From Paramarasmius palmivorus (lineage: Eukaryota; Basidiomycota; Agaricomycetes; Agaricales; Marasmiaceae), in NCBI GenBank assembly GCA_037176845.1, contig JAYKXP010000084.1:62001-126000 (forward strand): 64,000 nucleotides of DNA, written 5' to 3'. The stretch's first letter is position 1, and each line of letters opens with the position of its first letter. The translations under genes and the position numbers were made by a program. The notes under the pieces are model-generated. The model was not told the DNA's origin. It made no database searches and saw only the letters and a program-made list of their open reading frames with translations. Positions 1-64,000 of the stretch are shown here, in pieces.

Positions 1-942
1 TACACAGAAAGAACAGTTTTCATCACTCTGAGCCATCGTCGAATCATCGATATCATCAAGGTTTTTAATACTCGTGAGACTCAGACAGACTTGCTAACAT
101 CACACATGCTTTCTAGTCGTCTGTGGGCTTGTTACATTGAATGAGGCCGCAATACTCTACATTACGACGGGTCTGTCAAGTCGTCAACCAGCCTTCCATC
201 TATGTTGCGGTGAGGTTCCTTGACTTCGAATCATGACCTCGAGTCCACGTCCACTCCGACAGTTAATAAAAGTTGTCCCAGTCATTGTCTGTCCACCTGT
301 ATATTCTCGCCATCGCGCTCAATGTCTTACTGAACTCTGGCCTCTTCTCCCATCTCCCACACTGACACAATGTCAAAACATCACCGATAAATCCCCTGCT
401 ATTACCGTCTCCACTCCCCGCTCCCATTCATCCTTTACATCTGCGGTGATAACTAGCTCCCGACTACTTTGGGCGCACACAAAAAAAAACATTTCGCATT
501 TCCCCAAGGCTATGCAATATACACACTCAGTACCCACATTGTATCCCGCAACATAACGTGCTTCTTTCCTTTGCAGCAGCTAGAAACTCCCGACCCTTGA
601 TTGATGTTTGCCAGTGTTGTATTCATTTGCCCTACGTACTGGGCTATAGCACCTCACCTCGATTTAAACGTGTTGATCGAAGGCGCTAGGCGTACAAGTG
701 TGGATATATGAGATATAACCTCCCATATAATCAAGTGTGTGTAAGTGTATGATCATCGTTGATTCTTCTATATTCGGCTTCACAAATTAGGGTTTATTAC
801 TATTACATGCATATTTTGTGAGAGCGGGTATTGATACAATTTGAAACGGTCACGGCAAGACTAGAAAGCGAGCAAGAAATCTGAAACAAGAACGTCGACG
901 ACTCGGGTGAAAGACATGGCACGGTAACAAACGAATAGAATA
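1..942. other. No gene recognised
   Basis: No reading frame here has recognisable protein content. The only frame above 100 codons (233-556, +) is low-complexity Ser/Pro/Thr-rich sequence without family resemblance and is probably chance. The right part is presumably the 3' flank of the reductase gene that ends at 943. Confidence 0.5.
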
Positions 943-2142
943 TCATGGTTTCGCTCTCGAGAGAACGAGCCAAAGCAATTGTAAAGCCCATTGCCGAGGT
1001 AGCAACTGTAACATCTTGATCAACGTCGTTGCACCACCAAGGCACATGTACCTAGGCGGCTTCTTCGCAAGTATCTTCTCCGAAACGCGTTGCGCAAACT
1101 CCATCGTGTCCATCGTGTTGTATTTCTTGGACTGGGATTGCATCATAACATGGGTAATGGCGTCGGAGAAGTTTTTGTATAGTGACTTCTCCGGCGCTTG
1201 ATAAGTCCCTTGGTTCTGTAAACATGCAAAATGTCAGAGTTTGCTTTGAGAAAAGAACCCCTATTTAGGGTGGTTGACAACAAGAAGCGGGAGAATCATC
1301 ATGTATCAGGAAGCATTGATTCTTGGGGGTCTTGGGGACCCCGGCGTTTGGAGAATCATAACACCGCAAACAGATGAATGTAAGGAGACAGGTATGGTTG
1401 TATAGTACGCGTATCAGGAACCGAAATCGAAGTGATCTGACGACTCACCTTGACAATATTACTGGTAACAGAACCAGGGTTGATCAACATGACATTAACC
1501 CCCAAGGGCTGGCATTCCATAGATAGCGTTTCGGTGTACGATCTTACAGCCGCTTTACTTGAACTGTATATCCCAGCGAAAGGGGTAGGAAGTTCGCTCC
1601 TGACAGAGCCGATGACGACGACGAGACCAATACGGCGTTCAGCCATTTGGGGTACGATGGTTTTGCATAGTCGCATTAGCCCGAATACGTTCGTGTCGTA
1701 GGTTCTTTGGGCATGTTCTATGGTGATGTCTAGTACGGGGCCTGTGGAACTGTCACTTGAGAATGAGCATGCTATGATAAAACACGCGTACGCACCTGTG
1801 CAATGCACACCGGCATTAGAAATGAGGATATCGATACGCCCAACTTGTCGGTACACTTCATCTACTGCGGCTTGAATGGACTCCTGCTCCGTGACGTCTA
1901 CTTGAAGATGTCGAATATTGGGACCCGTCACTGTAGTCATGGACTTTATGGAACGCGCCGTGGCGTACACTAGACAGCCCTTGTAAGCTAGGACCCTGGC
2001 TCTACCACCCGCGTCCGTAAAGAGAGGAGTAAGTCAAAACTCGACGTTCGAGCATAGAATAATACACTCACAATGCTGCGCCGATCCCCCCATCTGAGCA
2101 TCCTGTAATGAAGACGATCTTTTGAGCAGTCAAAGCTCCCAT
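943..2142 (-). CDS. Short-chain dehydrogenase/reductase, AYR1-like
   Basis: An NAD(P)-dependent classical SDR. The first exon starts at ATG 2142 and carries the nucleotide-binding glycine motif TGCSDGGIGAAL. Later exons contain the NAG motif (LISNAGVHCTG), a catalytic Ser region (VVIGSVRSE) and the active-site YSSSK, followed by the usual NPGSV segment. The last exon ends at 943 with a hydrophobic tail (QWALQLLWLVLSRAKP). The layout, with Y-x3-K near mid-protein and a C-terminal hydrophobic tail, is typical of fungal 1-acyldihydroxyacetone-phosphate reductase (Ayr1) homologues, which reduce acyl-DHAP in lipid synthesis at the ER and lipid droplets. At least three introns interrupt it, one of them just after the NAG motif. 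The exact substrate is inferred; assignment to SDR is secure, to Ayr1 only probable. Confidence 0.85.
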
Positions 2143-2611
2143 TTTCTGGGTGAAAAAGACGACGTGTTTGAGGTGAGGTAAGGGGACGGTTGATAGAAAT
2201 TTTTCTTGAGAATTTAAACAGGGCTTTTCAGGCACTCTTTATAGGCTAGTAGGAGATAGTGGTAAAGTGGTAACTGGACTGATACAGTAGTACGAGGGCC
2301 AAGATGAAGGATATATCGTAAAACAGTAACGAAAGATCTCCATGCAACATCGCGTCAACTACAGCCCACGTGGGCCGGCAACAAAAAGGGACCGATTTCC
2401 ACTTTTTACTGCAGATGCGGGACCCAAACAGCACCTCATGTCTGCTGAGCAGAGCCATTTTCCTGATCCTGTCGCATACCCGGACAGCTTTCTCAAATTC
2501 CCTAGGCATCTATCGTCCATTGACGTCGCCTCTTCGTGCCGAACTATTTTTCACGAGCAATGATTTGATTGCATCCATGCCTACATGTAAAACAGTCCTT
2601 AGAGTTCCCTG
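2143..2611. other. Intergenic, no gene seen
   Basis: This stretch lies between the start of the reductase and the stop of the ALKBH-type gene, both on the minus strand. Open frames here show no conserved content. It presumably holds the reductase promoter near 2143-2350. Confidence 0.5.
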
Positions 2612-3724
2612 TCATTCCTCCAAATCTAGACTATCACTGCCAACAACTTCCGCACCAGGAAGCAGCCACCGGAACGTAACACTTAGCCTTACCTTTCTAT
2701 CAATCCATGTCCCCGCATCATGATCTAATTTCCCCTTCGAGGATACGTAGTCCCTGATCCTGCGAGCGATCCCATGAGTCCATCTGTATCTAGCAAGTCT
2801 TCAGCGGGGCGGGAAGTGAGCCAGACAAAAAAGAACAAAAACGGACCTTGCTTCTCCAGTCATGACAATAACGGAACGCTCAGGAAGGTAAACGTCATGA
2901 CTGACAGGTTCTTTGAGCTCGCATGCAGGGATCGTGGGTCCTCCTCAACGTTCCGGCGACCATTGGCATCAACACATTCCTTCCCAGCCTCAGGCGGTGT
3001 TTCTTGTCGTACAAACTGCATGACACAGCCGCTCGAGAAACTGACGCCGATAATTCCATCCCCAAACCGCCGGAGAAGGTCAACATGTGGTGTTATGCCT
3101 TCCCCAGGGTGATAAAGATTGATGATAACTTGTCGCGCTCGGGTAGGCCTTTGGGGAAAAAGGAGGGTGTGAATACTTGGCGGTAGCGACGGAGATAGAA
3201 CTTTGGAGAGAGCAGTGAGTAAACCAGTGAGAGGTGGTGGAAGGCCAGATGTAATGACGCCATCCGCAGGGTTAGAAGACGAGCATGAAGATGGTGCACG
3301 CTCAAAAGCATAATCTGGTTTACATTCGGGGATGTGAAGTAACTGTCCAAACAAAACTTCACGACTGTTTCTGCAACTTCCGGCGGGATGAGCAGTGAGG
3401 GGTCGAAAAACAGACCAGGTATGGGTGGAGATGTGCGAGTAGCGGGAACCGACATGGCGATTTCCGCTAGTGGCGGTGATGATTTCGAGGCACCCACAGC
3501 AGACACATGCAGAGGTGAATCCAAATCGGACACTGATGAAAAGAGTGAGCTGGCAGAGTGTTCTCCTGATTCTATCGTGTCCACAGGTATGGAAATCTGA
3601 AGGTTTAACCGTTTTTTGACCTGTACAACTTCCGGATGATTGAGGAAAGAGATTCTGTAGATCTCTTCCGTTTCTGTGATTGTAACGGCGGCCCAGGCTC
3701 AACTAGTGAATCTTCGCTGACCAT
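2612..3724 (-). CDS. 2OG-Fe(II) dioxygenase, ALKBH family
   Basis: AlkB-type non-haem iron dioxygenase. Core motifs occur in order: INLYHPGEGITPHVDLL, supplying the iron-binding H-x-D; GIIGVSFSSGCVMQF; SHDVYLPERSVIVMTGEAR; then, after an intron, RYRWTHGIARRIRD with the distal iron-binding His; and RLSVTFR with the 2-oxoglutarate-binding arginines. It stops at 2612 (TGA). I take ATG 3724 as the start, with a short basic N-terminal exon; the first intron boundary is uncertain. Members of this family oxidatively demethylate nucleic acids or proteins, and the target here is unknown. Odd point: the N-terminal half (SPNVNQIMLL) and the core (ERAPSSCSSS) are in different frames, joined at the AAAA run at 3304-3307. 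One extra base would give a continuous MLFERAPS reading, so the gene is either frameshifted or the sequence has a homopolymer error. Confidence 0.8.
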
Positions 3725-3986
3725 GCCGCTAGTCGATTGATTAGAACATTTTCGCGGTCCAGATAAGAGAGTTACGAGTTGTCAAGTCCTAGAGCCAGGA
3801 TTATCTCGAGTTTCACCGTTGAGTGAGCAAAAGCAGGTGCAGATGGTGGTGAGGTGGCAGGCAGGAGGTCCGTGCGCGGGACCGGCTTCTTGGCGGCCCT
3901 TGATGCCGGTACTCACCGGTCTACCACCACTATGCATGTTTTTCACAGAAATTCCTCGGTTTTGTTCATTCTAGACCTCGATACCC

Positions 3987-4792
3987 ATGGCTGAAACTGG
4001 GCTGCAGCTTTATTTCTCTTCTCTTGACGAGGCCGATGTCTCTCATATATCTGGAAACGCTTCCAACAGAGTCAAGGCTTTTGTTGCCGACTTGAGCACA
4101 TTCTACGGTGTCAATATGTACCCTGAATTGAAGGCAACCTTCTGCGACTATATCATCCCTAGAATCAAGGTCACGGAAGTTTCCGTCTTGAAAAAGGCAG
4201 AGGAACCTATGAAGGTAGAAGGAAGAGTTGTTTGCAGTCTCACAGTGGAAGATGGTATGTTGTCCGCATCGCTGTTAAAGTTTTTAGCTTATCTTCTATT
4301 ATAGACATGGTAAATGCCGGAAAGAATATGCACGGAGGTTGTTCAGCCTTTCTCGTCGATATGTACGTATTTGACTACCGTGCCTGTCTGTTTTGTCTAA
4401 TACATCGCCGATCCTAGCTGCTCTACGCTGTCATTGTCAGCTCTTTCATTGGAAACAACCGGAAAGCCGCATTACATGGTTTCTCAGACCATAAATACCA
4501 TCTATCATTCTCCGGCAGGCCTGTGAGATCCCACACTACTCATCATTCTTTCACGTCTCAAGCTAATTCTGGTTCCAGAGGAGATGAACTTCGTATTGTC
4601 AATACTAGTTTGACATTGGGAGGCCGAGCTGCGTCCGCAAAGACGGAGGTACGTTACAATTAAAGCTACTTCCATCACCGCCTTATGCACGTTGTGTAGA
4701 TATGGAACGCTACGCATCATCGACTTGTTGTTTCTGGTACACATATCAAAATGCAAGCGTCGCCTGCGCCATCATCCAGGCCCAAGCTGTGA
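3987..4792 (+). CDS. Hotdog-fold thioesterase (PaaI/ACOT13-like), copy 1
   Basis: A small acyl-CoA thioesterase-like protein of about 190 residues in four or five exons. After an N-terminal helix region, the hotdog helix carries the family signature MHGGCSAFLVD, preceded by EDDMVNAGKN. The later strand motif GDELRIVNTSLTLGG and the ending THHRLVVSGTHIKM match the 4HBT fold. The introns have clean GT-AG boundaries, for example after GAT-G at 4253 and before AC-ATG at 4305. The start at 3987 is the first ATG and is followed by conserved sequence shared with the downstream paralogue. Family members hydrolyse medium- to long-chain acyl-CoA as dimers or tetramers; the substrate cannot be told. It lies head-to-tail with a second copy less than 300 bp downstream, so the pair arose by tandem duplication. 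Confidence 0.85.
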
Positions 4793-5078
4793 TTCGAGTC
4801 AATCATCCCTGTAATGTATCACTAGAGATTGCCTAGAGTCCAAAAGGTCGTAATTGCTGTAACTAAACTAATTTGATAGGATTGGGAATGCTGCATGCAA
4901 GCTGTGAGGACAAGTGACTTAGATTCTCAGGTCACCGGGAGCCGAAGCCCGAAGCGAAGAAGGCAAGGTGCTAGTTGAGTGATCCATCGAAGACGGGTGT
5001 TACGCTTTCCTCGCCACCACTTTTATTCATCACTCGCCGTCTTCCTCGACCCGTAGAGATAAAGTAACATCCGCCCAG

Positions 5079-5889
5079 ATGATTTCATCCCGCTCAGACA
5101 TATCTCGTATCAGCGGAAATGCATCTGATCATGTCAAAGCTTTCTTGGCGGATCCTACCACCCTCGAAGACGTATCCGGCCAGAGTCAGCTCGTGAGAGG
5201 GTTTGGATACGATATCATATCACGGATGGTGGTTACAGAAGTGTCGTTAAACAAAAAGCAGGATGAACCTTTGAGAGAGGAAGGAAGAGTCGTAATCAAA
5301 ATGAAAGTCGAGCAAGGTACGTCCTCACACCAACACCGACTAGGTACCACTTAGACTCTCAACTGACTACGGTGCGGTGCGCTTCAGACATGGTTCATGG
5401 TGGGATTACACGTGCATGGGGGTTGCTCAGCATTCATAATAGACACGTCTGTACCTTCAACTTTATCTAGGGGCCCATCTTGATTGATTCGAGCGTTGAA
5501 TTTCAGGTGCACAACACTTGCCATGACAGCACTGACACTTGGCACCATAGGTACCAAAGTGGTCAACGTCTCCCTGGCGCTCAACATTGCCTATCATGCC
5601 CCTGCAGGATTGTTGCTATCATGATTCCTCTGTGACGGATCGGCTTTTACTTATGTACTTTCATCTCAGGGGAGAAGATTTGCGTATTGTGAGCACTACG
5701 CTCACCGTCGGCGGTCGGGCGTTTTCAGCGCGAACCGAGGTATGCACTTTGCGGTGTTCCATCTTGATTCGTGTTTGCTCACCTCACCTGTCGCCCTGTC
5801 AGATGTGGAGCGAGACGCATCATAGGCTTGTCGCCTCAGGTGTTCATATCAAGTTGACCCCATCAACACCAGGAGTTCCAAAACTTTAG
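5079..5889 (+). CDS. Hotdog-fold thioesterase, copy 2, apparent frameshift
   Basis: Tandem paralogue of the gene at 3987, with the same exon pattern. The N-terminal exon shares RISGNASDHVKAFLADPTT, and the last exons share GEDLRIVSTTLTVGGRAF and THHRLVASGVHIKL. The signature HGGCSAFIIDT is present near 5415-5450 but in a different frame from the start of its exon (DMVHGG). The first copy has 26 bases between the splice site and the HGG codons, while this copy has 25. A single base therefore seems to be missing between about 5393 and 5418. It is either a recent pseudogene or intact with a sequencing error. No alternative AG acceptor that I can see restores the frame. Confidence 0.75.
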
Positions 5890-5970
5890 AGATACTCATT
5901 ATGGGCAAGCTTAAACTCGAAATCGTATGTACAAGTCATCTTGATACAACACGACAGCATGAACCATACT

Positions 5971-8326
5971 TTAACTGTACACTCGTCCCTCATTGACGTC
6001 CTCACCTTCCTCATGCCGGACCCTCATGTCTTCAGCCCAAGCAACTGCATCTCGGCGTCCTTTCGGAACATCGACGCCAATCCATATGACAAGTGATGCG
6101 CACACACAAAGCGCGAATAAGAATGGGAACCCCATCCAGTTGCACTCCACTCTTGTCGATGATGGCTTGAATAACATTCGGACCGATCATTGATGATGCT
6201 CTATTAGATAGGCCGAATAATCCGAAAAACTGTCAATAGTTACATTCGCGGGATGAGTGGGGTCTTCGTAAAAGTTATGAGACAGTTTTTCTTACCATAT
6301 TGTCAAAACCAGGTGGCGTCAATTCGGCCATCATGGTTTGACTAAACGCGTAGTATGGCGCTTGAAAGATACCGAAAACGACGTTGTAGAACCTGGTGTG
6401 GGTAAATAATGGTTGTCAAGTTGTCGTGAGGGATGGGATTGTGGCGCCTACCAGAACTCCCAGGCATTGTGGAAACTGATGAAGAATGAAAACAGGTAAG
6501 GCTCGTGAGACACAGAACGACAATCGGCGGATCGCACCCTATAACATCTGTCCATATCCCAATCATACCCCAAAGCGGGATAAGGATAGTGACCACGTTT
6601 GTCACCACAAACTGCGCTAAAGGTAAACCAAATCATTCACAGAATGATGGGTGGTAGCGTACCATCTTCTTGGTGCTAATCTTCCAGTACCTCTGGATAT
6701 ACCAGAACCCCAAGGTGCTCATTGTCGAAGTGATGGCTTGAGATAAGCCGAGGTAGGTGTTCTTCAGGAAACTGAAGGAGAATTTATCGTTTTGGCATAT
6801 CGAAACGAGGGTGCCTGTCGTGTTGAGGCCCTTTTGGGATTCGGAATCGTTAGTCACGTCGTTCATGTCCAGACGGAGAAGCCTTCTTTACATACATCTG
6901 CTAGAAGGAAGAACGCAAATAGGTATATGAAAGTGTATGGCAATCTCTTGTATTGCTTGAGCGCTTCCCAAATCTAGTAACAGGTATCATCAGCTGAGTA
7001 GCCTTAGACATAGGGCTGGGGTATAGATTAACCTGTTTCCAACCGATTGTCAAGTAGTGTTCGCCTTTTGGGACCGCCGGCCCTGGGCGTGGTTGTTGGA
7101 AAATAACTATACAAACAAACCGTGTCAATCACCAGTAATACTTCGAAGATCAAGGTACGAACACCACCAGATGCCGACAATCACCCAGTACGCATTGGTC
7201 CTTGAAATTTGGGAGGTTGAGCCGGTTTTCACAGACGTGTAACGTTAGTGACTCACAGAACAATCACGTAGTTGTCGACAAGGGGATTATCAACCAAAGG
7301 AAGCAGAAGTGATAGATTTAGACAAAGCGTAATGATATAACCAATATTGCTGTGGGTCTGACGAAAGATTAGGATTAGATCGTACCCAAACACTCACGAA
7401 GAGACTCACAGTACTGATGTTACTAATCCTATTCTTCTCAAGACTTTCTTCTCGTTCATATTCCTCGCGTGTCGTGAGACCAGCATCGTATTGCTCTCGT
7501 AACTTGCGAGCATGGGCCGTGTTCCGTGCTAGTCGAGGAAAGAGTGCGGCGTAGAAAACGAGGGTCGCGCCGTATGAGATGAACCCAACCATGTAGAGGG
7601 CCATAGCAACTCCCCATCGTGATGGGCTGGTGAGTGTCATACTTGCGAACTGTGCCCCCCAACAGACACAGGTAATTACCAATAATAGCCATCGACCGAA
7701 TGTACCGTAGTCTGCAGCAGGAACCGATAGTTGTGAAGATCAAGGTCATGATCTACATAGGGGATCTTCATATGAACGATGCAAAGAACCAAATAACGGA
7801 CTGGACTGACCGCAAAACAGACTCCATTCGCAATAAGAACAACACTGGAGACCGCTTTGGTACCTCCAGCCCATGGGACGACACATTGGCCCGAGGAACC
7901 TTCACCAGAGCAAGAGGATCCTGGGCCTCTGACTGGGTCGAAGCCCGCTGCATTTGCCAAGGATTGGAAGAGTGTCATTGAGTATCCGTTTGGCCCAACT
8001 CCCTGATTCAACATGTTCAGTCTTCATTCGTGTAGGTAGATTAGCTTTACATTATCTCCATTGTAGTATACTGAAAAGTATATGAGTAACTCAACCCAGG
8101 TGGAACTGCAGACACACGCACGATAATAACTCCATAGCTCCCTTCTCGTTACCACAGGTTCGTCTTTACTGATAGACGATACGAATGCGATACCTCCTTT
8201 CCGTTTCCGAGCCAGCTCTTTATCTATCACCTCGATAGAGCTACTCTTCGCAATATCATCCATCCCGTGTTTTGCATCTGGATCAGCTGGAACGACAGGG
8301 ATTTCAGGCGCAGGGAGTCTTGACAT
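5971..8326 (-). CDS. Atg22-like vacuolar transporter
   Basis: A many-intron gene encoding a multi-pass membrane protein of the Atg22 branch of the MFS. Atg22 in yeast exports amino acids from the vacuole after autophagic breakdown. Evidence, in reading order: a charged N-terminus from ATG 8326 (the TTG at 8335 is not a likely start); RRELWSYYRACVCSSTWV leading into the first membrane segment; the lumenal block NGYSMTLFQSLANAAGFD with Cys-rich GSSCSGEGSSGQCVVPW; the transmembrane stretch SSVVLIANGVCFAVSP; MALYMVGFISYGATLVFYAA; the loop ARNTAHARKLREQYDAG with EEYEREESLEKNRISN; and a C-terminal VPKGRRDAVAWAEDMR ending at 5971. The lumenal cysteine-rich loop and the REQYDAG loop are typical of basidiomycete Atg22 homologues. 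It is transcribed divergently from the amidase gene at 8726. Confidence 0.82.
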
Positions 8327-8725
8327 CTTCAGCAATGGAGATTGGAGAGCCTTGCAAAGGGGTCTTCATGGCCCTGTGATAGTGTTCCGAATATAAATCA
8401 CCTTCGTGCATATGGGCCCTGAGCCGAAACGAAACGAGGAAGGCCAGCTGAACTGATAAGAGCGATAATTCGCACGGTCCTCCTCGTCGGCCACGACGAC
8501 CAACACAGTTGTCTCTATGGCATGGTCCTTATGCAGTTCTCAGAGCTGAAAGGTAATCGAGGTGAGTTCTTGGATTTATTCCCCCTGGTACTTCTTAAAT
8601 GACCGCTATTAGTAGGTTCCAAGATACTCGTATCCTTCGTCATGTGAACCGATACATATTCGAACAGGGCCCGGGGCGATAACTGGGCATTCTCCTACAC
8701 TTCGGATTACAGGCAGTTCAGGATA
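8327..8725. other. Divergent promoter region
   Basis: About 400 bp between two divergent starts (the Atg22-like gene on the minus strand and the amidase on the plus strand). No conserved reading frame is visible. It should contain both promoters, but I could not pick out a convincing TATA element. Confidence 0.45.
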
Positions 8726-10795
8726 ATGCGGTTGCTTTGGACTCCGATATTGCCTATTCTCTTTGCCGCCCTTCCTGTCATTTCGCTGGATATCATCGAA
8801 ACGAACATTCACGGGAGCATAGCGAAGATAGCACATACGCTCTACTTCATTCAAGGTTATAGGGTTGCATCCTTCACAACAGCAGTAAAATCACCTCCTA
8901 CGCCATATGGGCTTATTACATCGGTTCCTGTCAAGGAAGCGGTCGTCACAGCACAACTTTTGTCGGATATCATCGCAGACTATACAGCAATCGACGACGT
9001 GTGGTCTAAACCATTCCTACAGAGTTTAATTTTGTCGGCTGATGCACCTATAACGAATGATATTGTGATAGACAGCTCAGCATTCGACTGGATGGAAGGG
9101 CACGGGGTCCAAGTGCTCTTCGTCGATGGAGCGTTTTCAGCCCGCGGGGGTCATGTACAGATAGTATCCGTGACAGAAAATCTGCCTGCGGGACCGTATG
9201 CATATTCGATGGAATCTGGTACACTCGCAATCCACAATGTCTATCGCCTCTACCCAGACGAGTACGATGCCTTCATGGTCGGTTGCATTCCGGATCCGTC
9301 TGGTCATGGGTGGATCCCAACCAAGTTCACCTTTCCCGCTGTGTCAGATGAAAGCCAAATCCAGTACTTGCCGGTTCCATCACGCCTCCCCCATTTCTCC
9401 GGCTTTGGAACAGGCTCGCCGTTTTCTACTGGTCCTCTTGCCGGAAAACGTGTTGCAATCAAGGATATCTTTGATATGCGCGGTCTTCCAACAAGTGCCG
9501 GATCTCTAGCTTATCTGGAGATGACAAGTGGCACAACCTTCGAGACCTCAGTCGCCGTTCAAAAGCTCATCACGCTAGGCGTAGTGCCTATAGGCAAAAC
9601 GCGCACCTCCCAGTTCGCTCATGGCGCAAGTCCATGGGAATTCCATGATTTCTCTTATTCATGGAATCCCAGAGGCGATGGTTTTCTCACTGCAGTCGCC
9701 TCAAGCTCTGGAAGTGCTTGTGCCATTGCGGGGTACGATTGGTTGGACCTCGCAGTGGGAAGCGATACGAGAGGGAGCGTTAGAAAGCCCGCCTCCATGG
9801 TAGGGGTGTATGGAATACGCCCTTCGTTTGGTGCAATAAGCTTGGAAGGTGTTGTTCCACTTTCCGAGCATATGGATACTGTCGGAATCTTTGCTAGAGA
9901 TCCCAAATTGTTTGTTGAAGTGACGAATCAGTGGTCAGCTTGTTCTACCTTCTCGACCTGGCACCATGACTCAATCCGCCACAGGTACCAAGACTCCCCT
10001 GTTTCTTTAGGTGATGCATTCACCCAACTTCCAAGACGTATCCTTTTTCCGAAGGACCACTTCCCGGTCAAATCGGCCGAGGCACAATTGGTTTATGAGA
10101 CCTTCCTAGAGAAGATGGTGAACGAGCTAAATCTCGCCATAGACCCCATCAACATCACCGAGATAGTCTCACCAGAATTCCCGAATGAACAGTTCCCTAT
10201 GTTTCAGGCAAGTTCCAACCGGTTGAGCGAGTACCATTCCTGGGTCAAAACAGGCGAACCTCTGATGAGGTGGTACAAAAGTCAATTCGGACGAGATCCC
10301 TACCTGGATCCTATGCCGCGAATCATGTTCGCCCGAGCAATGGGCCACTCGGAGGAAGATTATCATCAGGCCGTCGCCTACAAGGAGCGCTTTACGACCT
10401 ACATGAGCAGCGCTTTCTTCGGATCCAGCACCAAGTCCTGCTCTGAATCCATCTTCGTATATGATGCTGGCACCGGTGGCTCTCCATCTTATCGAGTGGA
10501 GGATTTCAATTCTCTAGATGGTGCCAGCGAAGTCACACTCGTGAGGCCTGGCAAAGACGCCAAGCTGTCAGAGAATCTACATTATCTAGCGTCGATGGCA
10601 AGTCTAGTCGATGTCACCGTGCCTATTGGACAGGCGTCTTATTTCAGTCCAGTGACCAGGCGAAGGGAAGTAATACCAGTCACTATCCAGCTGGTGACGC
10701 GACGCGGATGCGATGCTGTAATAATGCAGCTTGTCAGGTTTCTGGCGGAGAAGGGGATCTTGAAGCCCGTAAAGACGGGCTCTGCACTGTTGTAG
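8726..10795 (+). CDS. Secreted amidase-signature hydrolase
   Basis: A single-exon gene encoding 689 residues, unusual here because nearly every neighbour is intron-rich. The N-terminus (MRLLWTPILPILFAALPVIS) is a signal peptide, so secretion is predicted. After a roughly 220-residue N-terminal domain, the amidase signature domain begins: GKRVAIKDIFDMRG holds the catalytic Lys near residue 246, AVASSSGSACAIAG the cis-Ser region near 327, and GSDTRGSVRKPASM the nucleophilic Ser near 351. This gives a complete Ser-cisSer-Lys triad. These enzymes hydrolyse amide bonds; the substrate is not predictable. Similar fungal proteins are often mislabelled as glutamyl-tRNA amidotransferase subunit A, but the signal peptide argues against that role. 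The frame is intact. Confidence 0.88.
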   Translation: MRLLWTPILPILFAALPVISLDIIETNIHGSIAKIAHTLYFIQGYRVASFTTAVKSPPTPYGLITSVPVKEAVVTAQLLSDIIADYTAIDDVWSKPFLQSLILSADAPITNDIVIDSSAFDWMEGHGVQVLFVDGAFSARGGHVQIVSVTENLPAGPYAYSMESGTLAIHNVYRLYPDEYDAFMVGCIPDPSGHGWIPTKFTFPAVSDESQIQYLPVPSRLPHFSGFGTGSPFSTGPLAGKRVAIKDIFDMRGLPTSAGSLAYLEMTSGTTFETSVAVQKLITLGVVPIGKTRTSQFAHGASPWEFHDFSYSWNPRGDGFLTAVASSSGSACAIAGYDWLDLAVGSDTRGSVRKPASMVGVYGIRPSFGAISLEGVVPLSEHMDTVGIFARDPKLFVEVTNQWSACSTFSTWHHDSIRHRYQDSPVSLGDAFTQLPRRILFPKDHFPVKSAEAQLVYETFLEKMVNELNLAIDPINITEIVSPEFPNEQFPMFQASSNRLSEYHSWVKTGEPLMRWYKSQFGRDPYLDPMPRIMFARAMGHSEEDYHQAVAYKERFTTYMSSAFFGSSTKSCSESIFVYDAGTGGSPSYRVEDFNSLDGASEVTLVRPGKDAKLSENLHYLASMASLVDVTVPIGQASYFSPVTRRREVIPVTIQLVTRRGCDAVIMQLVRFLAEKGILKPVKTGSALL

Positions 10796-11186
10796 TGCTA
10801 TTCTTGTACGGCACATCACATTCCCCAAATAAAGTATGTATATACAACAATGAGACACGCTTGAAAATGGTGCACGACTGCAAATAACGAAAACAGAAAA
10901 TTGAGTATGAGAAAAACGATACAAAGTGAACGTGATTGGCAAGGATCCAGGAGAAGAAACGACCTCAAAAGTACCAAGGAATGAATGATGTGGATATCGG
11001 AGAGAAAAAAGCGAGTATCTAAAGGAAAGACTGTCCCGAGTACACGTCCCAGGTGGTAATGCAGAGATACACCGAAGCAGAGCAGATTGATAAAACGAGA
11101 TGTAAGGTAAAGAGAAAATAAAGACTTGAGATAATTTTTGTTGTACAGTTTGTACAGAGGAACGAGTTAAAAAATGTCCAGTGTGA
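10796..11186. other. Tail-to-tail intergenic region
   Basis: About 390 bp of A-rich sequence between the convergent amidase and Boi-like genes. It presumably holds both 3' UTRs and polyadenylation signals (for example aataaa near 10828 on the plus strand). No gene is seen. Confidence 0.5.
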
Positions 11187-14100
11187 CTAGTACAAAGTGG
11201 CCATAGGTGATGCGACTGGGGCTATAAAACCACCGGCGTGAACTGTGCCCTTTCCAATGCTATTGACAATCGCCTTCCTCTTCTCTTCCCAGGCTCTGAG
11301 AGCCTTGAGCAATTGGATAATCTTATCCCGCTTGCCCTGTTTGATATCGTTGATGCTTACGCTACCCATCTTGACGTCGTTGTCCAGGAGGAAGTCGAAG
11401 AGTTTGAATAGCCCTTCAAGCTTGTCGTCGTCCACGTCGGTCGGGAAGGCGGAATCAGGGACGGGTGGAGAGGACGGTCGGCCTTTGATTGATTCTGCCA
11501 GTCGCAAAAGTGTCAATCCACCGCAAATGGAGCCAGACGTGTCGGTAATCTGAAGAGAAGATGGTAGGTGCGAGTTCGCCCATTCAATCAAGCTATCGTC
11601 TACAGGTATATTCTGGAAGGTTTGTGTTGAGATTAGGATTTACGAGTTGGAGGTTTGGTGACGTACGTTGGCTTGAGCTGTCGAAACGCTAGCTCTCCTG
11701 GCCTCTCTCGAGGGCCTGGGTGGAGCGGGTGTGAGATTAGCCACTTCTCTGGCAGCTGCATTCATGTCTGGTGGCATGCCATCGTAGTTGAAGAATGTTT
11801 CCAACTTCTCCCGTTGATCTTTGTTGTCAGGGCTTGGGAGACCCATCAGCACACGGGCGTCTCTGCTGGACAGCTGATTAGGATTCTCTCTTCGCAGCGC
11901 CTTCTGAGTGGCATCTCTCGCAGTAGGTGACGGCGGACGGGGTGAGGGGTTCATGGCCTGAGCGACCATCAACGGAATCGTTGGTATATTGCAAGACGAG
12001 ACAACAGGTCCTTGGATGAAGACTTAGTATGAGTCATGATACCAATTTAGAAGACGCACGAGTATAGTCTCTCCCTATTGTTGCCTTCATGATAGCCTTC
12101 ATCCAATCTCTAAGTGAATTCTTCTCGTCCGAGCTGAAGTAATGTGTCTTGTCATTGTCATGGTCAATTCTGAACCCGTATTTTCCTGGGTTAACGTTTT
12201 CGTCCACGGTGACCTTGTACCCAATGATGTGGATGTATCCCTTGATCTTGGTTTCCTGCGTTCGAGAAAGATGAGTAAATGACAACATTAGAGCCAATGA
12301 CCACTTACCGATTTACTGTCACTTCTCAGGTAATATAGATGTGGCCCTTTCAAGACGAAGTATCTCAGCTTCCAGCTATTGTACCTGTCACCCTTTTTCC
12401 TCATCCATCCAGCATGGTCAGGCTCTCCGATCTGTTCTAACACACTCTGACCAGGTTTCAACGGACTCTTTGAAGCATCGCCTTCGCTGACATTCCGTTT
12501 GCGCTGGCCATCATCCTCTCCATTGGCCGCGCCAAGTTTCTCCTTAGTGTTGGAACCAGGATACGAAGATGTCCGTTTCCGCAAGAGCTGCGGATCGCGA
12601 CCAGACGACGATCCTGGTCGTGCATCACTCTTCTCCTTTTCCTTCTCCTTGGTCTCTTTAATCGGTACTACTTCGATCTTCTTTTCCTTGTCCTTGAACC
12701 CGCTGGATGAGCCAGGTCGTCCTGACGACTTCCTGCCTCCAGTCAACCGTGGCATGTGGAAAGATGAGCTAGTCTTCTCCTTGTCCTTCTCTGATCCGGA
12801 CAGGACACCGTCTTCGCCAATACTTGGAATGAAGGTCGTCAGTAAGCTTAAGCATGAAGCTAAGCGTGAACACCTTACCTAGAATATCTCGGTGCAGGTT
12901 TCCGATGTTTGCCTAGTGAAGGCCCAAACGTCGAACCAAAGATACTCAACCTTTCACCACCGCCTCTTCCATTATCAATGCTCTTTCTCGCTCGGGCATG
13001 CCTGCCGCTACTAGTAGTGGCGATGCTGTTGTTATCCTTGGTATCCTTCTCTTCACTTGTGTCCTTGACTTCGCCTGTACTATTCCTGTCACCAACAATA
13101 GGTGAGTGGCTTCCTGATCCTCGGGAGCCTCGAGAGTTGGTGGAATCCATCGACCGGCCAAAGAAACGACGACGTGAGCTGGAGGTTGTCGGCGGGGCAT
13201 CGTTCTACAGGAAATCAGGGAAAAAACACCCAAACACATAGGAGAACCTCTTACCTCGCTCAGGGCCTCCTTCTCCACATCTTCATTAACATCACTCGAT
13301 GGAAGCATCAAGTTTGCCGGTCTACTCTTCCCATTGATAGCTCCATTCCCGTTTTGAATCCCTAGCCCAACTCCTTCAACACCAAGCACCGCAGAAAGGT
13401 CTGCTGCAGAACCGGGGAAAGACCTCGCACTTTGTTGACTCTGACTATGTGTCCGAGAATGACTAGCAGAGTGCGTATAAGAGTTTGTAGAATGAGGTGA
13501 CTGTGGTATGCCGGGGAAAAACGCGGGTGAATGTTGATAAGCAGGCGACATGCCCATGGGTGACCCTGTGGATCCGGGTCCTGTCCCAATGGGACTACCG
13601 GTATCACTTCCACCTTGCGTGTTCCTTTTGAGCTCTCCAATGGCGGCTATAAGTCTGGCTCTCTTTCCAAAAGCCATTATACCGATTTCGGTCTTGAGAA
13701 CTTGGACGTCAAGGTCTAGAAGAACGTCGCCTGTAATCTCTTGTTCCGTGAACTTCTCCTGCACAGTTTCATCGAAACCGCGCTGTTGAAGCCACGAAAG
13801 GACGTCCTGTAACGTCCATGTCGCTGGATCTGCTGGTAGTGATTGATTGGACGAGTCTGCAGTCTCGGACTTGGTGGATGGGGGAGCACTTGAGGTAGGT
13901 ACTGTTGTACTGGTAATCGAAGCAGCGGTGTGAAGAGGGCTTGATGGTGACGCTGTAATTTCGGAGGCAAATATTGAGGAAGGCGCAGAAGGAAAAGGAG
14001 CTGTGGATGTGGATGAAACCGAAGTGGTCAAAGGCTGAGGAGAAGAAGGATGTGAGGCTGATGTCCGAGGTGATGTTGAGGTGGGTTGAATGGGTGAAGG

Positions 14101-15370
14101 GGAGAAGACTTGAAAGGTAGAGTTAGACAGCGCAACTTCTTGCGTAGTGTCATCGCCACCGAGGCCAGGCGGAGGTATACCGGAACCAGTAAATATAGAA
14201 GATGCGGTCGGTGATGGCGCAGATACTCCGGGCTCGCTGATGCGCTTCTGAACCTCTGGCGAAGGTGATGAGGGCTGGACTGGAGTCTGGGCAGCAGGCG
14301 GCGTTGCAACTTGGGCAGGCGGAGAGCCAACCGCAGGGAATGAAGTCTGGGTGGCCGTCGCTGTTTGAGCGTCTATATCGTCACGTTCAGGCACAATAAC
14401 ATGATTCTCCTCCCGATCGACAGTGGCCTTTGACTCCCCTTGCTCCTCCTCTTCTTCGTCGACCTCCGGAATACGGGAGTGTCTCCGGAAGAACAAAGAT
14501 GATTTGGTTGTGTAATCTTCGTCGCCTTCGCCTTCGCTTTCATCGCTCATCTCCACCTCAATCGGGGGCGCGGAGTACCTATTCGAGCTTGAACCGCCGG
14601 CCATCATCGACTCCAGCTTTTCCGCTTCTTCGACTGCGCGTCTTGCCTTCTCAGCCAATTTCTCTCTCGCACCCTTATGCCACCCTTCGCCATCTTCGCC
14701 TTGCTGGTCTACATCACTCATCTCAAAGTCTGTGTCAGTTTCCCGATCCGTGTCACCATCACCCCGCGAACTGGCGAAGCTAAATGAGCGAGCGCCATCT
14801 CGATCCTCCCCATCGTCAATGGAAGTACCATGTCCACCCCGACCGAGTTGTTCAATAGCTTGCTGAACGTCGGTCATGGTAGCCTGCATCTCTTGCGAGT
14901 GCGAACCTTCTGTCTGCTGGCCATTGATGTAGATTGATGGGGGCTGGACTGACGAGCTTGGCTGGGATTGTTCAGCAGCATGACTACCGTCCCCAGCTCC
15001 AGCTTCTGCCCTTACTGTACTAGACATTGAGGCCGCTTGTGCTAAGGCTTCCGGAGGTATCGGTGGGACCGGTGGGACTGGAGTAGTGTACCCCTCAGGA
15101 AATAGGCCGACTTTTCCAGCGAGATTTCGACCCTTTTTGAGGAAGAATGAGTACATGAAGTTGAACGTAAGAAAATACAGCAGAAATGAGAGCAAATTGA
15201 GGACCTCATGAAGGCTGTATGAAAGCTGGAATAATGCATACCTGCCACCATCCATCACCGTACAAGTCATCCTTCTCTACAACTTCTATACGTTCTCCAG
15301 CCTTGAAAGGTACTTCGTCGTCGTGTTCTGGTACAAAGTCATGCAAGGCATATACATATTCGATCGCCAT
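11187..15370 (-). CDS. Boi1/Boi2-type SH3-SAM-PH scaffold protein with CH-like C-terminus
   Basis: A polarity/secretion scaffold resembling yeast Boi1/Boi2. From ATG 15370 the first exon encodes an SH3 domain (YVYALHDFVPEHDDEVPF, then ERIEVVEKDDLYGDGWWQ), completed after an intron by GRNLAGKVGLFPEGYTT. A long Ser/Thr/Pro-rich, disordered region follows, then a SAM domain (WTLQDVLSWLQQRGFDETV, with TGDVLLDLD and FGKRARLIAAI). After further linker comes a PH domain (HAGWMRKKGDRYNSWKLRYF, LKGPHLYYLRS, then KTHYFSSDEKNSLRDWMKA). The C-terminal ~130 residues (IEWANSHLPSSLQITD, GGLTLLRLAESI, INDIKQGKRDKIIQLLKAL) look like a calponin-homology fold. Boi proteins link Cdc42, Rho and exocyst to membrane lipids at growth sites. 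The large second coding exon (about 13270-15130) is open throughout. An upstream open stretch at 15480-15560 could be 5' UTR or an extra exon. Confidence 0.85.
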
Positions 15371-15658
15371 TGCACTCTGCACCCCGGTCGGAAAAAGGTC
15401 GTGATCGTCGTCAGTGCTGGGATTTTGACGTTATGTTGTGTGACGAGGGCAGCGAATTTACTCTACTGGCGCTGTGTAGCCCTCGACGTCGTTGAAGAAT
15501 TGGTTATCCTTGAGGAAAGTACGAGTTCGACTATAGTCTATAGGCCGACGTCGAGGAGACCAAGCAGAGACTGAGGAATGTGCTGACTAACGCTGTGTGA
15601 TATCTCCCGATTCTCGGCACGGCAGGTTCAATCTGCCTCGCTTGTACCTTTTCCACAT

Positions 15659-15666
15659 TGTGGACT
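15659..15666. repeat. Target-site duplication, left copy
   Basis: The 8-mer TGTGGACT immediately precedes the left inverted repeat and recurs immediately after the right one at 17149-17156. Confidence 0.85.
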
Positions 15667-15953
15667 CACCTGATTCTACCTAATGATGGCTTGTACACAA
15701 GCCGAATAGGGATCGCAATTTGGCTTCTGTACAAGCCATTTTCTCCCTTGCAACGTTAGGTGTCTAAATCGTCCTAAAGGGGCGTGCAAGAGTTCCGATC
15801 CCGGGCATGAGGCGGCGTTGATGACATTTCCCATCAAAATGTTTTGGCGGAATCGGCGTAGTGTGTCTTCCTTTTTGGTAACGTCATGTTCTCCTGTGAT
15901 GTTCTCCGCACTTCGGTATGTTCTTCCCTCCCGTATGTTTTCATGTGTCTCCC
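15667..15953 (+). repeat. Left terminal inverted repeat
   Basis: Pairs with 16883-17148. Near its outer end it contains two imperfect palindromes built on GGCTTGTAC...AAGCC (15688-15703 and about 15721-15736). Such subterminal palindromes are typical transposase-binding repeats. After 15867 the two arms differ by an 8-base insertion in the right arm and a roughly 25-base insertion in the left. Confidence 0.85.
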
Positions 15954-16882
15954 CTCATCGAAAAAGCCATAAAAATTAAAAGAAATCATGTTCAATGCTA
16001 TAGACATAATAATTGCCTGAATGCCATAGCCAGAACATCAGCGCCTGCCTTTTACACTTGTTTTTATTATATCCCATTCTTTGCTTCATCCAATGCTTCG
16101 GTTGACCATGACACATCGTCATTGGTGTATAAGTCTTTCTAAGATGCTCAACCGTGCTCAGAATGAGTGTTTCAATATATGTTCGACAACCGGCTAATGG
16201 GCGCTTTTGGGCGCTTGTAGGACAACTTGTACTGCGGAATCCCAAACATATCGTCTTTAGAGGCTTGCTATTGACGTGTAGCTGATTGTTTTCAGACAGA
16301 CAAAAGAGGAGAATGATTGAGAAAGGAATTGTGGTCTCTGTGCCACCAAGACGGCACTCATGATGAACACTGAACATAACAAACGATGGCTTGATCATAA
16401 TACTATATACAACCTTTGACCACATTTACAGCTGTTTCTCTACCCACTTTGTTAGCACACCTGAAAAAATCTAGAAAAATGACCATTATGTAGCCTTATA
16501 CTACCGTTATACAATATGTAATTACCATAATGTCTACCTCCCCAGATGCATTTTAAAATATTGATTTTAATGTGCCCATGACGCACACTGAATTTATGAT
16601 GAACACTGAATTTAGATCACTAGCCGCTATCTTCCACTACTAGGGAATGTTGATAATCACAATATCTATTTACAGGGGACTCGGTCATGTTAACGATCCT
16701 AATGTAAGAATTATGTGCCTAAAGAACCAAAATTGAGTGACCTATAGCATGCAAAGCTGGTGACATACCACAAACACTTCCCTGCACCTCTATATGCTCA
16801 CCTAATACTCGACTGGACAACCCTCGCTATACAGAAACCTGGCTTGCAGGTCATATAATTTAAGTTGGTTTTTTTTAATGAT

Positions 16883-17148
16883 GGGAGACACATAAAAACA
16901 TACGGGAAGCGCGGAGAACATGACGTTACCAAAAAGGAAGCTTCGCCGACACACTACGCCGATTCCGCCAAAACATTTTGATGGGAAATGTCATCAACGC
17001 CGCCTCATGCCCGGGATCGGAACTCTTGCACGCCCCTTTAGGACGATTTAGACACCTAACGTTGCAAGGGAGAAAATGGCTTGTACAGAAGCCAAATTGC
17101 GATCCCTATTCGGCTTGTGTACAAGCCATCATTCGGTAGAATCAGGTG
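16883..17148 (-). repeat. Right terminal inverted repeat
   Basis: Reverse complement of the left arm, carrying the same pair of subterminal palindromes at about 17080-17127. An 8-base segment (gcttcgcc, 16940-16947) is absent from the left arm. Confidence 0.85.
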
Positions 17149-17156
17149 TGTGGACT
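17149..17156. repeat. Target-site duplication, right copy
   Basis: TGTGGACT directly after the right inverted repeat, identical to 15659-15666. Confidence 0.85.
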
Positions 17157-19219
17157 CATTTCACTCGGTCATACTCGCGCAAATCGCTCCGATTGCACGA
17201 GTTATCCGGACGGTGTTGGACACCAGAAAAACAACCTTTCATTTTAAGAGAAGTAAACGCGGAATATTACAGAAAATCGTTGAAATCGTGCGTTCGACCT
17301 CCGTTGACCCATTTTTGCGGTCGAATCAGCTGATAACGACAAGCGTGTAGCCGTCCTTCCTTGGCACCGTCATCCCGGCAGGCCCGAGAGACAGTCGGAA
17401 TGGAATGGGAAACGTTCCTGAAGCTTGAGAGAGCATTCGCTGATAAAGGTGAATCAAGGCCTAAAGCAAAAGGCTGCGTGTCTTTTTGGTTTCAAGATAC
17501 AAGTACACGTGAATATCGTTCGATAAGGGTCAGACAAGGTCAGACAGTGGTTGACCAAAGCATCAATAAACATAGCCGAAATTCTAACCATCGTTTAGCG
17601 ACCCTGGCGCAGGTAGACCATAACCGCACGAAGATCATACCTTACAGCGTTTTCGGAAAACCTTGTCCCAGAGATACAGGGTATGAAAATCTGAAAAATA
17701 ACTAAAATATTTCTTTCGAACCGTCGGTTGGTAACGCTCGGTAACGAGTCTTGATCTTGGCGGAACGAACGCGTACGCTTCCAGCTTGTCCGCCTCAGGT
17801 CCCTCTCTGAGTCCCTTTGCACTCCCTTCGTGTTCAGTCTATTCATCCGTCATATTGTTCCCATCTGACGTTCCTTTCCCGCATGGGCTTTCAGGTCCGC
17901 TCAATATGATTCTGAAGACTCGTCTACGCCTGGAAATGGGCAGACCTTGCAAGCTGTATGTAGTTGACGATCTGAGCTCGGCCTAAGGTACATTGACCAT
18001 CATTTCTTACGTTCTTGCTACACTCGCTTACATCGGTTGAGCTCGGTTCTGTCGCGTAGAAAATTATTTTTATTTATTTTTCAGGTCTTTTGCGTCTGAC
18101 AGTTTGGAATCTTGGGGACAAGGTTTTCCGAATACGCTGTAATCTGGAACACCGTCTTATCCTGTATCCCTGCTTCACGACCGGCTGCTCGGTCTGGTTG
18201 ACCATATTTCCGTGTGCGCTGTCTATTAGACCATGAAAAACTGAAGGGAAACATCTCAGTGCGTATGGGAATTAATAAACGCACTAAAGCAGTAAAATCT
18301 GTGACACCAGCTTCAGGGCGTACCCAGTCACTAGGGCTGCGATGGCGGTTGGGAATCGCGGAGCCACGAAAGGTATCTACTACCAGAACTTGTTGAAAAA
18401 CCATCCGTCCAAATGACAATGGAAAACGTATGCCCATGTTCGACCAGCAAACCCTTGCAAAGATGAGTACGTGTGCATGCGTGTAGCCGGCTAACTGAGC
18501 ATCAGTCAAACTCAAATGGTGATGCTGCGTGTCGCACCCATGTTGGATGAAACCATCAACAAATTGCGATGACAGTTAACACGCATCCCGCTGAACGACA
18601 GCAGTCAAACACGAACCTCGTTGCAAAGCTTATTGGGTTATCCAATAGGCTATTGATCGCCACCACTTTCTCTCACTCGGGAGACAGTCCACCAGAGCAG
18701 CCCCGTTCACGCAGATGATCTAATATATAATTTTAGATCTTTGGTCGTGGATAGGATCGGATTGGAAGTGCGAGAAATAGGTTGGCTATCTATTTAAGCC
18801 TTGATAACAAAAGACAGTTAGCTATTGAGCACAAAGGAGAAGAGGCAGAAATCAGGCCTACGTGAAGGAAAATTGCTGCTTGCAAAGCGTATTGCCCTAG
18901 ACGTCTTTACTCTGATCGAATGGCTATAACCAACTCAGGGAGAAATGAACATACAGCGTTAAGAAGAAAAGATCTCGCTTCCTAGTTTCAACGCGTCCAA
19001 ATGTGGAAGTGCCCGATAGTGTGCATAGAAAACTAGATAAAAGACTGTACCTCACAGGTATTCGAGATGCTGTGGGTAAAAAAAGCGTTCGATGATGGCG
19101 GTCCAGAAGCAAGAGACGCGTCACGTCCGACTAGAAATAGACGCTGGTCATTGATATTGATTTGCTTCTCCATAAAAGTACAGTGTGAGTCATCCTACTA
19201 GCCTCCAAGACCGCAATGT
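17157..19219. other. Gene-poor stretch with an inverted repeat pair
   Basis: About 2 kb with no recognised gene. Open frames of 115 codons (17361-17705, +) and 145 codons (18081-18515, -) resemble no family known to me. Their ends share an inverted repeat. The stretch is probably decayed repeat DNA, in keeping with the adjacent transposon. Confidence 0.5.
17641..18142. repeat. Short inverted repeat flanking ~440 bp
   Basis: 17641-17669 (cttacagcgttttcggaaaa, continuing to ccttgtccc) is matched in reverse complement at 18114-18142 with about one mismatch in the shared core. Weaker similarity extends to a CTGAAAAATAA motif at the inner edges (about 17692-17703 and 18074-18085). It may be the remnant of a small palindromic element. 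No target duplication was found. Confidence 0.55.
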
Positions 19220-21216
19220 TCATACAGCGTGATAACTGGTCAAGGTAACCATCATATCCTCCATATACCAAAACCTCTCTTTGCTCTTCTTCTTCGGTAC
19301 GTTTAGTCCATCCTCAATCAAATCACCTTTCCTCAACAGCTGCACCCATGTCCCACCAAGACCCATACCAACTCGGAGATGATCTACAACATGCGACTCC
19401 ACCAGGATCGTGATCGGGTCTACGAGAGGATTATACGCCTTCAATCCGGAGCTAGGACTATACACCTCCGAAGCATCCACTGCGACGCTGGGTCCAGCCC
19501 CTTCGAACATAACATTCTCATCGACAACGACAGCACCTTTCGAATCTTCCAATATCCTGGGAAGGGCACCTTCGGGCTCCGTCGTATCGTCTTCCCAACC
19601 AAACCAGGGCACCAACTCAATCCTGGTCAACTTGCGCGTGAGCTCCGACTCGACAGCCTCAGGATCTCCGTATACATCCTCGGATGTAATCACACTGGAT
19701 TTCCTAGCAGCAGATGCAGTAGTGGGAGGCGTCGTGATCTTGATTATCCTCTTCATGCTCCACTCGAGAATACCAATCTGGTGTGTCAAAGGAAGTGTCG
19801 TTGGTCCCAAGAGTGGGAAGAGAGTTGGCGGATCAGGGATTTTCCATTCGGGTGCGACTTCCGAGGAGTCTTCAGCAGTGTCCCAAGGTGTATGGATCTC
19901 CTCTGTGCCCCATGCGTTGCTGCCCCAGCCTAACGCGTCGTACTCGGAAGGGGTAGTCTCCCAGGCTCCACCACTACTATCCCAGGTTCCACCGCTACTA
20001 TCGACAATCTCGAGCGTATTGGATTGAACGAGCTCCTCAATGAGCTGCGCTTTATCTTCTTCTTCGTCTAAGCTGGTAAAAGTCGAGTTGTCCCATAAGA
20101 ACGTCGCTCTCCGGACTTTGAAGGCCTCCTTCAAAGCGCTGTTGAAGTCATCTGGCAGCTCCTGCGCGAGCTTGGACGTGAAAGGTAGCTCGGTCAAAGC
20201 GGTTTCAATGATCTGCAACGCTTTGGCCAACGACGCTGATTCAGCTTTGCCAGGGAGTACTTCGTTGCGGATAAGGTAGTTGATGAAGAATTGGAGAAGA
20301 ATTGGAATGATGAAGAGGTTACGTTCGGAACTGTAATAGTCAGGGTCAGTTTTGAAATGTTCATAGACTACAAGACGACGTACTAATGGAAGCCTTGTCG
20401 ACGCATGTAACTGGAGAGGTAAACCTGCACACCCCGAGCTGGATCGTTCAAAAAGGCGATCATCCGATCTTCCTTTTCATCGGTAAACCTGTCATACATG
20501 GACGACTCTTCCCATGTATCCTCAGCTAACTGAGGCTGAGGCTCTGGTACGTCGCCAGTGGGTGATTCAGGCTCGTCGCTGAAATCGTCATCGGCATCGT
20601 CGACCTCATCCTCTGAAGATTTTTGCTTCGTCTTTTCGCCCTGAGTCGAACTGATGTTTCCGACGTAGATTTGGAACTAAACATGTCAAATGAGTGAAGG
20701 CCCACAACAGCGAATCCTTGCTCACTTGGTCCCATTGTGCTCTGACGTTGGTCTGGGTTGCTGGCCATTTGCGGTTCTTGTTAAAATCTTGTATAGCCGC
20801 TTTGAAACGATCTGAACGCGCCATATTTCTGCAGAACAACCTTCAGCGACTTGAAGCATGCCAGATCCAAGAATACTCACTTATCATATCTCACTTTTCG
20901 TGTGTGCTCCTCCATCCCCCAGATCTCCCACCATTCCAGTATCCTGTTGCTATTGAGATCATGACTAGCTATGACGGTGACCTGTTTTTTGACCCTGGGA
21001 TCTGCATCCGTCTTGCACCTGTCCGTGTCGTGGACTTTGAACAACGCGACTGTCGGTACCCCCAACGCATCGACCTCTATACCAGACACCGACGTCTTCG
21101 ATATACCTCTTTCTTCAAAATCCTTGAATGGTATGATATCAACGTCCTCAGGCGCGTCAGGAATGGGGGAACGTGTATTTATGAGCGACTTCTGGTTTCT
21201 TGGGCAGACCTGGCAT
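19220..21216 (-). CDS. Arb1-like (Argonaute siRNA chaperone subunit) protein
   Basis: A protein of about 560 residues in five or more exons. The diagnostic part is the middle: MIAFLNDPARGVQVYLSSYM, then LLQFFINYLIRNEVLPG, KALQIIETALTELPFTSKL and ELPDDFNSALKEAF. This order matches the conserved block of fungal Arb1 (a loop or helix, a helix ending before a Pro, a helix ending in ELP, then LPxDFN). Arb1 is part of the ARC complex, which loads siRNA onto Argonaute for heterochromatic silencing in fission yeast. Upstream exons (FNKNRKWPATQTNVRAQWDQ) are basidiomycete-typical but of unknown role. The start is ATG 21216 (MPGLPKKPEVAHKYTFP). The frame breaks at the GGGGG run 21165-21169; one base fewer would read straight into PDAPEDVDIIPF. 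The assignment rests on pattern memory and needs an HMM check. Confidence 0.55.
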
Positions 21217-22109
21217 GATGGTTGAGGTGCAAGTCGTTATCAGATGGAATCCTGTAAGAACAGGTCAGAGGAATCCTGGGTGATTTTAAAGGTGAAATTT
21301 GGGTGAAAGCGTACAAATAAGATTTGATGCTGCGCCTTCTATTTCGCAGTCGAAGAAGGGTCGCCCGACTACGGTTCCGCTGATCCCAGTCTGACTCGTC
21401 ATCAATGTTCAAACGTTCACCCTTCCTCCACCCCATGACTGTGATTTGTGGACGAGGTTAATGGTTCTGGACCCCAAAACGTGCTTCATGAAAATTTTAG
21501 TAGCTAATCAAAACAAATAAGATTCAGCGTTTGGCGAAGGTACAGGGGACAATCTCAAATCATACATGTAATTCCTATATCTAGTGCTGACCAACAGCCC
21601 AGGTCAGAGACATGACGAATTAGTATATCGAAAAGTTGTCGGAGAAGGTGAGTGAAGGAAGGAAGCAGCGAGTACCCCAACACGTGGGAGGGCCGCAGCG
21701 ACTGAACGTCATCACACGGTACACCTGAATAGCACTCAAGGACATTGCACAGTAAGTAGAAGAGAGTAGAAGCTACCGAGAAGATGTCGTGAATTCAATG
21801 GGACTGATATAGCAAAGATAATACAGAATAGAATAAGGTAGAAGCGCTATTGGAACGCAAGGAGTGTGGAGGGTCACACTACAGAAGCTTCAAAGCAAAT
21901 GGATTCCAACTTGGGGTATTCACCTACATCCGAACTATACATCACCCTATCGTGGGTGCCAATGGTCGCCAGAACTGGCGGTTGACACCAAGATGACTAC
22001 TACACCATCGTCACAGCGCATCCGATGATTGTCAGAGTTATTTGTGTGCCCTGTTCGCATGAAATCTAGTTTGGGCGCAAGAACTGTGTGAAAGCTGGCG
22101 ATAAAGATA
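21217..22109. other. Intergenic, no gene seen
   Basis: About 0.9 kb upstream of the Arb1-like gene. Only short frames occur, none with recognisable content. It presumably includes that gene's promoter. Confidence 0.45.
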
Positions 22110-22930
22110 TCATCTACGTATAGAAGCTTTGGGAACGCCTGACGTTGGTTTGGGAGAGAATGAGAGTCGCCCCTTTAGGGGATATCCGGAGCGCTTGAAT
22201 AAACCTCGAAGGGCGTTTAGGTGGATTTCGGATGTTGGTAGTAAAATTTGTTCAAGGCCTTGACAGTCAATGGTCAGAGACCAATGATGGGGTTGTAAGG
22301 GAAGGCTCCAGCTGAACTCCTTTGTACAGAACATCATTCTTCGGAGGACGGGTAGAACTACCTCGCGAGGCGAAAAAGTAGCGTCGATTGCAAGGTCACA
22401 ATCCCTGATGCAGAGCAACTTGATGTTTTCGAAACGCTGGAGTGTACGACAAAGCTATTCGAATCCTTCTTCGTAGACGGTGCTTTAGAGATACCGCCCC
22501 AATGCCAACGAGTATTGTCGACCACGGCTTCCATGTCAACTTCACACTCGAAGAGGCGGAGGAGCGGAAACGAAATCTCTGGTTGGTCGGAGAGAGAAAG
22601 GATTCCCCAAATCCTGAGGTGCGGTCGGAGCTCTTGACATCGCAGAGCTTGTTGTAAAAGCGTCTGGAACGCTGAGAACCCTTTTTCGTCGGAACGTCTC
22701 CAGGCCATGTCCTTGCTGAGTCTACGACCCGAGATTCTAGTGGACGCGATTTGGAGTTGGAGAGGTAAAGTTGCAGGAGCTAGATATTGTGATGAGGCTG
22801 AAAGACGCTCAAAGAGGACCGCAATTTAGCATGACTGTGTGCGACAGCTCGCCATTGCGAGCATACATGTGAGAGTACCACAGGTAGTATTTCGACCTTC
22901 TGGAATACTGTGACACTGCGCTAGAAAACT
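22110..22930 (-). pseudogene. F-box protein relic
   Basis: Fragments typical of agaricomycete F-box proteins appear in the right order but in shifting frames. They are PVVLSHVCSQWRAVAHSHAK (end of the F-box), LQLYLSNSKSRPLESRV, FQTLLQQALRCQELRPHLRI, ISFPLLRLFECEVDMEAVVD with NTRWHWG, and FENIKLLCIRDCDLAID. The block ISFPLLRLF...NTRWHWG lines up with ITFPILRDF...NSRWFWN in the intact F-box gene at 41533-43293. In-frame stops (one after SVFQPHHNI) and several frame changes mean it cannot encode the full protein, and the N-terminal coil and F-box start are missing. F-box genes are a large, fast-turning family in mushrooms, so a decayed copy is unsurprising. Confidence 0.65.
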
Positions 22931-23065
22931 GCCAGAGCTGATAAGACGACTGAAGAAAGGAGCTGAGAGAACGTTCATGGTGGTTGTAAAAGAAAGCCGG
23001 GTCTGATGCGCCAGTAGCGCCTATGTTGCATACGTAACTAAATACACGGGTTCGTATTTTTACTG

Positions 23066-26000
23066 CTAAAGCTCCATTTTCATTCGATGGAACAGCTCGG
23101 CCATCTTCCTCAAGTCTTCTATACTCCCCGGTTTTTGTTTCTTCCCTTCGACATCAAACATCTCTAGAGGTAGGTACTCAAATGGCTTGGGTGGTTCTGG
23201 AATGCATGTAAAACCTTGATCGACGCCATTATCATCGTACGGGTATGCCTTCCCGAGCTCCTTCGGCATGTTTAGTAGAATGGCATTGGAAGATTCCATC
23301 GCGACGTCGTAGTCGAAGTAGTTGAGTGGTGTCAAGACAAAACTAGCTGTCCGTCAGAGTAAGGTCAACGATCGAAGGTTCCAACCCACCTAGAGGTTGC
23401 AACGTTCGTCTTGGTATTGGGTGAATCCTCTGCCTGAGGCTGAATGAAAGGGCCCCATTAGTCAAAGAACGTCTGAGGCTTCAAAATACACGCACTAGAT
23501 GATGCGTACCGACGTTGACCCACACAACCAAATCCTTCTGGGTCATATTCTCTCCGTCAAAGAACTTGTGGAAGTTCACGACAGGATTGCCTGGAAGGTT
23601 CATGTTCCACATTGAACTAGATGAGGGTTCGTTTTCCTTGCGCTTTGATACTGCCAAATTATAGCGAGCCCAGTTGGCGTTTTCAAGGAGGCGCTTGGAG
23701 CCAATGACGGTCTAGTGGAAGGGTACGAAGAACAGACAAGCATGATTAGTGAAGGCACTTACGTTGTGGATGGGATTGTATCCAGGGTGGATAGCATATC
23801 CTCGAGGATAACCCCAAGCATTCCTTTGTGCCTGGTTGACGATGGCATAGACCCCTTGGAAATTGGGTGGATATTTCAACAGTGCTTCATCTTCGCTCTC
23901 GATGATGCGTCGGTCGATCCTCTGTTGGATGGTCGTAGATCCCCAATCATCATCGAACCAAGGGTGTTCCACCTCTTCCTGACGAGTAGTGGTTTCGAGC
24001 AAGCTGTTTTCAAGCCCAAGAATGTCGAAGTCAACTCTGAATAAGAGGTTCGTTAAAATGCTGCTGAGGGTGAACGTGAACATACTTGAAGTTGATGACG
24101 TGATCATGTAAGTTGCCCACTGTAGAAGTAAAACGTCGGTTCCATAATATAGTACGAGAAATGAGCAGCACTCACTTGTTGTCTCACGAATCCTTCCACC
24201 ATAGGGATCTTGGCTTGGCTCCCAATATCCACCTTGAACGTACCCGGAAGCAGAAACGCGGACTTTTATAGTGCCGTCAAGTTGGAAGGTATAATCAAAC
24301 TGTTCAACATCATTCAGCCTTCGATCCTAGGATTCGAGAAAGCTCGTACAACTGTAATAAATTGTATCAGTATGCGAAATGTAGGATGTTTTGATCAATA
24401 CTCACTGTAGTCATAACTTGATGGCCCAAGCGACATTAGCAGAAGTACTACGCACAAAAAAGAATCAACTCACTTCCCAACGGCAGCAATACTTCTCACA
24501 ACTAACACATATCCTTTGACGGCGCCAAACTCTCCATCCACGTACCCCGTATGTCTAGTGATTGGCTTTCCTGTATCTTGTTCGAACACACATATGGCCT
24601 TCTCCACAGTAATACTGCCCAGAGGTGTCCGGGTGGTAGCTGGAAGATATACCGCTTCGTGAGGGCAGTCATATCCAGGAAGCATATCTCTAACAGCGGA
24701 ACCCATTCCGAAATACCGGTCTTGCCAAGCAGTAGTAGATTGCATAGGATCGTTTCCGCCTGTGGTCAAATTAATACAGAGTTCGGACGAGGAATCAGGA
24801 CGCACCATAATGTGCAAGAGCTTCTTGAGGAGCTAGCTTTATTTCCAGCGTCAGTTCGGAGCTCAGATGATAACTTGTAGCCACAAACCTGATATATTAT
24901 TCTACTGCCCTTGAATCGTATATCCCACAGGCTCAAGCCCATGTCTCTGTCAAAACCCAGGTACATTCCCCAGCCCATCCAACTGACATACTGCTTTGCT
25001 CTATCCACTCTAAATCTCAGTCCTGCAAACGACACAGACCTCGGCCCAGGTAAGTGATCCAAGTCGCGTGGAGAACCAACACGCTTCCGTGTACTCCACG
25101 ACACGTCCCCATCGACTCGACGACGCTCGAGAGTGCCATTGCGATAGGCTTCCAAGAAAGACTCCAATGAGGTGAAGAGCTGTTTCCCGTATACGATTTT
25201 CAACACTTTCCATTGCGAAGGATCCGTACCGCTGACTTCAAAGTAATTCCAAAAGCTGAGAGGATGCAACCAAGCGCCGGCGACGTCCTTTCTCCATGAT
25301 ATCCAGATCCGACGGAAAGAACCGTCGAAGCTGAATGGGCCGCTTCCGCTAGCTGCGAGAGTGCCTTGATCACCGTGGAGGGTGGCATTGAACAGATCCT
25401 AGACGCGTGTTAGTCGGTATCAAGCCCAGTACTCACTTGAATTACGCACCTCTATAGCAGCGCGGAATTCAGGGGTATAACTGTTCCAAACAGCCAACAA
25501 TTCTGAAATGGATATGAATCCCCGTGCATTGAATGGGATGTCCCGGTGGTAGATGTCGGTAAGTTCTTTCATCGTGGTGCTGGAGTCAACGGGTAAGGGG
25601 CCAACGAGGTAATCCTTGATAGTCGGTTCTAAAGCGGACCCATGATGAATTGTAACGCGAGCATATCGCTCTGGAGGATTAAATGAAGCCGGTGAGTCGA
25701 GGTGAGCAAGAGCGTCTGCCTTGGGCGGATAATATGTCTCGATGAGGAAGATGGTGTTGTCAGATAAGGCAGAGGTGGAAGCTCGAGTCAGGTTAAGGTT
25801 GCGGTGAGGAGCTTCCAGCCACGCCTGGATTTCACTGGTTTCGGATACGGTGAGTGATGCCCAAAGATTATGCGGTGATGGAGGTGCGGCTCGTGGTGGT
25901 AGTGGTAAGGAGCATTGCTTGAGAGACTCGGCTTGGCTCAGCAGCGAGGAATTCCCGTCGTAGTCCAATGGGTAGAATGACAGGAGGACGAGTAAGACGA

Positions 26001-26100
26001 CGAGAGCAAACACAACGCGTCTGAAACGCCGCCGCTTCTGGCTGCGTTCTTGGGGTTCGTTTGGGTCCTTCAGCAGCCGGTACTCAGCATTCGACGACAT
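23066..26100 (-). CDS. Copper amine oxidase, membrane-anchored
   Basis: A copper/topaquinone amine oxidase, which oxidises primary amines to aldehydes with release of H2O2 and ammonia. From ATG 26100 the protein has a basic cytoplasmic tail (QKRRRFRR), one membrane segment near residues 29-43 and an extracellular N2/N3-like part. The catalytic domain shows SWMGWGMYLGFDRDMGLSLW, AWQDRYFGMGSAVRDMLPGY and the cofactor motif NYDY, whose Tyr becomes TPQ, split by an intron near 24416-24476. The copper ligands are in LHDHVINFK (His-x-His) and VGTHHLPQAEDSP. It ends EDLRKMAELFHRMKMEL at 23066. About ten short introns interrupt it. The splice junction just after NYDY does not resolve cleanly, possibly another small indel near 24320-24370. 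It is divergent from the SAP18 gene. Confidence 0.9.
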
Positions 26101-26502
26101 ATCTTTGGTCCTGGATTCGCAGCTTCCGCCATCAGCCTTATATAAGTAGCCCTGGAATTGAATTTCTAAAATGACTAGGCTGATAAGGTCACGACATATG
26201 TAGACCGAAGTGACGATAAGACGGGGTCAGGAATCAGACTCATTGTCCTCTTTTGCACGATGTCCTAGCAAAAATTGGGTCACATACTTAGAAATAAGGA
26301 CGTGCTGGCACACCTTTTATTCAAGCGTAACTTTTCCCGAGGAACGAAATCCAACCGACGTAGAGAATCAGAAGAAAGTTAAAAGTACTATTGTGGTCGT
26401 GAGTCATTTTTATACATGGGCAGGCAAATCCAATAACACTCACACGGTCGAGCGGCAGGCATTTCCGTGACTGTGTCACGCATAACCGTCACACTGCTGA
26501 AC
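26101..26502. other. Divergent promoter region
   Basis: Shared 5' region of the copper amine oxidase (minus) and SAP18 (plus) genes. A possible TATA for the oxidase is TTATATAA, read on the minus strand near 26137-26145. The open frames inside are not conserved. Confidence 0.5.
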
Positions 26503-27470
26503 ATGGACGTCGACACGACTCCTGCGGGGCAACCTATTGTAGCACGAGAAAAGGTCAGTTACACTCTGGATTATGCTCTATGGTACTTACTGACTACTCT
26601 CCGTACAGACAGCACCATTTCTTATCAGGACCTTCGTCAAAATCGGTGGTTTTCATCGACTTTCGCTTTTTGAGGACGGGACTTTACCTACGACTGACGA
26701 ACAACAATTATTCACCTGGTGAGCTTGGGATATTGCTTTTTGGCTCTATATGCTTACTAGGAGTTTGCAGGAAAGATGCCACGCTACGTGAAGTCTTGAC
26801 AACTCTACGGAATACAGCACCTCATGTCCCTGAATACCGACACCCTCTCGCCCGTTTTTCGTTCAAGACAGTCTATGCAGATTCCACAAACAAGGGTCGT
26901 TTCGCATCAAAAGAGCTCGGCATAGTCTACTCAAGAGATATCCTGGGTGAACCAGGTTCACTCACGTCGACAGCACCACGACTATTGGAAGATTACGACA
27001 ATGAAAATCGCGAGCCAACGGAACGCGAAAAAGAGGAGAGGACATTGGACGAGTTACGCTTTGTTCCAGGAGACTACTTGCTTGTGGCAGTCTTGCTGCC
27101 AAAAAACGTAACACTACCTACCGAGGTACCATTGAAGGGAGCCGCGAATGGATGGAAGTCGGGTGGTGCACGCGAACCTCGAGGAGATGGCGGTTGGGGC
27201 GGCGCTGTAGCAGGACCTGGACCTGGTCATGGACGAGGTGGTGGTCATTGGAGAGGAGACTCGAGCGGAGCACCGCGTGGAGGCAGAGGCCGAGGAGACA
27301 GAGATAGGGATGCGGACAGGTCGGACAGACGTGTACCACCGCCGCGCAGAGGTTCGCCTCAACGAGGTGATGGCGGCTGGGGAGGACGCGGTGGCGGTAG
27401 AAGTGGCAGACGTACATCACGTTCCCGATCTCGATCACGGTCACCTCCTCGAAAACGTAGGTATGACTAG
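26503..27470 (+). CDS. SAP18-like Sin3-associated protein with RGG/RS tail
   Basis: Homologue of SAP18, a ubiquitin-fold subunit of the Sin3 histone deacetylase and of the ASAP/PSAP splicing complexes. Three exons: ATG 26503 begins MDVDTTPAGQPIVAREK; exon 2 gives TAPFLIRTFVKIGGFHRLSL and TDEQQLFTW; exon 3 gives KDATLREVLTTLRN, HPLARFSFKTVYAD and FVPGDYLLVAVLLP. The motif order and spacing are those of SAP18. The tail, about 100 residues, is Gly/Arg-rich and ends in alternating Arg-Ser (RSRSRSRSPPRKRRYD), as in RNA-binding and splicing factors. Many SAP18 proteins lack it, and it suggests the splicing role. The Gly/Arg-rich end opens long frames on the other strand that are artefacts. Confidence 0.85.
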
Positions 27471-27611
27471 GTGTGCTAATGTATGGTTGTGTATTTTCCT
27501 TGAATCGATTGCCCTTGGACAATTATTACTGTACATCGCAGTACTCAATCATCGATGAACTGCGGTCGTAAAGCGTAACGAAGGATACTACTGCGCAGAA
27601 AATAAAAGACA

Positions 27612-29857
27612 TCATGCAACTCGTGCGACTTCATCGATATGCCTAGCCTCTCCGTGTTTCTCAGCAATAGAACCCTGTCCATCCTGGTCAATCTCTTCCA
27701 CGACACGCCTTTGCTGTTCTTGACGCTTGTCATCCTCGTATACTATAAAGAAAGAACGATCAGATGACAATATTTCTCCGAAGCTATGGCAAGGTACTCA
27801 CAGAATGCAAGTTCTTCCAGGGTCCTGTTTGCCGTCTCGGGGAATAGGAAGTACACGAAAATAACTTCAAAGACCAGGAAGACGACATAACTAGGGGACT
27901 AAAGTAAGCATTTGAAGGAAGAGGTGCTTTCGCTCTTACCTGAGGTAATACTTCCATCCTGCATTTGCGATACCGATAGGGTTAACAAACTGGTTAAAGA
28001 AACTATAGCATATATGTTAAAACTCGAAGAGATACATAGCTTATCCAACTTACCCGGCCATTCGAGAAAACCACTGGAACACAGTGATACCCTTGGCTCG
28101 GACGTGGTACGGGAATAGCTCGACCAAGAAAGCTAAAGGACATTAGAACGAATACGCACCCCTAGAGTGAACACCTACTGTATGTAAGCGCGTTATATGC
28201 GATATTGTAGCAAGGGCTGTAGATGAAGATGAACCTGTACAAGCGTCAAATTGGTACATTTGCAAAATGTGCACGAAAAGCGATCCATACGCGAGTACAG
28301 CCTTGGAAGAGGCCGAATCACCATCGATATTGTATCTTGCACTAGCAATAGTCCAGCCAGTGAAAACGAGGAGCAGAGATATCGTGCAGCACTGACAACA
28401 TATATGAATATAGAGGAACCGGAAACATGTTCAGCTGGCGATACTTACTAAATAAATAACCCTTCGAGGGAACCGAGAGGCAGTCAAGGCGAAGAACGTC
28501 GCATTAACGAAACCCCAAAGAGTAGTCGCAAGATTGACAATGCTTTGCGTGTGCTTATCCGTGATACCAACATTATCCAGAATACGAGCTAGGAAGTACC
28601 TATTAAGTCGTCAGCGCGAGATCTCCTCTAAAAAATAGGTACTCACGAAGTTAGTCCATTTCCACTCCACTGCGTGAACAACCCCAAAGCAGATCCAACC
28701 AACAATCGTTTTCTCATTCCGCTGGTGGCCAAGAGCTCTTTCCAACTCTTTTTAGCCGTCTCCTGCTCTAGCTGGAGTGTCTTCTCGATCTGGACGTACT
28801 CAGCCTTTACGAACTCAGAATCCATGTTTCCTTCAGCGTGGTACTTGGCGAGAATTGCAAATGCCTCTTCCCCGCGGCCTTTGGAGATGAGGAAACGAGG
28901 GGATTCGGGGAGGATAAAAATAAAAGTGATTTGCAGCAAACTTGGAAACACTTGTAAGATGGACGGAATACGCCATCCCCAGTTTGTCGGCATACTGAAG
29001 GTACCGAGGGTTATTCCAGCGGCAATGATGGAGCCTATTATACAATAAGAACTCGAAATTCATCGACATATGCAAGTGATGTGAGCGTACCAACGAAGTA
29101 GCATGAATTGAACAATGACCCTAAAATCGCACGTTCCTTGGGATGCGAAAGCTCTGTATTCACAATTGTTATTCCCTTGTCTGAACTTCGAACGAATATT
29201 CACACACCTCCAATCAAGGAAGAGGCAGCTACAATGGCGAACGGGATACCGCAGCCCAGTAAAAGACGACCACATACGAACATAGCAACTAGAAAGGCCT
29301 TTAGTGTTCCAGAAAATCAGGATCATCGGAATTGAGACTCACAGTTTTGAGCCGCAGCTTGAATAGCAGCACCCATCATCATAATGATACTACCGAGAAT
29401 GATAGCCCATCGACGTCCAAGATGGTCAGAAACCCATGGAACAGCCGGCAAAACAATGATAGCACCGAGAGAATAAATTGCAGACATTAACCCAAGCAGC
29501 GCTGATCGGGGAGAATGGAAAACTGTTGCATGTTAGATGAGCCCAATGGTTCACCATGATGAATCTTTGACGCACAAGTATCGAATGACCTCACGGTTTG
29601 CAACCCATTCATCATTGAGGAGTCGAAACTGACATCAAAAATCAGTACAATTCGAGGAGACCATTGTATTCCACGACGCACCCACTAGTCATCTCCACAC
29701 CAATACATGTAGGAATGAGGATGAAGTACAAGTTCCTCAAGTTCCGTTTCTTGTACCATGGCGTCGTATCCTGTGCTGCAAGCTGGGAAACCAAAGCGTC
29801 GGCTTCATGAGTGACGTTGACTGTCTCGCTCGTTGGATCCTTTGATTCGACCGACAT
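27612..29857 (-). CDS. MFS sugar transporter
   Basis: A major-facilitator sugar porter of the fungal hexose/lactose permease type (12 membrane helices, plasma membrane). From ATG 29857 a soluble N-terminus leads to WYKKRNLRNLYFILIPTCIG, then FDSSMMNGLQTV, the sequence typical of helix 1 in this family. Later exons give GIPFAIVAASS-like helices, GWRIPSILQVFPSLLQITFI followed by PESPRFLISKGRGEEA (the PESPR motif between the two halves), and SWKELLATSGMRKRLLVGSA. The C-terminal cytoplasmic tail is EEIDQDGQGSIAEKHGEARH, ending at 27612. It has eight or more short introns. The substrate is not determinable; nearby genes are unrelated. Confidence 0.85.
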
Positions 29858-31948
29858 CGCTAAGGTTCAGATGGAGCTCGAGGTGTGGAGAGTGGTCAAA
29901 CTCTACGGAAGGTTATTCGGTCAGGTCCCAGAACTTAAGAAGCCCGGAAAAACATCCCACGCCGTGGACGCATCTTCTCAAATGGGGCTCGAGAACGCAC
30001 TTTCGTATGTTGAACCACAGATTACCCGGCCAATAGAATCCCGCTGTACCCCGCAAGGTGATTGAACGGCGGCAGACAGTTGAATAGAAATGGAGACGCA
30101 TGATGAAGGCATCTCCTGATGACAGGTGGGAGAAGGTTGCGGCATGGTGATTCCGGAATCCGTACCTAAATAATTCACCGATGTTCACCCGATAGTATAC
30201 GACCAGCGACAGCTGGACGAGATGCTCCCGTTTGGTTCTTGGACACCCAGCATCACTGAACTGGTGTATAACCTTGTACCACCATTCGAGGTGGTCCCGA
30301 AGGGATCGACTCTGGAGAGATGTCTTGTGGAGTAACATGTGAGACGTGAACGTATGATACCTTCAACGCCATCGGGAGCCTTGCCGAATCTAGTCGCGGA
30401 AGTTGAAACTTGAAACTGACTTTAGGCAACTATCAACCGCGCTCAAGTTCAAAGTCTTACTACACGCACCACATCATACCGAGAAACTTCCGCGATGAGA
30501 AAATCGAGACAGTTTAAGTGTCAGGTACGCCATGGAGAATCGAATTCGTTTACAATATATCCATCGCCATCGAAGATCCTGCACACTCGGAGTATGGCCT
30601 CGACAATGACGCGTGCTGTCGAGGTTGTGCTTCTCGACATTTTTCTGCAAAGAAAGGCGTATAAAGACAACTGTGGTGTGAAATGCAGATGCCCTGACCG
30701 AAAGGTTCTAACTGCATAATCGATGTTGTGGCACGCCTTGAGAGCAGTCTGGCTTCTCGGAGGCTTCCCGCATTTCACAGATCTCCGGTTTAGACACGTT
30801 TAGTCCTACTTCATCCGCTATTCTGTGTGATGGTTCAGTTGTGATCTTGACTTGTACATATAGAGATATTCGTACTAGCATGCGCGCATCGCGGTCCCTT
30901 TCTAGGAAAACTTTTGAAAACATTGCAGTCGCTTCTCAGCACTCGGCAGCTAGCTTGATATCAGATCGAGTATCTCCTTGAAAGGTGTGGTCTCACTTGT
31001 ATCCAATACTCTACTGATTCCCTTGCAATTAGCCAATTCCACCGAGCCTTGACAAAAATCGCGGGGGACCCTGGTGGAAGGTTGGAAAGAAAGCAACGTG
31101 GGAATTTTGCCGGGGGTGCTTTAAGCGCCAAGACGGCGCTAACGGCGCTTGCAGTCCGCCAACGTCTTGACTTTCTCGACTGGTGCCAAGTCCCATCGAA
31201 CTTGAAATTGACTATAATGCAGTGCCTTGCGGTGCTCGGTCGTTTTTTCTCAACACAAACCTCTTTTGGCCTCAACGGGCACAAATGGTGAGTTCGAATA
31301 GCTTGATTCTGACAAACTGGTTGATTCTACAGGCAATGTTCTTAGGACGAGATAGCTTCAAACCTTCATGAAGGGTTCTACTGTTACCAGGGCTTCTACG
31401 GAGAGATGATGGCATAGTGACAGGATGGAGTCTTGCTGCATTTGATACCTCAGGGTGGACTTCAAACATTGCAGGCCTGTTCAAGGTACCAATAGTCTTT
31501 GACGAAGACAACAGTGCGTGTGTTATGCTTCCTTGGGACTTCTTTCCTATCCCGCTGACTCGAAGGACGCAAGAATATTAGATACCCTCGTTTTGGCATC
31601 TTGCATCCTAAATCTGACGACTACTTACTGACGCTCAAGCGCTCAACTTCGGATGCGCGCTTTCCGCGTACGAGCTTCAGAATTGCGGACATGTCGGACG
31701 GTTCGTAGATACGATAGGTCTCCACCTTCCCGGTTCTCTTACAACGACATTTAGTCATTTCAAGACTTCCTGCTCAAAGCAAACTGCCACATGACACATC
31801 GAGGCAAAAATCTTCGTCAGCGAGATCGGCGTATCCCCCGACAGCTATCTAAACAGGACGCTTATAAACAACCACACCTCGGGAGCTTCGACAATCAACA
31901 AATCTTCCTCTCTCAACCTCGACCCAGGTCTAAACTTCAACAATCGTC
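29858..31948. other. Long intergenic region with a coding-like relic
   Basis: About 2.1 kb with no complete gene. At about 31375-31581 (+) a frame without ATG reads like real protein (GIVTGWSLAAFDTSGWTSN, then FKVPIVFDEDNSACVMLPWD) and ends at TAG 31579. I do not recognise the family, and upstream pieces (31183-31371) are in other frames, so it may be the 3' end of a decayed gene. The right end is the promoter of the first GST gene. Confidence 0.4.
31863..31868 (+). promoter_or_regulatory. Putative TATA box of GST gene 1
   Basis: TATAAA 81-86 bp upstream of the ATG. The three other GST loci carry a TATAAA at similar distance. Confidence 0.5.
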
Positions 31949-32829
31949 ATGTCCGGCAAACTTACTCTATACACCGCACCTACCCCTAATGGTCACGCTA
32001 TTCCCATCTTCCTCGAAGAACTCGGTGTACCATACGAGACTGTCGCAATGTCCATCAAGGACAGCGATATCGGCAAGGTGCACAACCAAGTCAAGTCTCC
32101 TTGGTACCTGGAGATCAACCCCAACGGGCGTATTCCCGCTATAACCCATGATGGCTTCAACGTTTTCGAAACGAGTGCCATCCTGCTCTATCTCGCTGCC
32201 GAATTCGACAAGGAGAACAAGTTTGGCTATAATCCTTCTCAGAGCCCGAAGGAATACAGCGAGCTGCTTCAATGGATCTTCTTTGCGGTGCGTGCATTGG
32301 TTCTTACCTGAATGGAACGAATGACCGATAGTCACTCACTTAGCACGGCGGTATCGGTCCAATGCAAGGGCAAGCAGGTCATTTCTTGTGGGCACAAGAG
32401 AAGATGTACGCCAACCCTGGTCAATATTACAGAATTACATTAACTCACGGCGCATTTCTAGCCCCTACGCTCAGAACCGCTATGTCAACGAAACGAAGAG
32501 GCTTTTCGGTGTCCTAGAAACTCGCCTCTCAAAGTTTGACTACCTCGTTGGAAACAAGTACACTATTGCTGATATCAAGACCGTTACTTGGTGAGCAGTA
32601 CGCTTATTGGGCCTTCTGCGCAAGTCTTACTCAGGTGTTCTTTATAGGGTCAGAAAAGCAGGCGCCTTCGGTATTGACTTGGAGAAAGAGTTTCCCAAAG
32701 TGAAGGTACGTCGTCTTGCATACGGTACAAATCTTGGCGACGTGGCTGAGCTGCGCTTTCTAGGCTTGGATTGACAGAATCGAACCTCGTCCAGCTTTCC
32801 AGAAGGGACTACAGGTTCCCCAACAGTGA
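31949..32829 (+). CDS. Glutathione S-transferase, Ure2p/GTT type, copy 1
   Basis: Cytosolic glutathione transferase of the fungal Ure2p-like class, about 220 residues in five or six exons. The N-terminal thioredoxin-fold domain starts MSGKLTLYTAPTPNG and includes NPNGRIPAITHDGFNVFETS and AILLYLAAEFD, where ETSAILLYL is the glutathione-binding segment. The all-helical C-terminal domain has HGGIGPMQGQAGHF, SPYAQNRYVNETKRLFGVL and LVGNKYTIADIKTVTW, and ends AFQKGLQVPQQ. It differs from the next copy mainly in exon 1 third positions. These enzymes conjugate glutathione to electrophiles or reduce oxidised lignin fragments, which suits a wood or litter fungus. It is first in a head-to-tail array of four loci. 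Confidence 0.92.
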
Positions 32830-33675
32830 CTTGCTAGTGCCAAGTCATCATACTCAAAACTTTGAATTGTTGTAAACTTCATGACCAATTGTACTTGTAG
32901 CAGAAACGGACTACCATCGTACTTAGCTTTTGCAGTAAAACAACGTCTAGTTTCTTCAATAAGCGCGCGCAATGAATCTCGCACCATGTCCACCATCACC
33001 GTCGACTGATCTGCCCAGTGCTATCTACATATAGTCGCCATTACGACGAGCTATTTGGGTCTGAGCAATATTCTTAGCGTCTCAGTATCATAGCTTGTTC
33101 CTGATGGTGAGGTTTCTTTATGTGCCAGACGAATTTTGCCTCGGCTGATATCAACCTGTAGGCGTTCTGAAGCTGCGAGCTTTTAGAGATTCTGGAGGGG
33201 TATTACTTAGCCTGAGATTATGAAGTTCCGGTCTAGTGCGAGAGAAGGAGCTGGGAATTTGAAGGAGATGTCTAGTTCAATGGCAGGTGAGTTCAGGCGA
33301 CTTTTATTCATCATTTACATCCACTAAACTAACCCTTGCACATAGATGATTTTCAACGAGTCTTGTACACCTGCGAGAGAAAATCGATATTGTGCTGTTG
33401 CAAGACATTCTGGTCTTAAAGTGCCCGCACAGCTGTACAAGCTCTACGCTGAACGACGGTAATCTTACCGAGACTTCGTAGCATCAGTCATCCAAACTCA
33501 AAACATCTTACTCGCATCGGGTATATTACAAGCTTCCCGACGATCTATTCAAAATCCTCACACCAACCCTGCAAGCCATTCGATTTCGTACCCTAGGCCA
33601 TCTCTTTTTTTAGTCAGACTTTGGTCAGACTCTCAACTTTCGCTCAATAATCAATGAGATTGGTTGGGACAAATC
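32830..33675. other. Intergenic between GST copies 1 and 2
   Basis: About 850 bp with no recognisable gene. It holds the 3' flank of GST copy 1 and the distal upstream region of copy 2. Confidence 0.5.
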
Positions 33676-33746
33676 CACCGTATGTCATCACTTTTAGGAA
33701 TCTTGGTCAGCGTACGTTCCACTAATATTATCGAATAAGATATAAA
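33676..33746 (+). promoter_or_regulatory. GST copy 2 promoter block and TATA
   Basis: A block with tatgtcatcacttttaggaa followed by tcttggtcagcg lies upstream of a TATAAA at 33741-33746. The same order recurs before GST copy 3 (36241-36302) and, more diverged, before the deleted copy (35121-35184). The TGTCATCA core resembles a bZIP (AP-1/CRE-like) half site. Confidence 0.5.
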
Positions 33747-33808
33747 CCTCTCTCCTTTGCTCATAACCACAGCATCAGCTACTCCCCTTCTTCGCATCAA
33801 TTGTTGCA

Positions 33809-34691
33809 ATGGCCGACAAAGTTACTCTCTACACTGCGCCCACTCCCAATGGCCACCCCATCTCCATCTTCTTAGAGGAACTGGGTACTCCATACGACGT
33901 GGTTGCGATGTCCATCAAGGACAGTGATATTGGTCAAGTCCACAACCAGGTCAAATCCCCGTGGTTCCTCGAAATCAACCCCAACGGACGTATCCCCGCC
34001 ATAACTCACAACGGCTTCAATGTTTTCGAGACGAGCGCCATCCTCCTCTACCTCGCCGCCGAGTTCGACAAGGAGAACAAGTTTGGCTATAATCCTTCTC
34101 AGAGCCCGAAGGAATACAGCGAGCTGCTCCAGTGGCTTTTCTTTACGGTATGTACAGGGACTCTCGCGTGAATGGTCTGGTTGGCTGATGTGCGCTCGCT
34201 CTTTTTCATAGCATGGTGGCATTGGTCCTATGGAAGGTCAAGCAGCTCATTTCTTAAGGGCTTCTGAGAAGATGTAGGCCAAAATCTTGTTCTCGTCTGT
34301 GACCTTGGCTCATGATGTCTATGCAAGTCCTTATGCTCAGAATCGTTATGTCAATGAGACGAAGAGGCTTTTTGGCGTCCTTGAATCGCGCCTTTCGAAA
34401 TTTGATTACCTAGTAGGAAACAAGTATACCATTGCTGAAATCAAGACCGTTCCCTGGTGGGCAGAATCCTTGACTCTTTCCTTCGTGCCGTACTGAAGTG
34501 TCACTTTTCAGGGTCAGCAAAGCGGGCCTTTTGGGCATCGACTTGGAGAAGGAGTTCCCCAAGGTGAAGGTGGGTTGTTTTGCGCGATTTGTGATGCCGG
34601 GTGTCATGACTGACGCTCTTCTCAGGCTTGGATCCAGCGAGTCGAGTCCCGCTCGGCCTTCCAGAAAGGATCGCAAGTTCCACAGCAGTAA
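33809..34691 (+). CDS. Glutathione S-transferase, Ure2p/GTT type, copy 2
   Basis: Second gene of the array, with the same exon layout as copy 1. It starts MADKVTLYTAPTPNGHPISI, keeps NPNGRIPAITHNGFNVFETS and AILLYLAAEFD, and after the introns continues HGGIGPMEGQAAHF, NRYVNETKRLFGVLESRL, GNKYTIAEIKTVPW and AWIQRVESRSAFQKGSQVPQQ. The stretch coding for the FDKENKFGYNPSQSPKEY segment is almost identical at DNA level to copy 1, suggesting recent duplication or gene conversion. Upstream it has a TATAAA and a conserved block shared with copy 3. The frame is intact. Confidence 0.92.
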
Positions 34692-35120
34692 CTTACCGAT
34701 CCTGAATTATCGGTTTCAGCACGCTTAATCGCTATAAATCTCACTTGTAACTGTATCAGGCAAATGCAAATATTTTCGCGTTCTAGCTTGCCCTTTGGCG
34801 GTTCAGTCAACTGCGTCACCCCATGTGCCACGACTTAAGCCGTGCTAAGCGTACAACAGACTCCAATGGATCTCGTACTATGACACCAAGGCCAGAACTC
34901 GCTTCAGACTGTTTTACCCCCATAAGGTGCATCTATGACGAGCCATTCAGGTCCTTTCGCGGTACTTTCTGCACCTCAGCCTTGCAGTTAACTGATACTG
35001 ACGAGACCTCATGTATCGCACGATTCTTGATCTTCATAGTCATTCTGCAGGCGCGCTCAAGTTGCGAAATGTATGGTAATTGCTCTCTTTGGAAGATCTA
35101 GAAGGGTACATGCACCATAA
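34692..35120. other. Intergenic after GST copy 2
   Basis: About 430 bp. No gene recognised. Confidence 0.5.
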
Positions 35121-35320
35121 TCCCACCGTGTGTCATCATTTCTATGAATCTTTAATTAGCGCACCTTGTCGAACGAGATATAAATCTCTCTCCCCAAAGT
35201 GAAGGTATGTCACCTCACGAACCCTGTCAGCTTTACATGCGATTCGAACCCTTCCAGGCCTGGGTAGACAGGGTCGAAGCTTGTACAGCCTTCCAGAAAG
35301 GGTTGCAAGTTTCGCAATGA
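35121..35320 (+). pseudogene. GST array copy with internal deletion (promoter plus 3' exons only)
   Basis: A fourth GST locus reduced to its two ends. 35121-35190 matches the promoters of the intact copies (ccaccgtgtgtcatcattt, then gagatataaatctctctcc). It runs directly into ccccaaagtgaag, which codes for the PKVK just before the last intron of the intact genes. The last intron and last exon follow (AWVDRVEACTAFQKGLQVSQ, stop at 35318). All exons between are gone. The junction tcccc is common to the promoter and to the FPKVK codons, so deletion through microhomology is likely. No start codon or active domain remains. Confidence 0.8.
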
Positions 35321-36240
35321 CTTGCTAATTCGTTGGAATCAGAACTCCAAGTTTGAATTGCTGCAAATTTCACTTGTATTTGTAGAATACGATTAGATAT
35401 CAGACGTTAGATAGGAAACTGCTTTCATCTGTACATAAGCGCTCCATGGGCGCTAATCGTCCTTGTACCATAACCACCACTGAAGAGCCTCCCTTAGTCC
35501 CTTAAACCTTGCAGCCACGATGAGGCACTCGGTTCTGTCTGGGGCATCCATTAAACCTTGACTCTGCTACTACTGATTAGTATCGACGGTGAGCTACCTT
35601 ATTTTCGGACGAATCATCATCCTTACCATTGGCCTGTAGCTCAGTTGCGAGATACAGTCTGTACGTTTTTGAGGGCTTTGAGGAATCCCCTTTGAAGGCC
35701 TCTGGAGATTAAGGAATCTCAGGATCTCGGTGTATTGTGACAGATGCCTGAGTTCGTGGATGGATAGCGGAATAACACAAGTCGTATGATGGGCTTGGGT
35801 TGAGGTGTGTACAGGCAACTTTGGCCCATTACTCGACCTAAAGATTGCCACAGACTGATACTTGTTTGGATACGAGCCTTTGTTTTGCTATGCTTCAAAC
35901 CGAAATCGAGCATTGGCTGTTTCTTTTCAAATGGCATGTGAGAACACAGCACCCCATGATATTAGCTTCGTTCGTCGTTCCCATGCACCTCCATGCCAAA
36001 CTTCTACGCTCAGTTAAAATCGTGTCAAGGAGGCTCTGGTCATGAAGATACTCGACATCAATAAATCCCTCCACACCGGGTTTATTATATAACCTTGCCA
36101 GAGTCTTTTTATACCCCTCGTACCAATCTTGCAAGCAACTCGTTCAGTTCCGTTCTCCCGTCTCCTTCTAGGTCGCCCTTCTTTTAGTCAGACTCTCAAC
36201 TTCGCTCGATAATCAATGAGATTCGTCAGAACGATTCCGC
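35321..36240. other. Intergenic before GST copy 3
   Basis: About 0.9 kb. Open frames show no conserved content. Confidence 0.5.
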
Positions 36241-36302
36241 CATATGACATCATTTTTAGGAATCTTGGTCAGCGTTCCTCCCACTGTCGGACGAGATATA
36301 AA
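36241..36302 (+). promoter_or_regulatory. GST copy 3 promoter block and TATA
   Basis: catatgacatcatttttagg continuing into aatcttggtcagcgt, with TATAAA at 36297-36302, 64-69 bp before the ATG. It matches the copy 2 block at 33676. The core ATGACATCAT is a near-palindromic bZIP-type site. Confidence 0.5.
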
Positions 36303-36365
36303 CCTTCTTCCTATTTCCAAAACCTAAACAGCCAACGACTCTTCTTTTCCTCAACAACCATCGCG

Positions 36366-37252
36366 ATGTCCGACAAAGTTACTCTCTACACCGCGCCGAC
36401 TCCCAACGGCCACCCAATCTCCGTCTTCCTGGAGGAACTGGGTGTTCCGTACGAAGCGGTCGCGATGTCCATCAGGGATAGTGACATCGGCAAGGTTCAT
36501 AACCAAGTCAAGTCACCATGGTTCCTCGAAATCAACCCTAACGGACGTATCCCGGCAATTACTCACAACGGGTTCAATGTGTTCGAAACCAGCGCGATCC
36601 TTCTCTACCTCGCTGCCGAGTTTGACAAGGAGAACAAGTTTGGTTTTAGCCCCACTGAAAATCCGAAGGAATACAGCGAGTTGCTTCAATGGCTCTTCTT
36701 CGTGGTACGTACATCAATCGTGTACAAATGGAATTGATAACTGATAGGCGTTCCTTTGCATAGCACGGCGGTGTCGGCCCCATGCAGGGTCAGGCTAATC
36801 ACTTTGTTGTGTACGCTCCTGAAAAAATGTATGTTGAATTTTGGATTAGTTGTTCGTTTTAAACCAACTAACGATTATTTTAGCCCATATGCTCAGACAC
36901 GCTACCTAAACGAGACGAGGAGATTGTATGGTGTCCTTGAATCTCGCCTCTCCAAGTTCGATTACCTGGTCGGCAACAAATATACCATAGCCGAGATCAA
37001 GGCTGTTCCTTGGTGAGTAGGATGGTTCATTACCTAATTTGGTATGCTGAAGCGACGATTTTTAGGGTCAGACGCTCTACTGCCTTGGGTATTGACCTTG
37101 CGAAAGAGTTCCCCAAAGTGAAGGTATGTCATCGTTTTACGGACTCTGCCGTCACTTGTACATGTGAAATTGACTTTTCAACTTCCCAGGCTTGGGTCGA
37201 CAGGGTTGAAGCTCGTTCAGCCTTCCAGAAGGGACTGCAGGTTCCTCAGTGA
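36366..37252 (+). CDS. Glutathione S-transferase, Ure2p/GTT type, copy 3
   Basis: Last and most diverged intact gene of the array. It starts MSDKVTLYTAPTPNGHPISV at ATG 36366, retains the glutathione-binding FETSAILLYLAAEFD, and has FSPTENPKEYSELLQW where the other copies have YNPSQSPKEY. The C-terminal domain reads HGGVGPMQGQANHFVVYAPE, RYLNETRRLYGVLESRL, GNKYTIAEIKAVPW and AWVDRVEARSAFQKGLQVPQ. Exon positions match copies 1 and 2. An alternative upstream in-frame start exists at 36216, but the ATG at 36366 aligns with the starts of the other two copies. The frame is intact. Confidence 0.92.
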
Positions 37253-37773
37253 CTGCCTGATTCCGTCAAAACTTTGAACAACGAAAATGTACTGTATTTG
37301 TAGTGGAATTACCATATGCCTGATTGTAACCTGTCTTTCGAGAAAACGCGTCTATTGGGAACACATCTAACTCGAAAATACAGTAAAGGCCGAGAAACTA
37401 AAGATATCCAAATGAGTGACAGTGATCTAAGAGCTACTTATATGTACTTGTATATGCATCTTAAATAGCTATAATCCTTTTGAGCAGGGTTCCTCGTGAA
37501 CACTTCGTAGAGGGGAGAGGAGTCGGGGAGTCACCAGCTACAATACAGCAGTGAAAGGGGTAGCCACAACAAAGGCAAGAAAAACGGATCCATCCTGATG
37601 AAAACCGAGAGCAAATGCAGCAAAATGACAGATGTAGAAAGCAAGGGGAATAACTTAATGCAAATGCAAAAGTGAGTGATAAAGCAAAAAGACGAGAAAC
37701 TAGGAAATCGTGAGACCAAAAGAACCAAAATAAAAGGAAGTCAAAGGAATGTGGACGATTGGCGTCAAGGGGT
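37253..37773. other. Tail-to-tail intergenic region
   Basis: About 520 bp between the convergent GST copy 3 and phosphatase genes. No gene recognised. Confidence 0.5.
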
Positions 37774-39339
37774 TTAGTATCTTGCGCCATCTAGAATCTT
37801 CGTGACATCCGGGACGCCCATCTCAGCGAGATCAGTCAAGAAGGGTATCAGCCCCACCAACTCGGTATCGTGCGGATCGTTGAACCAGCTGCTCACTGGA
37901 ACCGCATTATGGGGGTGGAAGATGTAGGACGCTGGAGAGTTGTCGAGGATTATTGTGTCGGCTATTGGCCGGCCGAGTTGAGAAAGGTCCTGGAAGGAAC
38001 GATGAACATGAGTTGACGTGCGCCAAGGTACGAGGAAGGCACACGACACACCTTTACGTAGTTGCCTTTATGACTAAAACAGCTCTCTCTGAACAGCCTA
38101 TGGGCGACTACCTGCGAGGTGTCGAGCTGGTCGAGCACCGGATCCGCATATTTGCTTAAGCTTGCGGTAAACACCACCACTTCATATATTCTCCCCATCT
38201 CCTTCAAAAATTCGTCTACGCCTGGTCTCTTGAGTACATGGAAATGGTGCCAGTGGTACTCGATTTCGACGGGCACGATGAAATCCGGGTTAGGTATAGG
38301 CTACAAGACGGCTTTTAGTGGCGTGTCGTGGCGTTTTATGAAGCGAGGAAGCCATACCCTGAAACTGCTGTGAACGAGGGTTTCGTCGAGATCCAGTACC
38401 AGACACTTTCGCCCGACATGTTCTGGCGCAATTGGCGGTAGCAGTGGCATTGGTGTGCCGTCCTGATGGTTACGTAGGGATCAGTCAACAGGTGGTCTTT
38501 GTGCCCAGCAGTTTTGACGACTCACAGGCCCTACAGGAATGCCAGCACCTCCATTCCTGATCAACCGCTCTTCTTCTGCCTGATCATCCTCAGCTGAATC
38601 CGTAATTTCTGAATCTCCGTCTTGGTCGTGCTTGGTGAGCCCTGTCGATCCAGGTGGCTGAACAGCGCCACTCGTGAGCCCATCCGTCTCGTCTTCTGGT
38701 AAAAGCTGCGTCGTGGGTGGTGGAGGTACGATGATTTCAGAATCTGTCGGTGATGGAGGTGTGGGAGTAGGGTTAGAAGGTACCATCACCGTGTCGATGA
38801 GAGGAACAGTTGTAGACTGATTGGTTTCCGAACTAGGTAACTCGGAATCTGATTTGGCGTCTGTGGGATTTGGCTTGGATTCGACAGCGGTGGGCGTTGT
38901 AGGCGTGACTGGCTGCGAGCCTCCTACACATGGAACGACTTTGTATACGACTCTTGTGAGAAGTGAAGGCCGCTTGCGTGCTGAACGTGTCCCTTGTGGT
39001 TTTGCCAGCTCTGATGTGGTAGACTTGTTGCCTGTTCTTCTTCGGTAGAATGGTACACGCTTGTTTCGGTGGGTATTTGTGAGTGTGGTATTCAGAGAAG
39101 CTTGTTCCCTATCGTTTTCAGGGGACAAGCGAGTATCATTTTCGTCAGAATGCGGTGATACTACGTCTGGAGACAGTGTAGCTAGGCTTCCAAGTCAGCT
39201 TCTAGGCTAGAAATGATATTTTTGGGTTCTACTCACTGCTCGTGCTCGCGGTAGGTTCGGATACATGATGAACTTCCTCTGTCTGCTTCCTGGACGAAGT
39301 CGAGAAGAGCCGTTGGCGCAGAGACGGCGCCTGAGCCAT
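37774..39339 (-). CDS. NIF/SCP-type (Psr1-like) protein phosphatase
   Basis: An FCP/SCP (HAD superfamily) protein phosphatase. A disordered N-terminus from ATG 39339 ([20 protein letters not shown]) is followed by about 200 Pro/Ser/Thr-rich residues. The catalytic domain then opens with [16 protein letters not shown], where DLDET is the phospho-acceptor motif. It continues with [74 protein letters not shown] and [17 protein letters not shown]. It ends [11 protein letters not shown] at 37774. Yeast Psr1/Psr2 act in sodium-stress signalling at the plasma membrane; Nem1, a sister group, controls lipin. The long disordered N-terminus without an evident membrane helix fits Psr better than Nem1. 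Four or more introns. Confidence 0.88.
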
Positions 39340-39654
39340 AGATACGCAAATGAGGAATTGGGAAAGAGGTAACCGTAAAAAGAGGAATTTCCCACGAAAT
39401 CATTTCCTGACGTTTTGTACCACGCTGACCTGCCAACTTGTTGACATCGTTCTGTAGAGGTAAACACGCTGTGCCTTCATTGTGAAAGCTTGAACGGGAA
39501 TGCATCTTTTCAATCACTATTCATAGCTCGCTTACTCCCGGCAATGCAAGGGGTTCCAGGGGGTTCCAGGGAATCGCATATTGCACGCGAACCACGAGGC
39601 TTCGAGAATGTATTTGACTGCGCTAAGCTACGATATTGAATTTCTTTGAGAGCT

Positions 39655-40874
39655 TCAAGGACAGAACGTAAGAGTATAGTCTGGTCGCTTTCCTGCACAA
39701 GGACCAAGGGTACCGCCAGACAACTCGTCGTATGCGAACGCCAATGCTCTTGGACAGTTGTTTTCTGCGAAATTCGGGTCGGCATCAGACCTCGGTACAA
39801 GGAACTTGACGTACTGAAGAATGAATAGTGCGGAATGCGGCTGGGAGGACAGGTTGCAGGTGTGCTGTGGCTACCAGTACAGCAGCTGGGAGAGTCGCCT
39901 ACAGGAGGTCAGCTAATGTAGAGGTGTTGGAATGGAGTACATACTTGGGTTGGGATCAACGAGACAATCACTATTACATCCCACAGCCTGGCCTTCGGAG
40001 TCAGTAGGTCCGCGAAGTACTTCTGGGCCTAGAAAAGTAATAGCGATTTAGAATCATGAAAGCTGTCGAAGAGGTTTGACGAAGTCACAATTCTGATTAA
40101 GATCGACTGGACATGAGGCATCGGGGCAGTTCATATTATTGGTGATGGCCATCGGAATGTTGAATCCATCAACCACCGAAACTGGTGAAACAGGGCGATT
40201 AGTGAACGCTAATGAGATTCGAATAAGGCGTACTGACCATCATAAAAATCCCCAGTCTGACCAAAAGTCCATTCGGCAACAGTAGTGGGTGGCTGATACT
40301 TTGATTTGACATGTGTTAAGATTTGCGGCCGCACGGAACGAAGAAGCACGTACGCTTCCAACGCACTCAAGTCCTCCTTCGCAATCACCCGTTAGACAAG
40401 AACCCGAACCTGCTGAAGTCACAATCTGAGCGACCCTGATACCGATGTCATCCCGTGTTCCAGTTGATGCACCGGAAGTGACCTACCCAGATACGACCAC
40501 AACTCCAATTGTCGGGAACTTCGAAGGTAGCGCTGGTACCTGGATTGGCTTGCCAGCTGGATAGCGAAGGCTCAACGATATAGCTCCTATACACATAGTA
40601 AGAGCCTGCTCACCCAGTTGGTTGGTTTGGCTTAGCATTTCCACAATTAGGGTCGGTGAAAATCTAACGAACTCTGAGTAAGAAACGTATTGAAGTGGTT
40701 CAAAGGTATGTACCGCAGGCCTGTCAGACAAACGAGTCAGAATCATCGGGCAGCTTGCGACACATGTATGAAGCATACGGACCAAACGGTATATCCACAG
40801 TTATTTTTCACTGTGACAGTGCGTGCAGCTACGGAGGACACGGCGGCAGCGAGGGTGATGATTGGCATATGCAT
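39655..40874 (-). CDS. Thaumatin-like secreted protein
   Basis: A secreted, disulphide-rich thaumatin-fold protein (glucan-binding or antifungal-like in other organisms). ATG 40874 or 40868 gives a signal peptide (MHMPIITLAAAVSSVAA) followed by RTVTVKNNCGYTVWS. Later exons give FTDPNCGNAKPNQPTGW, FEVPDNWSCGRIW, GSCLTGDCEGGLECVGS, TTVAEWTFGQTGDFYD, DGFNIPMAITNNMNCPDASC, SCCTGSHSTPATCPPSRIPH and, last, LAFAYDELSGGTLGPC, with the stop at 39655. The order is that of the thaumatin family, and the many Cys are retained. Odd point: GRSDCDFS and the AGSGSC that should follow are in different frames near 40411-40416, which would be cured by two extra bases. Seven or so exons with short introns. Confidence 0.85.
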
Positions 40875-41532
40875 AGCTAAGAAGTTGGGGCGAGAAAGGG
40901 AAGGCTGGGTGATGATTCATAGGTATTAAATGATCAAATTCGAGGCCTCTGGAGCATACGGTCCAGAAAGACGGGGAGCCGAGCGATGCGGAAAGTATGC
41001 ACGTTTGAATTGCAGCTTTGAGTCGTGACCTCGTGCGTGTCCCATTCTTTCATGGGCGGAGATGTGTACCACCATAAACATCAATTCGACCATGTGTTGT
41101 CGGAGGAGGAGAGGTGATTGTGGAGTTGCTGTTCCCGGCTTTATGCAGTGCAATTCTGGCTTTGAGGGGAATAGAATCTATGGACGTTAGAGGCACGTTT
41201 AGAACGTAGTTGAGTGTCGAAAAACACGCACCTCAGAGCCCGACCTAGTTTCTGATGTCAAAAATGTTCGTAGCGACATAATATGGCTAGGAGGAAGCCG
41301 TCTCTTGAGACTGATTTCATTCCATTTTTAACAAAGAAACGCGAAGGTCAAAGAGACCACAAACGAGGATGATGGTCAAGAACAAAGAGTAGGACGGGCG
41401 CTTATCAGTCGTCATCAGTGTTGCCGAGTTCGAGAAGTCGTAAATATTGATAAGTAACGAGAGCATGATCGACCTATTCGCAAGCTATGAAAGCATAGAT
41501 AGATAGCAAAGATGTACACATAACCCATGTCA
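40875..41532. other. Intergenic, no gene seen
   Basis: About 650 bp upstream of the thaumatin-like gene and downstream of the F-box gene. It should hold the thaumatin-like promoter. No coding content recognised. Confidence 0.5.
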
Positions 41533-43293
41533 CTACCATCTCGACTCGACGGACAAGTCCTTGATTGGACAGACTCTGTCTAGCAGCCCTCTGGCCTCAA
41601 GGGCAGATACGCTCCGGGAAGACTCCAGCTGGCTCATGTATTTCCTCATAATATCTATTTCCTTGGGGCAGTCTGATACCCATGGCCTGATTTTGAAGAG
41701 GATTTTTGAAAGCTTCGGCAGAGGTATGTTAGCCTCCTGTGACTCTGCTATGCAGAGTTGACCAATGAGTTCGCTAGCAGCGTTGATGACTGTTGCACGT
41801 TCCTCCTCTCCTTCGCCTTCCCGGAAATGCACCTCCAGGGATTCCAGATCCGGAAGAACATGGAACACCTCGCAGATTCCAGGGCTGACGTAAGAGTCAT
41901 GTTCGAGATGAAGAGCGAGCTTCAGCAGTCTAGAAGAGGAGCGTTCTATCATCCTCTTCAACGAGTCCCAAGGGAAGGGATCACCAGACGGTCTTCTCTG
42001 CCTGCCATTGCGTATGCTCAGCTGTGTCAAAGCCGGAGCGGTGAGTGAATCGAATAGGGATCCGCATCCTTCCGTATGGCCAAAATTGTTGAAGGTAAGG
42101 CTTTTCAGAGCATTGCAGGCTATCTCCCTGACCTGACGAACCTTCCTTGTATCCCAGAACGTAAGGTCCAACGATTCTACGTTTGGGGACAACTCTAATA
42201 GCTGCAGAAGTCGACGTGTTTTCGTCAGCCGTCGAATAAGAATGTTGGTGAGCTGGGCGAAAGGAACCATGTCCACGTCTAGGAAATTGTCGGTTTTGAC
42301 AGATGTGAGGTTGGGAGCGCTATAAATAGCATTCCAAAACCACCGCGAATTGTGGTCGATTGATTCGCTCTCCATTGTGTCTTCGCTGAAGGTACGAAAA
42401 TCACGGAGTATTGGAAAGGTTATCTGAGGCGGGTTTTCGAAGGAGAGGGCTTCCCAATCCTCTGCGAGTTCGAGTTTGAGTTCTAGTATCCTCGGTGCTT
42501 CTGATAACAGAGTAACCACGGCAGTCTTTCCTCTGCGCGTAAACTTGTTCTTCAACGCAAGCTTCGTGCCATTCTCCTGGGTTAAAAGATGTGCATCCGC
42601 GAGTTCAACATACAATGGAACACCCTTCGAGTTCTGGATGAACAAGTTGAGGAGGGGACAGATGTCGTGGTATAGTCCATATACATTTACAGATATGGAA
42701 GCCCAGAGACGAGGAATGTTGGTGACGATGCTTCTGAAATGAGAGGAGACATGGGATAGTATGAGGGGTCGTGCTTCAACTTCCTTCCGAAGTTCGCTGT
42801 TGTGAATCATGAGGGAGTATCCTTCATCGTCTCGATTGTGTTCATAGGGACTGAGGCAGACCTCCTCGAAGACCTTCGCCCAAAGTTCGTTCGGCATCCT
42901 CCTCATCGCAGACAAAAGGTTTCGCCGTTTGTCCAGTCGTGTCTGGAGAGCAAACCTCGTTGCGAGAAGATTGTCCATCTGTCGAAGCAACCGGCCGAGC
43001 TCCAAATCCAAAGCCTCCAAATCCTTTTCCTCCTCCTTGACGAACGCAAGCGTTTGTGCGATTTCCGGTTCGGACGGAGAGTAAGTTGAGGCTGAATGTA
43101 CCCATTCGCTCGGAGGTGCAGGGTGATCGGTAGTGCGCAGCTCCTTCTCGCATCTATCACAATACACGCCCCCTAGAGTACTATTCCCTGTACTTTGTCT
43201 GGCTCGGTCTGCTGCAAAGGCCATCGAAGCCAGCATTTGGCGATAGTTTTGCTCGAACACGATGTTTGGGTCGGCATAACGAAAACGCGACAT
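41533..43293 (-). CDS. F-box protein
   Basis: An intact single-exon F-box protein of 586 residues. I start at ATG 43293 (MSRFRYADPNIVFEQNYRQM); a longer frame would need a non-ATG start. A predicted coil (VKEEEKDLEALDLELGRLLR) precedes the F-box, LSAMRRMPNELWAKVFEEVC, then LILSHVSSHFRSIVTNIPRL with WASISVNV. The remainder is a leucine-rich, irregular C-terminal half (LELKLELAEDWEALSF, FPILRDFRTF, LTQLSIRNGRQ, LPDLESLEVHF), as in the expanded F-box families of mushrooms. F-box proteins are substrate adaptors of SCF ubiquitin ligases; the target is unknown. A decayed relative lies at 22110-22930. Confidence 0.85.
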   Translation of the reverse strand: MSRFRYADPNIVFEQNYRQMLASMAFAADRARQSTGNSTLGGVYCDRCEKELRTTDHPAPPSEWVHSASTYSPSEPEIAQTLAFVKEEEKDLEALDLELGRLLRQMDNLLATRFALQTRLDKRRNLLSAMRRMPNELWAKVFEEVCLSPYEHNRDDEGYSLMIHNSELRKEVEARPLILSHVSSHFRSIVTNIPRLWASISVNVYGLYHDICPLLNLFIQNSKGVPLYVELADAHLLTQENGTKLALKNKFTRRGKTAVVTLLSEAPRILELKLELAEDWEALSFENPPQITFPILRDFRTFSEDTMESESIDHNSRWFWNAIYSAPNLTSVKTDNFLDVDMVPFAQLTNILIRRLTKTRRLLQLLELSPNVESLDLTFWDTRKVRQVREIACNALKSLTFNNFGHTEGCGSLFDSLTAPALTQLSIRNGRQRRPSGDPFPWDSLKRMIERSSSRLLKLALHLEHDSYVSPGICEVFHVLPDLESLEVHFREGEGEEERATVINAASELIGQLCIAESQEANIPLPKLSKILFKIRPWVSDCPKEIDIMRKYMSQLESSRSVSALEARGLLDRVCPIKDLSVESRW

Positions 43294-43964
43294 TGGCCAA
43301 GAGTCCTGGATCGAATCGTAAGAATGAGTCAAGAATAACGGTGAGCTTACTTTGAGAGATGCGCGATACGTCAGAGGGATAGTGGTAGTTCAACCGAAGT
43401 TCAACGAAAAAACCGGCCACGCGGCCAGGCCGCCGTTTGTCTCCCGACCACCATGTATGTTGACCCATTGGTAAGTACCCGTCTAGCAGCAAATGCGTAT
43501 GCTATATTGATCAAGGGATTACCGAAAATATACATTCTGTGAATATAGGTGAGGATGTTTCTCGCCTTTTCAAAAACTTTTGTTGACCAACTTCTTTCAG
43601 ATATGTACGCTGACAAATTTTTGACCGCTCACTGCGGTAGCCCTCCACCAAGGTAGAAAGAGTACAAGGGCAGAGAGCTAGCTAATCGTCCTGCCGGTAT
43701 ATTTAGTATTCAATGGTGTGTAAATGGAACTTCTTTGACGGTCATCTGAATAACAGCATGGTCATTTCGGCAGCTGTAGACTCCCTTGATCTGAATTAAT
43801 TCTTGAAATACTTTCTCGTCGGAACTCTACTCCTGCGATGCTCAGGAACACGATAACAATCAAGACTGTTCACGTTACCTGTCCGCGCAACAAACCTCTC
43901 AGGCTTTATCCGGACGCACGGCCCTTGCACGACAAATATAGACGGCTGCCTAGAGACTATCATC
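43294..43964. other. Divergent promoter region
   Basis: About 670 bp between the F-box gene (minus) and the DAL5-type permease gene (plus). No conserved frame seen. Confidence 0.45.
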
Positions 43965-46823
43965 ATGTCTATAGAACGAAAGCGATCCCAGTCGGTAACC
44001 TCGACTGAAGCTTCGTCTGCCGTCGAGCACAGAAAGTTCCAACTTCCCCCTACGCTACACGCCATTCAGCAGGTATACGTCACGTTTCCTCTGTCGGCCC
44101 CGTCGGCACTGACATCAACTCTACACCTTCAGGAGGATGTTGACGTTGGGTACGAAGAGTATAGGCGGGGTTTGGATGTTGAGGTTACACCAGAGCAGGT
44201 AGACACCCACGGCATCTCCCCAGAATTACTTATGTGCTGACCATCGTTTCACAGAATCGTGTAAGGACAACTGCCACTTCGAAACGCTGTTGCATCTAAG
44301 CACTACATGAACAGAGAATCCGATGGAGGATTGATCTCGTTATTCTTCCTATCTTCGTGGTAAGCATATAGGTCGTCTGTACTGTCGGTACTGAAATTGA
44401 AGTACCTCGCAACTTAGGTTACTCAGACGCTCCAGTTCTTGGACAAAACCGCACGTTTGTCTTTTGACTCATTCCTTACTTTATGTAATCTGTCCGATTG
44501 ACCACAAGAACATGCTTAGTGAACTATGCCAATTTGTTCGGATTCCGAGATGCGTTAGAAATCACTGGTGTCCAATTCAGCTGGCTTTCAGGTGGTACGT
44601 GATTTTGCTTAGGCTAAAGCGCCTAGTCTGACACTGTTTGGTAGTTGTCTATGCAGTGAGTTTGCATACTTGTGACGGGATATAGCCTCACAATTACAGG
44701 GCTATTTTGTCGGTCAATACCCGGCCACGTATCTGATAGGTCGTTATCATGCCCAAAAGGTCATCGCTGTTTCAATTGGTAAGATCTATCCCTCTTCAAC
44801 AAGCTTTCATTGACGGTATCCGGATAGTCATCTGGGGAGCGATAGTCATCACCATGAGTGAGTGTCACCATACTCCGAGTTATCGGCCTCTGACGCACGG
44901 GTAGCTCAATGCCGAACCTTTCCTCAAGCAAGTGAGTCTTCTATATTTACATGCGTTGTCATTTATTAACCCCGTCGCGTACAGTGGCTAATCGATGTAA
45001 GCCATATGATCACCCGTTTCACAAATTCCTAAACGCCAAACAGTCATCCTTGGTATCTTTGAGTCTGCAATAACGCCTGGACAAACGCTCATGACGTTCG
45101 TATGCCTTGAAGTGGAACCGTAAGGCTGGCTGATCGTGGGCTTACAGTGGGTTCTGGTACACTCGAACTGAGCTCCCTCTCCGACAGTTCATCTGTAAGT
45201 TTGTTCAAGTAGTATTCACCGGCGTTACCTAACCGTTCTCTAGGGTACTCTGGCTTGGGATGGGGCGGCTTAATTGGATCCTACATGTCAAGCGAGTATA
45301 CTACGTGTTCACATCATCCTCTGTACCTAACGTTGGCGCTGTAGCTGGAATATCAACTATCAGCGATGATGCACCTGGGCCAGCCAAATGGCAATACATG
45401 TGGGTACGATTTTCCGCCTCTGATTCCATATTCATTCGGTATCATACAGATTCTACATCGTGAAGTTCCTCTAAACTCCACTCTCTTGGAAAAACATTCA
45501 TGTTTACAGTAGCTCGGCGGTGTTACTATAATATGGGGCGTGTTTGTTTGGTTTGCGCTGTCGGATTCACCTCCGAACGCTTGGTTCTTGAACGAAGAGG
45601 AACGCATCATTGCAGTGAAACGAGTGTCTGAGAATCAAACTGGAATTAAGAACGGGCGTTTCAAGAAGGAACAAGTACGGTATGCGTGTAGGTGTTCCTT
45701 CGTTATTCGCCAGTCCCTCCACTGACATCAAACGATTCTAGTCCAGGATCCCAAGATGTATATCCTTTTTGTTGCTATTTTTGCTGCTGCTATCCCTAAT
45801 GGCGTTCTGAGGTAAGATGACAATCGTACTACCACATCGAGGGTTCTGAAAGCTATTCAGCACCTTCTCCACGCAAATCATAAATGTGCGTGTGGATGAA
45901 AATATACTTCATTCCGTGGTCTAACGCGTACAGCATAGGAAATGGGATTCTCCCAAACGAAAACTACCGTATTGAAGAGTGTCGGGGATATCCTCCAGAT
46001 TGTGTCTCTGTTCGTAGGAGGCTTCGTGACCCTCAACTTCCGGAATAGTCAGGTCTGTCTACTCTAAAGCTTGACTTCAAGACTGACGCTCGCATGTTAG
46101 CCCGATTGATCACTTCCACCGCCGCGAACATTATATGTACAGTTGCGGCTGCGTGTACCGGATATCTACCTCCAGACAAGACTTGGATGCGTTTGGTGGC
46201 ATTTTGGTTCACTAATTGTCAATCAGTTGGATTCGCTACTGGGTAGAGCCATATCCTTGTCTGCTACTCCTGTGTACTAATCACAATTTTCAAGACTGGT
46301 CATGGTGACATCAAACATGGGTGCGGCCCCTCTTGAATCAACTTTGTCAACTTTTACATACTTCCTCAGGTGGCTATACGCACAAGACCATCGCTAATGC
46401 GTTGTTGTTTACTGCCTATTGCTGGGGCAATCTTGCGGTACATTTTCTGAAGGGAGATAACGGTGGCCATCTGACATGTGTGTACAGGGTCCTTTCGTGG
46501 TTAAACAGTCGGAGGCACCCAGGTTTCCGACTGCCATGGCTGGCTTACTAGCAGGTTACACCGTGAAGCTCGTTCTTCATCTTATTCTCCTCGTATAGTG
46601 CGTCCGACTATTCTCGGCGACGACCCAATGAAATTGACGAGCTTTCAGTTTGGTATGGACGAACGCTCGACGTAACAAAGTTTATGGTCCCCCGGATGAA
46701 GCTGCTAGTAAAGAAGCTGGGATGCAAGACAAGACGGAATTTGAGAACAAGGCTGGTACCGACATCTTGCAAGCGTTCCCTTGTACTGATAACTATATCC
46801 AGAACTTCCGATATGTGTATTGA
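43965..46823 (+). CDS. DAL5-family anion:cation symporter (allantoate permease-like)
   Basis: A many-exon (about 17) MFS transporter of the ACS family, whose fungal members import allantoate, nicotinate, pantothenate or similar organic acids at the plasma membrane. From ATG 43965 a soluble N-terminus leads to RRIRWRIDLVILPIFVVTQT, LQFLDKTALNYANLFGFRD and QFSWLSAVVYAGYFVGQYPA, the hallmark start of this family. These are followed by WGAIVITM, LGIFESAITPGQTLMTGFWY, LGWGGLIGSYMSSGI and the central loop LSDSPPNAWFLNEEERIIAV. Later exons give FTNCQSVGFATGLVMVTSNM and GGYTHKTIANALLFTAYCWG, and it ends FRYVY at 46823. Exons are very short, so the splice sites are approximate. Confidence 0.85.
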
Positions 46824-46974
46824 TGCAAGTCAACGGGCCGGATACCTTCTTCCCGATTGCCGGAAGCTGGTCCTTTCTCCACTTCACCCCACATTATGCT
46901 TGCCTTTTCCAGTCGATTTCCCATGTCATATATAGTGCCTTGAACCTTGAACTCGACTTTTGACCATATCCATC

Positions 46975-48079
46975 ATGTCCGACTCCTCACCTGTCCTCGC
47001 AAGTGCGCCTGGCGAATGCTGCCTGAAAGGCTTCGTTCATCGAGGAGACCCTAAAGGCGACATTATCAAGATCGCTGGTCTCGATACTTATCGCGCAAGG
47101 CCAGAGTCTCTCTCGGATGAGAAAACGAATTATCATGTACTTCCCGGATGTCTGGGGTATCAATGGGTCATTTCCAGTTCAATGGAAAGCTCTTGATGGA
47201 TTATTTCGCGTCTCAAGGTACGTTCTCTGGTGCATTTGGTCGCGAAGTTGGTCTGACCGTCATGTCAGGATTCCTGGTACTTGGGGTGGACTACTTCAGG
47301 GCGTGCGTGATTCCAACTCAAGAAACTCCATGCGAATGACCTCTCGACAGGATTACGTTCAGAATCACAGGAAGGACCGAAACGACACTACTACTGAGCC
47401 TGGTTTCGATTATGAAGCATGGAAGAAGAAACACATTGCCTTCGCGAATGAGCATGTGCCGATTTGGATGGATGCAGTGGCAAAGGAATTCGGTTTGTCG
47501 TAATTCAAGCATCTTATGCTCCCTCAGCTGATGTTCTTTCCTTGATTCAGGTAGTGAAGATACCAAGTACGCCGCTGTTGGTGAGAAAGTCGTCTATAGA
47601 TATCTTCCGAGTCCTCAAGCTCAAGCATTGTAGGTTACTGCTTTGGAGCGCCGTATGTGATGAACGCGCTTGCCGGCCCGCTCGTATCAGCTGGAGCATT
47701 TGGTCACCCAGCTTTCTTCACGAGAGTCACTTTGAGAGATCTGCTAGTCAGTTACGGTTTCTGAGAATCTCAATTATATGGGACTCAATCGGTTATAGAG
47801 CCGTTATTTTTATCGTGCGCGGAAACGGACCACACATTCCCAGATGCTGCAAGACATCGTGCCGAAGAGATTCTGAAGAGTAGGAAGCAAGTCTACCACT
47901 TCCAATTGTTCTCTGGAGTTGAGCATGGGTTCGCCTTGCGAGGGAACATGGATGACCCTTACGAACGTGAGTGTGTCAGCTATCCCAGTCCTGCATGCTA
48001 ATTTAGACAACACCTAGGCTGGGTTAAGGAAGAAAGCGCGGCAGCGATTATAAGATGGTTCAAATTCTTCCTTAAATGA
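46975..48079 (+). CDS. Dienelactone hydrolase family protein, apparent frameshifts
   Basis: An alpha/beta hydrolase of the dienelactone hydrolase family. It starts MSDSSPVLASAPGECCLKGF and contains MYFPDVWGI, LLMDYFASQGFLVLGVDYFR, the nucleophile elbow AVGYCFGAPYVMNA (Cys as nucleophile), SAGAFGHPAFL, the segment with the catalytic Asp (AETDHTFPDAARH) and the His motif FSGVEHGFALRGNMDD. It ends IIRWFKFFLK at 48079. The triad Cys-Asp-His is complete. The frame changes twice within one exon: about 47129-47132 (one T too many would explain it) and at the GGG 47165-47167 (one G too many), while amino acids remain conserved. This looks more like sequence error than decay. The substrate is unknown. 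Confidence 0.82.
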
Positions 48080-48236
48080 AAGCGACGCGTGTTCGCATGG
48101 AAATGGGCGCCAATGGGCGCCTACCGCGGCACTGGGGAGTCCTCCCAAGGCTAAAAGTCTTGAACAACTCTACTAGGACAGTCTTGGATAAAATTAAGTT
48201 CGTATTGTACACTATGGATACTGCATCATGAAACTA

Positions 48237-49215
48237 TTATGCCACCGCGATCCTCCATCTCGTTCCAGTAGAACACTTATGAACGTTTAACGATTTCTCA
48301 CTCGAGAAAAACCCTCTACACTTGTCGCATACCCACTTCGTCTCTAATCCATGCTTCGATACTTCGTGCCTAAATCTATCATGCTGGCGCGAAAATTGCT
48401 CCGAGCAACCCATCGTACATGGTAGCTTTCGTTTAGGTTTCTTTGAACGAGAGCGCGTACGTTCTGGTCCAGGCCCTGGTGAAGAAACCGAAGGTGAATC
48501 TAATTGATCATAGTCAACTGGGTTCGAAGGAGAGGAGGTTGAGGACGACGATGCTATAGGTAGGATGTCTGATTGCGGTGTAAATATCTGGGTGGTTGAA
48601 GATGAAGAAAACGAGAGGTGTTCAGGTTCTGGGATAAGAGGGTAAGGTAGCGTCGGTATTGGTTGATTCGCGTTAGTGCCTACACTAGGGCTGAGCATCG
48701 GCTAAGGGTACGTATGAACTAGAAGCTCACCTATTGGAACATTCGGCGGCTCAGCCGGCGGTAATATTGTAGTATCCTGCTCTAAGTGGGTCTCGAATGG
48801 CGCTCCAAACAACATCAGCGCGTTGGAATCCGGTATCTCTGACGGAAACGTTGAAAAGTCGAGGGGGTCTGGGGGCTGTGGATTCGTAACAAGCGGATTG
48901 AAGTCTGGCAATTCCAGGAAACATTCCTGAGTTCCTGAACGGTATTTTGTCTGCAATTCTATGCATACCTTGTGACCCATTGTCCTGATACTCGCCATTC
49001 TCTTCTTCGAAAATAGTCTTCATTTGCAACGACCAGCACCCATTCTCATTCGTCCGCTCGAAGTTGATATAGATTCCACTTGGTGGCTTTGCGCTCGGTT
49101 CTGACGAGGAGGTCGATGCTCTCATCGTCAGCGATAGTACCGGTAGACCCGACTTGTTCAGGTGAGCAAATACTCGTAATCGCGAGATATCTTCAATTGG
49201 AAGAGTTAAGGACAT
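48237..49215 (-). CDS. Small C2H2 zinc-finger protein, probable transcription factor
   Basis: A protein of about 280 residues from ATG 49215 in about three exons. The N-terminal half (MSLTLPIEDISRLRVFAHL) is unrecognised. The middle is Ser/Pro-rich, followed by a basic patch (RSRSKKPKRKLPC). Two zinc-finger-like units close the protein: CTMGCSEQFSRQHDRFRHEV with KH following, and CDKCRGFFSSEKSLNVHKC, in which the last ligand is Cys. The finger pair near the C-terminus after a basic segment is a common fungal regulator layout. It lies directly beside the UstYa/precursor group and could be its regulator, but this is only positional inference. Confidence 0.65.
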
Positions 49216-49575
49216 GGTGGTCGATGATTAACGTGTGTTGATCAACGTTGGTAATGCCCGTCGGCTGCGTTCCGACGAGGCACGATCCAGCACAAATGCA
49301 GCTGATTGCTTTATCCGTCAACAGGTCGGTCAAGGGTAACGGGGCAACTCACTGTAGATCCATCAGGTCTCCAAGGATACCACATATTACCAGCTCCAAA
49401 TCAACATCAATATTGTTGCGGTCAGAGAGACAAAGGTGACAACACCGGAAACGAGTGGGTTACTGCGATGTGAGTGGGTTAATGTCAACGACCGTGGGAG
49501 ACCAGAGCTCAAGCGCTCAGACTGTGCATAACGCGACTGCTAGTTACATTGATCACTCGACATACAGCTGAAGCT
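49216..49575. other. Intergenic, no gene seen
   Basis: About 360 bp between the C2H2 gene start and the end of the first UstYa gene. No conserved reading frame. Confidence 0.5.
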
Positions 49576-50554
49576 CTAGAGACCTATGAGTAATAATCGG
49601 GATTCTATCCCATCGTCCTTCATCCTGATGGTTGCGTCGTACTCATTGACCAAGGCATGCTCCAATCCCCATTGATGAAGTTTCTCAAAGTTGCGGCAAG
49701 TATGAGCAATATCGCCTTGGAATTTGTTCTTCTGCTCTTCTTCTTCCCATTGCCATCTGTCGTAAAACATCAGTGCGAGGCGAAAGAGAACCCTAGGAAA
49801 GATACTACATACACAATGACGCTGGTATCACCCGCGCACATTAACGACTGTCGTAGCCAGTCAACACAATGGTCCATATGTGCGGCATTTTCGCCGACGT
49901 TCATGGCCATGTGAGTGTAGTAGTCGGAATGGAGCGTTTGCGAATCATGTTCTATGAGGGATAGTTAGAGGGAAGATTCATCGTAAGTAGGACATGAGCG
50001 CTAGAGACCAACCAGACAGTGTAGGTTGTGGAATACATCGAAGTTCCACAATGTAGTGCTCCTCGTCACCGGGAATTGGCAGTGTCTTGTTCGGTAGGAG
50101 AGCAGCCTGGGATTTTGGGATGCGTGAAATACCGACTGTAAACGAACCTGATCAGCAAAAGAAAGCTGGAGAGACGAGAGGGACCTACAGTTGTACAAAT
50201 TCTCCCAGTGGGCATCCAGCTCATCGGAAGGCGGGATGTGGAAGTTCTTGTCACCGCCAATGGCAAACTTGGTGACATGGTACTCGATTGCGTCCTGAGC
50301 GGGTGCTGCAACAGCTCAGTGACTATGTATCGTGATCTAGCGAAGAGCTTACAGTAAACGAGCGCTGGTGGTGGATACTTGTGCCCAGCTCGGTGACTGG
50401 CCCAGATCCAAAGCAACGCCAATGTTTCGACGATGACGACGAAATGAAGCAAGCGTCGAGAAAGCGATCTAGTCTGCTTTGGAGCAGGCTCTGCATATTC
50501 AGAGTCAGGATCGGGTGCGAGACGTTGATAGTTGGTCTTCCAGTTCTTGAACAT
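49576..50554 (-). CDS. UstYa-family (DUF3328) oxidase, copy 1, apparently frameshifted
   Basis: Type II membrane protein of the UstYa/DUF3328 family. Relatives UstYa/UstYb carry out oxidative cyclisation of ribosomal peptides in ustiloxin-type (dikaritin) pathways and depend on two HxxHC motifs. ATG 50554 gives a cytoplasmic tail, then one membrane segment (LLHFVVIVETLALLWIW). Later parts are IEYHVTKFAIGGDKNFHIP, the first HxxHC motif DVFHNLHCL, the second in AAHMDHCVDWLRQSLMC, and the end WEEEEQKNKFQGDIAHTCRN. Compared with copy 2, one base is extra at about 50041-50043 (just before DVFHNLHC) and one is missing near 49921-49927. Either it is a pseudogene or the sequence has errors. All conserved residues remain. 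Confidence 0.8.
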
Positions 50555-50625
50555 AGTGAGGGGTCGCTCTGAAGGTATCTGGGGTACTTTTTGAAAGATA
50601 TAACTTGTTCTTGAGAACTCCAGAC

Positions 50626-51453
50626 TCAGAGGAATAGTTCTATGAGCAAAATGGGGAAGGCCGCCTGTAAAGACAGTTTTACTAGTTGCGAAGTAAATGA
50701 TTGTTCCATCCTGCGCGGAAAGTCAAGGAGACGTGTACCTCTCCTATCAGAACCGGGAGAAAGTTCATTTCTTGGAGAGGTTGCTTGACTGTCCTTGACT
50801 GTTCGTACACCGACCCTGAGCTTCTGGCGTAGTTCTGCTTGTCCTGTCGCCATAATTTCGCGATGTTCGGTGCTGGCGTTCCGCAAATGAATTCGATCGT
50901 GTCAAAACAGCGTTGAACGTGGAACTCTGGGTCGGCGCGAATCATTCTGTTGTTGTGAGCTGTCGAACGCAGGGACGAGGCGAATAAAGGTGGAGCGATG
51001 TTCGTAGTTTGCGATGAGGCGTGACCAAGAGGTTTTCTGAGCAGAAGGTTGATGGTGCCTTCTAGTTAATCAGTCAGGAAGGTGTCATTCAATACCACTA
51101 TCAATCACGTACCATATCAGTTGCCTGGAAGAACAATTCAGTTCAAGTGCCTGCTGATGATGAAGGTAGGAATTATTGATGTGAAAACGTGAAAACATTG
51201 GGAAAACATACTGCCTTTGCAAAGAAAACGGGGTTAGCTTGAGCAAATACATCCTTTCTGAGGTTCAATCCGTTGAACAGGAACCAAGTAACAAGGGACT
51301 ATGAGAATTTTGGGGGTCGAGATTCAGCACAGAGTCAGCGAGAGCATGCACCAGAGGAATACTAGGTGGTTGGAGGTCAAGGCGGTTTAGCGGAATACCT
51401 CGGCCCGTTCCACTCTGTGTACAGTTCTCACGCTCCTTCTCCTCTGCGGCCAT
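50626..51453 (-). pseudogene. Unrecognised gene between the two UstYa genes, frames broken
   Basis: Coding-like sequence that I cannot assign. From ATG 51453 it reads MAAEEKERENCTQSGTGRGI and on to LNLDPQNSHSP, then continues in another frame as LVTWFLFNGLNLRKDVFAQA with NPVFFAKA. One more C in the CCC run near 51294-51297 would join the two. After probable introns (donor near 51211, donor GTACGT near 51112), text such as SRLIANYEHRSTFIRLVPAF and FHVQRCFDTIEFICGTPAPN appears in different frames. No catalytic motif is evident. It lies between two candidate peptide-modifying genes on the same strand, so a pathway role is possible. It could be an intact gene disguised by indels. Confidence 0.4.
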
Positions 51454-51609
51454 GGCCAGCGAAAAAAATTTGTAGCTATCTCAGTCTGTGTCCTCGATGA
51501 CAAACCAACAACGATACCCTAGTTCAACACTTGAAAAGAGACAGAGAAATGTCATCTTTGGATCACCGAAGCTGGAATAATTCACAAATTTTCTGAATTC
51601 TACGGTACT

Positions 51610-52628
51610 TTACAAGTCGTTCGCATGGAGTACAGGGATAACGATATCATCTTTCAGGTGCACATTAGGATTGAATTGGCCTGGTAGCTGGCGCTCTTTT
51701 GCCCAGTCTTGGATTTTTTCAAAGTTTCGGCAGGTATGTGCGATGTCACCTTTCACGATAGAGCTGTTGATCCAATCTTCCCATTGCCAGCTGTTTCTAA
51801 ACGGTCAGAAAGCTACCTAGAACGAAGAAATTATCTTTCACGTACACAATAACACTCGTATCGGCATGGCACATAATCGACTGTCGGATCCAGTCGATAC
51901 AATGACTAACGTGCTGAGCGGATTTTTCATTGGCCGTGGTATTCCATTCGGGATAGTAGGCAGGATCCAAAGCCTTTCGAACCATATTCTACGAAAGCGC
52001 GATAAGCGGAAGGAAACCAAGGCCGAACTCGAAAAGGAAACCGACCAAGCAGTGCAAATTGTGGAAGACATCGAGCTCTGCAATGTAGTACTCTTCGTCG
52101 CCAGGGATCGGCTGGGTCTTGTTGGGGAGCCTGGCAGCCTGATTCTTGGTGATTCGGGATATTCCGACTTGTGTTTGGGTGAGCTCCGATTCTCATTTAG
52201 TCGCAAGGGCGTTACTTACAACCGTATAGCTCCTCCCAAGCATCGTCGAGTGCCGGAGAAGAAGGGATTTGGAACGGAGATAGGTCTCCAGGGAAGCCTA
52301 CGTGGAAAACCTTGATCTGAGGCTCCACTACGTCCAAGGCCGGTGCTACGAGGGATAGATTAGAGGCAAGAAAGTCACACGTCAGGATATACGTACAATA
52401 CAGGACACGAGAGCATACATCATCTGAGGGCACTTTCTTCACGACGAAGAACATGAGTCCCAGTACTAGCAGAAGTGACTGAACCACCACGACATAGACA
52501 AGACACCGGTAAGGTGGCGCGTATCTCTTCGCTGTAGCTATTTCGGCTGATTGCTGCTTCAGCTCTGCGGTATCACCCTCTTCGAGGGCTTCGTCGTCCA
52601 TGAGGGGGCGGTACTCTTCTTTGGCCAT
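51610..52628 (-). CDS. UstYa-family (DUF3328) oxidase, copy 2
   Basis: The intact member of the pair. ATG 52628 (MAKEEYRPLMDDEALEEGDT) is preferred over an upstream TTG. A single membrane segment lies near residues 42-63 (CLVYVVVVQSLLLVLGLMFF), so the catalytic part faces the secretory lumen. Downstream are KVFHVGFPGDLSPFQIPSSP, DDAWEELYG, VGISRITKNQAARLP, EEYYIAELDVFHNLHCLNMV with the first HxxHC, and AQHVSHCIDWIRQSIMC with the second, then WQWEDWINSSIVKGDIAHTC and VIPVLHANDL. UstYa proteins install C-O or C-C crosslinks on peptides. It starts 1.18 kb from the divergently transcribed repeat-precursor gene, which makes that product its likely substrate. Confidence 0.88.
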
Positions 52629-53732
52629 ATCGAGGAAGTTGGGAGGAAACAAAAATCCAGAACTGTCCTTGAAAATCCTCAGAGGATGTATTTGAGACTA
52701 TTTTGCTCTCTGAAAGGTACGCCAATACTTGGTTTGGAACCTCACAACTTACTGATGGCCTGATCGATGACAGCGGATCTATCAAGTGAATTTATGACAT
52801 TCTTCCTTATGACCGATTTTACCCTTCTCCGTCTTGTTCGTATTCAAGGACATGTTTTGACTTGGACAATGCGCAATGACGACTGGGCATGGTGTAGTTT
52901 TTGCATCAATTTTGTGACTAGGTCTCCGATACTGGTGCCTCTCATCGGAATGTTCTTCGGATGCCTCTAAACTCCGCTGCAGCGTACCTTCGAGGCGTGA
53001 TTGAGGCAGATACAACCATAGTTTCTTTTGGGAGTCAGGGAATGAATTTCCGATACTTCCGATCTTGCTGACTATCAGAAGGCCTCGTGCTTTGTGGCAG
53101 GCAATCGCAAGAGCGTGATAGATGGGATTTATTGTGAGTCAATTCTAAAAGCGGTCCGCCGGATTATTTCTCGGTATATTGCTGATACTTGTCTTTGCAT
53201 AGCCGATCATTCAAGCTTCCCGAAGTCGAAACTTACTAGGGTAGTGGTTCAAAAAAGTCGCGCTCACAGCTCACGCTGTCAGTAACGCGCGCTGCATAGA
53301 TCGTACAATGGGTCGTTCTTCTAGCCAAAGGCAATGTCCGAACTCAAGCCTACTCAAGCTTTTAGCAGACGTGCTGAGGCTGTTTTCCTATTCGCAAAGT
53401 ATAACTTCGTGATCGTACCTCAACTACTGACCAAAAATGATTTTGTCATCCAGGGGGCTCGAAGCCACGCTTGAAGATATCCTTCCTTCCGATCAGGTAA
53501 GTCTAATGTTCCTCCCCCGTACAAGGCAAACATAGCTGATTCCCGGTTGTCATGGATGATAGAAAATGATTGTACCTATACACTCGAAACCGCATGCTTC
53601 TCTTTTTCGTGGTCACGACTGGCGTGAGCTGACGCGTAGATGATGAACGCTATCCCCGGAGAGGTTTCAATAACTTTGAACTTGAACGAGGACGAAGTAG
53701 TGAACCTGGTGTGTACAGTCATCTTGCGATCC
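52629..53732. other. Divergent intergenic region, UstYa copy 2 / peptide precursor
   Basis: About 1.1 kb with no recognisable gene; short frames on both strands look random. It should contain the promoters of both the oxidase and the precursor, and is the place to look for shared regulator sites. Confidence 0.5.
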
Positions 53733-53739
53733 TATAAAA
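53733..53739 (+). promoter_or_regulatory. Putative TATA box of the precursor gene
   Basis: TATAAAA 70-76 bp upstream of the precursor ATG. Sequence between it and the ATG is pyrimidine-rich near 53778-53800, as in strongly expressed fungal genes. Confidence 0.6.
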
Positions 53740-53808
53740 TGGCTCACATTCCCATCAGAGAAGTCAGAGTCACTCGATTCTTTTCTCTTTCCAGTCTTCT
53801 CGTTCAAG

Positions 53809-55777
53809 ATGTTCAACCTCAAGTTCTTCGCATTGTTCAGCCTTGTTTTGGCTGCAGTTGTGTCTGCTGCACCAGCCGTCGTCGTACGTGGCAACATGGC
53901 ACGTCATCCTATACGTCGTGACTAACGATACTTATAGGACTCCGACAACAAAGACTGGCACATTGGTAGCCAAGAGGCCGAAAGGCGCGCTCTCGTGGTA
54001 CGTCGGTGCCTCCGACGATCGTCCATTGCTCACGACTCCTCAGGATCCGGATAACAATAGCTGGCACATCGGGGGACGTACTGTTGCCACCGCCGCTGCT
54101 GTGTGTACTTTCGTCTGCTTCACCCTTCATCTTCATATCTAACATTTTCTAGGTTGATGCCGGTAACGATCATTGGACTATTAAACAACAGAGAAGGGCC
54201 GTTGCTACTGCCGCTGTATGTCCTTATCTTATGCTCGTCGCATCTCTCTTTCACTAATGATCCTCTCGCAGGTTGATGCCAACAATGACCACTGGACCAT
54301 TCAGCAGCAGAGGAGGGCTGTTGCGACTGGTGCTGCTGCTGTAAGCACTTGATTTTTCGTGGATCCCAGCCGTCTGACTGAAATACTTTTACCGCAACAG
54401 GTCGACCCTAACAACGACCACTGGACCATAGGAAAGGCGGTCCCGACAGCCGTAAGCTATTGCAGTAATTTTTCCCCTTATGCTCTGTTGACCGTCCGTC
54501 AAAGGCGTATGTTGATTCCAGCAACTCAAAGTGGACTATCAAGCAAGAAGAGGCAAGAGCCGTGGAAACTGGTGCTGTAAGTCAGAGGTTTCTGTTGAAT
54601 CGAACCTTTCTTGATCATACGTCCGATAGGTCGATGCAGGCAACACCAATTGGACCATCAAGCAGCAACGGAGAGCCGCTGAAACTACCGCCGCTGTGAG
54701 CCATTACCAACCTTCACGTGTATGAGTCGATCTCATACGTATTTCTAGGTTGACGCTAACAACAATAGCTGGACAATTAAAGAGCAGCGACGAGCGGTTC
54801 CAACTGCAGCTGCTGAATCAGTCGATGCTGACAACGACGGTTGGTCAATCGGAAAGCAAAATAAGCGCGCCCTCGTGGTAAATTTCTATCATGCGATAAT
54901 CAAACATACATGTTCTGATATAATTACAGGATCCCAATAACAACACCTGGACTATACACCGCCGTGCAGCCCCTACTGCCGCTGCTGTAGGATATGAATT
55001 GTCGATCTTATCTGTTTCTAATCGTGTTCCTAGGCTGTGGATCCCAACAACGATCACTGGACTATTGGTGGCCGAGCTGCTCCTACTGCCGCAGTAAGCC
55101 TCTTTTTGCACTAGAAGAAACACGCTCATGACCACTCCAGGCCGAATCGGTGGATGCTGATAATGACGGGTGGTCAATCGGAAAGCAGAATAAACGTGAC
55201 GTAGTTGACGCCGATAACAAGAGCTGGACCATTCACCAAGAGGCCGCCCGTGCCGAAGCAACAGCCGCTGTAAGAACCCTGTTACCTTTCACGCTGCAAA
55301 AGTGTTCATCGAAATCTCCAGGCTGAAGTTGATGCCAACAACGATAATTGGTCCATTGGAAAGCAGAACAAGCGCGCAGAGGTTGATGCCGACAACACGA
55401 GCTGGACCATTCACCGAGCCCGCGCTTTGCCGACTGCTGTGGTATGTCGCGCTCCCATCTCATGTTGAACTTGTGTGATCTGAACGTTTTCAGGTCGATG
55501 CTAATAATGACAAATGGGTCATCGGCAACAAGCGTGCAGTCGACTCCGATAATACTAACTGGACTATTAAACAAGAAGCTGCTCGTGCTCTCCCTACTGT
55601 GGCCGTAAGATATCCTTTCTTACTTGCAGTATGTGACTAATAGAGGGCCAGGTTGATGCTAACAACGACGGTTGGTCTATTGGTGGTGGAAAGAACCCTG
55701 CCAAAGTGGAGCGTGCCACTGTGGGTCACCTTCATTCGTTGATATCTGAACTTGGACCCTGATGTCTTTTATAGTAA
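53809..55777 (+). CDS. Secreted multi-repeat peptide precursor (dikaritin/KEP-like RiPP precursor)
   Basis: Fifteen exons, 396 residues. Exon 1 (MFNLKFFALFSLVLAAVVSA) is a signal peptide. Exons 2-15 (53938-53997, 54044-54100, 54153-54215, 54272-54340, 54401-54451, 54505-54576, 54630-54695, 54749-54877, 54930-54986, 55034-55093, 55141-55269, 55322-55441, 55494-55604, 55652-55720) carry 18 nonapeptides D-x-x-N-x-x-W-[T/S/H/V]-I, for example VDANNDHWTI and VDADNDGWSI. Most are followed by KQQRR, GKQNKR, HRR or similar, and preceded by AVATAA- or APTAAA-type spacers. Dibasic sites fit Kex2; the X-Ala/X-Pro spacers fit a Ste13-type dipeptidase. All exons are multiples of three. The last exon splices to TAA at 55775; if unspliced it ends at TGA 55760. 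UstYa oxidases lie alongside. No Cys occurs, and only one Tyr (in exon 7). The product is inferred, not known. Confidence 0.85.
53938..55720 (+). repeat. Intragenic repeat array: 18 core-peptide units
   Basis: Units in order: DSDNKDWHI, DPDNNSWHI, DAGNDHWTI, DANNDHWTI, DPNNDHWTI, DSSNSKWTI, DAGNTNWTI, DANNNSWTI, DADNDGWSI, DPNNNTWTI, DPNNDHWTI, DADNDGWSI, DADNKSWTI, DANNDNWSI, DADNTSWTI, DANNDKWVI, DSDNTNWTI, DANNDGWSI. Positions 1 (Asp), 4 (Asn), 7 (Trp) and 9 (Ile) are invariant. Ten exons hold one unit each and four (9, 12, 13, 14) hold two. Confidence 0.92.
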
Positions 55778-55863
55778 CTCGTTTGACCAAAGAATGAATT
55801 TAGCCGTATGCAAGAGGGTTTTATACGATGTACCTATATACAGTTCTTCAATTTCCATCTCCA

Positions 55864-58800
55864 TTAGGCGCAGTTCTTCTTGTGCGTTTTCCAATGGGCT
55901 CTCTGACAAGCTGCCGAGCAATACCTGATAGATTTGCAACGGCTACACACCATCAAGTCGCCTGCCTTTTTACAAGCTGCACATTTAGAAGGGTCGGCTG
56001 CCTCGATGGTATTCTCACCTGACGCTAAGAAACAAGGGTCCCAGTGCGGTCCTCTTGATGCTACTGCCCGATAGGTGAGGCCATTTTTGGTTGATCTCTT
56101 GCGGTATCGTGGTAACTTCCTTCGTCGCACAGGCAGAATTCCAACCTTCCGGAACGTAGTAAGGGGACCTTCTCGCAGTCAAGCCGGTGTTGCCACGTTC
56201 GACATCGTTCCACAAACGCGAAGGTGGCTTGCTTCCATAGCCATGCTTCATCCTCACTAACCTCAATTTGGAAGACTTCATCGGGGCTTGCGCATTCAGA
56301 TATGTCTGTTGAGACAATAACATGGCTATCCAAGACAATTGAGTGACAGTCTTGATCCCACAGGACGCTGGTCACATAGAAAAGCAATCTTGTATCGTTA
56401 TCTGGTGTCCGAACTTGGAATAATTTGCGTTTCGAGTCGCCGACTCCCGTAGCTTGTTGTAAAATGGAGGCCAATGAGGACCTGAAATCCGAGAACCCGT
56501 CCACGCCTGTAGCCCGCTTGATATCTTGGGTGCAAACATCGATAGGATAGAATTCTTCCACTCTTTTGCTTCGGCGTCGATCCGGAGTGAGAGACAACGG
56601 TCCAAACACACATAAGGCATGCTCCAAGGGAATACAAATTCTCTCTGTTCATGCATCACTGGAAAACGGTTTTGACGATTTACATCGATGGGAGCTTCGG
56701 CCTGAATTATCGTTCAGCGACATGTTTCAGGTTTGAAGATAGGCCTCACCTCGAATGTACAAGGACTTGCGTGCAATCCTCAGCTTCGCCTGATCGATGT
56801 TAACGAAGTAGGGGAAAGGCAGGATCATCTGAGTGCTTCCGATAGTGACGGCTATTGCAGTAGGAGAATGCTGTTCCATTGAAACCTTTGCACCAGAGGA
56901 CAACTCTGTGCGTGATGGTTCGTTGGCGCAGGAACTCCGAACAGCGATAGAAGAAACTTTTGATTTCGAAAGCTCTACGGATGCAATCGAGCAATTGGAT
57001 TCCGGCATCTTGCCCGAGGACGCCACATTTACGTGCCTTTCGACGCCTGGCATTTCTGGGCATACGAACACGCGATTGGAATCAGATCCTCGGATATCGC
57101 ATATCGACAGGTTGACCCCTAACCGATGCTGTAGCATTCTTGCTGTAACCGGCGTGTTGTACACGCAGAGGCTGATCTTGAACGACGTCGGGTGTGACTT
57201 GATTGACCACGATGGCACGTACAGTGCCATGATGAGGTCGGATTTCCCATTCCAGCCCATGGGATCCTCTTTGATCTTGACAAAGTGTGGTTGAGTGGAG
57301 TCTTTGATGACGTCTCCAAATGCGAATTGGAGATCCGTGAAGTAGTTGTGCCATGGACGAGGAGGTAATCCTTCTATAGCACACTGTACCTCTGGGATGC
57401 ACATCTCTTCGATAGGTAATCCCTCCAACACTGAGATCTTTCTCCGCGGAAATTTGACCACTAAGACGATAACAGGGGGAACCGAAGTCCAAGTACGACA
57501 CAGGGAGTTTTTCCATTTATGGAGACCCATGTCTGGAGCCATATCCCATGAAGAGAATTCGATGAGGTTTCTCATGACCAGGTGGAGACAAAAATCCTGA
57601 AAAAAATTCCTGCCTACTATTAACGATTGCTCCATGGAGATGAGGTCGACGACACGATTTATGAAGGTTTGCCAGTGATCGGCCACCATCCGAGTGTGAA
57701 CGATGCGAAGGAGTTCGGATAGAGTGGCGCGGGTATAATGTGGGGTAGTCGTCCTCCCTTGGACGGCCCTTTCCTTTGCCACGAATACATCTTCATGCTC
57801 TGCGAATAAATCAAGATATATGCGCCGAATTAGAAACGCAAGGTCGTTGTTATCAAATGTGAGTTGGGGTCCACCAGGCAGTGGACAGACTTCTCCATGG
57901 GATGCGGGAGCGGGTCTGGATACCGTGTTCCTCGACAAACGGAATAGACTGAAGATCGGTCTTGAAGCCAGAAGCGTGTGGGACGGGACAGATGCCCAAC
58001 AAAAGTGACAATGTGGGTGTATCTTGGTGAAACAAAGACTCGAATGAGACATTCTCCTGAAGAGATCAGTGTAAAGGGTGGAAACAGGAAACGATTTGAG
58101 TAGTGGCGACGCTGCGACGAGTATGTTCGCCAAGCCAAGAGCATGGCTCAGACCGCAGGCATCAATAATATCGAAACCCATTCCATCGAGATCTGTGAGA
58201 TTTATAGGAGACCACGTCCATTTGGAGGCAAAGGCAGGGATTTTTGAGGGAGACGCGAGGTTGTGGTACGCATGACAGAATTGAAGCACTTCTCCAACGA
58301 ATAGTCTTATGACGAGGCCTGGCTTCTCCTGCCGGTTATCGCGTAGACGCCCACTAAGCGCGGAACACCAATCCTGGAACTGCTTCCTTGCAGAATCGAC
58401 AAAATCGTCCACTTGATACGTACGGCCCACTTTCCCTGAGATGGCGATGTGATCTAGATAGAAAGACGAAAGTGGGTTGATGGAATAATGGAGGTTGAAC
58501 TTGTCTCCTTTGCCCGAATTATACAGAAATGTAGGGTTTAGCTGATTTGCCGATGCCCTCTGTTCCGAATCGTTCTTGAATATGGTTCCCGACGACCAAA
58601 AACGATGCAGACCGGTGGTAATTGTAGTCAAAGGGGCCTGCCAAGGAGCGCCAGTGGAAAGACGTCTCGCACCCTGCTGCATTGCAGAGGAGAAGCTATC
58701 CCATATCCCTTTCTTCTTCTTCTGCGAAAGACCGTCGAAATTGGCATAAGAAATCCAGTACTCCCTCATATCCTGTAACGTACGCTCGTCGCAAACTTGA

Positions 58801-59322
58801 AATACACCACCATATTTGGAGTTCTTCCAACCTTCGATACTCTTGCTTGCACTGACAAGTTTGCGACATTCAGCGGTTAGGACATCTGAAGATGCCTTGT
58901 CGAAGGAGAAATGGAAATATATATTCCATACGAGAGAAATATCCATCTCTCCGTTGTAACCAAGCAATAACGCCAGCACGACCACGTTTCGAGCTTGAAA
59001 ATGCGCCTTTTTAGTTTAGCCCCTATTGGAATGGGTTGGAAACACGCACCTAATACGGCCCCTTCGGCATTGCAGTGTGTGAACTCGTACGAACGATCTA
59101 TAGAGACTGTCAGAGAGAAGGCAACATGGGCATGAGTAGGTGTACCAGTAAATGAATCGGCATAAACGGTGTACAGGAGGCTTTCAAGCTTTCCGTCTCC
59201 AAGCAGAAGAATATCAGCCGATTTCAACTCTGGCGGAAAATCCCGAGTGAGATTGAACGGCGGTAGTGTTCCCGAACGGTTGAAAGATATTCTTCTTGGG
59301 CCAGACAACGAGATGGGTCATG
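55864..59322 (-). CDS. DUF4470/MYND zinc-finger protein, apparent frameshifts
   Basis: A large protein (about 1,100 residues) typical of mushrooms. From ATG 59322 (MTHLVVWPKKNIFQPFGNTT) the DUF4470 region reads NLTRDFPPELKSADILLLGD, then YEFTHCNAEGAVLG, NVVVLALLLGYNGEMDISLV and WNIYFHFSFDK. A roughly 750-codon central exon (56727-58985) is open throughout. The C-terminus is a MYND finger, CAACKKAGDLMVCSRCKSIR with YCSAACQRAHWKTHKKNC, holding all Cys/His ligands. MYND fingers bind proline-rich partners; function unknown. Frames change where protein similarity continues: at about 59255 (one base too many before NLTRD), near 56119 (GRLEFCLCDE to VTTIPQEINQKWP) and near 56020-56030 before the finger. 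Other introns lie around 58986-59160 and 56660-56750. Confidence 0.8.
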
Positions 59323-59635
59323 TAGGCTGGTTAAACTGATGGTTGAAGGGGGTGGTTGAAGAGGAAGATGAAGTGAGACAGAAGTGAGACTTTCCCTGCG
59401 ACGCGCCATTTTTGGCCTAAGTACTGAGACCATTGTACTTTTCATTCGAAGGCGACCCATTCAAAGTTCGAGCCAAAGATGGTGATGGTAAAAGGGATAC
59501 ATACATACCTCGAAGTGTGTGAATGCTGCAAATCATCTATCACCCATGGCCATCAAAGTTACGTACGACGTACGTATTCCTCGTATCCGCAGCGGATATC
59601 TCGGCCCTTGCACTCTCTCGAGCCCAAGACTTTCT
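59323..59635. other. Intergenic, promoter of the MYND gene
   Basis: About 310 bp upstream of the MYND gene. No gene recognised. Confidence 0.45.
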
Positions 59636-60764
59636 AGATTTTCCCCTGTACCTCTTGTATACGACCAGTTGTGTGCATGACTTATTGACGGCCAGCGTGT
59701 TTTAGGAGACTAAAGATTTATTACGATGCATAATCGACCGTGATGTCGCGGACGACCCTACCGGCGGAGTACAGTACTTTGATCGACCGTCATCAAAGAG
59801 CTCACAGCGTCTGGTTTCGAGACTATTCTTGTGCGATCCAGCTGGACTGAACAATGAAAACCACATGTGTTGCAACCTCTGCCATTGTCGTGAGGAAGGT
59901 CAAGGGAATGGTTGAAAATATTTTCAGAGCTGTGACGTCCGTGACACTAACGACCTAATTCTCCACCACCACTATGAATCTAACCGGCTCTTTTGAGATA
60001 CCGATGTTGACCAAGCTGCCTATCTGGGAGTGTCGCAAGTATGTCGTCTCCACCCACAGTGTCGTTTTGTGTTCAAATGATCACCACAGGGACAAAGATA
60101 GATGTCAGGAATGTCCAGAAGCTCCACCTGAATTGACCGGAAGACTTTGTGTGTGGGGATATGAAATCAGCGACGAAAATTTTCTCGCGTACGAAACCGA
60201 ATACCCAGAATCGGCCGTGTCTCCGTTTCTTCCCAACACACGTAGGATCAAGCTTGTAGAACGAATAGCTGAAGAAATCGGAATACAGCATGAACCAAAG
60301 TCGTGGATGATATATGGAAAGGAACGCGACATCTTTTTCGTGTATTGGGTGCATCACCCAAGGTCCCACGATCATATTTATGGGAAGCCTACGGTGCCTT
60401 GCGAAGAACTGCTGAGGAAGTTTAGGGAGACGATGAGGTTTCAGGTGAAGGAGCAATGGTTTGACCTTTCTCAGGTGCGGTAGGTGAGGTGGATTTACAC
60501 ACCTTTCCATATGCCAACGATCGGAGAATTCGATGGCCGTCCCTGGGAACGATTAACCAACACTTCGGAGATCGTGACATCCCACTTCAAGTTCCCCACG
60601 ACACTTTCACTTACGAAGGCGACTCTTGTGCGTTTCACTAAACCAATCATGCTACTAGGTCAAGAAACACGATATAATGCGCAAGAATCCGATATAGATG
60701 TATTGCAGTATGTTACATTGATGTATAAGAGTCTGCAGAATCCGATATTGCTCAACCAGACCAG
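59636..60764. repeat. Tandem duplication, unit A
   Basis: Head-to-tail duplicate of 60765-62009. Both begin with agattt(t)cccctgtacctct and end with gtctgcagaatccgatattg followed by ctcaaccagaccaga. Unit A is shorter: unit B has an extra stretch of roughly 90 bp (about 60868-60956). The right edge of unit A repeats the last codons and stop of the AA9 gene (complement, 60752-60764). Confidence 0.85.
59974..60483 (+). CDS. Unrecognised small protein, copy A
   Basis: A protein of about 150 residues that I do not recognise. It starts MNLTGSFEIPMLTKLPIWEC. A probable intron (GT at 60038, AG ending about 60090) would join WECRK to DKDRCQECPEAPPELTGRLC. The rest contains VWGYEISDENFLAYETEYPE, RRIKLVERIAEEIGIQHEPK, SWMIYGKERDIFFVYWVHH and ETMRFQVKEQWFDLSQVR. 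It is mixed charged/aromatic, without signal peptide or membrane segment. The same gene is present in the duplicated unit B. Conservation of protein sequence between the copies, with mostly conservative changes, supports real coding. Confidence 0.6.
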   Translation: MNLTGSFEIPMLTKLPIWECRKYVVSTHSVVLCSNDHHRDKDRCQECPEAPPELTGRLCVWGYEISDENFLAYETEYPESAVSPFLPNTRRIKLVERIAEEIGIQHEPKSWMIYGKERDIFFVYWVHHPRSHDHIYGKPTVPCEELLRKFRETMRFQVKEQWFDLSQVR

Positions 60765-62009
60765 ATTTCCCCTGTACCTCTTGCAATATACGACCAGTTG
60801 TGTGCATGACTTATTGACGGCCAGCGTCTTTTAGGAGACTAAAGATTTGTTACGATGCATAATCGATTAGGATGCGTCCTCAGTAGGTCAATTGGCGACT
60901 GTCATTCTTGCGCTAGACTCGATTCCAGTCGCTCCTTGGTGTAGTAGGTGCCGGTGATGTCGCGACCCTACCGGCAGAGCACAGTACTTTGAGTCGACTG
61001 TCATCAAAGAGCTCGCAGCGTTCTGGTTTCGAGACTATTCTTGTGCGATCCAGCTGGAGTGAATAATGAAAACGACATGTGTTGCAACCTCTGCCATTGT
61101 CGTGAGGAAGGTCAAGGGAATGGTTGAAAATATTCTCAGAGCTGTGACTTCCGTGACACTAACGACCTAATTCTCCACCACCACTATGAATCTAACTGCT
61201 CTTCCTACTAAACCCGGCTCTTTCGAGATACCGATGTTGACCAAGCTGCCTATCTGGGAGTGTCGCAAGTATGTCGCCTCCACCCACAGTGTCGTTTTTG
61301 TGTTCAAATGATGACCACAGGGACAAAGATAGATGCCAGGAATGTCCAGAAGTTCCACCTGAATTGACCGGAAGACTTTGCGTGTGGGGATATGAAATCA
61401 GCGACGAAAATTTTCTCCCATACGAAACCGAGCACCCAGAATCGACCGTGTCTCCGTTCTTCTCCAACAGGCGTAGGATCAAGCTTGTAGAACGAATAGT
61501 TGAAGAAATCGGAATACAACACGAGCCCAAGACATGGATGATACACGGAAAGGAACGCAATATATTTTTCGTGTATTGGTGCATCACCCAAGGTCCCACG
61601 ATCATATTTATGGGAAGCCTACAGTGCCTTGCGAGGAACTGCGAAGAAGTTCAGGGAGACGATGAGGTTTCAGGTGAAGGAGCAATGGTTTGACCTTTCT
61701 CAGGTGCGGTAGGGTGAGGTGGATTTACACACCTTTCCATGTGCCAATGATCGGAGAATTCGATGGCCGTCCCTGGGAACGATTGAGATGGATGGCGATA
61801 CCAACACTTCGGAGATCGTGACATCCCACTTCCCCACGACACTTTACAATCACTTACGAAGGCGAGTCTTGTGCGTTTCGCTGAACCAATCATGTCACTA
61901 GGTCAAGAAACACGATATAATGCGCAAGAATACGGTATAGATGTATTGCAATATGTTACATTGATGTATAAGAGTCTGCAGAATCCGATATTGCTCAACC
62001 AGACCAGAC
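60765..62009. repeat. Tandem duplication, unit B
   Basis: Second copy of unit A. Its right edge lies within the 3' coding end of the AA9 gene, so unit B is probably the parental arrangement and unit A the added copy. Confidence 0.8.
61186..61712 (+). CDS. Unrecognised small protein, copy B, apparent frameshift
   Basis: Paralogue of the gene at 59974, starting MNLTALPTKPGSFEIPMLTK with six extra residues (ALPTKP). The intron is at the same place. Protein text matches copy A (ISDENFLPYETEHPESTVSP, RRIKLVERIVEEIGIQHEPK, TWMIHGKERNIFFVYW) up to 61578, where copy A has GGG and this copy GG. After that the matching protein (VHHPRSHD-like, then FQVKEQWFDLSQVR) is one frame off, ending at TAG 61710. 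It is either a new pseudogene or a homopolymer error. Confidence 0.55.
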
Positions 62010-62933
62010 AGCAGGGCCGGGGGCGGTGTAGCTCTGCAAGTTGTTGTAGATGTTGACAGTGATACCGGGGTCGCTTCCCTTGTAAGCACCGGGGAGAGCA
62101 ACCTTGGGTGGGCTGGCACTTCCACCGCTGGTAATCTTGATTTGGCACAACCGAGGTAGAACTGAGCGCCACCGGGGTAGCTCTGAAGCGAACGTGGAGG
62201 GCGTTCTATTGGGCAGTAGACATGAGATGACCGCTTTCTCTAAACAATGTGCGATATACGTACCATCTCGCCACGGACGAGGTATTCTCCAGCAGGGAGA
62301 GAGGCGGGAAGCTTGAAGCTGTGCTTGCCTATTGAAGCATATATCAAGAAGGGAACCACAGTATAGAATCGCCTGAAAAACTTACCGTTGTTTTCGTTGA
62401 ACAACATCAGAAGCCCATCTCTGGGTGCTCGGCCTGGAGGAGACCAGAAGAGTAGATCTTGGTCCAGACAGCACCCTGACCGTCAAAGGAAGCGGCGGTG
62501 GAAGGTGCGCCTTGGCAATGTAGACCTGCACCGGTCCCTTGTGTCCGCCAGAGATAGCATCTTCGCCCGGTTCTCTGGTCGTGTTGGTGCCATTCGAGGC
62601 TGGATGTCGTGGTCAGATGTGGATCACTTTAGTTGAAATGCAATGCACGCACGTGAGTTCGGCACCAGAAGGAACTTCGATGGTCTTCACGTTAGCACCG
62701 CTCAGGCCATTGACGTTGCAGGTGATGTCTTTGGAGGTGACATCTGTTACGGGGTTGTTGTTGGGTGGTACACGAATACCGACGTTTTGGCCTTGGTCAG
62801 CGCCGTTGACCCACAGGTACTGCATAGTAACTTTTCAATCGAATCAGTAAAGCTCATACATGAACCAAAGAAGAGGCATACAGTGGGCGTTGGCGACAGC
62901 TGCCAAAACGAGAAGAGCGAGCACAGACTTCAT
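61995..62933 (-). CDS. AA9 lytic polysaccharide monooxygenase, multiple apparent frameshifts
   Basis: A secreted copper enzyme that cleaves cellulose or related glucans oxidatively (AA9, formerly GH61). ATG 62933 gives the signal peptide [16 protein letters not shown] followed by His1, the first copper ligand. Next come [89 protein letters not shown], the second His ligand in [17 protein letters not shown], and the end [20 protein letters not shown] with stop at 61995. These match AA9 in order, but the frame shifts at least four times (about 62570, 62513, 62420 and twice between 62140 and 62190) with no damage to the residues themselves. The density of indels suggests poor sequence quality here; true decay cannot be excluded. 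Confidence 0.8.
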
Positions 62934-63332
62934 GATAGGTGCACCAGCTGTTGTCGGTGATTTTCGCAGGAAAGATACCTTGGTTTTTATACTACGATGG
63001 CACTATTTTCCGAGAGGCATTTCCACGGTTCTCCTGGTATGATGATCGTCATCGCAATACGACAGGTGAACAACCATAATGCGAAATTGCTCGCACTAGG
63101 ACTCGGCGCCCTGGGCATCGTGACGGAGACAGTTGAGTTTGGAAGCATGAATAATGCACACGAGGGTTATATTTCGGAAGATGGTATCGTTTAGGCACAC
63201 TGCATGATGGGAATGGACGCTGTTAAACTTCGGGTATTCAAGCAAGAGTGCACCGCCATCGACGTCCGTAAAGCCAAGACCAGGTCAGCCTCTAACCGTC
63301 AAAGCAGTTTAGAGAAGTAGATTGGCTTTAGC
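62934..63332. other. Upstream region of the AA9 gene
   Basis: About 400 bp with no recognisable gene; it presumably contains the AA9 promoter. Confidence 0.45.
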
Positions 63333-63690
63333 TTATACCGTCGAAGGACTACTTCGTGAGAAAGGCAAGTTGTTCGCCAAAGGTTGCCCACCAACGTCGC
63401 TCTTGTACACAACCTGTGCATCTCCTCGGAGTCCACCTGCATGACGTGCTTGGTTAGGATCGGATCTTTGCCCTGACCATAACTGGGAACATAAAGTCAT
63501 TCCGTTGAGTGTGTGGGCTGCACGAGCTCGGTCCCCAATACAGTTCTGGGGTCGATGTTCCTGATTCTAGTATGTGAGATACACGTCAGGACATAGCTCC
63601 GTGTTAGAGTAGCTGACTACGTACATCGAAATTCCGGAGCCAACTCCGCCTGATATCGACAGCTCTCCCCGCAGATCCTAAGGGTGAAAG
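63333..63690 (-). CDS. Possible small unrecognised gene
   Basis: Coding-like pieces on the minus strand: SQLWSGQRSDPNQARHAGGL and GDAQVVYKSDVGGQPLANNL, ending at TAA 63333, and upstream RNIDPRTVLGTELVQPTHS and GELSISGGVGSGISM. Linking them needs introns near 63485 and 63560-63620 that I cannot verify. I do not recognise the family, and the whole may be a relic. Confidence 0.25.
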
Positions 63691-64000
63691 GTCGAAACCT
63701 TCTTGCATATTTCGGAACCGTATATATACCGCGAAACGCGAGAATTGTAGCATGAATACTCTCTCCACTACGAACAACTTCGCTTCCAGTTCTTCTCTCT
63801 AGATGGCAACCGTTGGAGTAGTTTTAGCGGCATGTCGTTCGGGTGGTATACACCGCTCGGCGAGGCAATTTTAGTTTCCACAGATCCGTTGACCCTGCAT
63901 CCGATATTGTGGCGAAAGGGAAGTTTCTCGGATATAGCGAGGTGCTAATACAGCCATTTCGGGGAATCTTGATGTTGAAGTAAATGGTCGGAAAATGTCT
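63691..64000. other. Window edge, possible promoter
   Basis: A TATATATA at 63719-63727 lies about 25 bp before an ATG at 63752 that opens only a 16-codon frame. It may be the start of a gene running out of the window or nothing. Confidence 0.3.

What the first reader, a model, noticed from the sequence alone, without database searches (positions are those of the whole stretch)
53809..55777. Candidate new RiPP precursor: signal peptide plus 18 DxxNxxWxI core repeats with Kex2-like sites
Directly visible: a signal peptide and 18 nonapeptide units with invariant Asp1, Asn4, Trp7 and Ile9, variable positions between, and basic cleavage sites after most units (ten KR/RR sites, the rest single Arg). 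This is the layout of ustiloxin/phomopsin/asperipin precursors and of Kex2-processed repeat proteins. The core sequence matches none I know. Inferred: the cell makes a family of about 10-residue Trp-containing peptides from one transcript, most likely crosslinked.
Basis: partly seen in the sequence, partly recalled or inferred. Interest (0 to 1): 0.95.

Follow-up and report, generated by a model that had tools for sequence, protein, structure and literature searches.

The report
Mushroom tryptophan-repeat peptide precursor cluster
A cacao-associated mushroom carries an apparently unannotated gene that encodes 18 near-copies of a small tryptophan-containing peptide right beside genes of a peptide-crosslinking enzyme family, which points to an uncharacterised kind of mushroom peptide natural product.

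Summary
At 53809-55777(+) a 396-aa secreted repeat protein is encoded by 15 phase-0 coding exons (plus a possible stop-only exon), with 18 units V-D-x-x-N-x-x-W-x-I. Synonymous sites are saturated while D, N, W and I never change. UstYa homologues cyclise ustiloxin, phomopsin and asperipin. The genome is Paramarasmius palmivorus. All named relatives are Mycena. In M. kentingensis the precursor's locus tag lies 3 and 4 steps from two UstYa genes on a contig of the same length. Six more UstYa loci of this genome, two of them copies of each other, have divergent Trp-repeat precursors. Best reading: a dikaritin-like RiPP system with Trp in place of Tyr. W-x-I has the spacing of ustiloxin's crosslinked Y-x-I; the core has no Tyr or Phe, and no tyrosinase match lies on this contig. 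Crosslinking is inferred, not shown. Dibasic Kex2 sites are common here (10 of 17 linkers) but rare in relatives (5 of 33). One UstYa gene has a broken frame.

The parts
53809..55777 (+). precursor gene, 396 aa, 15 coding exons plus a possible stop-only exon, all introns phase 0
53809..53883 (+). exon 1: signal peptide (judged by eye) MFNLKFFALFSLVLAAVVSAAPA; similar N-terminus in relatives
53938..53964 (+). unit 1 DSDNKDWHI
54044..54070 (+). unit 2 DPDNNSWHI
54156..54182 (+). unit 3 DAGNDHWTI
54275..54301 (+). unit 4 DANNDHWTI
54404..54430 (+). unit 5 DPNNDHWTI
54514..54540 (+). unit 6 DSSNSKWTI
54633..54659 (+). unit 7 DAGNTNWTI
54752..54778 (+). unit 8 DANNNSWTI
54824..54850 (+). unit 9 DADNDGWSI
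54930..54956 (+). unit 10 DPNNNTWTI
55040..55066 (+). unit 11 DPNNDHWTI
55153..55179 (+). unit 12 DADNDGWSI
55207..55233 (+). unit 13 DADNKSWTI
55331..55357 (+). unit 14 DANNDNWSI
55385..55411 (+). unit 15 DADNTSWTI
55497..55523 (+). unit 16 DANNDKWVI
55542..55568 (+). unit 17 DSDNTNWTI
55655..55681 (+). unit 18 DANNDGWSI
51610..52628 (-). UstYa-1, 5 exons, 269 aa, N-terminal hydrophobic helix, HNLHC and HVSHC motifs; 99% identical to VNI00_014645 of Paramarasmius palmivorus
   Evidence: motifs and helix from the relatives' alignment and the model of P0006
49808..50554 (-). UstYa-2, a second UstYa homologue; its reading frame is broken just before the first HxxHC motif (the gene extends further in the 3' direction)
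52629..53808 (.). about 1.2 kb between the start codons of UstYa-1 and the precursor; possible shared promoter region (inferred)

Best explanation
The locus is a ribosomal-peptide (RiPP) gene cluster that works like a dikaritin system. The repeat protein enters the secretory pathway by its signal peptide (inferred from sequence). A kexin-type protease, and probably a second protease acting at single Arg, cuts in the basic linkers and frees up to 18 variants of V-D-x-x-N-x-x-W-x-I (inferred). The neighbouring UstYa oxidase, anchored in the same membranes by its N-terminal helix, oxidises the only conserved aromatic residue, Trp. Most likely it joins Trp7 to the beta-carbon of Ile9, the same aromatic-x-Ile spacing as the Tyr-Ile bridge of ustiloxin (YAIG) and phomopsin (YVIP). 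Asp1 and Asn4 would be recognition residues or take part in a second crosslink. Shown: gene anatomy, conservation and selection, linkage to UstYa, locus tags that point to the same linkage in M. kentingensis, and further Trp-repeat readings divergent from UstYa genes in the same genome. Inferred: processing, modification, and the choice of Trp7 and Ile9. My confidence is about 0.72 that UstYa modifies these cores and about 0.35 for the specific Trp7-Ile9 link.
For: Two UstYa matches within 4 kb, divergent; about 0.3% of the genome lies within 5 kb of one of the 36 UstYa matches. At D1, N4, W7 and I9 pN = 0 with saturated synonymous change. In 40 distinct units from four Mycena proteins and one protein without species name (P0001-P0004, P0127) N and W are 40 of 40, D 37, I 35; in 25 distinct units of six further Mycena proteins N 25, W 24, D 23, I 25 (the search pattern tolerated only a few alternatives per position, so these lean high). 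M. kentingensis: precursor tag 00537300, UstYa tags 00537600 and 00537700, all with contig length 4011168; two more UstYa of that species among the 120 listed are on another contig. In this genome the UstYa loci C26, C1, C21, C99 (139 kb), C31 and C85 have Trp-repeat readings on the opposite strand, divergent. The 18 cores have no Y, F or C; none of the 16 tyrosinase matches found in the genome is on a contig of the seven precursors. Y-x-I-x of ustiloxin and phomopsin is cyclised between Tyr and Ile. The genome has two kexin-type P-domain matches.
Against: No transcript, peptide or mass evidence. UstYa-2 has a broken frame. Dibasic sites are rare in relatives (5 of 33 linkers). Not every linked precursor has W-x-I: C1 has W-K-D and C99 W-W-K. 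C74 has Trp units close to the same motif but no UstYa match on that contig. Of 17 UstYa places, 9 showed no repeat precursor in the stretches I could read and one (C152) was not read. In Umemura's survey Trp is not enriched in KEPs beside UstYa (20.5% against 24.5%).
Confidence: 0.72

Rival explanations
1. A kexin-processed repeat protein that releases linear, essentially unmodified signalling or defence peptides (alpha-pheromone-like KEP); the UstYa genes act on something else.
For: KEP-derived peptides reported from C. cinerea, L. edodes and Pleurotus are described as linear and minimally modified (abstract); several end in Trp (passages).
Against: UstYa genes are adjacent here, close by locus tag in M. 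kentingensis, and divergent from other Trp-repeat readings of this genome. A STE13-type X-A/X-P start follows only 2 of 10 dibasic sites.
Confidence: 0.17
2. A secreted structural or adhesive repeat protein that stays uncut; Trp and Asn serve surface or carbohydrate binding.
For: Linkers in relatives mostly lack dibasic sites. A sub-threshold lectin hit (CCL2-like, E 0.49, below its cut-off) is the only Pfam signal at E 1 or below.
Against: An AlphaFold model of relative P0003 has no fold beyond the signal helix (mean pLDDT 36, but only 5 sequences in the alignment). Linkers vary in length, and 16 of 17 linkers plus the tail hold an Arg. UstYa linkage is unexplained.
Confidence: 0.06
3. A decaying or silent cluster: the precursor is a relic and no product is made.
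For: UstYa-2 frame is broken; no P. palmivorus precursor protein was returned by two database searches.
Against: 18 of 18 units keep V, D, N, W and I, with pN = 0 at D, N, W and I; GT-AG sites are in place and UstYa-1 has an intact model.
Confidence: 0.05

Closest known systems
Ustiloxin and phomopsin (dikaritins)
   Same: Signal peptide, core repeats between basic sites, two (ustiloxin) or five (phomopsin) UstYa homologues close by, aromatic-x-Ile in the core (YAIG, YVIP).
   Different: Trp instead of Tyr, Asp and Asn conserved upstream, no tyrosinase match on the contig, a basidiomycete. In the stretches scanned (38-53 and 55.7-64 kb) the one Pfam hit that might be a tailoring enzyme is a dienelactone-hydrolase-like gene.
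Asperipin-2a (AprA/AprY)
   Same: Small four-gene cluster without tyrosinase in which one UstYa homologue is proposed to do the cyclisation (passages).
   Different: Core FYYTGY with Tyr ethers; here Trp only.
Victorin
   Same: Kexin-type repeat precursor; a non-Tyr aromatic (Phe) bridged to Leu (passage).
   Different: Different core; ascomycete.
Agaricomycete KEPs (C. cinerea, L. edodes, Pleurotus; PMC9769878)
   Same: Basidiomycete secreted repeat proteins, several with Trp in the core.
   Different: Trp at the C-terminus of short linear peptides; DUF3328 and UstY do not occur in that paper's main text.
KEPs beside DUF3328 genes in Basidiomycota (Umemura 2020, PMC7329392)
   Same: Same gene pairing, 103 of 1680 basidiomycete KEPs.
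   Different: Mycena does not occur in its main text; its supplements could not be read; six core strings were not found in print.

Membership tests
Kex2-processed repeat protein (KEP) | Signal peptide plus at least three repeats separated by KR/RR/KK | tested here: met
   Signal peptide in exon 1 (by eye and likeness to relatives, no SignalP); 18 units; 10 of 17 linkers dibasic.
Dikaritin (KEP cyclised by UstYa; definition in PMC10512285) | UstYa/DUF3328 gene(s) beside the precursor | tested here: met
   Two Pfam UstYa matches, 88.7 and 84.7 bits; one intact model, one with a broken frame.
Dikaritin | Core peptide cyclised by UstYa | not testable with these tools
   No mass spectrometry or enzyme assay available.
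Ustiloxin/phomopsin type | Tyr-x-Ile core | tested here: not met
   No Tyr in any of the 18 cores; Trp-x-Ile in all 18.
Ustiloxin/phomopsin type | Tyrosinase gene in the cluster | tested here: not met
   16 PF00264 matches found in the genome, none on C84; none in the Pfam scans of 38-53 and 55.7-64 kb.
Ascomycete alpha-pheromone type | STE13 dipeptides (X-A/X-P) after the Kex2 site | tested here: not met
   First dipeptide is X-A or X-P after 2 of 10 dibasic sites.
Borosins and cycloamanides | Precursor processed in the cytoplasm by S9 oligopeptidases | tested here: inconclusive
   The precursor has a signal peptide and repeats, which speaks against it; protease not tested. Feature.

The most novel reading that the evidence does not exclude
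Mushrooms have a Trp-centred class of UstYa RiPPs. One genome encodes six distinct Trp-repeat precursors, each divergent from its own UstYa gene(s), whose enzymes crosslink indole rather than phenol, here Trp7 to Ile9: a UstYa chemistry (Trp-aliphatic bridge without tyrosinase) for which my paper searches showed no description in what I saw of them.
Probability: 0.4. Interest if true: 0.83.

Novelty: new variant of a known kind. Interest (0 to 1): 0.68.

Why it matters
Umemura offered two explanations for the scarcity of UstYa-linked KEPs in Basidiomycota: a different cyclisation factor, or hardly any cyclisation. This locus and its companions give a concrete mushroom case with recognisable UstYa genes that can be tested by mass spectrometry. 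If Trp is the residue modified, UstYa enzymes would gain a new substrate class, useful for making constrained Trp peptides, and a family of mushroom peptides easily missed by gene prediction (tiny exons) would become searchable. The same genome offers contrasting precursors (C84, C26, C1 with D-x-x-N-x-x-W; C21, C99, C31 without it) to learn what UstYa recognises.

Tried and rejected
Rfam on the window: 0 matches. Pfam on the precursor: only a sub-threshold hit, E 0.49. PDB by sequence with the UstYa profile: 0. Foldseek of the model of P0006, the 99% identical UstYa-1 (mean pLDDT 79): nothing at E 0.001 or below. A calcium-loop reading (DxDNDG-like) was considered by eye and dropped, because only V, D, N, W and I are fixed. 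A STE13 register was considered and dropped. N-glycosylation at Asn4: a sequon in only 5 of 18 cores, so it cannot explain the invariant Asn. The genome-wide pattern search gave 72 forward and 53 reverse hits (18 of them this gene) against 27 and 22 for the reversed control; the list was cut, so it is no census. My first splice attempt for UstYa-1 gave stops and was replaced. Paper searches that led nowhere: (mostly noise). I first counted 18 linkers by including the C-terminal tail, and 3 of 11 X-A/X-P starts by including the arbitrary signal-peptide cut; recounted. My notebook entry wrongly lists C152 among the loci read; it was not.

Full report
WHAT IS THERE. The motif D..N..W.I occurs 18 times on the + strand and never on the - strand of the 64-kb window, all at 53938-55681. 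A splice model from ATG 53809 joins them in one frame: 15 GT-AG introns of 46-60 nt, all phase 0, 396 aa; 10 of the 14 unit-bearing exons hold one unit and 4 hold two. The terminal exon is uncertain (stop-only exon at 55775, or TGA at 55762). The model was chosen with a reward for the motif, so its joins lean on it; the Mycena proteins, predicted by others, show a similar N-terminus and repeats. The unit is V-D-x-x-N-x-x-W-x-I, with V, D, N, W and I each 18 of 18. D, N and I are written with mixed codons; at D, N, W and I pS is about 1 and pN is 0, while at the other five positions pS is 0.80 and pN 0.42. This is old duplication under strong purifying selection, not a recent expansion. The 18 cores hold no Tyr, Phe or Cys.

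ORGANISM. UstYa-1 is 99% identical to VNI00_014645 of Paramarasmius palmivorus, which lies on a contig of 237428 bases, the length of this contig; two more contig lengths (666410 and 1363816) also agree with VNI00 proteins. It belongs to Marasmiaceae and is named among causes of cacao thread blight (abstract in a search listing). No P. palmivorus precursor came back from either database search (about 8000 candidates scored in each), although the assembly's UstYa proteins did. The gene therefore appears to be missing from its annotation, or modelled very differently.

NEIGHBOURS. Two UstYa (PF11807) matches lie upstream on the - strand. UstYa-1 (51610-52628) has an intact 5-exon, 269-aa model with an N-terminal hydrophobic stretch and two HxxHC motifs. 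In an alignment of 48 homologues that I chose from the 120 listed (of 197 found), both HxxHC motifs are invariant. The AlphaFold model of P0006 (mean pLDDT 79) puts both motifs in helices well after the N-terminal helix 40-63, which I take for a membrane anchor. UstYa-2 (from 50554) is homologous, but its frame is broken just before the first HxxHC; pseudogene or sequencing error, I cannot tell. Pfam on all six frames of 38-53 kb and 55.7-64 kb at E 0.01 adds a NIF phosphatase, a thaumatin, a dienelactone hydrolase, an AA9 oxygenase and a MYND protein. No tyrosinase or S41 peptidase was reported there; 1-38 kb of the window and the fetched stretch to its right (L075) were not scanned with Pfam. 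The 16 tyrosinase matches found in the genome are on none of the seven precursor contigs.

RELATIVES. A single-sequence search gave 5 proteins, a profile search 23, its own four database members included. The 19 that carry a species name are all Mycena; 4 carry none. Several M. olivaceomarginata models look misjoined (kinase pieces, degenerate units), so I count mainly on P0001-P0004 and P0127 (P0003 carries no species name). In their 40 distinct units N and W are 40 of 40, D 37 and I 35; in 25 distinct units of P0126, P0128-P0131 and P0005 N is 25, W 24, D 23 and I 25. The search pattern allowed only a few alternatives, so these lean high. Dibasic linkers: 0 of 15, 1 of 5, 1 of 7 and 3 of 6 in P0001-P0004, the rest single Arg. 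The flank [RK]-[AST]-x-[PAE]-[TS] is shared: 12 in the window protein, 13, 3, 4, 2 and 5 in P0001-P0004 and P0127. Processing is therefore probably at Arg with a follower motif rather than strictly at Kex2 dibasic sites (inference).

LINKAGE. In M. kentingensis the precursor is MKEN_00537300 and two UstYa homologues are MKEN_00537600 and MKEN_00537700, all with a contig length of 4011168; two further M. kentingensis UstYa in the list are on another contig. I infer one contig and close neighbours from the tags; I could not read that genome. Against the window locus, P0019 (00537700) scores higher with UstYa-1 than with UstYa-2 (124 and 83 bits). P0098 (00537600) scores a little higher with UstYa-2 (119 against 106 bits) but by mean identity it is nearer UstYa-1 (48% against 44%), and the best locus for both is C1. 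A conserved pair of two UstYa types is therefore only a suggestion.

SAME GENOME. The 36 UstYa matches fall into 17 places (5-kb merge), 0.3% of the genome. Besides the window, six have a Trp-repeat reading on the opposite strand, divergent from UstYa: C26, 16 units such as VDLDNKQWGLK; C1, 14 units VDDANIGWKDEP[VT]V, the second Asp once Glu, 13 of them after KR or RR in the six-frame context (by eye); C21, about 8 units around DNKNIWIKRE; C99 near 139 kb, 4 units such as VDVDAANMNQDWWKRE; C31 and C85, 99% identical to each other where compared, 7 units each around IFAKTAWED. These are six-frame readings; I did not model their exons. Results against: no such repeats at C56 (336.5-344 kb read; one lone D..N..W.I), C99 near 6 kb (5-10 kb read), C199, two places on C205, C5, C11, C103 and C49 (about 1.5 kb each side), while C152 was not read. 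Short flanks could hide precursors, and most of these UstYa are the lower-scoring ones. C74 has two short genes with signal-peptide-like starts and four D..N..W.[IV] units, three of them with Cys, and no UstYa match on that contig. The UstYa genes closest to UstYa-1 in this genome are at C26 and C1 (66% and 64% identity of P0009 and P0010), and these are the loci with D-x-x-N-x-x-W cores, as expected if enzyme and core co-evolve.

MECHANISM. Precursor in the ER or Golgi, cleavage at basic linkers (two kexin-type P-domain matches in the genome), oxidation by a membrane UstYa. UstYa homologues are needed for cyclisation in ustiloxin, phomopsin and asperipin; phomopsin's also desaturate residues. 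Ustiloxin YAIG and phomopsin YVIP are bridged between Tyr and Ile; here W-x-I is invariant in all 18 units and G follows in 9 of 18. I therefore propose a Trp7-Ile9 bridge. This link is inference; C1 and C99 cores lack W-x-I, so either the partner differs there or the proposal is wrong. An AlphaFold model of relative P0003 shows no fold after the signal helix (mean pLDDT 36, five sequences), which fits a precursor to be cut better than a structural protein.

KNOWN OR NEW. KEPs beside DUF3328 genes are known: 1758 of 7878 in fungi, 103 of 1680 in Basidiomycota (PMC7329392, named section read); their W content was not raised by UstYa linkage (20.5% against 24.5%). Mycena does not occur in that paper's main text; supplements could not be read. 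The Agaricomycete KEP paper PMC9769878 (abstract, introduction, one results section and passages) reports linear, minimally modified peptides. From PMC6339444 I saw the abstract and passages, from PMC9233826, PMC10512285, PMC6514808 and PMC8893723 passages. Pleurotus has 16 UstYa-like genes, six developmentally expressed. Six core strings gave 0 papers. I file it as a new variant of a known kind. Membership as a dikaritin is met on anatomy and untested on chemistry.

Noticed in passing
L072 (G000:C26:484500-494400), units at 490090-491414 (+): Second precursor of this kind: 16 units such as VDLDNKQWGLK, divergent from two UstYa genes, with few dibasic sites to be seen.
   Followed up: partly
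L076 (G000:C1:569000-578900), units at 570385-571761 (-): 14 near-identical units such as KRAFPVDDANIGWKDEPVV at about 105-nt spacing, divergent from UstYa genes; a signal-peptide-like start lies upstream.
   Followed up: partly
L013 (G000:C21) and L009 (G000:C99 near 139 kb): Two further Trp-repeat precursors (DNKNIWIKRE; NQDWWKRE) divergent from UstYa genes.
   Followed up: partly
L077 (G000:C31) and L078 (G000:C85): 99% identical loci, each with 7 units around IFAKTAWED beside UstYa: a duplication or two haplotypes in the assembly.
   Followed up: partly
L073 (G000:C74:47500-57400), 51446-52806 (+): Two short genes with signal-peptide-like starts and D..N..W.[IV] units, mostly with Cys added, and no UstYa match on that contig.
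   Followed up: no
L074 (G000:C4:584500-592500), about 588200-588770 (+): Unrelated classical KEP: about ten repeats RQDIPAEVAVKSDGNTITQYK, no Trp in the repeat, no UstYa match on that contig.
   Followed up: no
window 49.6-50.55 kb (-): UstYa-2 homologue with a frame broken just before its first HxxHC motif; pseudogene or sequencing error.
   Followed up: partly
window 48.25-49.22 kb (-): Coding-looking stretch with C2H2-finger-like residues, read by eye and not reported by Pfam at E 0.01; possible cluster regulator.
   Followed up: no
P0126, P0128-P0132, P0134-P0140, P0142: 14 M. olivaceomarginata proteins carry DxxNTSWxI-like units, some degenerate and some fused to unrelated sequence (kinase domain in 3); probably dispersed or misannotated copies.
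   Followed up: no
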